Source of the DNA: a virus
Reading direction: 5' to 3' (one strand)
Virus record (IMG/VR): IMGVR_UViG_3300021474_000017
Location: 1 to 37,201 of that record
Length of the DNA stretch: 37,201 nucleotides
Every line of letters begins with the position of its first letter. Position 1 is the first letter of the stretch. The notes under the pieces were generated by a model that was not told where the DNA came from, made no database searches, and saw only the letters and a program-made list of their open reading frames with translations. Position numbers and translations under genes: made by a program. Below are positions 1-37,201 of this stretch, piece by piece.

Positions 1-1
1 C

Positions 2-85
2 GGGGATAATCAGTGGGCTGATAATCTGCATCTGGCCGATGTGGTGGAGAAGCATTTATGGCGGCAGTTGGAGGAGAAGTCGTGA
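2..85 (+). CDS. 3' end of an upstream gene (partial)
   Basis: An open frame enters from the left edge and ends at TGA 83-85, giving 27 residues that finish with EKHLWRQLEEKS. The next gene starts with GTG at 82, so the pair shares a GTGA overlap, the commonest gene junction in this window. The tail is probably helical. No function can be given from 27 residues. Confidence 0.5.
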   Translation, partial: GDNQWADNLHLADVVEKHLWRQLEEKS

Positions 86-276
86 TCCTCTGCGCCGCCC
101 ACAACCTCCCCGTGCGCCACGACAAAGCCTGCTTTCGCGAATACCGCAAGAAATTCACGCGCAAACATAACCTGGTGGCGCCGAGCCAAGGTCAGAACGT
201 GTGGGTGGAGTTGGCGGTGAAGAAGTGGAGGGTGGAGGAGAGTGATGATTGCGGATTCTCCGCAAACCATGAATGA
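82..276 (+). CDS. Small hypothetical phage protein, 64 aa
   Basis: I do not recognise this basic 64-residue protein, which has two Cys and several His. I chose GTG at 82 over the in-frame ATG at 58. A strong Shine-Dalgarno GGAGGAG (70-76) lies 5 nt before the GTG, and the GTG overlaps the previous stop. It is probably an early accessory protein of the cluster leading to the primase-helicase. Confidence 0.5.
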   Translation: MILCAAHNLPVRHDKACFREYRKKFTRKHNLVAPSQGQNVWVELAVKKWRVEESDDCGFSANHE

Positions 277-409
277 CCTCGCGCCCTGCGCGTTGTGCTC
301 CATGCGCTGCGAGGCCCTCGGTATTGCGGAGAAGTGCTTGCAGGAGCCCTGTCCGTGGGTTTACAGCGGCGATACAGGGGCACCGGAGGATTCCAATCCG
401 GAGGGCTAA
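245..409 (+). CDS. Small Cys-rich protein, 54 aa
   Basis: The ATG at 245 is preceded by GGAGGAG at 234-240. The frame gives 54 residues with five Cys in a short span (CALC, then MRC, KC and PC) and an acidic Pro-rich tail. The Cys spacing suggests metal binding, but no family is recognised. It overlaps the previous gene by 32 nt in another frame, which is tolerated in such compact early regions. Confidence 0.5.
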   Translation: MIADSPQTMNDLAPCALCSMRCEALGIAEKCLQEPCPWVYSGDTGAPEDSNPEG

Positions 410-497
410 AGAAATCTGTCACATCCCCTTGTGCGACGCCCCCGTTAGCGCTAGATTCGCTAGCTAAGCAGAAAGTCTAACCCGTTCCGGGGGTCTC
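410..497 (+). promoter_or_regulatory. Short intergenic stretch with hairpin ahead of the HTH/primase operon
   Basis: This 88-nt gap is among the longer non-coding stretches on the left side. It holds a 5-bp inverted repeat GCTAG-ATTCG-CTAGC (about 450-464), followed by GGGGG just before the next ATG. A weak promoter-like pair, TTGTGC at 429 and TAGATT at 452 with 17-nt spacing, is possible. A promoter or operator here is inference only. Confidence 0.3.
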
Positions 498-728
498 ATG
501 TCCAGATTCGATGGCCGCACTCAGCGGCTACGGCAGCTTATGCACTCTCATAAGCTCACTCCGCCCGAAGTCGGCCGCATTCTCTACCGAAACCCTGTCT
601 ACGTCAAATCCTGGCATGCCGGCATCAATACGATTCCGGAGGCCATGCTACGTCTCCTGGAGTTGGAGCTCCGAGTCGGTGAGCGATTTGAACGCGTTCA
701 AATGGAAAACTCTGTCGCTGAAGGATAG
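498..728 (+). CDS. Small helix-turn-helix DNA-binding protein, 76 aa
   Basis: The middle of the protein (about 10-55) reads like a compact Cro/XRE-type helix-turn-helix. A first helix (RLRQLMHSH) is followed by LTPPEVGRILYRNPVYVKSW, the pattern of small phage proteins in which a Trp ends the recognition helix, and then by IPEAMLRLLELEL. GGGGG lies 4 nt before ATG 498. It sits just upstream of the primase-helicase with a 2-nt gap, so it may regulate the early operon or mark the replication site. The fold is predicted from pattern only. Confidence 0.6.
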   Translation: MSRFDGRTQRLRQLMHSHKLTPPEVGRILYRNPVYVKSWHAGINTIPEAMLRLLELELRVGERFERVQMENSVAEG

Positions 729-730
729 CG

Positions 731-2989
731 ATGGAGATTTCACAGAACAGCGCTGATACTGGTCAGTTGTTGATCAGTTATACACTTTTCCCCGACGTAT
801 GGCCCAAGACGAAGATTGATCGGTCCGATGTAGAATGGCAGGAATTGGTAACGAGGATCCGCGCCAGCGAAGCTTACCCAGACAAGGCGCATTGTCCGCT
901 GGTCAGTCTCTGCGAATATGGGGAACTGCTCAGTAACAGCGCCAAGCAACCCATCCTGCGGCACGCCGCCAACGTGGTGCGCGCTTACGGAGCGGAGCTG
1001 GATTATGACGGTGAGCTGATTTCGCCTGAACGCGGGGCAGCTATGCTGGAGGCGGCTCGCTTGCGCGCCGTGATCTACACATCACCGTCTCATATTCCCG
1101 CCAAGCCTCGCTGGCGCGCCATTCTGCCGTTTTCGGAGGCCGCCCCACCGGAGAAGCGGGGTGAGTATCTGGCGCGCGCCAATCGGGCCTTGGGGGGCAT
1201 CGCAAGTCGGGAATCCTTCACGCTCAGTCAATCCTTCTATATCGGCCGGGTCCGCGGCGCTAACTATCAGGTGTATCAGATCGAGGGTCGGTGCGTCGAT
1301 CAGGCCGTTGACCTCGAGCCACAGTATTACGCTGGATTCAAGGCTAACGGCACGCATGCGCGGGATGAGACCACGGATGAGCAGCTCCGGCGAAATATCC
1401 AGGAGGGGCACGATCGGCATCAGAGTTGCCTTTCTTTAAGCTCACGACTCGCAGCCAAAGGAATGACGGCTGGGGATATCGCCGCCCTTCTTGGAGAATT
1501 GCTTGGACCGAATTCCCTCAACGCGGACGGAGTCAACTTCAGCGAGCGTGTAGGGGGATATGCAGAAACAGCTGTCCGTAAGTATGGAGAATCCCGCAGA
1601 AAAGTTTCTCCTCCTGTTCAAGATAATACTCCATTTGTCGTCGACGAGGATGGAGTAATTCAAGAGGGAGCCCGGCAACCGGCGGTAAAAGCCTCTACAC
1701 GAGCGCAGCCCTTGAGGGCAGCGGGCGCTACCGTGTCCGAAACCGGAATGATAGAGGATGATGGCTCCGCTTATGCGTGGTGGGACAAACTTGGATTGCA
1801 GAAGACCGGTAATCAAACCCCGTATACCAATGTTGTAAATGTCACGGCCATCCTGAAAGGGCATCCAGAATTTGCCGGTAAAATATGGTTTGATGAGTTT
1901 CACCGGCGCACCTTTTTTCGCGCAACTGCCGATTCCAGACGTGAATGGACCGATGGCGACGATATTCGCGCGCTCATCTGGATTCAGCAGAAACTCGATA
2001 TTCCGAAACTTACTATTGAGCCAGTCCGCCATGCCGTCCAAGCGGTCGCGGAATCAAATATCCGCAATGAGCCGCGCGAATGGCTTGATTCTCTGGAATG
2101 GGATGGGACGGAACGGCTGGCCCATCTAATGTCAGATGGATTCGGTGCCGAGTATGACGAATACACCGGCGCGGTAGGGCGCTGCTGGCTTGTCGGCCTC
2201 GTTGCGCGAATTTTCAAACCCGGAGCAAAAGTTGATGCATTGCCCGTGTTCGAAGGCAAGGAAGAATTGGGCAAATCATCAGCACTCGCGCTCATCGGAT
2301 CACCCTGGTTTGCGGAATGCCACGAATCCATCACAACAAAGGATTTTTATCAATCCATCCAGGGAAAGGCCCTGGTCGAAATATCTGAACTTCATGCCTT
2401 CCGTAAAGCGGATGTCGATCGTCTGAAAGGTGTTATTTCATGCCAGGTCGATCGTTATCGGGAATCCTATGGGCGCCGAGCGGAGGATCATCCACGTACA
2501 TGCGTTTTTGCGGGCACCACCAATCGCGATAATTGGAATGCCAGCGATACTGGAGCACGGCGTTTCTGGCCGATCCGCTGCACGACGATTGATCTGGAAT
2601 GGCTGGAAAAATCGAAATCAATGCTCTTTGCGGAAGCGGTAGAGCGATTCAAGCGCGGCGAAATCTGGTGGGATGTACCACGCGTTGAGGCGCGTGCTCA
2701 GCAGGAATCTCGCCGCGATCGGGATGCCTGGGAGGAACTGATTGAGAAATTCATTACGCACGAGCGGTCAAGCGATCCACTGCAAAAAAACGAATGGTAT
2801 TTGAGAAAACAACCGCTCGAAGAATTGACCGTTTCGAGGATTTTGACTGAGGCGCTGCGCATCGAAGAAGGACGCTGGAGTCGCGGTGATCAGATGCGTG
2901 TTGCGAGTGCCCTGCAGGCACTTAAATGGGAGCGCAAGCGGCGCAGTGATGGCTGGAAATACATCAAGATCAGAGAGGTTGAGCTGTGA
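731..2989 (+). CDS. Primase-helicase, AEP-like N-terminus plus VapE-type helicase, 752 aa
   Basis: This is the main replication protein seen here: it should prime DNA synthesis and unwind the fork. The N-terminal third looks like an archaeo-eukaryotic primase, with a DYD metal-site motif near 92 followed by a SPSH...PRWRAILPF block. The C-terminal half is a VapE/D5-like superfamily 3 ATPase. It has Walker A GKEELGKSS near 509, Walker B ALVEISEL near 547, sensor 1 AGTTNRDNW near 594 and the arginine-finger block GARRFWPI near 608. The residue after the Walker A Lys is Ser, as usual. A GGA six nt before ATG 731 is the ribosome site. The putative origin begins at its stop codon. The VapE helicase call is firm; the primase call is good. 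Confidence 0.9.
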   Translation: MEISQNSADTGQLLISYTLFPDVWPKTKIDRSDVEWQELVTRIRASEAYPDKAHCPLVSLCEYGELLSNSAKQPILRHAANVVRAYGAELDYDGELISPERGAAMLEAARLRAVIYTSPSHIPAKPRWRAILPFSEAAPPEKRGEYLARANRALGGIASRESFTLSQSFYIGRVRGANYQVYQIEGRCVDQAVDLEPQYYAGFKANGTHARDETTDEQLRRNIQEGHDRHQSCLSLSSRLAAKGMTAGDIAALLGELLGPNSLNADGVNFSERVGGYAETAVRKYGESRRKVSPPVQDNTPFVVDEDGVIQEGARQPAVKASTRAQPLRAAGATVSETGMIEDDGSAYAWWDKLGLQKTGNQTPYTNVVNVTAILKGHPEFAGKIWFDEFHRRTFFRATADSRREWTDGDDIRALIWIQQKLDIPKLTIEPVRHAVQAVAESNIRNEPREWLDSLEWDGTERLAHLMSDGFGAEYDEYTGAVGRCWLVGLVARIFKPGAKVDALPVFEGKEELGKSSALALIGSPWFAECHESITTKDFYQSIQGKALVEISELHAFRKADVDRLKGVISCQVDRYRESYGRRAEDHPRTCVFAGTTNRDNWNASDTGARRFWPIRCTTIDLEWLEKSKSMLFAEAVERFKRGEIWWDVPRVEARAQQESRRDRDAWEELIEKFITHERSSDPLQKNEWYLRKQPLEELTVSRILTEALRIEEGRWSRGDQMRVASALQALKWERKRRSDGWKYIKIREVEL

Positions 2990-3164
2990 TTACCATCATT
3001 CCCAACGGATTACCATCGCGTTGGGAACGCGTAAGTCATTGATTGTATCCCCCCTTCTTTATATATATACCAACCTTACCAACCTATTAGTATTATATAG
3101 AGGGGTAGAAAAACGGGGAACTTTTAGAAAATCGATTTTTGGTTGGGAGGTTGGGAGGTTGGGA
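2988..3164. repeat. Candidate replication origin: repeats and AT-rich core
   Basis: This non-coding stretch directly follows the primase-helicase gene. It holds two direct copies of GATTACCATC (2988-2997, 3008-3017), a 9-bp inverted repeat TTCCCAACG/CGTTGGGAA (2999-3007, 3019-3027), two tandem copies of TACCAACCT (3068-3085) and three tandem copies of GGTTGGGA (3141-3164). The last two sets are roughly complementary. Between them lies an AT-rich tract (about 3055-3130) with alternating TA. Iterons plus an AT-rich unwinding tract beside a primase-helicase are typical of an origin. The last GGTTGGGA copies also provide the ribosome site of the next gene. Function is inferred. Confidence 0.5.
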
Positions 3165-3641
3165 GTGACGCGGCTTCGAAATCCTCTTTTTGCTTCCGTT
3201 CCCGCTTCGGATGTGCTATACGCGCCTTCGGCTACTTCACAGCAGCAGATTTTTTCAGTGAGCATTTCCGAATCTGTCGAAAATCCCCGACCAAATCGTC
3301 CTTGGCTGTTTCAGCCGGGCAAATCAGGTAATCCTGGAGGTCAAGCCAAGGGTGCGCGTCGTCGCCTTACCGGCGACTTCCTGAGCGCTCTGTCGACCCA
3401 CTTCGAAAAACACGGCGTTGACGCGATCGATCGGCTCTGCAAGGAAGATCCTCGCGCTTATGTCGGCGCAATCGTGAAACTCTGTCCGCGCGAGCTCGAG
3501 GTGGCGAATGCCTTGGACGAGCTGGATAGCGATGCATTGCGATTGCTGATGGCCGTCGCACAAAGCTACGTTACGCGAAAACGGGCGCAGGCGATCGACC
3601 TGGTGCCGGTTGAGGCGGTGAAGCCGGAATCGGCGCCGTGA
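3165..3641 (+). CDS. Terminase small subunit-like protein (DUF5681 type), 158 aa
   Basis: The block FQPGKSGNPGGQAKGARRRL (about 47-66), followed by a helical region ending in a LCPREL motif, is the signature of DUF5681 proteins, which lie beside large terminases and are taken as DNA-recognition subunits. I chose GTG 3165 because GGGAGG ends 6 nt before it. The frame is open further upstream but runs through the repeats and into the primase gene. Two genes separate it from the large terminase. The start codon is less certain than the family. Confidence 0.75.
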   Translation: MTRLRNPLFASVPASDVLYAPSATSQQQIFSVSISESVENPRPNRPWLFQPGKSGNPGGQAKGARRRLTGDFLSALSTHFEKHGVDAIDRLCKEDPRAYVGAIVKLCPRELEVANALDELDSDALRLLMAVAQSYVTRKRAQAIDLVPVEAVKPESAP

Positions 3642-3859
3642 CCGCCAAACCCTCCGACCAACGCGATCGCCTGATCGACCGCATCACCGGATACCTGGCC
3701 AGCGGTGGTTTGTTCAATCCTGAACTGGCGAATCACGATGCGGTACGCGAGCTATTGATCGAGACGCGCGATTATTTGCTGTCGCAAACCTATTGGCCGC
3801 AGGGCATCGGCAAACCGAAGCGCGATTATTCGGGCGATTGGAAGCGGCGGTTGCGGTGA
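3638..3859 (+). CDS. Conserved phage hypothetical protein next to terminase, 73 aa
   Basis: GTG 3638 overlaps the small terminase stop (GTGA). The text LIDRITGYLASGGLFNPEL, then HDAVRELLIETRDYL, resembles small helical proteins that recur beside terminase genes in many phages. No biochemical role is known to me. Tight coupling to both terminase genes suggests a part in packaging. Confidence 0.7.
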   Translation: MTAKPSDQRDRLIDRITGYLASGGLFNPELANHDAVRELLIETRDYLLSQTYWPQGIGKPKRDYSGDWKRRLR

Positions 3860-4044
3860 AAATCAAACCTCACTATCGATACGATCAGAAGAACTTCTGG
3901 TTTGTCGTCTCGTATTCATCAAACATACCCACGGCATTATATTTATATTGTGCCGGAGGTCCGCGCATTACTGGACATGCTGGCGTTACTCATGTCCTCA
4001 AGACCATTCATCTCGGAGGGTCTGAGTCGGAGCGACTCGCTTGA
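3856..4044 (+). CDS. Small hypothetical protein between terminase genes, 62 aa
   Basis: GTG 3856 overlaps the previous stop, and its TGA overlaps the TTG start of the large terminase. The chain of overlaps is the main support. The product is aromatic-rich at the N-terminus (YRYDQKNFWFVVSY) and resembles no family I know. It could serve mainly to couple translation to the terminase. Confidence 0.5.
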   Translation: MKIKPHYRYDQKNFWFVVSYSSNIPTALYLYCAGGPRITGHAGVTHVLKTIHLGGSESERLA

Positions 4045-5522
4045 ACTTCGACGCGCTCGACGAAATCTTCGACCAGATTGCGCCGGAGGTGTTGGAGACG
4101 GCTCTGAGAGAGATTCCGAGGGAATTGGATCGGCGCGAATCAGCAAATAAACTCGCGAACTATCAGCCCTATCCTAAGCAAGCTGAGTTCCATGCCGCTG
4201 GTGCGAAATATCGTGAACGTTTGATGGCCTCGGCGAACCAGGTCGGGAAAACATTATCTGCAGGCGCCGAAGTCGCGATGCACTTAACGGGCCGCTATCC
4301 CGAGTGGTGGGAAGGCAAGCGCTTCGAAAAAGGTGGTCCATGGTGGGTTGCGGGAATCACCGCAGAGTCAACACGCGATAACCCGCAGCGTATTCTATTG
4401 GGACGTGTCGGCCAGTGGGGAACCGGCATGATCCCCAAAGACTGCATCATTGGCGAGCCATCACGCAATCGATCCGTGGCTGATGGTGTTGATATGGTGA
4501 AAATCAAACACGTCAGTGGGACTGAGTCAACCTGCCAATTCAAAGCCTACAATCAAGGAAGGGCCAAATTCCAAGGCGAAACTTTGCAAGGAGCCTGGTG
4601 CGATGAAGAAATGGATGATCCCGGAATTTATACTGAGATATTGACGCGCACCAACGTTGGTATGGGTCCCGTCCTCATGACATTCACTCCGCTCATGGGA
4701 GTTACCGAGGTTGTGCGTCGATTCATCATCGACAAGGTACCCGGTAGTTTTGTCATCAACATGACGATCGATGATGCTGCTCACTTCTCTCCAGAAGATC
4801 GGGCAGCGATCATTGCGACATACAAACCGCATGAAATGGAAGCGCGTACGAAAGGAATTCCGTCGCGCGGATCGGGGGCGGTATTTCCGATCAAGCTGGA
4901 TGATATCCTATGCGATAGCTTTCCTATTCCTGAGCATTGGGCGCAAGTCTGCGGCATTGATTTCGGCTGGGACCATCCAAGTGCCGGTGTGCGTCTTGCT
5001 TTCAATCGCGACACCGATGAATTGTACGTAACCGCCATTCATCGCGAGCGAGAACAAACTCCAATGATGTTTGCAAGCGCCGTCAAACACTGGGGTGAGT
5101 GGATTCCATGGGCGTGGCCGCACGACGGCAAGCAGTCGGGTGGCAAGTTCGATTTGAAGGATCAGCCGCAGCTCGCCCAGATGTACCGAGCTCACGGACT
5201 CAAGATGCATATGACGCACTCGACCTTTGAGAACGGCGACAACGGCGTCGAAGCGGGCATCAGTGAAATGCTGGAGCGGTTCCAGACCGGCCGACTGCTG
5301 GTTTTCCGCGAATTGCGTGAATGGCAGGAAGAATTCGAGCTTTATCACCGCAAAGACGGTATTATCGTGAAAGAACACGACGATTTACTTGCCGCCACCC
5401 GCTACGCCATGATGATGCGCCGCATCGCCAAAACCCGCGCCGAGTGCGAGCCGAAGAAGCGCGTGGAGAAGCGGGAGCAGTCGGTGTTTCATCAGGGGCA
5501 AGAACAGGGGTGGATGGCGTGA
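4041..5522 (+). CDS. terL: Terminase large subunit, 493 aa
   Basis: This is the packaging motor and nuclease that fills the prohead with DNA through the portal. The ATPase half shows Walker A ASANQVGKT (about 63-71), Walker B-like LQGAWCDEE (about 181-189) and a coupling motif LMTFTPL. The RNase H-like nuclease half shows VCGIDFGWDH (about 303-312), with the first metal-binding Asp, and HDDLLAATRY near 446 with a later acidic pair. Length fits the family. The TTG start at 4041 is supported by GGAG (4029-4032) 8 nt upstream and by overlap with the preceding gene. It acts with the small subunit just upstream and the portal near 19 kb. Confidence 0.93.
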   Translation: MNFDALDEIFDQIAPEVLETALREIPRELDRRESANKLANYQPYPKQAEFHAAGAKYRERLMASANQVGKTLSAGAEVAMHLTGRYPEWWEGKRFEKGGPWWVAGITAESTRDNPQRILLGRVGQWGTGMIPKDCIIGEPSRNRSVADGVDMVKIKHVSGTESTCQFKAYNQGRAKFQGETLQGAWCDEEMDDPGIYTEILTRTNVGMGPVLMTFTPLMGVTEVVRRFIIDKVPGSFVINMTIDDAAHFSPEDRAAIIATYKPHEMEARTKGIPSRGSGAVFPIKLDDILCDSFPIPEHWAQVCGIDFGWDHPSAGVRLAFNRDTDELYVTAIHREREQTPMMFASAVKHWGEWIPWAWPHDGKQSGGKFDLKDQPQLAQMYRAHGLKMHMTHSTFENGDNGVEAGISEMLERFQTGRLLVFRELREWQEEFELYHRKDGIIVKEHDDLLAATRYAMMMRRIAKTRAECEPKKRVEKREQSVFHQGQEQGWMA

Positions 5523-5734
5523 CGAAAAAGCCGAAGCCCAAGAAGGTAAAGGTCTCCGTCTTCGTAAGTTCGGAGGTTGCGCGCCTGATCAGGGAGAATG
5601 TTGCCAAATTCGATTATAGAGGCAAGAGCCAATACATCGAAGCGCTCGTGTACGATCATGATGTTCGAATGAAACAAAACGAGATCACCGATGAAAATCA
5701 TACTTTTCAAGAAGACATGCGCTGTCGGAACTGA
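5519..5734 (+). CDS. Ribbon-helix-helix-like small DNA-binding protein, 71 aa
   Basis: After a Lys-rich arm (KKPKPKK) comes a beta-strand-like KVKVSVFVSSEVARLIREN and a second helix with RGKSQYIEALVYDHD. This matches the Arc/CopG ribbon-helix-helix pattern: strand, helix, then a Ser-capped helix. GTG 5519 overlaps the terminase stop. Such proteins usually dimerise and bind operators. No operator is visible nearby. Confidence 0.6.
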   Translation: MTKKPKPKKVKVSVFVSSEVARLIRENVAKFDYRGKSQYIEALVYDHDVRMKQNEITDENHTFQEDMRCRN

Positions 5735-5885
5735 TGACTTGGATGTCTTAGAACGCGATGTAAACCGATGGCTTTTTGATGAGCAATATGAAGAAATCTT
5801 CAAAACGCATACATCACTTTGCTCTACCGGTGTTTCACACGAGACAATAGTTGTGACGATTTGGTACCGAGAAAAAGAGGAATGA
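5691..5885 (+). CDS. Small Cse60-like hypothetical protein, 64 aa
   Basis: The protein begins MKIILFKKTC, runs through DVLERDVNRWLFDE and ends with a strand-like ETIVVTIWY. This resembles small alpha-beta proteins of the Cse60/DUF2758 type, which occur in phages without a known role. It overlaps the previous gene by 44 nt in another frame. Its last bases abut the methyltransferase start and include that gene's GAGG ribosome site. Confidence 0.55.
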   Translation: MKIILFKKTCAVGTDDLDVLERDVNRWLFDEQYEEIFKTHTSLCSTGVSHETIVVTIWYREKEE

Positions 5886-6583
5886 CATTGGTACACGCGA
5901 GCAATTACCGCGAGCTCCTCATCGGAAGCGGCCACGCGCGCGACAAGCGGCTGAAGGTGCCGTCGCGGCCGTTGGATGATTGGGCGTGTTTGACGACGTT
6001 GGATCACAACCCGGATGTCAATCCCGATGTATTGTGCAGTTTGAGAAATATCCCTTGGGGCCATTGTCGCTTTCCGCGCGATATCAACGTGCCGGGTCGA
6101 TATACGGCGGTTGCCTATGACGAATCCGAAGGCGGGATGCTTGAAGAATCCTCATTCGATGAGATTCACGCGTATGAGGTGCTTGAGCATCTGGGCCAGC
6201 AGGGCGACGCCATTTCATTCTTTCGGGATTTCTCCGAAATCTACCGCCTCCTCAAACCCAACGGCTACCTCTGCGCGACCGTCCCCTCCCGTCATTCGCC
6301 GTGGGCATGGGGCGATCCGTCGCACACGCGACTGATCACGCTCGAGTCGCTGACCTTCCTGGATCAGTCCGAATACATCCGCCAGTGCGATGGCAAGCTC
6401 TCGCCGATGTCGGACTTCCGGAATATCTACAAGGCGGATTTCAGGTTGTGTTGTCAAGAGGATGACAACAAGACATTCGCGTTTGTGCTGCAGGCAATCA
6501 AGCCTTCGCGGATCGGAACGGCGCTGAAAGCTGGGGAGATTATGGGGCGGTATCGGAATGCGTTGGGGGAATTGGCCAAATGA
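5882..6583 (+). CDS. SAM-dependent methyltransferase, class I (first copy), 233 aa
   Basis: The recognisable part is DEIHAYEVLEHLG (about 98-110), then a helix and LLKPNGYLCATVPS, the usual motif IV and post-motif strand of class I (Methyltransf_11-like) enzymes. Motif I is weak: LLIGSGHARDKRL near the start stands where the glycine-rich SAM loop is expected. A GDPSH motif in the C-terminal half is shared with the second methyltransferase at 35.5 kb, so the two are probably paralogues. I chose ATG 5882, with GAGG just upstream. The target is unknown; glycan or small-molecule modification is possible given the phage's glycosyltransferases. Confidence 0.75.
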   Translation: MTLVHASNYRELLIGSGHARDKRLKVPSRPLDDWACLTTLDHNPDVNPDVLCSLRNIPWGHCRFPRDINVPGRYTAVAYDESEGGMLEESSFDEIHAYEVLEHLGQQGDAISFFRDFSEIYRLLKPNGYLCATVPSRHSPWAWGDPSHTRLITLESLTFLDQSEYIRQCDGKLSPMSDFRNIYKADFRLCCQEDDNKTFAFVLQAIKPSRIGTALKAGEIMGRYRNALGELAK

Positions 6584-6738
6584 CAATCTGCGATTGGATC
6601 AAATGGAAATCCCTGCGGGTGGCTTGTCTTTTCCTTGGCCATCAGTGGAAAGAATATACGCTGACGGTGTGCGATCGATGTTTCGTTCGGGCGCCTGAAC
6701 ATGTGTTAAGGCGCATGGCGCAAGAGAGGAAATCATGA
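6580..6738 (+). CDS. Small Cys-containing protein, DUF1660-like, 52 aa
   Basis: ATGA overlaps at both ends tie this ORF to its neighbours. It contains CLFLGHQWKEY followed by CDRC, the arrangement of tiny prophage proteins of the DUF1660 kind (Cys, Gly-His-x-Trp, CxxC). A small zinc-binding fold is likely. Function is unknown. Confidence 0.6.
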   Translation: MTICDWIKWKSLRVACLFLGHQWKEYTLTVCDRCFVRAPEHVLRRMAQERKS

Positions 6739-7190
6739 ACCGCCGCAAATTCTTCGGCATGACGGCTGCCGCGCTGGTTGGTGCGGGCTTGCCGTTATCA
6801 CTGATGCCTGAGCGGTCGATCTTTCTGCCGCCGCGCGAAGGCTGGTATCCGTCTGACTTTGTGATGCGGGAGGTGATTCAATACATGATCAATGCAGATG
6901 CTCATGCGGTACGCCATGATGCACTGTTTCAAGGTCCGCAAGGCCCAGTGCAATCGTTCACGCTGGTCTATCTCCCGGAGTCTGCAGTCCGTGCTCGGGG
7001 CCGAGTTCCAGTTCTTAATCATTCCTGCGTCACGGTTCCTGACGTGGAGATGTTTGACGACCGTGTTCTGCGCGAACTGCGCAAGAACGCTCGCAATAAA
7101 TTCGCGCAGGATGCATTCCATGCTGGTTTCGATGCGCCGAGAGTTCTTTTGCCGTTGCCGGAAGGCGCAATACACGCGGAGTACGTATGA
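6735..7190 (+). CDS. Putative Tat-exported phage protein, 151 aa
   Basis: The N-terminus, NRRKFFGMTAAALVGAG with following hydrophobic residues, has the twin-arginine motif RRKFFG, a hydrophobic core and a plausible end near residue 25. That predicts export of a folded protein by the host Tat system. The mature part (FLPPREGWYPSD onward) is not recognised. ATGA overlaps join it to both neighbours, and an AGAGAGGAAA ribosome site precedes the start. A superinfection-exclusion or envelope role is conceivable but not shown. Proteins starting with a similar RR leader occur in other phages. Confidence 0.65.
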   Translation: MNRRKFFGMTAAALVGAGLPLSLMPERSIFLPPREGWYPSDFVMREVIQYMINADAHAVRHDALFQGPQGPVQSFTLVYLPESAVRARGRVPVLNHSCVTVPDVEMFDDRVLRELRKNARNKFAQDAFHAGFDAPRVLLPLPEGAIHAEYV

Positions 7191-7255
7191 CCGTTGCAAC
7201 CCTCCTCTCAGGCCTCGGCCTGTTCTTCAAGGCGATGATCCGAGCGGGCGCATGA
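7187..7255 (+). CDS. Micro-ORF, 22 aa, hydrophobic
   Basis: Only 22 codons long, but it starts with an ATGA overlap on the previous stop and ends with an ATGA overlap on the next start. The peptide is hydrophobic (LLSGLGLFFKAMI). It may be a small membrane peptide or only a translational coupler. Without it the two flanking genes would not be linked. Confidence 0.4.
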   Translation: MTVATLLSGLGLFFKAMIRAGA

Positions 7256-7374
7256 CCTACTGCCCCATCACCCTCATCCGCCGCACCTGCCGCAAATGCG
7301 GGCTGCTGAAGCCGACCGGCGGTGGTAGGATTCGGGGTGGGGTGTTTTGGTGCCGGGAGTGTGTGAATTTATGA
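7252..7374 (+). CDS. Zinc-ribbon mini-protein, 40 aa
   Basis: It has two CxxC pairs (CRKC and CREC) 24 residues apart with a Gly-rich turn between them, the minimal layout of a zinc ribbon. ATGA overlaps lie at both ends. The role is unknown. Confidence 0.55.
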   Translation: MTYCPITLIRRTCRKCGLLKPTGGGRIRGGVFWCRECVNL

Positions 7375-7661
7375 CTCATACGTATGTCATCATGGAGCTC
7401 AGCGAAGCGGCCTATCGCGAGATCGCCGATCAGATGCGCGCTGCGGGTTACGATCATGCGTTCGGAAAAGACGGCGAGATTGACATGCATGGTATTGCGG
7501 TTGCGCGAACTGTTGGGGCGATAAACGCCTCTCCCAAACGTCTGACTGATCAGCACTGCGCCACCTGCCAATGCAACGCCGTGCATGATGAACGCCACGT
7601 TCCGAGTAATCCAATGTCGCGCAGCTGGCATAAGAATGCTGGGAATGGACCGCCGAAATGA
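7371..7661 (+). CDS. Conserved phage hypothetical protein, 96 aa
   Basis: It begins THTYVIMELSEAAYREIADQ and continues with a helical, Gly-containing segment ending IDMHGIAV, a pattern seen in small accessory phage proteins. The C-terminal third is His- and Cys-containing (CATCQC) and looks unstructured. I chose ATG 7371 because it overlaps the previous stop (ATGA region). Function unknown. Confidence 0.6.
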   Translation: MTHTYVIMELSEAAYREIADQMRAAGYDHAFGKDGEIDMHGIAVARTVGAINASPKRLTDQHCATCQCNAVHDERHVPSNPMSRSWHKNAGNGPPK

Positions 7662-7963
7662 GCGTCCGACACTTCACCACGCAATTCTGTCCCGACTGCC
7701 AGAAAGATACGATGCACTTCGTATCGAAGTGCCGTGAATGCGGCCATGTGAATTCAACGCCCTTCGAGATGCGCAAAAATGCGAGGATCAAAAGCGCGAT
7801 GCGCAGAAGCAGACCCGGAATGCGCAGTCCGTTGCCGGTCTACGCCAAAAATGCGATAGAGGCCAAAGAGGTACTGGAAGCCGTCCGCATCGGCCGCGCG
7901 AAAGATACCGCGGTCACCGCTCAGCGGCTGCTGTCGATCGCATCCACGCGGAAGTCGAAGTGA
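7658..7963 (+). CDS. Zinc-ribbon protein with basic tail, 101 aa
   Basis: The first 35 residues hold CPDC and CREC with aromatic and His residues between them, a clear zinc ribbon. A basic stretch and a helical C-terminus (AKEVLEAVRIGRAKD) follow. It is linked by ATGA upstream and GTGA downstream. Nucleic-acid binding is plausible but unproved. Confidence 0.6.
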   Translation: MSVRHFTTQFCPDCQKDTMHFVSKCRECGHVNSTPFEMRKNARIKSAMRRSRPGMRSPLPVYAKNAIEAKEVLEAVRIGRAKDTAVTAQRLLSIASTRKSK

Positions 7964-8112
7964 CCAAGACCTCCGCCGCCCTGCGCGAATCCATCCGCCA
8001 AGGCCTGATCGGCGCGCACGTCGATCGGGCAGAGTGGGAATGGGCTGTGGCGGAGGTGTATCGGCTGGAGCATGAGAAAGAGGAATTGAAACGTGCAGAG
8101 ACCCAAGGGTAA
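7960..8112 (+). CDS. Small helical hypothetical protein, 50 aa
   Basis: GTG 7960 overlaps the previous stop. The product is mostly charged helix (EWEWAVAEVYRLEHEKEELK) and could form a short coiled coil. No family is recognised. Confidence 0.5.
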   Translation: MTKTSAALRESIRQGLIGAHVDRAEWEWAVAEVYRLEHEKEELKRAETQG

Positions 8113-8275
8113 ACCTCACATTCGTCGGATCATCTCGAATTACTGGCTTTGTCAGATTCCTAATGATTGGACTTGGGTTGGAGATGGAAAGACTGCATAT
8201 GACGCGTATTGGAGCTTTATATTCGGACCTGGTCTAATCAGACTAGGATTGTGCAGTAGGATTAATGAACCATGA
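8093..8275 (+). CDS. Small hypothetical protein, 60 aa
   Basis: GTG 8093 follows GAGGA (8080-8084) at a workable distance and overlaps the previous gene by 20 nt. The protein has a basic start, then a Trp-rich middle (NYWLCQIPNDWTWVGDGKTA). It is not recognised. The stop overlaps the next ATG. Confidence 0.5.
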   Translation: MQRPKGKPHIRRIISNYWLCQIPNDWTWVGDGKTAYDAYWSFIFGPGLIRLGLCSRINEP

Positions 8276-8469
8276 TTCTAACTAAAGAAGTGACCGCGAA
8301 AAGTCTTCTGACTGAGCATTGGATGAAGCTCGGCGCCGAATTGCCAGATGTTTATGAGTTTCTCGTAGCATTGGCTGTCGCTGACGGCACGCCATTTACT
8401 TGGCCTGGCATGCGCTATTTGACCGAGGAGGAAGCGAAATGCCTTGGGTCTTCGCAGTCTACGGATTAA
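8272..8469 (+). CDS. Small hypothetical protein, 65 aa
   Basis: ATG 8272 overlaps the previous stop. The sequence is acidic and helical (TEHWMKLGAELPDVYEFLVA). It overlaps the next micro-ORF by 31 nt. Function unknown. Confidence 0.5.
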   Translation: MILTKEVTAKSLLTEHWMKLGAELPDVYEFLVALAVADGTPFTWPGMRYLTEEEAKCLGSSQSTD

Positions 8470-8555
8470 TGTGGTTTCTCAGCGAAGAACGCAGTGACTG
8501 GCTCGCGCAGATGCGGGCAGATGATGATGGGATGAGAGGTTATCGAGAAACATGA
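8439..8555 (+). CDS. Micro-ORF, 38 aa, possible small membrane peptide
   Basis: GAGGAGG precedes ATG 8439 by a normal distance. The first 14 residues (MPWVFAVYGLMWFL) are hydrophobic and the rest is charged, as in a small single-pass peptide. Its stop overlaps the next ATG. Confidence 0.4.
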   Translation: MPWVFAVYGLMWFLSEERSDWLAQMRADDDGMRGYRET

Positions 8556-8608
8556 CGTATCGAGCCATCAGCGAGTTGCGCAAAAAAGTGGAGCGCGAGC
8601 GCCCATGA
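8552..8608 (+). CDS. Micro-ORF, 18 aa, coupled to the TnpB-like gene
   Basis: Eighteen codons fill the space between two ATGA overlaps, the second with the TnpB-like start. The peptide is basic and helical. Its likely value is translational coupling; a separate function cannot be argued. Confidence 0.35.
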   Translation: MTYRAISELRKKVERERP

Positions 8609-9783
8609 GAGTAGATAATACGCTCATGCCGCTCTCGTTTACGCGTACCCTGAAGTTGAAGGTCCGTTCTGAGTCCTATGCGTGGCTCAATGCTGCTGCG
8701 ATTGAAGTCAACCAAGTTTGGAATTGGGCAAATGAGGTGAGCGCCAAGGCAGCGCAGCCTTTTGTAGGACCCCGGGAATGGTTGAGTGGATTTGATCTCA
8801 ACAACCTGAGTGCTGGCGCCACAGAACACTTTGTGCGTATTGGCGCAGACACTATTCAGCGCATCAACGGTGAATATGCGCAGAAGCGCAAACAGGCAAA
8901 GCGCACTCAACTGCATTGGCGCGTAAGCCGTGGATCGAGACGGTCGTTAGGTTGGATACCGTTTAAGACAAAGAGTCTCAAGCGCAAAGGAAATGCGCTG
9001 CGTTTCGCCGGCAAGACTTTTCGAGTGTTCGAGTCCGATCGACTCGAAGGGGCAAAGTGGCAGCAAGGCTGCTTTGCGCAGGACGCCATGGGGGATTGGT
9101 GGCTATGCCTGCCGATCATCGAAACGGCCGAGATAACAATCGCGCCAAATGAGTCTGTCGGCATTGACCTGGGCCTAAAAGATATCGCCGTTACTAGTGA
9201 CGGCGAGCGATTGGAAGCCGGCAAGTGGACTCATCGCTATGCTGAGCGACTTGCCAACGCTCAGCGTCGCGGTCATCGGCGCCAGGCGAAGCGGTTTCAC
9301 CGCAAAGCAGCGCGCTGTCGTGCCGATGCCCTGCATAAGTTCTCAAGAGCGATTATTGATAGTTATCAGAAAATTATTATTGGCGATGTGAGTAGTTCCA
9401 AGCTAGCCAAAACCAAGATGGCGAAATCCGTTTTGGATTCCGGTTGGGGGATGCTCAAAACACAACTGCAGTATAAAGGCGAGCACGCCGGCAGGTTTGT
9501 GGAAATCGTCAGCGAGAGATTCACAACGCGAGTCTGTGGAAACTGCGGAGGCCTTTCCGGCCCGGCGGGAATAGGACAACTCGTTGTAAGGCACTGGGAA
9601 TGCTCGGAGTGTGGTACCGAGCACGATCGCGACGTGAATGCCGCGAGGAACATTCTCAGAACCGGGCTCAGGTGTCGAGCCTCCGTATGCGGGAACGAGT
9701 CTTCGGACTTATCGATTCCATCGAGCAGGCTACGCAAGCGCCGTCGCGAGATAGGAGCAGAATCGGTGAGGTCGGCGACATGA
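8605..9783 (+). CDS. TnpB-like RuvC-family (IS200/IS605 OrfB) protein, 392 aa
   Basis: Members of this family are RNA-guided DNA nucleases and the ancestors of Cas12. Here an N-terminal wedge-like region leads to RuvC-I GIDLGLKD (about 186-193), RuvC-II IIIGDVSSSKL (about 258-268), a zinc finger with CGNCG and CSECG (about 311-337), and RuvC-III HDRDVNAARN (about 341-350). Both outer catalytic Asp are present. The usual Glu of RuvC-II (IEDL in classic TnpB) is Gly here, with the next Asp kept, as in a subgroup I recall. No tnpA or transposon ends are visible, and both ends overlap neighbouring genes, so it looks like a resident phage gene. ATG 8626 is an alternative start. Catalytic activity is uncertain. 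Confidence 0.85.
   Translation: MRVDNTLMPLSFTRTLKLKVRSESYAWLNAAAIEVNQVWNWANEVSAKAAQPFVGPREWLSGFDLNNLSAGATEHFVRIGADTIQRINGEYAQKRKQAKRTQLHWRVSRGSRRSLGWIPFKTKSLKRKGNALRFAGKTFRVFESDRLEGAKWQQGCFAQDAMGDWWLCLPIIETAEITIAPNESVGIDLGLKDIAVTSDGERLEAGKWTHRYAERLANAQRRGHRRQAKRFHRKAARCRADALHKFSRAIIDSYQKIIIGDVSSSKLAKTKMAKSVLDSGWGMLKTQLQYKGEHAGRFVEIVSERFTTRVCGNCGGLSGPAGIGQLVVRHWECSECGTEHDRDVNAARNILRTGLRCRASVCGNESSDLSIPSSRLRKRRREIGAESVRSAT
9660..9715 (+). ncRNA. Candidate omega-RNA-like 3' structure in the TnpB-like gene
   Basis: TnpB guide RNAs usually arise from the 3' end of the gene. Three consecutive hairpins lie here: GGCTC/GAGCC (9665-9681), CCG-TATG-CGG (9683-9692) and AGTC-TTCG-GACT (9698-9709), the last with a UUCG tetraloop. 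The structures are visible; their role as a guide scaffold is inference. A guide would lie further downstream, inside or past the next gene start. Confidence 0.3.
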
Positions 9784-10175
9784 GCACCGGGACTGAAGTC
9801 GCGATCCGGTTCGATCCCAACGTCTGGGGCGGTTATGCGTGGAGCTTATATCGCCGCGCGGATTCATCATGCCCGTGGGAAATTGCAGGCTCTTCCATCT
9901 CGAAAGATGGCGCCAAGGGACTGGTAAAGTCTGATGAGACGATTGTGGAGGAAGATCCGGAGCCGCCTGTGCCGCTGGTGTCAATTCCCAATGCGAAGCA
10001 ATTGAAATGCAAACACAACAAACCTGGTGCAGTACGCTTCCAACAAACCTTCGGCATGAAGAATATTTATCGTTTCGAAATCTGCGATACCTGCAGGTCT
10101 ATAATTCTGGCGCGCGGCAAAGTGCCATGGCATTTGCTGCCGAAAGGATATGCGCTGTTGAGGATTGAGCCGTGA
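9780..10175 (+). CDS. Hypothetical protein with zinc-ribbon-like C-terminus, 131 aa
   Basis: ATG 9780 overlaps the TnpB-like stop (ATGA). The frame is open upstream, but that part is a shadow of the TnpB-like gene. The C-terminal half has LKCKH and later CDTC with an aromatic segment between, suggesting a zinc site. The N-terminal half is acidic and Trp-containing. Family unknown. Confidence 0.6.
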   Translation: MSTGTEVAIRFDPNVWGGYAWSLYRRADSSCPWEIAGSSISKDGAKGLVKSDETIVEEDPEPPVPLVSIPNAKQLKCKHNKPGAVRFQQTFGMKNIYRFEICDTCRSIILARGKVPWHLLPKGYALLRIEP

Positions 10176-10423
10176 TGCAATGGTTTGGACCTCCGCCGTC
10201 GGCCGCATTCCTGACATGGAAATGGCGCGGTTACATCTATCATCTGCTGTATCATCGCAAATGCCTGCCATTCTTCTGGCCCTTCACGATTATCTATGAG
10301 GTCACACCCGAAGAATCATTGCGTCAGGCGCAGCCTGAAATTGAAAGACTAATGATGGAGAAGCGCAAACGCGCGACACGATATTTGCGTGCCTTGCATG
10401 GCATTCCTGAGAGGCATCCGTGA
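10172..10423 (+). CDS. Small hypothetical protein, hydrophobic centre, 83 aa
   Basis: GTG 10172 overlaps the previous stop, and an ATG follows directly at 10175. Residues 12-43 are rich in Trp, Tyr, Leu and Phe (YIYHLLYHRKCLPFFWPFTI), perhaps membrane-associated. A charged helix follows. Not recognised. Confidence 0.5.
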   Translation: MMQWFGPPPSAAFLTWKWRGYIYHLLYHRKCLPFFWPFTIIYEVTPEESLRQAQPEIERLMMEKRKRATRYLRALHGIPERHP

Positions 10424-10713
10424 CCGAAAACTCCCGCACTCCCCAGATCCTCGGCAACAGCCTCTACATTCTATGCACGGTCTGTGGCGCCAATGCGTCG
10501 GATGCATTGCTTTACGCTTCCCGCACCGATGGCCAGTACGAAAACTGCGCCGAGAAGCGTGTCGCGGAGAAGTTCTTCAAACGACATGAGAAGTGTGGAG
10601 GGACGAGAGACCATTTTAAGCTCGGGATGCTCCGCGTAGCCGATTTAGACGCACTGGTTGATCCAACAACGAACGTGAAGGGCGCGGTGAAACTCGCGTT
10701 AGTCAAAGCATGA
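10420..10713 (+). CDS. Hypothetical Cys-containing protein, 97 aa
   Basis: GTG 10420 overlaps the previous stop. CTVC near residue 20 and a later C...CGG could form a metal site, followed by an acidic loop and helical tail. It overlaps the next ATG. Function unknown. Confidence 0.55.
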   Translation: MTENSRTPQILGNSLYILCTVCGANASDALLYASRTDGQYENCAEKRVAEKFFKRHEKCGGTRDHFKLGMLRVADLDALVDPTTNVKGAVKLALVKA

Positions 10714-10943
10714 AACTTTTCGAAGTCAGATACGAACAAGACGGCCGCACCATCAAGGTGCCCGGTATTTCCGAAACAGAAATCAAGCAATGCCGCTTGT
10801 ATTATGTCGCTGAATCAATTGAAGCAGTTTGGATAGCGATTACTGATATTCATGATGATCCTGAGAAAAGGCTCATTGCGGTGGGAGAAGTATGGCCGCT
10901 GGTTACAATCATTCCGCCTTCGGCAAATGAGGAAACAGAATGA
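10710..10943 (+). CDS. Small hypothetical protein, 77 aa
   Basis: Starts MKLFEVRYEQDGRTIKVPG and has alternating strand-like segments (LYYVAESIEAVWIAI, then WPLVTIIPP), suggesting a small alpha-beta fold. ATGA overlaps lie at both ends. No family recognised. Confidence 0.55.
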   Translation: MKLFEVRYEQDGRTIKVPGISETEIKQCRLYYVAESIEAVWIAITDIHDDPEKRLIAVGEVWPLVTIIPPSANEETE

Positions 10944-11068
10944 CCCGCCAAGAACGCGACGCCTTCATTCTTTGGCATGAGCACCGCATGCACGAATGCG
11001 GCTATCCATTGGAAGTCTGGCGCGAGTTGAGTCGAGCGCGGGATCGATGGTTGGCGGGGACGAAATGA
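10940..11068 (+). CDS. Small hypothetical protein, 42 aa
   Basis: ATGA overlaps at both ends and a GAGGAAA ribosome site support this short frame. The peptide is a charged helix with His and Trp (TRQERDAFILWHEHRMHECG). Function unknown. Confidence 0.45.
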   Translation: MTRQERDAFILWHEHRMHECGYPLEVWRELSRARDRWLAGTK

Positions 11069-11283
11069 CATCTATTTATCCGCAATCTGGATTGACGAAT
11101 CATCGCTGGAGCGATGCGTGGGCAATATGCGATTCAGAATATGATGCAATGGCATGCAGAAAATGTATCTATTGCGAATTTACCTGGTGCGTGACTTCGG
11201 GCTATTGGCATGAAAGCCATACGCCACTCGATAAACGCGAATGTCCGGCATCTGCTGGAATGATCTTAGATGCGAGCGGCTGA
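11065..11283 (+). CDS. Cys-rich small protein, 72 aa
   Basis: Six Cys, among them CRKCIYC in the middle, together with His and Trp, suggest a zinc-binding fold. ATG 11065 overlaps the previous stop. This gene ends the first run of overlaps: a 34-nt gap follows. Confidence 0.55.
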   Translation: MTSIYPQSGLTNHRWSDAWAICDSEYDAMACRKCIYCEFTWCVTSGYWHESHTPLDKRECPASAGMILDASG

Positions 11284-11306
11284 TTCAATTAAAAAATGAA
11301 ATTGAA
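11284..11306 (+). promoter_or_regulatory. Inverted repeat just before a ribosome site
   Basis: TTCAATT (11284-11290) and AATTGAA (11300-11306) form a 7-bp stem with a 9-nt A-rich loop. The Shine-Dalgarno GGAG (11307-11310) follows at once. It could modulate initiation of the next gene or be a small operator. No function is proved. Confidence 0.3.
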
Positions 11307-11317
11307 GGAGTGTGTCC

Positions 11318-11590
11318 ATGAAACTTGGTGATGTGGTCCAGTTGAAATCCGGTGGCCCTCTAATGGTCATCGAGCGCTCCCAGGAAGCTCACAGCTTCAA
11401 ACTCTTCGGCTATGAGATCGAGCGCAAGGCGTATGTGATCTGCCAATGGTTTGAGACCGAGGAGCGCGCCTACGTGCGCGAGAAGTTTCTACCGGAGCAG
11501 TTGCAGGTCATGCCGTCACTCAGCGGCATGAGCTTTAAGGAGCTGAAGAGCTTTGAGCTGGAGGCGGCGGCGCGGAGGATTCAGAAGTGA
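11318..11590 (+). CDS. DUF2158 (YodC-like) protein, 90 aa
   Basis: The opening MKLGDVVQLKSGGPLMVIE and the later CQWFE match the DUF2158 family of small beta-barrel-like proteins found in bacteria and phages; their role is unknown. Here the first domain is extended by a Glu-rich helical tail. ATG 11318 is chosen over GTG 11312 because AAGGAG lies 7 nt before it. Confidence 0.75.
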   Translation: MKLGDVVQLKSGGPLMVIERSQEAHSFKLFGYEIERKAYVICQWFETEERAYVREKFLPEQLQVMPSLSGMSFKELKSFELEAAARRIQK

Positions 11591-11775
11591 TTTTACAGGA
11601 CGCGACGCGCGACAAAATTCATCAGATCAACGACGATTTTGTTGAGCTTCTTGGCGTGAAGGCGGAAATAGTGAATTCTGGATCGGCGCCTGATGCTGGC
11701 GATGGCGATACACTACGGATGGCTTTAGACAAGATTCATCACAATTTATTGTTGCTGAAGAAGACTGAAAAGTGA
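11587..11775 (+). CDS. Small helical hypothetical protein, 62 aa
   Basis: GTG 11587 overlaps the DUF2158 stop, and its own stop overlaps the co-chaperonin start. Two helices flank a Gly/Asp-rich linker (SGSAPDAGDGD). Not recognised. Its position gives translational coupling to the co-chaperonin. Confidence 0.5.
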   Translation: MILQDATRDKIHQINDDFVELLGVKAEIVNSGSAPDAGDGDTLRMALDKIHHNLLLLKKTEK

Positions 11776-12578
11776 ACCAACCCCTCATCGATCGCGGCGT
11801 CCGCGTGTCCAACGCCCTGTTAACCTTTGTCCGCGAAGACGAAACCATCCGCTGTCTGCGCGATCATATCGTCGTTGAGCCGCTGGATATCGATCATGGG
11901 ACGATGATGGAGCTGGTTTATCGGGGTCAGCCAGTTCGCGGGAAAGTATTGGCTGTCGGGCCCGGTCATTTCCAGAAGCGATATGACGGGCCGAAAGGCA
12001 AGCGCACGAAGTCGTGGGACTCAAAACACTTCACCCCGTGTGATATTCAGCCCGGTGATGTCGTCGATCTTGGCGGCCTCGAATTAAACGGATATTTGTT
12101 CACTCGTGTGCTCTGGGGCGGCAAAGACGTAATCATTTCGACACGTGAAGCCGATGTGGCGATTGTATTCGATGCCGAAACTGGCGAGAGTCGCCCCCTA
12201 CACGATCGCGTGATTGTGAGGCGCTTGGAACGCGAGACCGTTTCGCGCGGTGGCATCCAGATTGTAGATACGGAGCGCGAGCCTTATTTGCGTGGCGAGA
12301 TCATTGCAATCGGTCCCGGCAAGCTTCTCGAAAGCGGCGCAGTCGTTCCGCTCGATGTGAAAGCCGGAGATCGCATCTGGTTCAGTCTCGGTACTCAGAT
12401 TCAGATAGACGGCGAGGAATTGTTGGTGATGCGTGAGGAAGATATTGTTGCGGTATTGGAAGAGTCCCCACTGTGGCTCACAGCTGAAAACAGCGAAGAG
12501 ACTTGGACCGATAGAAGGGTTGAACGGCATGAAATGCTATCAAATGATCTGATCGGCATGGTGATACGCGCGAAATGA
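11772..12578 (+). CDS. Tandem GroES/Cpn10-like co-chaperonin, 268 aa
   Basis: Two co-chaperonin domains are fused. The second (about 139-228) is a textbook Cpn10: RPLHDRVIVRRLE, a mobile-loop-like GGIQI, RGEIIAIGPG, VKAGDRIWF and a closing REEDIVAVLEE. The first (about 27-130) is divergent but keeps LRDHIVVEPL, RGKVLAVGPG and IQPGDVVDLGG; its mobile-loop region lacks the GGI-hydrophobic tripeptide. A third tail (about 229-268) is unassigned. Phage co-chaperonins such as T4 gp31 replace GroES so that host GroEL can fold the coat protein; those are single-domain and about 110 aa. A fused pair recalls chloroplast Cpn20. GTG 11772 overlaps the previous stop. It probably serves coat or tailspike folding. 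Confidence 0.85.
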   Translation: MNQPLIDRGVRVSNALLTFVREDETIRCLRDHIVVEPLDIDHGTMMELVYRGQPVRGKVLAVGPGHFQKRYDGPKGKRTKSWDSKHFTPCDIQPGDVVDLGGLELNGYLFTRVLWGGKDVIISTREADVAIVFDAETGESRPLHDRVIVRRLERETVSRGGIQIVDTEREPYLRGEIIAIGPGKLLESGAVVPLDVKAGDRIWFSLGTQIQIDGEELLVMREEDIVAVLEESPLWLTAENSEETWTDRRVERHEMLSNDLIGMVIRAK

Positions 12579-12778
12579 AAGCTATTTTCGAAGTAGAACC
12601 AATGGCACAACTTCGCTTTCTAGATCGAGAAAGCGCGGGTCCGATGAGTGGTCTGGCGGTTCGCACGAGAGCGCTCCAACAGCGATGTCGAATCAGACAT
12701 TATGATCCGATATCAAAGTTGTTCACTCGGGAAACCTTCGAGTGGCGCGATGTACCGACCGAAGTGGAGGAAAAATGA
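12575..12778 (+). CDS. Small hypothetical protein, 67 aa
   Basis: ATG 12575 overlaps the co-chaperonin stop. The basic product has short strand-like segments and ends with acidic VPTEVEEK. Not recognised. Coupling to the co-chaperonin is the only context clue. Confidence 0.5.
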   Translation: MKAIFEVEPMAQLRFLDRESAGPMSGLAVRTRALQQRCRIRHYDPISKLFTRETFEWRDVPTEVEEK

Positions 12779-13092
12779 AAAAGAAGGCCGCGCGTAAAGT
12801 TGCTCCTCCGTGTTACAAACGAGAGATTGCCGGATTGGAAGTGGAATTGGCTGCGGCTCGCGAGACGATCGCGGCGTTGACGAACAAATTGAGCAGCCAT
12901 CCTTCTGCGCGTGCCGATGAATTGATGGCAATCATAAAGCAATTAGAAGCAGACAAGTCCGTTCTCGTTTCACAACTGGCATCTGCCAAGAAAAACTGGA
13001 CCCATTGGTACGAGGAGGCGGAAAAGCTCGGTAAGCAAGTCGACGACGTTGATAATTTACGCCGCAATCTTAAGGAATTCATCAGGTCATGA
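12775..13092 (+). CDS. Coiled-coil protein, 105 aa
   Basis: A basic start (KKKAARK) is followed by heptad-like sequence across most of the length (IAGLEVELAAARETIAAL, then MAIIKQLEADKSVLVSQL), predicting an extended coiled coil. ATGA overlaps lie on both sides. Function unknown. Confidence 0.55.
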   Translation: MKKKAARKVAPPCYKREIAGLEVELAAARETIAALTNKLSSHPSARADELMAIIKQLEADKSVLVSQLASAKKNWTHWYEEAEKLGKQVDDVDNLRRNLKEFIRS

Positions 13093-13352
13093 CGATCGAA
13101 GAACTCCTCCGCGACCGCCGCGAGAAAGCCATCAACGCCGGCTCGGCCGCCTGCCCGTTCTGTGAGTTCGGCTTCGAGGTCTATGTCATTGCCCATGACG
13201 TTTTTAAATGCTCCATCTGTGGCGAGCATCCGCGCTCCATGACTCCGGGCGATCCTGCCCGCAGCAAAGGGAGCGAATGTGCAGCGGTTTCAACTGGATC
13301 GGCCGATGATGGTAAAGCGATGGCGTCGGGAATGGGAATCCCACGGCCGTGA
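13089..13352 (+). CDS. Zinc-ribbon protein, 87 aa
   Basis: CPFC and CSIC pairs about 20 residues apart, with strand-like FGFEVYVIAHDVF between them, form a zinc ribbon. The Gly/Ser-rich tail overlaps the next gene by 74 nt, so the last 25 residues may be poorly constrained. Confidence 0.55.
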   Translation: MTIEELLRDRREKAINAGSAACPFCEFGFEVYVIAHDVFKCSICGEHPRSMTPGDPARSKGSECAAVSTGSADDGKAMASGMGIPRP

Positions 13353-13527
13353 TTTCGGCAATTGCCATTGTGGCGCGGGCATGGGGACGATGAGAAAACA
13401 TCGGCCGTATGAAAGCCATCCGTCGAGTTCGTGTCGGATTTGCGCCATCGAACGGCTGATCGCCCGATTGGATCGCCGTCGTGAGCGCTATACTGCGCGG
13501 TTTCAAATATTTGAGGAGTTGTCGTGA
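13279..13527 (+). CDS. Small basic Cys protein, 82 aa
   Basis: AAAGGGAG (13267-13274) lies at a good distance from GTG 13279. The product is Arg-rich with CHCG and CRIC pairs and a helical end (IERLIARLDRRRERY). It overlaps the previous gene and, by GTGA, the next. Not recognised. Confidence 0.5.
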   Translation: MQRFQLDRPMMVKRWRREWESHGRDFGNCHCGAGMGTMRKHRPYESHPSSSCRICAIERLIARLDRRRERYTARFQIFEELS

Positions 13528-13937
13528 AAAAACTAGTCGCCCTGCTTTCCCTCGCCGCCTTGAGCCCCGCTCACGCCCAGACCGCCTATTATCTCAGCGT
13601 CTCCTGGACTGCGCCGACGACCACAACCTCCGCCTCCGGCGCGCAGCCGCTTACGGGCGTGAACGCGGTCACGGTGTCCAATGTCTATGCCAGTACATCG
13701 CCGTTGACGGTCGCACCGACGACGCCGACGTTTACCGCCGCACCCGGACAAACCAGCGCGGCGGGGAATTTTCCGGCGCTGCCGGGGCAGACGGTGTATG
13801 TGTATGTCACGACCTGTGATTCATCCGGTTGCTCGGCGCTGTCACCGGTCGGAACCAAGGTCATCCCCGCTACGGCGGCAATCCCGGATCCGCCGACAGG
13901 GGTGACGATTGAGGCGCTGACGCTGGCAACGAGCTGA
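13524..13937 (+). CDS. Secreted fibronectin III-like protein, 137 aa
   Basis: MKKLVALLSLAALSPAHAQ is a clear Sec signal peptide with an AHA cleavage site near residue 18. The mature part (YYLSVSWTAPT, then a Val/Tyr-rich VYVYVTTCDSSGCSALSP) reads like a single fibronectin type III sandwich, ending in a Pro-rich segment. GAGGAG precedes GTG 13524. Export by the host suggests an outer-surface or periplasmic role during infection, or a virion adhesin; neither is shown. Confidence 0.65.
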   Translation: MKKLVALLSLAALSPAHAQTAYYLSVSWTAPTTTTSASGAQPLTGVNAVTVSNVYASTSPLTVAPTTPTFTAAPGQTSAAGNFPALPGQTVYVYVTTCDSSGCSALSPVGTKVIPATAAIPDPPTGVTIEALTLATS

Positions 13938-13943
13938 GGCGCT

Positions 13944-14411
13944 ATGGCCCATACCTCAGCGGAATACGACCACCTGGACAGCCTTCTGCGCGACTGGGGC
14001 GCGTGGCAGGAACGTCATTGCGAGGACGCTGTATTACCGCAGCAAGCAGCCTTCAGCATGATTTTCTCCGATCAGCCGCCAGGTTCGCGAATTCTCTGCG
14101 CCGACATGTCGAAATCGGTCTATTTCATCCACTGCTGTCAATTAACGCTTCCGCTGACGCATCAGTCCGCCCTTTTTGTGTGGTATGCCGTACAAATGAA
14201 AGACAGCGGCGGCTATTGGTCGCCAGATGAGAAAGCGAGCATTTTAGGCTTATCTGTCAGTGCCTTACGCATGCGTGTGACACGAGCTCGCGCAGAACTG
14301 CTACGGCGGTATCCGGGACTTTCGGCCTTTGGAACGCGACCGAAGCCCTTGCGCCGAAAGAAGATTCAGAGTACACGTCGGATAGAGTGCAAAACTGTCT
14401 CTGCGTCCTGA
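13944..14411 (+). CDS. Sigma-region-4-like / antiterminator-like regulator, 155 aa
   Basis: The C-terminal half contains WSPDEKASILGLSVSALRMR followed by VTRARAELL, the helix-turn-helix of sigma-70 region 4 and of phage late regulators of the Q type. The N-terminal part (DHLDSLLRDWGAWQERH) resembles the start of such antiterminators. It sits at the junction between the accessory block and the virion genes, where a late activator would act. No target site is identified. The HTH is well supported; the antitermination role is inferred. Confidence 0.6.
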   Translation: MAHTSAEYDHLDSLLRDWGAWQERHCEDAVLPQQAAFSMIFSDQPPGSRILCADMSKSVYFIHCCQLTLPLTHQSALFVWYAVQMKDSGGYWSPDEKASILGLSVSALRMRVTRARAELLRRYPGLSAFGTRPKPLRRKKIQSTRRIECKTVSAS

Positions 14412-14439
14412 GCGGGCGCTCAATTCAAAGGATTTTCCC

Positions 14440-14649
14440 ATGCGAATGACCCCGAACGAGAATGCCGAGTCGGCCGCGCTGTCCAACAATACCAAGGGCG
14501 GACGCGGCTCCGAGACCGTGGCCGATATTGAGCAGGAAGGTGCCCTTCAGGTGGGTTCGCCCGGGCGAGCGGAGTCCGGTGGCGTACGTTTTACGATGAC
14601 GGAAGAGCATCCGGACAAGTCGGTGATTCGCGGGACGCTGAAGGAGTAA
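14440..14649 (+). CDS. Small hydrophilic hypothetical protein, 69 aa
   Basis: AAAGGA lies before ATG 14440. The protein is polar and Gly/Glu-rich with little hydrophobic core until FTMTEEHPDK. No family recognised. It opens the block of small genes before the tailspike. Confidence 0.55.
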   Translation: MRMTPNENAESAALSNNTKGGRGSETVADIEQEGALQVGSPGRAESGGVRFTMTEEHPDKSVIRGTLKE

Positions 14650-14667
14650 TTCGGCGGTTTGTGAAAC

Positions 14668-14883
14668 GTGCCCGTGGAACACGAAATCGAAGAGTTGGCA
14701 GACGAAGTTCAAGCGCGTCATGCACTTAGGCTTGATGGGCCGTCCAGCATTCCGATGATTCCGCGACCTTTTCAGCCGCGCCCTCGTCCCCGAACCGACA
14801 TTATTTCACGCGCTGCCCAGCGCAAACTCGCACGCCGCGCCGTCCTGAGTCGTGCCGTGCAATCCTGGAGACTCCCATGCTGA
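14668..14883 (+). CDS. Small basic hypothetical protein, 71 aa
   Basis: An acidic helix (EHEIEELADEVQARHAL) is followed by a Pro/Arg-rich linker and a basic helix. GTG 14668 or 14674 may start it; neither has a strong ribosome site. It overlaps the next ATG by 7 nt. Not recognised. Confidence 0.45.
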   Translation: MPVEHEIEELADEVQARHALRLDGPSSIPMIPRPFQPRPRPRTDIISRAAQRKLARRAVLSRAVQSWRLPC

Positions 14884-15158
14884 TCGGCGTCGCCGGCACC
14901 CCCTACGACCGCGAAAACACCTCCTCCGGCTTTCAGCGGCCGATGCCGACCAAGTCGACCGGCGCCGAAACCTGCGCTCAGGTCCTCGGCAATCGGCCAC
15001 CGCCGGTCAATCAGATCGATGTCGTTCCCGGCACTCAGCCGCAACGCGCCGAGCCGGCCGTCAAGGTCGGTGGCCCGAATGGAGCTCGCGCGTCGATTCC
15101 CGATGGCGGCGATGCGACCAATGTGCGCGGATGGCGCGGGCAGCGGAGGGGAGAATAG
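14877..15158 (+). CDS. Hypothetical Pro/Gly-rich protein, 93 aa
   Basis: GGAG lies 6 nt before ATG 14877. The sequence is low in hydrophobics and probably unstructured (RPMPTKSTGAETCAQVLGNR, then a Gly/Asp-rich end). It could be a small virion or assembly protein by position. No family recognised. Confidence 0.5.
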   Translation: MLIGVAGTPYDRENTSSGFQRPMPTKSTGAETCAQVLGNRPPPVNQIDVVPGTQPQRAEPAVKVGGPNGARASIPDGGDATNVRGWRGQRRGE

Positions 15159-15160
15159 GC

Positions 15161-15319
15161 GTGCCCGAAGTTCAAAAAGGAGAAAAACTGTCGGCGTTTA
15201 TTTCGAAATACATGGGATCGAAGAAAGCCAACAAGGATTTTCCCGATCAAAAGCAGCGCGCGGCTGTGGCTTACAATTCTTATAGAGAAGCCAAAAAGAA
15301 AAAGCGCGAAGCGGCCTAA
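15161..15319 (+). CDS. Small basic phage protein with DFPD...QR motif, 52 aa
   Basis: GGAGGGGAG precedes GTG 15161 at a normal distance. It contains KYMGSKKANKDFPDQKQRAA followed by a Tyr/Asn segment and a Lys-rich tail. The pattern (helix, K-DFPD-QR-A-AY) recurs in small phage proteins. Function unknown. Confidence 0.6.
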   Translation: MPEVQKGEKLSAFISKYMGSKKANKDFPDQKQRAAVAYNSYREAKKKKREAA

Positions 15320-15368
15320 TAATTGCTGCTAAAATTCCCTTTCCTGTCACCACTGTCGAGTAAATAAA

Positions 15369-15932
15369 ATGGCGAAACGTAAACCTGGCCGACCGCGCAA
15401 GGTCGCCGAATCCTTTGAATTTTCCGAGCCTGCGAAGCGCAAGCCGGGAAGGCCGCGGAAGAATGCGGCTCCCGTCGTTGAATCTGCGCCCGAGCCTGTT
15501 CAATCACTCTATCGGTACACGGTGAAAACCGTCATGCATGATGGCTACACCGATGGCGAAACGGTTGAGGCGAACGACTTTATCGTCACTGACGATGGAA
15601 ATCTGCTGTTGTTTGTCGGCCCCGAAACGGTCGCGGCCTTCCGGCAATGGATCGGCATCACGGGCGAGAAATTGCCTCAACCGGTGGTTGTGCCGGAAGT
15701 CACGCTGAGCGCCGCGCAGCCCGAAAATGTCCCGAATACCACGGGGTATCAGTTTCAGGCAACTAGCGCGGAACTGTTGGCAGGATCGGCATTTCAGAAT
15801 GCATGGCCCCCAAACGGCGATCTGAATCAGGCTTTGCATCAGGCCAACGGAGTAGCTGGCCTTGAAGTGCCGTCTGCTGTTGATGCGTCTGCGGGCCTCG
15901 CAGGCGGCATCAATGGTCCATCGCCGGAATAG
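15369..15932 (+). CDS. Double AT-hook protein, 187 aa
   Basis: Two AT-hook motifs, KRKPGRPRK, lie at about 3-11 and 23-31, so the N-terminus should bind the minor groove of AT-rich DNA. A compact beta-rich segment follows (YRYTVKTVMHDGYTDGETVE, LLLFVGPETV, about 46-100). The last 80 residues are Ala/Gly/Pro-rich. It may help condense or mark phage DNA, or bind the AT-rich tract near 3.1 kb; both are inference. A 49-nt gap with no overlap precedes ATG 15369. Confidence 0.65.
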   Translation: MAKRKPGRPRKVAESFEFSEPAKRKPGRPRKNAAPVVESAPEPVQSLYRYTVKTVMHDGYTDGETVEANDFIVTDDGNLLLFVGPETVAAFRQWIGITGEKLPQPVVVPEVTLSAAQPENVPNTTGYQFQATSAELLAGSAFQNAWPPNGDLNQALHQANGVAGLEVPSAVDASAGLAGGINGPSPE

Positions 15933-15935
15933 CCC

Positions 15936-16148
15936 TTGAACCCCCTCCAGCAGCTCGAGCAAAAGCTTCAATCTCACCAGAAACGCATTGTCGATCTGGA
16001 AGCGAAATACGCTCAGCTGTTGGAGGATTTGAAGATATTGAGGGAGAAGATGGCTTTTGCAAACCCCACTTCACTCGTAAATAAGCCAACGGAACAAGCG
16101 CACCAATATCGGGCTGCTTTCGACCGCTGGCCCGGATCTCAGCGATGA
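15936..16148 (+). CDS. Coiled-coil protein, 70 aa
   Basis: TTG 15936 begins a helical protein with clear heptads (LQQLEQKLQSHQKRIVDLEA, then YAQLLEDLKILREKM). A GGA 6-9 nt upstream is a weak ribosome site. Its stop overlaps the next ATG. Function unknown. Confidence 0.5.
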   Translation: MNPLQQLEQKLQSHQKRIVDLEAKYAQLLEDLKILREKMAFANPTSLVNKPTEQAHQYRAAFDRWPGSQR

Positions 16149-16324
16149 AGCATCATATCTGGTGTAATTTCCAGATCGATGATCCTGAAGTGGGCGCTGA
16201 GGATTGCGAGATGTGCTCGGGGCTGAAGCAGGACTATCCTGAAAAGCTGGATGATCCGCAGGGAAGGAAGCTACTCAAGGAGCATTTCCCAAATGCGAAG
16301 CCGATCGGGCGTCCAAATGAATGA
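16145..16324 (+). CDS. Small hypothetical acidic protein, 59 aa
   Basis: ATG 16145 overlaps the previous stop (ATGA). The peptide has three Cys, with CEMC in the middle, and an acidic body. Not recognised. It ends the run of small genes before a terminator-like hairpin. Confidence 0.5.
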   Translation: MKHHIWCNFQIDDPEVGAEDCEMCSGLKQDYPEKLDDPQGRKLLKEHFPNAKPIGRPNE

Positions 16325-16522
16325 ATTGGTTTGATTGAGGTAAATCCGGAGCGGACTGGATCTGAGGTACCAAGGATAGGCAACGCCTGCCAGTCCGTCA
16401 CCCTTGTCAAATGAGCTATTTCCCAGCACCGAGGCGAGTATCGGGCGATTATTTTTGAATCACGCGCGCCCCACGGGAGGCAGGCGACCGCGCTGGCCCG
16501 AGATATCCCGTTCATTCAACGT
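16325..16522. other. About 200 nt without a convincing gene
   Basis: Only very short frames are present: 27 codons from TTG 16331 and 15 codons from ATG 16410, which overlap. Neither has a ribosome site or recognisable sequence. The stretch ends in a terminator-like hairpin, so it is probably the untranslated tail of the previous transcript. Confidence 0.4.
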
Positions 16523-16548
16523 AACGCCCCTTGACTGGGGCGTTTTCA
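16523..16548 (+). terminator. Rho-independent terminator-like hairpin
   Basis: AACGCCCC-TTGACT-GGGGCGTT is a perfect 8-bp stem with a 6-nt loop followed by a T-rich tail (TTCATTT). The ribosome site of the next gene (AGGAG) follows at once, a layout repeated near 26.64 kb. It may attenuate rather than fully stop late transcription. Confidence 0.65.
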
Positions 16549-16563
16549 TTTCAGGAGACCTTC

Positions 16564-16740
16564 TTGGGCGATGTAGTCGAGCACGACTTCCAGATCAAGC
16601 GCCCGGAATGGGTCTTTGAATGCCCGTGCAGCAGTCAGTTGTTCTTCCTGCATCACGACGGCACGGTTGAGTGCCGAAGCTGCAAACATGTTCGCGAATC
16701 CATCGAATGGACTTACCGCGCAGGCTGTGAGCCAAAATGA
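16564..16740 (+). CDS. Zinc-ribbon-like small protein, 58 aa
   Basis: I chose TTG 16564 because AGGAG (16552-16556) lies 7 nt upstream; longer in-frame starts run into the terminator stem. The product has CPC and CRSC pairs with strand-like FFLHHDGTVE between them. Its stop overlaps the tailspike ATG. Confidence 0.55.
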   Translation: MGDVVEHDFQIKRPEWVFECPCSSQLFFLHHDGTVECRSCKHVRESIEWTYRAGCEPK

Positions 16741-18665
16741 CCGCCCTCGAAGTCATCAACATCGGGACTTTCGCGAATGACACCACGGGCGATCCGATTC
16801 AAGCTGCATTCTCGAAATGCAACTTCAACTTCAACGCGCTCAACACTGCGATTGGCAGCGCGCAGGCTTTCGTGGGGCTGCAGGGCTCGATTCTATCGCC
16901 CACCGGCGATCAGACCGGCTTTCTGGATACGCTCAATCTGAGCATCGCCTATTCAAGGGCCGTCTCGAATCCGACGTTGCAGCCCGGCGGCTCGGCGTAT
17001 GGCACCTATGCGGTGGTCGCCTTCGGTCCTGGTGTGTACTATATCAATCAGGCCTACGCGATGATGCCGGGGCTCACCAATGGCCCCACGTTGAAACTGG
17101 ATGGTTTGAAGTTCGTCGGTGCGGGGCAGAGCCTGACGATCATCAATTACTCGCCCGCGACGCCGGGACCGCTCTGCTACAACCGCCTGATCCAGAATGT
17201 GCAGTGGGAAGGCATTTTCTTCTACGGCAATTCCGCGACGAGTGACTTCTATCAGTCCTCTGAGCAGGGCGGACTGTCCAACATCCAGTATTTCAACTTC
17301 TCCGATTGCGGATGGGGAGGAACCTGGCAGAATATCTGCCTGCTCTCGGGCGGAAACAATAACAGTGAATGGCGTTTCGATCGGTGTTTCGTCACCTGTC
17401 CGAATGGACTGGCCAATTGGATGTATTTGCCGCAGTCGCAGACTTTCACGGTCACGGCATCGAATTCACAGCTCGCTTTTACGAACGTCAATGGCGGTTT
17501 CGCGGTCGGTCAGACGCTGACTTTCGGGACGACGGTCGGCAATATTGTGGCCAATACGACGTATTTCATTGTCGCCGCGACGGGCAGTTATATTCAGATC
17601 GCGACAAGCTTCATGGGATCGCCGCTGGTCCCGAATGCGAACGGTACGGCCGTGGGCGCCAATGGTACCGATCAATTCCTGAACTTCTGGTTCACCAAAT
17701 GCAAGTTCTGGTCGACCAAGGCGCCCTGGATCTATTCCTATTATGGCGGCCAGTTCAATATTGACGATTGCGATGTCTCAGCCTTCGGACCAACCTCGAC
17801 GACTTATCTGTTCAATCTGCTGGGCACGCCGAACGCGCAGGGTGTCCAACAGTTTCGCGTGAACGGACTGCGCGTTGAACATGCGACGGACTTCGCGTTG
17901 CTGATGAATTCCAATTGGAACAACGGCAACATCACGTTCATGAATCTGGATCAGTCCTCGCAGGTCGGCAGTCGCTCGCCGAGCGATGTGCTGTGCAATT
18001 TCAATTTCGTGAATCAACCGGGACCAATCATTACGTTCCGCGATAGTCAGCTATCTGGCGTTCATAACTACGACAACAACAGCAACAACTACAATTATCA
18101 GTCTTCGGTACGCTATGAATCCTGCACACTGCTGCAGAATAACTCCGCCGCCAACTTCATCACGGTTACGAATTCCGGCAACAAGGGCGGTTATCCCATC
18201 GCGCGATTCAAAAACTGTCGCAACAGCAACAATGCAAGCGCGGTGGGTTGGCATGAGGTTGTCGACTCGGATGTGAATTGGAATATCGGCGTCGGCGGCT
18301 CGACGGATACCAAGGTCGTATCCTTCGTCAGCGCCAACAGCGACTGGCCGTCCAATGGCGGCAGTTTTGCGATCCGGTTGCCGCTGAATGCCATGATCAC
18401 GCGCATCCGCTGGTGGTTGCCGGTGGCGAGCGGCGGCTCAGGTGCCTACAATTACTCGATTCAGACCGAGGAAGCGACGCCAACCGTATTGGGCACCGTC
18501 TCGGGCTCCAATTCCGCAACGCCGGTGCCGGCGAGTTCCATGTACACCGTGACGCCGAATTTCGTCATGACAACCGATCTGGCGCGCACGATCAAAGTGC
18601 TTGATACGATCACGCGCACGAGCATTTTCACCAACTTTTATTGCCTGATCGATTACATCGGGTGA
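16737..18665 (+). CDS. Tailspike / tail fibre with parallel beta-helix, 642 aa
   Basis: The start, VINIGTFANDTTGDPIQAAF, is the short head-binding leader common in phage tail fibres. The body shows turns typical of right-handed beta-helices (LKFVGAGQSLTIINY, Asn/Gly/Tyr/Phe-rich repeats), as in pectate-lyase-like tailspikes that bind or cut surface polysaccharide. Residues about 240-325 carry an inserted module (FTVTASNSQLAFTNVNGGFA, then VANTTYFIVAATGSYIQIAT) interrupting the helix. The last 150 residues look like a separate trimerisation or sugar-binding cap. Catalytic residues cannot be assigned. ATG 16737 overlaps the previous stop. Confidence 0.75.
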   Translation: MTALEVINIGTFANDTTGDPIQAAFSKCNFNFNALNTAIGSAQAFVGLQGSILSPTGDQTGFLDTLNLSIAYSRAVSNPTLQPGGSAYGTYAVVAFGPGVYYINQAYAMMPGLTNGPTLKLDGLKFVGAGQSLTIINYSPATPGPLCYNRLIQNVQWEGIFFYGNSATSDFYQSSEQGGLSNIQYFNFSDCGWGGTWQNICLLSGGNNNSEWRFDRCFVTCPNGLANWMYLPQSQTFTVTASNSQLAFTNVNGGFAVGQTLTFGTTVGNIVANTTYFIVAATGSYIQIATSFMGSPLVPNANGTAVGANGTDQFLNFWFTKCKFWSTKAPWIYSYYGGQFNIDDCDVSAFGPTSTTYLFNLLGTPNAQGVQQFRVNGLRVEHATDFALLMNSNWNNGNITFMNLDQSSQVGSRSPSDVLCNFNFVNQPGPIITFRDSQLSGVHNYDNNSNNYNYQSSVRYESCTLLQNNSAANFITVTNSGNKGGYPIARFKNCRNSNNASAVGWHEVVDSDVNWNIGVGGSTDTKVVSFVSANSDWPSNGGSFAIRLPLNAMITRIRWWLPVASGGSGAYNYSIQTEEATPTVLGTVSGSNSATPVPASSMYTVTPNFVMTTDLARTIKVLDTITRTSIFTNFYCLIDYIG

Positions 18666-18913
18666 CGACTCCGCTCGCGATTCCGACCGCCGACAACACG
18701 CTGATTACGGCGGATTCCACCGACTGGACCGCCGATGACGCGTGTCTGATCAACGGAGGCGGTATCGGGTTACCGCAGAATACGCCGCGTGGACCGCGCC
18801 ATAAATTGGCGCTGCATACGACGCAACAGGTACCCCCCTGGTATTTCCCGCAGTTCTACGGCGGCACGGCTACGGGCCGGTCGCCGAGGCCGAATGATTG
18901 GTTCAACAAGTGA
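18662..18913 (+). CDS. Small virion-associated hypothetical protein, 83 aa
   Basis: GTG 18662 overlaps the tailspike stop. The sequence is polar with a Trp/Pro-rich end (VPPWYFPQFYGGTATGRSP). It lies between tailspike and portal, so a structural role is likely. No family recognised. Confidence 0.55.
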   Translation: MTTPLAIPTADNTLITADSTDWTADDACLINGGGIGLPQNTPRGPRHKLALHTTQQVPPWYFPQFYGGTATGRSPRPNDWFNK

Positions 18914-18920
18914 GAATTGA

Positions 18921-21900
18921 TTGCCCGTAATTCCGTCAGGCTCTCACCAGCCTGCAACCAGCAACGACGAAATTTTCCAGGAAGCCTCCGAACGCCTGCG
19001 CATCGCAGAACAGTCCGAAGGCGCGAACCGCCAGGCCGCGGTCATCGATCTCGAGTTCGAAGACGGCCAGCAATGGCCCACGGACATCTACAATCAGCGC
19101 AAGGTCTCCCGACGCCCGACGCTGACCATCAATCACACGCGTGCGATGGTCAAGCGCGTCGTGAACAACATGCGCATGCAGCGTCCGCGCATCAAAGTCC
19201 ATCCGGTCGGTGATGGCGCGGATGTCGATCTTGCGCAGAAAATCGGCGGACTGATCCGGCACATCGAGCAACGCTCGGAAGGGGCGACGGCTTACGACAT
19301 CGGTGGTGAGTCCGCCGTCAAGATGGGCTGGGGTTACTGGCGCATTCTGTCGGAGTACATCGCGGAGGATAGCTTTGAGCAGGAATTGAAGATTGCGCCG
19401 ATCCGCAATCCGTTCACGGTCTACATGGACCCCGGCTCTATTTTGCCGGCGGGTGAGGATGCTGAGTGGTGTTTGATCACCGAGACCATGAAGCGGTCGG
19501 AATTTGAGCGGAAGTATCCCGAGGAAGCTGAAACCGAATGGCGTGATGGTGGCCAAGGCGATATGAGCCTTGAATGGCGCACGAAAGAGGAAATCCGGCT
19601 CGCGGAATATTTCCGCATCGTCAAGAAGAAAGACACGCTAGTCAAACTCACTTCTGGCGAGTCCGTTTATCTGAGTCAGATGAAGGAAGGGCAGCAGATC
19701 GCGAAGAATCTTCGTGGCGATGAGATTCGCCGCCCCGCGTATCGGCGCCAATTGGAATGGCATCGATTGAACGGGTCGACGGTTGTTGAATCAGTTGATC
19801 TGCCGGGGAAGTGGATTCCAGTCGTGCGTTGCGAAGGCAACGTGATGGATCTGAATGGGCAGATCCGGCGCAAGGGGATGGTGCGGGATTTGATTGATGT
19901 TGCTCGCATGGTGAATTACTGGCGTCATCTGTCATTGGATACACCATTGCCGACGCCAACCGGCTGGACCACGATGGGCGAAGTCAAGTCCGGCGACATG
20001 TTGTTCAATGAGCATGGCAAACCGTGCAAAGTACTCGGTAAAAGTCCGATCTACGTCCACAAGGATTGCTATCGCATCACATTCGACGACGGTAGCCAAG
20101 TAATAGCTAGTGGTGAACATGAATGGCCAGTAGAGCAGCGTGGACCCCGCAATGCTCATAGTTTTGAATGGCTAAGGAAGTCCGTTCTAACAAAGGATCT
20201 ACAACCGCGAAAGGATTACATTTATGTCACAGCACCGCTTGATTTGCCAAAGATCGATTTGCCGTTAGATCCATATCTATTAGGCGTCTGGTTGGGAAAT
20301 GGAACAGCAGTTTCCACAAGCATCTGCCACGGAAAAGATGATGTTGAAGAGATGCGAAAACATTTATCAGACTGTGGATATTCTGTTGGCCCATGCCATA
20401 AGCAAAAAGATGAGACAAAAGCCCCGACTTTCTCCGTCTATGGAATTCGTCAAATACTGATCGAAGAAGGCTTGCTAGGTCGCAAGCACATTCCTCAGAA
20501 ATATTTGAGAGCATCGCATGAGCAACGATTAGCTTTGATTCAGGGTTTAATGGATACTGATGGATCAGTGTCGGCTGCAGGTCAATGCAGTTTCACAAAT
20601 ATAAATCTACAAATTGTACAAGGACTCGCTGAATTACTTCGTTCCATTGGCATAAAAGCTATAGTCATTAAGCGCGCAGCGCGACTTTGCGAAATGCCTG
20701 GTGGCTATCAATCGAAATGTTCCGAGTCATATCAATTTTCCTTCACCACACGAAAACCGATATTTCGTATGGCCAGAAAGCTTGCAGGACTTGGTAAACG
20801 GCCAGAACAGATTCGGCGCACGCATCGACATCGCATCGACAAAGTCGAACGTATCGCATCGGTGCCAGTGCAATGTTTAGCTATCGATTCACCATCGCAT
20901 CTATTCCTATGTGGCGAGGCGATGATTCCTACTCACAATACCTGCGAAACAGAGGTAATCGCCCTTGCTCCGCGTGCTCCATGGGTGGGAACCACAAATC
21001 ATTTCGATGGTCACCCGGAATGGAATGATGCCAATCAAGTTCCCTATTCGAAGCTGACTTATACACCCGATTTTATCGAGCAACCTGATGGCAGTAAAAC
21101 GCCATTGCCACCGCCGCAGCGTGTTGAGCCGGTGGCCGTTCCAGCGGGCTTTGTGCAGGCTGCAGAGTCCGCCCTTAAGGATCTGATGATACTAGCCGGC
21201 ATGCCGCACGAGCCCGGTCAGGACGCGCCTGGTCAGGTCGTTTCCGGTAAAGCCTTACGTGCTCGCCAAGCGTTGAGTGACATCGGCCACTTCCAGTACT
21301 ACGACAATCAAACCAAGTCGATCTGCCATACCGGCCGCATCATTCTCGACCTGATTCCGTACTACTACAGCGAAGCACGCATGCAGCGCATCATCGGCGA
21401 GGATGGCGTGCCGGAAGTGGTCGGCATTAATCAGCCGCAAGATCCGAATGAAGGCGGCGCAGGCGCAGAATTGCCGCTGCTCGGACAGCCTCCGATAGAT
21501 CCTGCGGTCGCGAAGATCAAGAACGACCTCACAGTGGGCCGTTACGATGTCGTGATGGATACCGGCCCCGGTTTTGAGACCAAGCGCATGGAGGCGGTCG
21601 ATTCCATGTTGGATCTCATGCGGACACCATTGGGCGAGCCGGTCGTTAAAGTCGGCGCCGATCTCGTGGTGCGCAACATGGACTGGCCCGGTGCATCAGA
21701 CCTGGCCGATCGCCTCGCGCCACTCACCCCGCAGGGTCTCGACAAGGCCATCAAATCGCTGCCGAAACAGGCGCAGGGTATCGTCACGGCCATGCAGCAG
21801 CAGTTGCAACAGGCGCAACAGGAAATCCAAGGTCTGCAGCAAGAATTGAAGCTGAAGACCAATATTGAGAATAACTGGATCGCCTTGGAGAAGTATAAGG

Positions 21901-22118
21901 TCGATCAGCAGACACAGGTCAAGGCGAATGATGCGGCATTGAAGGCGCATACGAGCGCGATGGACACGCACACCAAAGCGCAAGCCTCCATCGCAGTGGC
22001 TGAGATCGGCGCGACGGGCAAGATCATTGATTCGCACGTGCAGGGCGGCCATGCGAAAGAGGCGGCTGAAGTCGCCGCAGAACATGCGGCCGAGAAGGCT
22101 GAGAAGGCCGAAAAATGA
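18921..22118 (+). CDS. Portal protein (P22-like) interrupted by an intein, 1065 aa precursor
   Basis: The portal is the dodecameric ring through which DNA enters and leaves the head. The extein parts (1-335 and 674-1065) join to 727 residues, close to the 725 of P22 gp1, and match P22-like portals: FEDGQQWP, TLTINHTRAMVKRVVNNMR and a junction NYWR+TCETEVIALAPRAPW. A C-terminal coiled coil (MQQQLQQAQQEIQGLQQELK) corresponds to the P22 barrel. Residues 336-673 are an intein (separate entry) sitting in a conserved part of the clip/stem region. TTG 18921 is the only plausible start, with a weak GAG upstream. It works with terminase and the gp4-like factor. Confidence 0.9.
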   Translation: MPVIPSGSHQPATSNDEIFQEASERLRIAEQSEGANRQAAVIDLEFEDGQQWPTDIYNQRKVSRRPTLTINHTRAMVKRVVNNMRMQRPRIKVHPVGDGADVDLAQKIGGLIRHIEQRSEGATAYDIGGESAVKMGWGYWRILSEYIAEDSFEQELKIAPIRNPFTVYMDPGSILPAGEDAEWCLITETMKRSEFERKYPEEAETEWRDGGQGDMSLEWRTKEEIRLAEYFRIVKKKDTLVKLTSGESVYLSQMKEGQQIAKNLRGDEIRRPAYRRQLEWHRLNGSTVVESVDLPGKWIPVVRCEGNVMDLNGQIRRKGMVRDLIDVARMVNYWRHLSLDTPLPTPTGWTTMGEVKSGDMLFNEHGKPCKVLGKSPIYVHKDCYRITFDDGSQVIASGEHEWPVEQRGPRNAHSFEWLRKSVLTKDLQPRKDYIYVTAPLDLPKIDLPLDPYLLGVWLGNGTAVSTSICHGKDDVEEMRKHLSDCGYSVGPCHKQKDETKAPTFSVYGIRQILIEEGLLGRKHIPQKYLRASHEQRLALIQGLMDTDGSVSAAGQCSFTNINLQIVQGLAELLRSIGIKAIVIKRAARLCEMPGGYQSKCSESYQFSFTTRKPIFRMARKLAGLGKRPEQIRRTHRHRIDKVERIASVPVQCLAIDSPSHLFLCGEAMIPTHNTCETEVIALAPRAPWVGTTNHFDGHPEWNDANQVPYSKLTYTPDFIEQPDGSKTPLPPPQRVEPVAVPAGFVQAAESALKDLMILAGMPHEPGQDAPGQVVSGKALRARQALSDIGHFQYYDNQTKSICHTGRIILDLIPYYYSEARMQRIIGEDGVPEVVGINQPQDPNEGGAGAELPLLGQPPIDPAVAKIKNDLTVGRYDVVMDTGPGFETKRMEAVDSMLDLMRTPLGEPVVKVGADLVVRNMDWPGASDLADRLAPLTPQGLDKAIKSLPKQAQGIVTAMQQQLQQAQQEIQGLQQELKLKTNIENNWIALEKYKVDQQTQVKANDAALKAHTSAMDTHTKAQASIAVAEIGATGKIIDSHVQGGHAKEAAEVAAEHAAEKAEKAEK
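19926..20939 (+). mobile_element. Class 3-type intein with LAGLIDADG endonuclease, 338 aa
   Basis: The block starting HLSLDTPLPTPTGWTTM aligns with intein block A, and the end, MIPTHN followed by Thr, is block G plus the +1 residue. Position 1 is His, not Cys or Ser. Instead Trp402 two residues after the block B His400 (GEHEW), Cys652 in block F (VQCLAID) and Thr671 before the final His-Asn form the Trp-Cys-Thr triad of class 3 inteins, in which the block F Cys starts splicing. A LAGLIDADG endonuclease is inserted: motif 1 LLGVWLGNG (453-461) has Asn in place of the catalytic Asp; motif 2 LIQGLMDTDG (539-548) is intact. Splicing should be active; DNA cutting may be reduced or lost. Confidence 0.9.
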
Positions 22119-22315
22119 TTTGGGGCAAATGTCCGGTTTGCGATTGCGAGGAATTCAAGACGGGCGGAGATTGTCGCTGCTGCCGTTGCGGATTGCCCAG
22201 TGATCCATTTCCCGGAGGCCAAGCCGCTGAATATTTTCGTAAAGGTGTGTTGGCTGCTTTGAGCGCCATGCGATTTGTTGAGAAGGCCGAGAAGAAATCC
22301 GACAGCACGCCATGA
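22115..22315 (+). CDS. Zinc-ribbon protein after portal, 66 aa
   Basis: Two clusters, CPVCDC and CRCCRC, lie in the first 30 residues and are followed by an amphipathic helix. ATG 22115 overlaps the portal stop and the end overlaps the next ATG. Several Cys beyond four suggest either two zincs or spare ligands. Function unknown. Confidence 0.6.
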   Translation: MIWGKCPVCDCEEFKTGGDCRCCRCGLPSDPFPGGQAAEYFRKGVLAALSAMRFVEKAEKKSDSTP

Positions 22316-22440
22316 AGCCGCTGCTGGCCTACACGAATATTCGCGTGATCCCTGGTTGGGTCGCATACTTGATAGTTTTGGAATTGTGCGTGATTTGCAC
22401 GGCCTTTTGGAATTTAGTGATAGTCCGTATTTTTGGTTAA
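22312..22440 (+). CDS. Small single-pass membrane protein, 42 aa
   Basis: Nearly all of residues 16-40 (VAYLIVLELCVICTAFWNLV) is hydrophobic, predicting one membrane span after a short N-terminal tail. ATG 22312 overlaps the previous stop. Holin-like or inner-membrane accessory roles are possible. No lysis gene lies next to it, so I do not call it a holin. Confidence 0.5.
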   Translation: MKPLLAYTNIRVIPGWVAYLIVLELCVICTAFWNLVIVRIFG

Positions 22441-22476
22441 TTGCGGCCATTGTGCCGAGAGCGAGTTAGAGTTGTG

Positions 22477-22776
22477 ATGACAAAGAATCCATCTGAAATG
22501 TCATTTCGTGAGCTACGGGCCTACGAGCACAACAGAGACCTTCAACGACATCTGCATAAAGAATATCGGTGGATTCTGCGATATCACCGCTCAAAATACG
22601 ACGGTCGAATTTGGTGTGATTTGCGGTTGCCATGGTGGGGAATTTATAGGGATCTGAAAACTGGCGATATGCGCAAGGCTCAGAAAATCCTTTGTTATTG
22701 CGGCTCACTCGGCTTTCGTCTGACGGAATTTTTCTACGATGAGTTGCAACGCCAAGAACGGCAGTTGAATGCGTAG
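22477..22776 (+). CDS. Small basic protein sharing the scaffold C-terminal motif, 99 aa
   Basis: The N-terminus NPSEMSFRELRAYEHNRD matches the last residues of the scaffold (DPSKMDFKQLRAYEKERA) in at least ten positions. In P22 the scaffold C-terminus is the part that binds coat. The rest is basic, aromatic and probably globular (YRWILRYHRSKYDGRIWCDL). GTG 22474 is an alternative start. It sits just before the scaffold gene with a 54-nt gap. I infer a coat- or portal-binding role in assembly, perhaps competing with the scaffold. No family recognised. Confidence 0.65.
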   Translation: MTKNPSEMSFRELRAYEHNRDLQRHLHKEYRWILRYHRSKYDGRIWCDLRLPWWGIYRDLKTGDMRKAQKILCYCGSLGFRLTEFFYDELQRQERQLNA

Positions 22777-22830
22777 ATGTGATTTGGATACGGTCAATTT
22801 GCAGCCTAGCGGCTGAGAGCGGAGATTTCC

Positions 22831-24045
22831 TTGGGAAAAGTTGTAACGAGTTCTGGATTGCAAGATTTCATCGAAACCGGCGCCGTCACGGAGGTCAAAA
22901 ACCACGTGAAGGGCGACAAGTCGTTGCCCGGAGAGACGCCGGTCGAGACTACGGTGGCCGTTACGCCGCCGCCGGCACCTCCGAAGCAGCCCGATGCGAC
23001 GGCCGGGACAGCGCCCGAAGTGCCCCCCGCGCCAGCGCCAGAGGCTCCCGCAGCCATTGTGCCGCCTGCCGCGTCGGTTGACCCTGATGACCTGCCGGAC
23101 CCGTATCTCGGGCTTTCAGAGGACGACAAGGGCTACATTCTCGCCGCGCCCGATGAAAGCGAGCGTGTGCGGCGATTGGTGGGCAAACGGCACAAGATCG
23201 CGAAGCAGGAAGAGGCGCTGCGCAAGACGGCGGAAGAAGAGGCCAAGGACGCCGAGGCGTTTGCCAAAAACCAGTTCGAGCGTGCTCGACTGGCGGAAGC
23301 CCGTGCCGCAGAGCTCGAGCGCGAATTGCAGTCCGCGAAGACTCAGAAATCCGCGCCGGCTGCGCCAGCCGCGCCTGAGCCGCCGAAGGCACCGGATATC
23401 AAAGAATTCACTTCTCCAGAAGGTGTCGTCGACTGGAGTAAGTTCATTGACGCGAAAGATCAGTTTGCAGACGCTCGAGCCGCTCATGCGGCCGAGCAAG
23501 AGCGCGCCAAAATCGCGCAAGAGAAACAGGCAGAGGAGCGTGCCAAAGTCGAGGCCGAATTTCGGTCCCGACTTGAAAAAGCTCAGATCAAATACCCCGA
23601 TTTCCTGGAAGTCGTGGGCGCAACAGATGTTCTAGTTCAAGACGCGGTGCTCCAGTTCGTCACCGAGAGCGATTACGGGGCTGATATCACCTATTACATG
23701 GCGAATCACCCAGATTTCACAGATCGTATTCGAAAACTCTCGCCCGCCAAGGCTGTCGCCGAAGTGGGCAAGCTCGAGTTGGCTTTCGAGAAGCCTGCAG
23801 CGGTCACCCCGGCTCCAACGCCGACCCCGCCGCCGGCTCCCGCAGCTCCGGTTGTCGCGCCTGCGCCTGTCGCAGTCGTGCCGCCGCCAGTTGCACCGAA
23901 AGCACCCGAGCGTGGTGGAGCGCCTCCACCGATCACGCCGATTTCCGCGCAAGGCTCCGGGACCGTGGTGACTGATCCGTCGAAGATGGATTTCAAGCAA
24001 CTGCGGGCTTATGAAAAGGAGAGAGCGCGGAGTAAGCGGCGTTAG
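22831..24045 (+). CDS. Scaffolding protein, 404 aa
   Basis: Scaffold guides coat assembly around the portal and leaves the prohead. This one has the usual make-up: a Pro/Ala-rich N-terminal region (about 45-90), a long charged helix/coiled coil (KQEEALRKTAEEEAKDAEAF onward, about 130-250), a folded middle (YPDFLEVV..., YYMANHPDF), a second Pro/Ala/Val-rich linker (about 325-370) and a short basic C-terminal module (LRAYEKERARSKRR). It lies between portal and coat genes, as in P22 and relatives. TTG 22831 is supported by GGAG 8-11 nt upstream. No protease domain is visible. Confidence 0.85.
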   Translation: MGKVVTSSGLQDFIETGAVTEVKNHVKGDKSLPGETPVETTVAVTPPPAPPKQPDATAGTAPEVPPAPAPEAPAAIVPPAASVDPDDLPDPYLGLSEDDKGYILAAPDESERVRRLVGKRHKIAKQEEALRKTAEEEAKDAEAFAKNQFERARLAEARAAELERELQSAKTQKSAPAAPAAPEPPKAPDIKEFTSPEGVVDWSKFIDAKDQFADARAAHAAEQERAKIAQEKQAEERAKVEAEFRSRLEKAQIKYPDFLEVVGATDVLVQDAVLQFVTESDYGADITYYMANHPDFTDRIRKLSPAKAVAEVGKLELAFEKPAAVTPAPTPTPPPAPAAPVVAPAPVAVVPPPVAPKAPERGGAPPPITPISAQGSGTVVTDPSKMDFKQLRAYEKERARSKRR

Positions 24046-24075
24046 GTGTTGGTGTTCCTGATGAAACAAACATTT

Positions 24076-24091
24076 AGGAGCAGCGACTATT
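24076..24091 (+). promoter_or_regulatory. Ribosome site AGGAG and ATT initiation codon of the coat gene
   Basis: AGGAG at 24076-24080 stands 8 nt before ATT 24089-24091. The frame is closed upstream by TGA 24062-24064, and no ATG, GTG or in-frame TTG lies between that stop and the ATT. The first in-frame TTG (24104) is 23 nt past the ribosome site. The CATTTAGGAG context is identical to that of the gene at 26679. Confidence 0.6.
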
Positions 24092-25707
24092 GTCCAGCAA
24101 CTTTTGACGATTTCTTACATTACTAACGAGGCGTTGGTAGTGTTGGAAAATGAACTCGTCATCGCTAACCGCGTTGACCGTCAGTAAAATTGAATGCTGA
24201 CGCAAAACCCATCTAACTGCTGGAAACTCTTTATAGCCTGAAGTACCGAAAGGTAACAATCTTCAGGATTAGACAATCAGCAACGAAGCCGTCATAAGAC
24301 GGAACGCTCAACGATCATTCCGAAAGGAAGTAGAGCCAACGGGCTCGAAACGGTGGGGCTTCGAAAGAAGCAAGATATGATCTGATCTCTGATGAGAATC
24401 AGAGCGATCGAAAGATCGGACCAACTTGAGTTGGTCTAACATTTGATTCAAACGAGTTCGCACAGACCGGCGCCAAGATAGGCAACACAGTTAACGTCCG
24501 GCGTCCGCCCCGCTACATCGGTACATACGGCCCCCCTCTGAACGTGGAAGACACGTTCGAGCAGTACGTCCCGGTGGTGCTCAACTACCAGTTCCACGTC
24601 GATGTGCAGTTCACGACGCAGGACCTGGCGCTGTCCATGGATATGTTCAAACAGCGCATTCTGAAACCTCAGGTCGCAACCGTCGCGAACCGGGTTGACT
24701 CCGACACTGCACAGTTCTGCACGCTCAACACGGCGAATTCCTTGGGCACCGCGGGCATCCAGCCTGCGAGCTACAAGATTTTCTCCGATGCGCGCGCGGT
24801 GCTGGCGTCCGAGGCCTGCCCGGCCGAAGGCGAGAAGAACTGCGTGCTGGATCCCATCAGCATGTCAGCGGCAACGGATGCCATCAAGGGTCTGTTCAAT
24901 CCTCAGGCGCGCATCAGCGAGTTCAACGAGCGCGGCATGGTGGCGAAGGAGTTCGCCGGATTGGACTGGTGGGAGGATCAGAACATCATGTCGTTCACGA
25001 CCGGTGCTCAGGGCGGTACGCCCACGGTCTCGGCGACACCGACCGGTACGGCGCTGCTCACGAGCGGATGGTCGGCGAACGGCACGATCCTGACGACAGG
25101 TTGGACGGCTTCGACCGGTGTGATCAAGGTCGGTGATGTGATCCAGTTCTCAGGTATCTATCCGGTAAACCCGCAGAGCCGTCAGCAGTATGGACGCACG
25201 CTGAAACAATTCGTGGTACTACCGCCCGGTGGCTTTATCACGCCGCCTAACGGTGCCGCGACGACGGGCATCTACTACGGGCCGGCGAGTTTGACGAACG
25301 GTACGTTCAACCCGCTGACTGGGGTGTACACCAGTGACAGCTCGGGCAATCTGCAGCTCACGATTGGCGACGCGATCATCAGCGCCGGCCAGTTCCAGAA
25401 CTGCACGGCGGCGCCGACTGGCACCGGTACGACCATCACGGTCAACGGTGGAACGGCGTACGCCAGCACGGCGACTCCGCAGGGGTTGGTGTTCCACAAG
25501 TACGCGTTTGCGTTGGCCTTCGCGGATCTGCCACTGCCCCGGGGCGTGGAGTTCGCGGCGCGGGCTTATGACGACGAGGATGTGGGGATGTCGATTCGGA
25601 TGGTGACGCAATTCACTATCAATAACGACTCAGAGCCTACACGCTGTGATGTTCTCTACGGCCCTGCTTCTTTATACAGGTCCTTAGCGATCCGGGTGTT
25701 TGGATGA
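24089..25707 (+). CDS. Major capsid protein, P22 coat family, split by a group I intron (join 24089-24185, 24446-25707)
   Basis: The shell protein of the head, 452 aa once spliced. Exon 1 encodes QLLTISYITNEALVVLENEL followed by VIANRVDRQ, and exon 2 continues YSNEFAQTGAKIG, the conserved N-terminal arm and first domain of P22-type coats. Exon 2 then has VRRPPRYIGTYG, VQFTTQDLALSMDMFKQRIL and other shared blocks. Residues about 190-340 are Gly/Thr-rich and probably form the inserted I-domain-like part. Joining at T24185/A24446 makes a TAT codon and keeps frame. The apparent start is ATT 24089. An intact frame from GTG 24544 exists but would lose about 130 residues. Confidence 0.93.
24186..24445 (+). 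ncRNA. Self-splicing group I intron (IA-like), 260 nt, no ORF
   Basis: All core elements can be paired by eye. P1: exon CGTCAGT (24179-24185) with guide GCTGACG (24196-24202), with the required U-G pair at the splice site. P10: TTGAAT (24190-24195) with exon 2 ATTCAA (24446-24451). P3: CCCATC/GGTGGG (24208, 24352). P4: TGCTG/CAGCA (24218, 24278). P5: CCTGAAG/CTTCAGG (24237, 24261). P6: CCGTC/GACGG (24289, 24298). P7: GATCAT/ATGATC (24313, 24377). P8: GCTTC/GAAGC (24358, 24367). P9 to P9.2: stems at 24387-24436. Two extra stems between P7 and P3 (24319-24328, 24333-24346) point to subgroup IA, common in phages. Several loops are GAAA. The last nucleotide is G24445. Confidence 0.93.
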
Positions 25708-25739
25708 GGCTTGTTTTCACGGGGATTTAGAATAGCTCA

Positions 25740-26591
25740 ATGCATTGCATTCGTCCAAGGTTTTCGGCAAAATGTCTCGGTCTTAATAACCGAGAACGAA
25801 ATGTGGAAACCGTAAGCGTGTGTCAATGCAAAGGGTGCGACCTCCCTGTGAAGGCTTCTGGCTTATGCAGTGAGCATTTGCGGCGAGCTAGGAAATCTGG
25901 CTCGCCGTTTGAACCTAAAATGAATGCTGCGATGTTCAGAGGCAGGAGTGCCATCGAACGATTCGAAGCACAGCATAAAAAGACAGAGGGCTGTTGGTTA
26001 TGGACCTACTGCGTGGACCGTCAAGGGTATGGGCGTTTTGACGGAATAATTCACGGAGTGAGGTATACGAAAGCCCATCGATTTTCTTTTGCTCTACATA
26101 GTGGCAAGCCAGTGCCTCCTGACAAACTTGTCTGTCATACCTGTGACAATCCCACATGTGTCAATCCAGCGCATTTGTGGCTTGGAACTGTAGCCGACAA
26201 CCATGCAGATATGAATAGGAAAGGGCGCCGACATGATCAGTCGGGAGAGAATTCTCATCTGGCCCAACTCAATGAAGAGAAAGTTAGGAAAATTCTCTCA
26301 GATTCACGAACGTATGCTGAAATCGCGGCTGATTATGGAGTGGCTGCTACTACGATCACGAGCATCAAGAATAGAGTTTCTTGGGCTCACGTAGAAGTGA
26401 GCCACATCGCTAAAAATCCTCGCGGTGGCGCGCATAGACGTGGAATCGGAAGCAAAATCACGGAGGAAATTGTGAGAGAAATCCGTAAAAGTATCGAGCA
26501 AGGGAAGATCTTGGCTCAGAAATATGGAATCTCCAACGTTCTCGTTTCCAACATCCGCAGACGCAAAGTCTGGAAGCACGTTACCGACTGA
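25740..26591 (+). CDS. Free-standing HNH homing endonuclease, 283 aa
   Basis: An N-terminal zinc site (CQCKGC, CSEH; about 28-45) is followed by an HNH_3-type nuclease: WLWTYCVDRQGYGRF, then KAHRFSFALHSG and CHTCDNPTCVNPAHLWLGT (about 131-151), where His, Asn and His of the ββα-metal fold are visible. The C-terminal half carries two helix-turn-helix-like units (YAEIAADYGVAATTITSIKN and LAQKYGISNVLVSNIRRRK) for DNA binding. It lies 32 nt after the intron-bearing coat gene. Lower-frequency codons and a more AT-rich text than its neighbours suggest recent arrival. The start may be ATG 25740 or GTG 25803, which begins closer to the zinc site. Confidence 0.85.
   Translation: MHCIRPRFSAKCLGLNNRERNVETVSVCQCKGCDLPVKASGLCSEHLRRARKSGSPFEPKMNAAMFRGRSAIERFEAQHKKTEGCWLWTYCVDRQGYGRFDGIIHGVRYTKAHRFSFALHSGKPVPPDKLVCHTCDNPTCVNPAHLWLGTVADNHADMNRKGRRHDQSGENSHLAQLNEEKVRKILSDSRTYAEIAADYGVAATTITSIKNRVSWAHVEVSHIAKNPRGGAHRRGIGSKITEEIVREIRKSIEQGKILAQKYGISNVLVSNIRRRKVWKHVTD
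25776..25794 (+). promoter_or_regulatory. Hairpin near the HNH gene start
   Basis: CTCGGT (25776-25781) pairs with ACCGAG (25789-25794) around a 7-nt AT-rich loop. The 3' arm covers the GAG that would serve GTG 25803. Hairpins that hide the ribosome site limit expression of several T4 homing endonucleases; the same may apply here. Confidence 0.35.
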
Positions 26592-26636
26592 TGTTCTCGT
26601 CCGGGCCTGACAGGGCCGATCAACCAACCACCTTGA

Positions 26637-26658
26637 GGGCGCCACACGGCGCCCTTTT
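26637..26658 (+). terminator. Rho-independent terminator after the HNH gene
   Basis: GGGCGCC-ACAC-GGCGCCC (26637-26654) is a perfect 7-bp GC stem with a 4-nt loop followed by TTTT. CATTTAGGAG, the next gene's ribosome site, follows immediately. It would close the coat/HNH transcript or attenuate read-through to later genes. Confidence 0.75.
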
Positions 26659-26678
26659 CATTTAGGAGCTAGTTTTCC

Positions 26679-27143
26679 ATGGCAGATACCAATCCAGGCC
26701 CGGCGATTACGGCAAATGCCAATTCTTTGGCAGTGCTGACGCCGGTTAATACACAGACTTACGGTGGCAACTACCAAGGTTCGAATGCGCTTCGACTTCT
26801 CGGTGAAGCCCGTGCCGTGAACGCAAACGCGGTGGCCGATACGCCGATTCCCGTGATCAATGCAAGTAAATGGGTCGTTTCAGCGGTGCTGACTGCGAAT
26901 GCCAGCACTACTGCAGTATCGACCGCTTACTTCAGCTTGAATGCGGCGACCAACAACGGCGGTACAACCATCGTCACGGCTGCCGCACTGTCAGTGACCA
27001 ATGCGACGGCTGTGGCATACAGCACTGTCGCAGCAACGACCACCAGTCAGACCGGCAGCACGCTGTATGCGCGTGTGGGTACAACGTTGGCTGGCGTGGC
27101 CGCGACGTTCGATGTTTACGTCTATGGATATGATTTATCGTAG
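26679..27143 (+). CDS. Probable head decoration or structural protein, 154 aa
   Basis: The protein is rich in Ala, Thr, Asn and Val with alternating strands (VVSAVLTANASTTAVSTAYF, FDVYVYGYDLS) and no charge clusters, typical of virion beta-sandwich proteins. It is the first gene after the coat unit, where decoration or head-completion genes commonly lie. AGGAG is 10 nt before ATG 26679. Function inferred from place and composition only. Confidence 0.6.
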   Translation: MADTNPGPAITANANSLAVLTPVNTQTYGGNYQGSNALRLLGEARAVNANAVADTPIPVINASKWVVSAVLTANASTTAVSTAYFSLNAATNNGGTTIVTAAALSVTNATAVAYSTVAATTTSQTGSTLYARVGTTLAGVAATFDVYVYGYDLS

Positions 27144-27263
27144 AAATACAACAAATCATGATTGTAAACTGCCGCCCGTGTCAGGCGCCAAGCGTGGACC
27201 GAGAAGATCGTAACGACAAACTTGGAGATGACACACATTTTCCTCGTAGTGGTGACACACGTT
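27144..27263. other. Non-coding gap with short repeats
   Basis: No convincing gene. Two near copies of GATGACACACATT and GGTGACACACGTT lie about 20 nt apart before a terminator. A 47-codon frame from ATG 27158 runs through the terminator but has no ribosome site, so I do not accept it. Confidence 0.4.
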
Positions 27264-27288
27264 GGCCCCGTACTCCGGGGCCTTTTTT
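27264..27288 (+). terminator. Rho-independent terminator
   Basis: GGCCCCG-TACTC-CGGGGCC (27264-27282) followed by TTTTTT is a strong intrinsic terminator. GGAGGTGA, the next gene's ribosome site, comes straight after the T tract. It separates the decoration-like gene from the following operon. Confidence 0.85.
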
Positions 27289-27300
27289 GGAGGTGAATTA

Positions 27301-27528
27301 ATGACCGACGAGCAAATCAAGCACATGGTGAATCGCTTCCTTGGATGGCGGTTGCCTGAGAACTTCCAGCCTGACGCGGGAATCAGCTTCAACCCTGATT
27401 ACAACGTTGAGTACAACGCAGCCCGAGGCAAGCCTCCTGCGCGCCACGAGCCCAGCGGTACTAACCTCTTGGATGCCACGCAAGCGGAAGCGTTGGTTCG
27501 CTATATGGTTGAAGGCATCCCAGAATGA
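27301..27528 (+). CDS. Conserved phage hypothetical protein, 75 aa
   Basis: MTDEQIKHMVNRFLGWRLPE, a later DAGISF, and an end DATQAEALVRYMVEGIP form a pattern I recognise from many phages of proteobacteria. Its role is unknown. A near-perfect Shine-Dalgarno GGAGG precedes ATG 27301. The end overlaps the next ATG. Confidence 0.8.
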   Translation: MTDEQIKHMVNRFLGWRLPENFQPDAGISFNPDYNVEYNAARGKPPARHEPSGTNLLDATQAEALVRYMVEGIPE

Positions 27529-27893
27529 TCCAACCCACCGTTGGAAAACGACTCTGGTTCTGGCCTACGCTCGCAGCATCGGCCTACGCGCCGTACGATC
27601 TCAACAATCAGCCGTTGGCCGCGACCATCACGCATGTCAATTTTGACGGCACGGTGAACATTTCATACCTGAACCGTCGCGGCGAACTGGAAGCGCGGCC
27701 GGTCGTTTATCTGTGGCAACCTGGCATGATGCGTCCCTCTGGCGCGTTCTGCGAATACCATCCTGACGATCTGCCTGCAGTCGCCCAGATCGCAACCGTC
27801 GCGCCGCTATCGAATGTCGAGGAGGTGATCCCATCTACGGAGTCTCCGTCACGTCCCATCCTCTCCCTCAAAAAATCAGAATCACGACAATGA
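27525..27893 (+). CDS. Hypothetical phage protein, 122 aa
   Basis: A strand-rich N-terminal part (VGKRLWFWPTLA, ATITHVNFDGTVNISYLN, then a Trp/Pro-rich patch) resembles a small SH3-like barrel seen in phage accessory proteins. The last 35 residues are Ser/Pro-rich and flexible. ATGA overlaps at both ends place it in an operon with the preceding conserved protein and a glycosyltransferase. Confidence 0.6.
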   Translation: MIQPTVGKRLWFWPTLAASAYAPYDLNNQPLAATITHVNFDGTVNISYLNRRGELEARPVVYLWQPGMMRPSGAFCEYHPDDLPAVAQIATVAPLSNVEEVIPSTESPSRPILSLKKSESRQ

Positions 27894-28597
27894 AACCCCG
27901 TGTGTTGTTCGCCACCCCGACCTTCGATTTCAGTTTCTGCGCCGAGTATCAGACCTCCATGATGTCGACGGCGATCTATCTCTCGCAGCATAAGATCCAT
28001 GTCCAGGCCCGCTTCGTCGCCGGCATGTGCTTCATCGATCTCGCACGCAATCAGCTCGTGCATCACTTCCTGCATGAGACCGACTGCACGGATCTGTTCT
28101 TCATCGATTCCGATGTGGGCTGGGACTTCCATGCCACTAAGAAATTCCTGGAGTATCCGCAGGAAGTCGTCGCGGGTCTGGTGCCGAAACGTTGGGAAGG
28201 TAAGCCCTATCACGATCGCGCACTGACCGGCAAAGTCGAAAACGGCTTGATCGAAACGCTGGAGGCGCCGACTGCGTTCATGCGGATCAAACGGTCAGCG
28301 TTTGAGAAACTCGACAAAGCCTATCCCGAATATGCCGACTATCACACGATGGATAGCGGCAAGCCGTACTTCCAAACCGGTTATATGAACAAGCATTTCA
28401 CGGGCGAGGATATTTTCTTCTGCCGCCAGTGGACCGCGCTCGGCGAATCCGTCTGGATCGATGCCGATGTGCGTTTCACGCATCGCGGTCAGAAATTCTG
28501 GGAAGGCAACTTCCTGGAATATGGCGTCAAAAACGGGATGCTGCAGGCAACCCAGGTTCCTGAGCCCGAATCCGTCCCTCTTTCAATCGCTTCCTAG
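27890..28597 (+). CDS. Glycosyltransferase-like protein (GT-A), 235 aa
   Basis: FFIDSDVGWD (about 71-80) is the DxD site that binds metal and sugar-nucleotide in GT-A enzymes. GEDIFFCRQW near 174 is the later acidic motif, and a terminal DADVRFTHRG holds the usual His. Phages use such enzymes to glycosylate DNA, capsid or host glycans; the target here is unknown. ATG 27890 overlaps the previous stop. A second glycosyltransferase lies at 34.6 kb. Confidence 0.75.
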   Translation: MKPRVLFATPTFDFSFCAEYQTSMMSTAIYLSQHKIHVQARFVAGMCFIDLARNQLVHHFLHETDCTDLFFIDSDVGWDFHATKKFLEYPQEVVAGLVPKRWEGKPYHDRALTGKVENGLIETLEAPTAFMRIKRSAFEKLDKAYPEYADYHTMDSGKPYFQTGYMNKHFTGEDIFFCRQWTALGESVWIDADVRFTHRGQKFWEGNFLEYGVKNGMLQATQVPEPESVPLSIAS

Positions 28598-28609
28598 GAG
28601 AGTTTCAAC

Positions 28610-28957
28610 ATGGGTGGTCCCGCAACGAACACGATCGGCAACGTCAGTCTGGTGATGGTGCTGAATTTGACATTGAGTCCGACCTCTGTCGCGCCGAATA
28701 CCTCGGCGGAACAGACATTCACGGTTCCCGGTTTGCATCTCGGCGATTACGTCAATGCCAACAATTCCGGTGCGCCACAGGCCGGCTTGACCATTACCAA
28801 CACGCGCGCGACCGCGAATGGCACGATCGGCATCACGTTCGGCAATCTCACGGCCGCGACCATCACGCCGACAGCCAGTTCCGTCTATACCGTTTTCGTG
28901 GCGCGCTACGAGAACTACGGCGAAAGCGCCTCGGCGCCGTCCGGCATCAGCGCGTAG
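28610..28957 (+). CDS. Virion structural-type protein, 115 aa
   Basis: AGGAGAG precedes ATG 28610. The protein is a Thr/Asn/Ala-rich beta protein (NVSLVMVLNLTLSPTS, TVPGLHLGDYVNANNSG, SSVYTVFVARYENYG), typical of small head or tail surface proteins. No family recognised. Confidence 0.6.
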   Translation: MGGPATNTIGNVSLVMVLNLTLSPTSVAPNTSAEQTFTVPGLHLGDYVNANNSGAPQAGLTITNTRATANGTIGITFGNLTAATITPTASSVYTVFVARYENYGESASAPSGISA

Positions 28958-28959
28958 TC

Positions 28960-29334
28960 ATGTACGATCAACGTCCTTTTGCACCGCTCTACGGGCCGAA
29001 TTCGGGATCTGGCGCCGGCTCACTGATCGCGAGCGTCACGGTGACAGGAAGTAACTCGGCTGCGGCCTCCGCCACGCTTCCCGGTAACACCACGGGCAAC
29101 AGCGATCTCAATCAGATCCAGATCGCCAATACGACCACCGCATGGGCGTACGTCAATTTCTCGCGCAATACCACCGAGGAAGTCGCGGCAACGGTCGCGG
29201 CGAGCTTTCCGGTGGCACCCGGTGTGTGCCGTACCGTCACGGTCAACAGTGAAGTGGCGGCGGTGAGTGTGATTCTGGGTACCGCGCCTGGTACGAATAC
29301 CGCGGTAATCTTCACGCGAGGCGCTGGCGTCTGA
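28960..29334 (+). CDS. Virion structural-type protein, 124 aa
   Basis: A Gly/Ser-rich start is followed by regular beta strands (LIASVTVTGSNSAAASATL, AWAYVNFSRNTTEEVAATV), ending with VILGTAPGTNTAVIFTRGAG. Composition matches the neighbouring gene, and both probably belong to the virion. Its last base is shared with the next start. Confidence 0.6.
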   Translation: MYDQRPFAPLYGPNSGSGAGSLIASVTVTGSNSAAASATLPGNTTGNSDLNQIQIANTTTAWAYVNFSRNTTEEVAATVAASFPVAPGVCRTVTVNSEVAAVSVILGTAPGTNTAVIFTRGAGV

Positions 29335-29612
29335 TGCCCAACGAGCCGAGCCGGATCACCACGAGTACCGAAGTCGGTACTCCGCATGCGCCGGTCGAGC
29401 ACGCTCCGGATATTCCCGCTGGTGGTCCAGCATCTCAGCATACGCATTACGAGCGCATGCCCGAGGCTTTCGCGAGCGACTGTATCCAATCCTCAGGTTC
29501 CGGACTGAAGCCGCGTGCGGCTTCAGCGCTGCCCGGAAAGATCGAACCGGGCCGCGAGGCCCCGCGTCTCATCAAGCCGCTCAAGCGGAATTCTTTTGAC
29601 GGCACCGATTAA
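29334..29612 (+). CDS. Hydrophilic hypothetical protein, 92 aa
   Basis: TGATG links it to the previous gene. The protein is Pro/Ser/His-rich with little predicted structure and a basic C-terminus (RLIKPLKRNSF). It may be a linker or assembly helper for the fibre encoded next. Not recognised. Confidence 0.5.
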   Translation: MPNEPSRITTSTEVGTPHAPVEHAPDIPAGGPASQHTHYERMPEAFASDCIQSSGSGLKPRAASALPGKIEPGREAPRLIKPLKRNSFDGTD

Positions 29613-29626
29613 CTGAGGACGATGTA

Positions 29627-32470
29627 ATGCCGAATCCGGGACCTAATGTACAGGGCTTGCCGAACAGCATGCCGGAAAGCATCGCGATCGGCAGCAATGT
29701 CGTCTATACGTTCGCGACCTTGCCGCCCGCTGCGAATTTCGGCCTCGGCTTTGTCGCACTGACCTCCGACCTGGGTTTGTGCGTCGTCGAGAGTGTAGCC
29801 GGCGTCAACACGTGGGTCGCGATCGGCCATGGCTCGCTGCTGATCGAGGCTGGCACCAACTCGGTGAGCTCCGGTACGGTGTCGTTCGCCAATTCCAATG
29901 GCGTGACGTTTGGCATGAACACCGCCGGAGTCATCACCGCAACCGTGACGCCGGGCGCGGCTGCAGGCATCGGCGCGATCCAGCTTCCCAATACAACGTA
30001 TACCAGCGGTACCGCCAATTTCATCAATTCGAACGGCATCAGCTTCGGATCGACGACGGGCGGCGGAGTAACGGCAAGTTATAACAGCACGCAATTCGCG
30101 GGTCTGGGCACGACTTTCGCCGGCACGAACGTTTCTGGATCCATGGCGCTCAATAGCAATGGATTGGCGCTATCGATCTCATCGCCGACTGAAAGCGGCG
30201 TCGGCATCAGCGCCAATGGCAGCTCACAGTCTGCCGGCAACATCCTTTTCAGCAACGCCAATGGCGTGTCGTTCGGTATGAACGGCTCGACTGTGACGGC
30301 CTCCGCAGCGGGCGGCGGCGTCAATGCCTCTCTCGGCGGCAATACTTCCGGCGTGCTCGCGCTCATCAGCACCGGCACGCTGTTCTTGGCCGGCGGCAAC
30401 AATGTCACGCTCAGCCAGAACGGCAACAGCGTCACGATCTCAGCCAATACCGCAGCGGCCGCGAATCTCTCGGTATCAGCCGGCACGACCACAGGTGCTT
30501 TTGGCGGACTCACGTTCTCGAATTCCAATGGATTCAGCTTCGGTCTGAACAACGGCACCATCACCGGAAGTTACAACAGCACCCAGTTTGCCGGCACCGG
30601 AACGACCTTTGCGGGAACCAATGTCTCCGGGTCGATGACCCTCAATAGCGCCGGTCTGAATCTGGCATTGTCCGGCGCGGCCGGCAGCAGTCAGACGGAG
30701 GCGATCTATTTCGCGGGCAACACCACCGGTCAATCAAGTCAGAGCACCTACACTGTCGGCTCGCTCAACGTTTCGGGCGCCGGCATCATCAGCGCGGGCT
30801 GGTCCAGCAATTCGCTCATCATTTCCGCGCCCGCTACGACAGCATTCAATCTGTCGGCCTACGCGGTCAGCAACACGACGCAGTCCTCGAGCGGCACGGT
30901 AGCAGGCACGGCTCTGTCGTTCGCCGGTGCGGGCGGCGCGTCGGTCGGCATCAGCAATGGCAGTGTGGTCATCAGTGCCGGCGCGGCTGGTGGCGCTTCC
31001 ACCGCAGGCCTCTACGCGCTCGGCAACACGACGCAGAATTCCAGCACGACGCTGAACCAGTCAGCACTGAGTTTCAACGCGCTGGGTGCCATGACCTGGG
31101 GCTATTCCAATGGCTCCATCCAGGTTTCGGCACCGGCCACATCGTCGATCTCAGGTACCGGACTCGTCTCCATCTCGGTCAACGGCTCGACGATCTCCAT
31201 CGGTGCGAATGCCCTGACGGCTTACGCCGTGAGCAATACGACGCAATCGAGCAGCGGGACCGTGAATGGTACCGCGCTTTCCTTCGCGGGCGCTGGTGGC
31301 GTCTCCGTGGGTGTGAGCAACGGTAGCGTGGTAGTCAGCGGTGCAGCTGGCGGAGCAGGCTCGGTCAATTTCTCAGCCGGCACGACAAGCAGCAACCTTG
31401 GCTCCGTCGTCTTCTCCAATTCCAACGGCGTCTCCTTCGGGCTCAACGGCTCGACGATTACGGCGAGCGCGAATGGTATCAGCACGGTCGGCCTGTACGC
31501 GTTGGGCAATACCACGCAGAACAGCTCCACCACGCTCAATCAGTCGGCGCTCAGCTTCAACGGACTTGGAATCGCGACGGTCGGCTACTCGAATGGCTCG
31601 ATTCAAATTTCAGCGTCACAGCTCTCGACGCTGGGTCTCTACGCGGTGGGCAATACCACGCAGAATAGCTCAACGAGTCTGGCACAGAACACCGTGTCAT
31701 TTGATGGATTGGGCGCGCTATCGGTGGGCTTCTCCAACGGTAGCATCCAACTGTCGGCGCCTGCGACTTCCAGCCTGAGCGCAACGGGAATGGCTTCCAT
31801 CTCAGTCAACGGCAGCACGATCAGTATCGGGGCCGCCATTCCGCAGTTGTCATTTTTTCAGCCTCTGGGACCTGCGCAGAACACGACGGTCACGCAAAAT
31901 GGACTGGGTAGCGTTCAGGTGTATCCGGCAATCGCGGCATTTCCGTTCACGGCCAGTCGCGTCGATATGATGGCATCGGTCTCGCTTTCGGCGTTGGTTC
32001 TTTCGACGCAAGCGCAGACATTATCTCTGTATGTGGGGCTCTATTCGCTCAATGGATCAACATTGTCGTTGGCCTCCAGCGGATCGCAATCTTATGCCTG
32101 GACCAACAACAGCAACGGATCATCGGCCTCACTATCGGGTATCCGTCGATTCTCGGCGCCCATCAATGTGAACTATACGGGCGGTTTTGATCTGTTCGTG
32201 GGTATGATGTCGAATACAACATTCGCGAACTCGAATGCAATCAGCCTAAGCAATGTGGTGGTGCCATTGGGTCCCGGTCCGCAGTTGCAAGGTTTGATCG
32301 GTCAGACACAGGTCAACAGCATGCAATTTGTGCCCGGTCAGGGATTCTATTCGGCCAGTTCCGCGGCCCTGCCTTCATCGATGGGTCTATCGCAGATTCT
32401 AGGCGCGGGATCGGGAGGCAATGCGGTGGATTACTATGCCCCTGTGCAATTCGTCAATATGACCGCCTGA
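29627..32470 (+). CDS. Repetitive tail-fibre or surface protein, 947 aa
   Basis: The first 75 residues (IAIGSNVVYTFATLPPAANF, then CVVESVAGVNTWV) look like a virion-attachment domain. The middle (about 80-740) is built from imperfect repeats of Asn/Ser/Thr/Gly-rich units such as FSNSNGVSFGLNGSTITAS, GNTTQNSSTTLNQSALSFN and SNTTQSSSGTV, giving a long beta-solenoid or fibrous shaft. The final 200 residues (FFQPLGPAQNTTVTQNG onward) look globular and may be the receptor-binding head. GAGG precedes ATG 29627. A receptor-binding role is inferred from the architecture. Confidence 0.75.
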   Translation: MPNPGPNVQGLPNSMPESIAIGSNVVYTFATLPPAANFGLGFVALTSDLGLCVVESVAGVNTWVAIGHGSLLIEAGTNSVSSGTVSFANSNGVTFGMNTAGVITATVTPGAAAGIGAIQLPNTTYTSGTANFINSNGISFGSTTGGGVTASYNSTQFAGLGTTFAGTNVSGSMALNSNGLALSISSPTESGVGISANGSSQSAGNILFSNANGVSFGMNGSTVTASAAGGGVNASLGGNTSGVLALISTGTLFLAGGNNVTLSQNGNSVTISANTAAAANLSVSAGTTTGAFGGLTFSNSNGFSFGLNNGTITGSYNSTQFAGTGTTFAGTNVSGSMTLNSAGLNLALSGAAGSSQTEAIYFAGNTTGQSSQSTYTVGSLNVSGAGIISAGWSSNSLIISAPATTAFNLSAYAVSNTTQSSSGTVAGTALSFAGAGGASVGISNGSVVISAGAAGGASTAGLYALGNTTQNSSTTLNQSALSFNALGAMTWGYSNGSIQVSAPATSSISGTGLVSISVNGSTISIGANALTAYAVSNTTQSSSGTVNGTALSFAGAGGVSVGVSNGSVVVSGAAGGAGSVNFSAGTTSSNLGSVVFSNSNGVSFGLNGSTITASANGISTVGLYALGNTTQNSSTTLNQSALSFNGLGIATVGYSNGSIQISASQLSTLGLYAVGNTTQNSSTSLAQNTVSFDGLGALSVGFSNGSIQLSAPATSSLSATGMASISVNGSTISIGAAIPQLSFFQPLGPAQNTTVTQNGLGSVQVYPAIAAFPFTASRVDMMASVSLSALVLSTQAQTLSLYVGLYSLNGSTLSLASSGSQSYAWTNNSNGSSASLSGIRRFSAPINVNYTGGFDLFVGMMSNTTFANSNAISLSNVVVPLGPGPQLQGLIGQTQVNSMQFVPGQGFYSASSAALPSSMGLSQILGAGSGGNAVDYYAPVQFVNMTA
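29870..31850 (+). repeat. In-frame internal repeats of the fibre gene
   Basis: Several units recur in frame. GLYALGNTTQNSSTTLNQSA occurs near 31010 and 31490, and as a diverged copy near 31640. A unit from SNTTQSSSGTV to AGAGG occurs near 30870 and 31230. NSTQFAG.GTTFAGTNVSGS occurs near 30090 and 30570, and SISVNGSTISIGA near 31170 and 31795. The repeats could support length change by recombination. Confidence 0.75.
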
Positions 32471-32473
32471 TCC

Positions 32474-33940
32474 ATGTCAAACATCTACATGATTGGCTCC
32501 CACATTGTGGGCGCGGCCGGTAATGTATTTTCAACCGCAGGCAGTGGCGGCAGTTTCATCCCGGTCGGTAGTCAGACCATGACCGGCACCATCGTCGACC
32601 AGGGTTCTGTGACCTTGAATGGAACCGGTTTCGGCACCAAACCCAATGCTTCCCAACCTCTGATCTGGGCACCCGGAAACGCGACCAATCCAAGCTCATT
32701 GGGACGCGTCACGACATGGAGCGCGCCGAGCACAGGACTTGTGGCCACGGTCGGCGGCGGTCCCAGCAACGTTGGCTATTACAGCGGTGCTGCCAATCCG
32801 GGACCGGGAGGCACGGGCACGCAGACTTCATGGGTATTGGGATTCGATGTGGATTCCGATCCCGGTTGGTCCGGTTACGCCTACGCGATCAACAGTTACG
32901 GTCAGAAGATGTGCGTGTCGACCAAGGTACTGCGACACGCCATGGGATTTCTGGAAGGCGACGGATCTTCTCCAGGACAATACAACACCAAGAATTTCCG
33001 GTGTTGGGCACGCACGGGCGGTATTGGCTCTGGTGAAGTTCAGCCCGATTTCTATTCGCCGCCCTGCAATGGTCGTTTCGAGGTAGAGGATATCACTGTC
33101 GACTGGTCTCCTTCGCCGGATTACAACGCCGATCCGCTGGCCCGAGGAGCCTACGAGGGTGTGCAAGATACATGGCTCACCAGCGAAAACCTGACGCAAT
33201 GCAATTCCTCCTCATCGGCCACGGATGCGAATTACAACTGGAATGTATTCGGCGCTGGACTGACCTTCGCGATATCCAACATTACGCAAGCGTCTTCTTG
33301 TGTAGTGACCTCCAGCTCCACGCAGTCGACCAATCCGTTCGAACAGCTCGGCAATAACGAGCAACAACTTGTTTTCGGTGGCGTCGGAGGCATGACACAG
33401 ATCAACGGACTGACTGGGCATGTGACCGCAGCCGGCGGCTCCTCGGGCGCCTGGACCGCGACGGTCGGAATCAATACCTCCGCGTTCAGTGCCTTCACTT
33501 CGGGCGGTGTCTGCTCTTATGCGGTCTGGAATTTTCCGAACGTCAGCTATCAAACTAATTCGTGGAAATTTCTGAATTCCTCGAATTCAGGACTGACCAA
33601 CGCCGTCAATGGCGGCGGCAATATCCTGCGCATTTATCCCTGTCATTACATTGTCGATGGTACCTCGGCGCGAGCCAACGCACCCCTTGGCGGTTATATC
33701 AATTATGCGGATGTCTTCGTAGATGATTCGTGGTACGGCGTCTGGATTCAGGATTCCCCGACGTGGCTCGCCGCAACCGTGCGCGAACCGCAGATTGTGG
33801 CGGCTTCGGGCTGGTCCAACACCAGCATCAATATCGCCCTCTTACGACGCGGCATGATGGCTTCAGGCTCCAACGGCTATGTGTTTACCACCGATGCGAA
33901 CCGTAATCCCACACTGCAGGGGCATGTCATATGGCCTTGA
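32474..33940 (+). CDS. Putative tail/fibre-associated surface protein, 488 aa
   Basis: The protein is rich in Gly, Ser, Asn and Trp with many short strands. An N-terminal TGTIVDQGSVTLNGTGFGTK is typical of Ig/IPT-like surface modules, and the middle (FDVDSDPGWSGYAYAI, NFRCWARTGG) recalls carbohydrate-binding folds. It follows the fibre gene after 3 nt, and its end leads to another surface protein. No catalytic motif is evident. Probably a receptor-binding or fibre-tip protein. Confidence 0.55.
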   Translation: MSNIYMIGSHIVGAAGNVFSTAGSGGSFIPVGSQTMTGTIVDQGSVTLNGTGFGTKPNASQPLIWAPGNATNPSSLGRVTTWSAPSTGLVATVGGGPSNVGYYSGAANPGPGGTGTQTSWVLGFDVDSDPGWSGYAYAINSYGQKMCVSTKVLRHAMGFLEGDGSSPGQYNTKNFRCWARTGGIGSGEVQPDFYSPPCNGRFEVEDITVDWSPSPDYNADPLARGAYEGVQDTWLTSENLTQCNSSSSATDANYNWNVFGAGLTFAISNITQASSCVVTSSSTQSTNPFEQLGNNEQQLVFGGVGGMTQINGLTGHVTAAGGSSGAWTATVGINTSAFSAFTSGGVCSYAVWNFPNVSYQTNSWKFLNSSNSGLTNAVNGGGNILRIYPCHYIVDGTSARANAPLGGYINYADVFVDDSWYGVWIQDSPTWLAATVREPQIVAASGWSNTSINIALLRRGMMASGSNGYVFTTDANRNPTLQGHVIWP

Positions 33941-33965
33941 TTTTTGATTCTGAGGAGTTTGGCTG

Positions 33966-34619
33966 ATGGCAGGCCCTGTCTACGCTGGCAACAGCGGCAA
34001 TCCCGTTTTCAATGGCGCCGCGACCGTCACGGTCAACGTACCGGCCGGTACCGTGAACGGCAATCTGATGATTGCCCAGATCTGGCAGACGCCGCAGACC
34101 GCAGCAGCGCCGACCTGTGCCGGCTGGACGCAGGCGTTGGCCACGTCCAATACATCCGATTCTCTGTATCTGTTCTATCGCTACGCCTCAAGCGAGCCGG
34201 CAAGCTACACATTCACCGGCGGCGGCACGGCGACCGGTATGTCAGGGTGGATTCACCTGATCACGGGCGCGGTGACGAGCGGCAATCCGTTCAACGCGCT
34301 GGGCACCGGCGATGCGGCGACAGGCGCGACGGCCATAACGGACACTGCGGTCACGACCACCGTCGCCAACACGTTGAATATGTGTTTCGTGACCAATGGG
34401 ACCGGCGGTAACACCATTATCTCCTATCAGAGCGGATGGACAGGCGTGTCGTTCACGGGTAATGCGACGCTGGCGTGCTCGCATATCGCGCAGGCTTCCG
34501 CTGGAACAACAGGAACCGCGACGACGACGTTTACCAGTAATGATGATTTCAATGGCGTCATCGGGGCGATTGCGCCGAACACGACGACAAATACTGCTTC
34601 GATTGCGTGGGTGTCGTGA
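33966..34619 (+). CDS. Surface/tail protein with beta-sandwich features, 217 aa
   Basis: AGGAG is 8 nt before ATG 33966. The pattern (ATVTVNVPAGTVNGNLMIAQ, WTQAL, YLFYRYASSEPASYTFTGGG) matches concanavalin- or Ig-like beta-sandwich proteins found as phage adhesins. No exact family. It is the last of the four surface genes in a row. Confidence 0.6.
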   Translation: MAGPVYAGNSGNPVFNGAATVTVNVPAGTVNGNLMIAQIWQTPQTAAAPTCAGWTQALATSNTSDSLYLFYRYASSEPASYTFTGGGTATGMSGWIHLITGAVTSGNPFNALGTGDAATGATAITDTAVTTTVANTLNMCFVTNGTGGNTIISYQSGWTGVSFTGNATLACSHIAQASAGTTGTATTTFTSNDDFNGVIGAIAPNTTTNTASIAWVS

Positions 34620-35374
34620 TGGGGAATAAGCCGGCGTTGGTGGTGCAGGATCTTGGAGGGGAGCATAGTAAGGATCTGAATCACGTTCGCGCTCAAATAA
34701 TGAAAGGCGGTTCATGGAGAAAGCAACGAATCGTGGTTATCTTGCCAGCCGCCGACATGATTCCTGCGAAGGTAGCTTTATCGCATTGGAATTTGGCATT
34801 CCCACCTAACAATGGTGTCGTTAGAATTCTGGCGCAGGGTATGGAGGTTGGAGACGCTTATTCGCAGGCCATCGAAGGCATTTTGGCTCATCCTGAGTTG
34901 AGCCAGTGGGAATACATACTTACCATCGAGAGCGATAACACTCCTCCGCCTGATGGCGTGATCAAACTTCTGGAGCGTATGGAGCAACATCCAGAGTTGA
35001 GTTGTATAGGTGGCCTATATTTTTGTAAAGGACCGGGCGGCATCAATGCGCCCCACGTCTGGGGTGATCCAAAAGATCCAACAGGTTTGAATTTCCGTCC
35101 GCAGCCTCCTGATGTCAATGGAGGACTTGTTGAGTGTTGTGGAACTAGTATGGGATTCAACTTGTGGCGAATAAAAATGTTTAAGGATGAACGAATCAAA
35201 CGGCCATTATTCAGAACGTTGAATGGAGGAAATGGCCAAGGAATCGGGACTCAGGATCTCGCTTTTTGGTCGGAAGCGCGCAAGTATGGATATCGTTGTG
35301 GTATCGATTGTTCGGTGCGCGTAGGCCATCTGGACTTTTCTGGGGCATATGGACCGGAAGGGATCTGCTGGTGA
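34619..35374 (+). CDS. Glycosyltransferase-like protein (second), 251 aa
   Basis: ILTIESDNTPPPDGVIKLLE (about 99-118) is a GT-A site in which ESD takes the place of DxD. GTQDLAFWSEARKYGYRCG near 215 is the usual acceptor/His block, ending with VGHLDFSG. TGATG joins it to the preceding gene. The base composition is lower in GC than its neighbours, suggesting separate acquisition. Target unknown; it could act with the methyltransferase two genes later. Confidence 0.75.
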   Translation: MGNKPALVVQDLGGEHSKDLNHVRAQIMKGGSWRKQRIVVILPAADMIPAKVALSHWNLAFPPNNGVVRILAQGMEVGDAYSQAIEGILAHPELSQWEYILTIESDNTPPPDGVIKLLERMEQHPELSCIGGLYFCKGPGGINAPHVWGDPKDPTGLNFRPQPPDVNGGLVECCGTSMGFNLWRIKMFKDERIKRPLFRTLNGGNGQGIGTQDLAFWSEARKYGYRCGIDCSVRVGHLDFSGAYGPEGICW

Positions 35375-35526
35375 AAATTCTGCCGCTATTTCGCCGGATT
35401 GCATTTGTGATCGCGCAGAAGCTACATCGCGAACATATGTATTGGAGTTATTGCCATCCTTTGAATTACGACCGCCGCATCGGATGGAAACTTCTTAGGG
35501 CCATCGCATTTATCGGAAACAAATAA
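35371..35526 (+). CDS. Small basic protein, 51 aa
   Basis: GTG 35371 overlaps the glycosyltransferase stop. The sequence (LPLFRRIAFVIAQKLHREHM) is an amphipathic basic helix with Tyr/Trp residues, perhaps membrane-associated. It ends just before the next ATG. Not recognised. Confidence 0.45.
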   Translation: MKILPLFRRIAFVIAQKLHREHMYWSYCHPLNYDRRIGWKLLRAIAFIGNK

Positions 35527-36123
35527 ATGAACGCAGTAGTAAAATCAGACGAGTCACCAGAAATTAAGTTGGATATCGGATGTGGTCCGCATAAAAAAGG
35601 CCCTGACTGGACCGGCCTGGATCGCATTAAGTTCGACGGCGTGGATATCGTTTGCGACGCTGGTACAGAACGATGGCCGTTCGAAGACTCGACGGTATCC
35701 GAGATTCATTCCAGCCACTTTGTAGAGCACCTTACTAACATGAATGGTCGCTTCGAACGCGTCCATTTTTTCAACGAGATATATAGGGTGTTGAAACCAA
35801 TGGCTCAATGCACATTGATCTTTCCGCATTGGGCATCTAACCGTCACTACGGTGATCCCAGTCATGCAGAGCCCTTCAGCGAGTTCGGATTTTTTTACTT
35901 GGATCGTTTGTGGCGCAATCAGAATGCCCCTCACGTCGATATCGCTCACAATCCGAAGGGATATTCATGCAATCTAAATTGCACTTGGGGATACACGATG
36001 CGGCCCGAGCTGGGCGTGCGGAACACCGAGTACCAGCAATATGCGATGGCTAACTACCGCGACTCGATAATGGACATCGTAGCAACCATGACGGCGACCA
36101 AGGAACCCCCCAAAAACCCATGA
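35527..36123 (+). CDS. SAM-dependent methyltransferase, class I (second copy), 198 aa
   Basis: LDIGCGPHKKGPDWTGLD (about 15-32) is a clear motif I, VSEIHSSHFVEHL is motif IV, and LKPMAQCTLIFPHW is the following strand. GDPSH near 104 matches the first methyltransferase (5882-6583), as does the overall order, so both derive from one family. It lies directly after a glycosyltransferase, which suggests methylation of a sugar or glycan. No DNA target-recognition domain is seen. Confidence 0.8.
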   Translation: MNAVVKSDESPEIKLDIGCGPHKKGPDWTGLDRIKFDGVDIVCDAGTERWPFEDSTVSEIHSSHFVEHLTNMNGRFERVHFFNEIYRVLKPMAQCTLIFPHWASNRHYGDPSHAEPFSEFGFFYLDRLWRNQNAPHVDIAHNPKGYSCNLNCTWGYTMRPELGVRNTEYQQYAMANYRDSIMDIVATMTATKEPPKNP

Positions 36124-37201
36124 CCGGCAACGTCACCAGCACCGCCTCCGACATCATCCTGGGCGCACTGCTGAACATCAATGCCTATTCACCCGGTCAG
36201 CCGCTCAATGCCCAGATCGCCTCCGTCTGCATGCAGATCGCGAATGACTTACTCGATTCCCTTTCAATCGATCAAGCCTTCATCTACACGCAGAATGAGA
36301 ACATCGTCCAATGGACGCCGGGGCAGTATCAGTACACGATCGGTAACCCGACCTCGGCGATTCCGTTCACCGGCTACACGACACAGAACAGCAACGTCAT
36401 TACCGGCGCATCGATCCCGACGAATCTCATCGTTGGTGCGACACTGACCGATCAGCTCGCATCAATCCCGAGCGGTACGACGGTCACCGCGATCAATACG
36501 AGTACGTCGCCGACCGCGATTACCTTCACCAGCGCACCGACCGGTACCAGCGGCGTCATTACGGTCCCGTGGGCAGGCGTCAGCGGACTCTATCTCGTCT
36601 CCTTCAGTGACGGCGAATTCCGCTCAGCGACGCTCACAAACGGTTTCAGCAGCGTTTCATGGACACCGGCACTGATCGGCACGCCATCGACCGCAGCCTC
36701 CGTGAACACGAACACGGTCACCATGTCGAATCCGGCCAATCAGACCCTGACGACAGGCGATCTGATTACCTACACGACGCCGGGTGACTTCGCGTTCCAG
36801 CGTCCGGCTCGCATCCGGCGCAGCTTCACGCGCGTCACGACCTCGGCAGCGGCAGGGCTCGACTATTGGTTTGAGCTCGTGGCCTTCGAGCGCTACAACG
36901 AGATCGGACTCAAGACGGTGCCGGGTCCGTGGCCGTATCTCGCGGCATATCAGCCGACGTTTCCGCTTGGCACCTTGTGGGTATACCCGAATCCGAGCAT
37001 CGCGGGGCAGGTGTTTCTATACACGGATCTGATTCTGTCGCAGTTCACGTCGCCGACTCAGCAGGTCAATCTGCCGCAGGGTTACAATCGTGCATTGAAG
37101 AAACTGTTGGCGCTGGAGTTGTGTCCGACGTTCGGCAAGACGCCATCGCCGCAGTTGATACTTCAGGCGAAGGAAGCGAAGAATCTGTTGAAGGATCAGA
37201 A
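36120..37201 (+). CDS. P22 gp4-like tail accessory factor (partial, runs off the window)
   Basis: The frame is open from ATG 36120 to the right edge (360 codons) and the 3' end is missing. The start (ASDIILGALLNINAYSPGQP, then CMQIANDLLDSLS and QYQYTIGN) follows P22 gp4 and related packaged-DNA stabilisers that close the portal. The second part (DFAFQRPARIRRSFTR, then FELVAFERYNEIG) is the other half of that fold. Between them lie about 150 extra residues of Thr/Ser-rich beta modules, so the protein is more than twice the size of P22 gp4 (166 aa). ATGA overlaps the methyltransferase. Confidence 0.7.
   Translation, partial: MTGNVTSTASDIILGALLNINAYSPGQPLNAQIASVCMQIANDLLDSLSIDQAFIYTQNENIVQWTPGQYQYTIGNPTSAIPFTGYTTQNSNVITGASIPTNLIVGATLTDQLASIPSGTTVTAINTSTSPTAITFTSAPTGTSGVITVPWAGVSGLYLVSFSDGEFRSATLTNGFSSVSWTPALIGTPSTAASVNTNTVTMSNPANQTLTTGDLITYTTPGDFAFQRPARIRRSFTRVTTSAAAGLDYWFELVAFERYNEIGLKTVPGPWPYLAAYQPTFPLGTLWVYPNPSIAGQVFLYTDLILSQFTSPTQQVNLPQGYNRALKKLLALELCPTFGKTPSPQLILQAKEAKNLLKDQ

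Follow-up and report, generated by a model that had tools for sequence, protein, structure and literature searches.

A predicted group I intron at codon 33 of an uncultivated phage's P22-type coat gene, and its relatives at this and other sites of the gene

The stretch of DNA analyzed here, referred to as the window, is the complete 37,201-base viral record of an uncultivated bacteriophage. Its major capsid gene lies in two exons separated by a 260-nt insert, and a free-standing HNH endonuclease gene begins 33 nt after the second exon (Table 1). Annotated phages offered no near match to positions 13000-37201. Around the coat gene, one IMG/VR contig (L001) has only 3 differences from the window in 9,616 bases; it is treated below as a near-copy. 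Elsewhere, the portal ORF (18921-22118) contains a LAGLIDADG-type intein at about residues 338-673, which is absent from every coat locus with a portal match covering both sides of the junction except the near-copy. The window also carries a TnpB-like gene (8605-9783; Cas12f1-like_TNB, OrfB_IS605) and a 268-aa ORF with a GroES-like (Cpn10) domain (11772-12578). Xanthomonas phage PBR31, the best coat match among the annotated phage matches listed, has a co-chaperonin gene near its terminase gene too.

Table 1. Features of the coat gene region in window coordinates, and insertion sites in related coat genes
Feature	Position	Strand	Details
Probable ribosome binding site of coat gene	24076..24080	+	AGGAG, from sequence; AGGAG or a near form upstream in most relatives printed
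Coat gene exon 1	24089..24185	+	97 nt; ATT in start position; codons 1-32 plus the initial base of codon 33
P1 exon strand	24179..24185	+	CGTCAGT, U.G at cut; pairs with GCTGACG, 7 bp, perfect
ORF-less group I intron	24186..24445	+	260 nt, AAA at the 5' end and G at the 3' end; core of type 1, hairpins P7.1 and P7.2 present
Internal guide	24190..24202	+	13 nt; TTGAAT (P10, to exon 2) and GCTGACG (P1, to exon 1)
P3 5' strand	24208..24213	+	CCCATC; partner GGTGGG at 24352-24357
P4 5' strand	24218..24223	+	TGCTGG; partner TCAGCA at 24277-24282
P7 5' strand, guanosine-binding helix	24313..24317	+	GATCA; partner TGATC at 24378-24382
Coat gene exon 2	24446..25707	+	remainder of codon 33 through stop; first 6 nt ATTCAA form P10
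Free-standing HNH_3 endonuclease gene, candidate mobilizer in trans	25740..26591	+	Pfam HNH_3 E 2.1e-7; PHROG HNH endonuclease families
Insertion site A	codon 33		L001, L056, L061, L063, L068
Insertion site B	after codon 45		L007, L063
Insertion site C	codon 433		L007, L063, L077

A first-pass annotation, made from the letters of the sequence, had proposed that an ORF-less group I intron splits this gene, and all of its exon and intron coordinates hold. The 13-nt guide that it described was found and pairs with both exons, forming P1 with the U.G pair at the cut and, immediately adjoining it, a perfect 6-bp P10 (ATTCAA/TTGAAT) over the start of exon 2. The remaining elements from P3 to P9 and the terminal G (G24445) were likewise located where they had been claimed, and P3, P7, and P9 covary among relatives. 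The insert contains in-frame stops and no internal endonuclease gene, and its longest ORF from an ATG is 15 aa, in keeping with the description of the intron as ORF-less.

A search with the Rfam model for group I introns (RF00028, Intron_gpI), which had been suggested as a check, gave a match of 48.8 bits (E 9e-11 in 2.5 kb searched) that covers model positions 1-253 of 253. When the whole window was scanned, this was the sole match up to E 0.5 (E 1.3e-9). The check came out favorably in that respect and less cleanly in two others. A scan at the gathering score of 50 reports no match in the window because the score is 1.2 bits too low, and the Rfam alignment begins inside exon 1 (24115), so P1 is misplaced by it. 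The gathering score is treated here as governing what a scan reports and not what a group I intron is; a blank scan at that level, read alone as a refutation, would wrongly dismiss the intron. Overall, the Rfam match, the P1 helix with its U.G pair and guide, the terminal G, and the covariation of P3 and P7 place the insert among group I introns, as judged from sequence. The first-pass observation is thereby confirmed and its interpretation supported.

Covariation was assessed over 34 cores of the same ribozyme type as the window intron, using the structure drawn from the window. P3 is paired in 204 of 204 cells, with five of its six pairs changing on both sides, and P7 in 170 of 170, with two of five pairs doing so. 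P4 is paired in 202 of 204 cells with zero changes on both sides. P9 (235/238) and P5a (199/234) are also largely paired, as are P7.1 (114/130) and P7.2 (148/166), which are both present and covarying hairpins at 88-89% pairing. P7.1 and P7.2 between P7 and P3 are a mark of subgroup IA, of which the window intron is a candidate member. P5 as drawn is paired in just 73 of 102 cells (72%), a value that rises to 92% when partners are slid by one column, and thus P5 is misdrawn for many members. In total, both partners vary in 28 of the 43 pairs tested, versus 8-17 with partners slid by one to three columns, a comparison that favors the drawn structure over the slid versions because it was drawn from the window.

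Without splicing, the coat frame ends in VDRQ followed by a TAA stop at the first codon of the intron, which begins with AAA. Joining the exons restores an open frame of 452 residues whose product matches the Pfam family P22_CoatProtein (PF11651; E 2.5e-36, 125.8 bits), and the best-matching stretch (residues 6-290) spans the splice point. The predicted in-frame joining to a P22-type coat is thus borne out. The recommended comparison with P22-family coats agrees, in that the spliced protein aligns to intronless relatives in a single uninterrupted piece, with identity of up to 86%. Plain ORF calling breaks the coat gene, just as had been predicted: the caller starts exon 2 at 24544 as a GTG-started ORF of 387 aa, which matches the PHROG major head family from profile position 70 onward only. 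The possibility that homologues carry the same stop was also checked, and 70 of the 74 loci that can be mapped at codons 31-34 have no insert there, while the other 4 of the 74 have one. The major shell protein of this phage would, on such sequence evidence, rely on RNA splicing.

The start of the coat gene presents a further peculiarity. The start position in the window is ATT, preceded at a distance of 8 nt by the end of the AGGAG, and the first canonical in-frame start is a TTG at 24104. At the aligned position in 65 loci, the codon is ATG in 19, GTG in 20, TTG in 9, ATT in 4 (including the near-copy L001), ATC in 2, and some other codon in 11; given this mix, the position is not the start in every locus. 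The six loci with ATT or ATC (L001 included) have an AGGAG-like sequence upstream in the cases printed. Their intronless members are L003, L037, and L057 (ATT) and L004 and L047 (ATC), at least some of which contain an in-frame ATG a few codons downstream that the window lacks. A near-cognate start would be unusual for a major capsid gene.

Among the 80 nearest IMG/VR coat loci, seven (L001, L007, L056, L061, L063, L068, and L077) carry inserts read as introns, which fall at three sites designated A, B, and C (Table 1). The window's closest relatives come from metagenomic data. L056 and L068 share the same intron. The locus L063, which falls outside the rule for mapping at codons 31-34 and also has a site-A insert, carries introns at all three sites; its coat gene (L063:2250-4651) shows an apparent frameshift near codon 108 as well. 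The exact target sequence CGTCAGT is present in the four filled loci and in L063, and in 12 of the 70 loci without a site-A insert. Annotated phage records with a related coat showed no site-A insert among the matches listed (best 30 of 62; best 60 of 105).

Rfam support varies among these inserts. At E 0.1, matches were obtained for L001, L056, L068, all three introns of L063, and the site-C intron of L007, whereas the site-B insert of L007 and the inserts of L061 and L077 were not matched. The L063 site-B intron (69.3 bits) and the L007 site-C intron (70 bits) score above gathering, and the L063 site-C intron, which is cut by the contig end, reaches 27.9 bits. Scans of short stretches gave weak support for the L007 site-B insert (29.6 bits, E 7.5e-6 in 371 bases) and 15 bits (E 0.14) for L061. 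A GenBank phage genome (MW202674.1, L169; 2501-4016) has its coat annotated as two 'P22 coat protein' coding sequences and a hypothetical protein. Its insert, located after codon 87, has no Intron_gpI match up to E 10 and resembles, by shared core letters, the short ORF-less intron of the L061 and L077 kind. These three inserts, referred to as 'type 3', lack Rfam support and are therefore called group I by eye only. The distribution of inserts indicates that the coat gene is an intron hotspot, which different elements appear to have invaded more than once at the same spot.

Site-A introns extend well beyond close relatives of the window. A search pattern composed of the exon end, the guide (with its core GCTGAC demanded), and AAA found 88 stretches in viral contigs, and 66 of these fall at codon 33 of a P22-type coat gene. 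The coats of those 66 contigs range from 100% down to 27% identical to that of the window, and one of the contigs (L101) is the window's near-copy; among the other 22 matches, L147 contains exon 1 only. The frequency with which site A is filled cannot be read from this search, since a guide was a precondition for a match. A prophage origin was considered and rejected after the same pattern, applied to the genomes of 84,980 species, returned 84 stretches with no accompanying coat gene in any (tblastn, two coats). With even base use, approximately 80 chance matches are expected, so the cellular stretches are at chance level and serve as a control for the 66 of 88 in viral contigs.

The site-A introns are uniform at their ends and diverse in their bodies. 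Of 49 distinct introns, 48 have a G as their final base where the reading frame of the exons requires the intron to end; in alignment, the exception (L098) has one base more than its sister. The ends of the L063 site-A intron were set by hand. Most distinct site-A introns (44/49) exceed 400 nt, nearly all of these with an HNH ORF, and 5/49 are shorter than 400 nt. A motif rule applied to 55 introns of all sites assigned 42 to type 1, 10 to type 2, and 2 to type 3, with the MW202674 insert unassigned. Each of the three types is represented at site A, type 3 by a single contig. Judged by eye, the HNH ORFs lie in P8 of most type-1 introns and in P6 of type-2 introns. Tested at gathering, one of four introns of the 66 (L095, L102, L112, and L164) passes, namely L095, and there is no intron match at that level in L169, L102, L061, L077, L112, or L164. 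Codon 33 holds two ribozyme types, and probably a third that lacks Rfam confirmation.

Filled and empty alleles of a near-identical gene are present in the site-A family. L172 is empty and L122 holds a 734-nt intron with an HNH ORF, while their coats are 98% identical and the 256 bases before and 34 bases after the junction are the same. This pair fixes the insertion point of the site-A family at the DNA level. The best 80 relatives of the L122-type coat all match in a single piece, but such a list favors unbroken matches and one search pattern crosses the splice point; no frequency can be derived from the list. Identity of site-A cores correlates with identity of coats (r 0.61 over 325 pairs, from the 26 of 34 loci that have a separate row in the core alignment), which indicates partial co-inheritance. 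Wide transfer of site-A introns between coats is not clear-cut given this correlation.

Several marks of homing can be recognized. The coats of the window, L007, and L063 are 97-98% identical (protein, best segments), and their intron sets are {A}, {B, C}, and {A, B, C}, respectively. The coat DNAs of the window and L007 differ at 24 of 159 positions around A and B and at 31 of 120 around C versus 73 of 1080 elsewhere (Fisher p 7e-4 and 2e-9), with the regions set after looking at the alignment. Relative to the rest of the gene, these excesses are 2.2x and 3.8x, the most extreme among 20 pairs of 3-16% divergence, where the other pairs, all 19 without introns, reach at most 1.4x and 2.2x; intron-bearing loci other than the window and L007 were left out, as were L067 and L080. 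Such peaks of exon divergence near the sites are the pattern that gene conversion of exon flanks during homing would leave.

An ORF-less intron next to a free-standing endonuclease gene is the arrangement found in collaborative homing, by which the HNH enzyme would cut intronless coat alleles and carry the intron and its own gene into them together. This is a real possibility, with chances somewhat short of even. The HNH gene adjoins the coat gene, and its product resembles, at up to 41% identity, proteins whose genes lie within 34 of 55 related introns. Site C, which lies close to the HNH gene, is also a place around which the exons diverge more. Among 71 loci with at least 900 nt downstream, an intron is present in 3 of the 5 that have this HNH gene at 49% identity or above (near-copy L001 included) versus 3 of the other 66 (Fisher p 0.003; p 0.002 without the near-copy L068). 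However, L016 and L074 have the HNH gene and no intron, and the 49% cut was set after seeing the matches; counting L027 and L067, whose weaker HNH gene (34%) occupies the same position and is unaccompanied by an intron, the proportion becomes 3 of 7. Furthermore, the candidate enzyme might be directed solely at the gap that follows the coat gene, and HNH genes near capsid genes are common generally, according to one published account (PMC10448857). The association comprises too few loci to settle trans-homing, and the HNH gene is best regarded as a candidate.

The lineage of the window intron is revealed by its core. With the site-bound ends excluded, it shares 82% identity with both introns at site B and 75% and 71% with those at site C, whereas no other intron at site A exceeds 63%. 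In a tree of 34 cores, the window intron and the two B and two C introns of L007 and L063 stand alone on one side with support of 100/99, although the tree is unrooted with an arbitrary root, its bootstrap had not settled, only five members fall on the window's side, and one row was hand-trimmed. Since the core groups with site-B and site-C introns, the lineage is understood to have changed site. The site-A intron of L063 is of a different core type from that of the window. Reverse splicing followed by adaptation of the guide could have produced the change, as could an exchange between neighboring introns.

One version of such an exchange is that the window intron is a recombinant, formed in a phage with introns of both kinds, whose body comes from a site-B/C intron and whose ends come from an older site-A intron. 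L063 demonstrates that a single gene can hold site-A and site-B introns, 38 exon bases apart, and the window intron combines a B-type body with first 17 and last 8 bases nearly those of the L063 site-A intron, whose core is of another type. The need to pair with identical exon sequence largely fixes these end bases, though, and independent fitting after reverse splicing accounts for them as well; the recombinant origin is possible but less likely than not. A more general proposal, which is likewise tentative and on balance unlikely, is that codon 33 is a general landing site at which ribozyme bodies, guide ends, and endonuclease genes can be exchanged separately, the body in the window having moved from another site and been driven in trans by the HNH enzyme. 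If this were true, the same guide would have been attached to two, and probably three, bodies of unrelated origin, and endonuclease genes would come and go in different loops or lie outside the gene altogether.

The reading preferred here is that the window very probably contains a self-splicing, phage-type group I intron at codon 33 that is a mobile passenger, has changed site, and undergoes any homing in trans. Both the sequence and the covariation among relatives speak for its helices and splice points, and from this anatomy the steps of splicing can be inferred. The guide would align the 5' site through P1 and then the 3' site through P10. Guanosine bound at P7 would attack after U24185, and the freed exon 1 would attack after G24445, joining the exons to yield a complete coat protein. 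An in-frame TAA can act as a guard against ribosomes entering a ribozyme. The stop observed at the start of the window intron would serve in this manner, and it would also make coat synthesis depend on splicing. Introns seem to come and go at three or more sites of the coat gene, and the window intron would have reached codon 33 with a re-fitted guide, a route suggested by the observed grouping of cores. Homing, if still active, would need an enzyme supplied in trans, the simplest candidate being the HNH gene behind the coat gene.

There is a very small chance that the intron is instead a dead relic that has lost splicing, leaving a truncated coat to serve the phage. An Rfam score under gathering, the GTG-started ORF within exon 2, and the ATT in the start position might all be expected of such a relic. 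Nevertheless, both splice helices and P3, P4, and P7 are intact, the coat frame is open across both exons, relatives retain the N-terminal region, and 70 of 74 mapped loci are continuous at codon 33; even the ATT has counterparts (ATT or ATC) in five intronless relatives, some with an in-frame ATG nearby where the window has none. An intein, a frameshifted gene, or an assembly error is in effect refuted, for although the same phage does carry an intein in its portal gene, this insert has in-frame stops and no ATG-started ORF of more than 15 aa, the second record L001 has the same insert (while perhaps representing the same phage from the same source), and inserts occur at the same codon in 66 contigs.

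What makes the system noteworthy is that one coat codon is crowded by different ribozymes and that site has changed within one gene. Nearly the same coat occurs with none, one, two, or three introns, with empty and filled sites, and with ORF-bearing and ORF-less forms. This natural series lets intron gain, loss, site change, and trans-homing be tested directly.

Introns in capsid genes are already known, and the window intron adds another. In literature searches with most subscription papers outside their scope, the titles and abstracts listed include no report of an intron in a P22-type coat. A 2014 review states that every phage intron observed up to then lay in a protein gene (PMC3984707). 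In a 184-kb viral contig (L336:10973-11718), ARAGORN reads a tRNA-Thr(TGT) with a 638-nt insert containing an ORF, 167 aa long when counted from its first ATG, together with a stretch that has the same pattern as the P5 region of the window intron; no Rfam intron is found in this insert at gathering, and another place in L336 does match.

Published accounts describe several comparable systems. The Cluster J mycobacteriophage LittleE has a probable group I intron in its major capsid gene, as the window does, and its splicing was demonstrated by RT-PCR and protein sequencing (PMC3706429). Unlike the window intron, it is 819 bp long, has an endonuclease ORF on the opposite strand, and interrupts an HK97-like capsid gene (PMC3706429). 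Phage Tuc2009 has an intron in a capsid subunit gene that is named among group I introns (PMC3706429), and it differs from the window phage in its lactococcal host. Collaborative homing is described for introns with a free-standing endonuclease gene nearby, and its pairs in T7-like phages, a cyanophage, and the ICP1 terminase gene resemble the window in having an ORF-less intron with an endonuclease gene alongside (PMC10448857, PMC3984707). In the window system, HNH cleavage at the intron site is a candidate activity. Within the coat gene family, the site-B and site-C introns of L007 and L063 belong to the same ribozyme lineage and the same gene as the window intron, but have other insertion points and guides, and the L063 site-C copy, up to the contig end that cuts it, holds an HNH ORF. 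The site-A introns of the 66 contigs share with the window intron the insertion point, the guide core (demanded by the search), and nearly always the terminal G, and differ from it in being mostly longer and equipped with an HNH ORF, with cores that lie across the tree or belong to another type.
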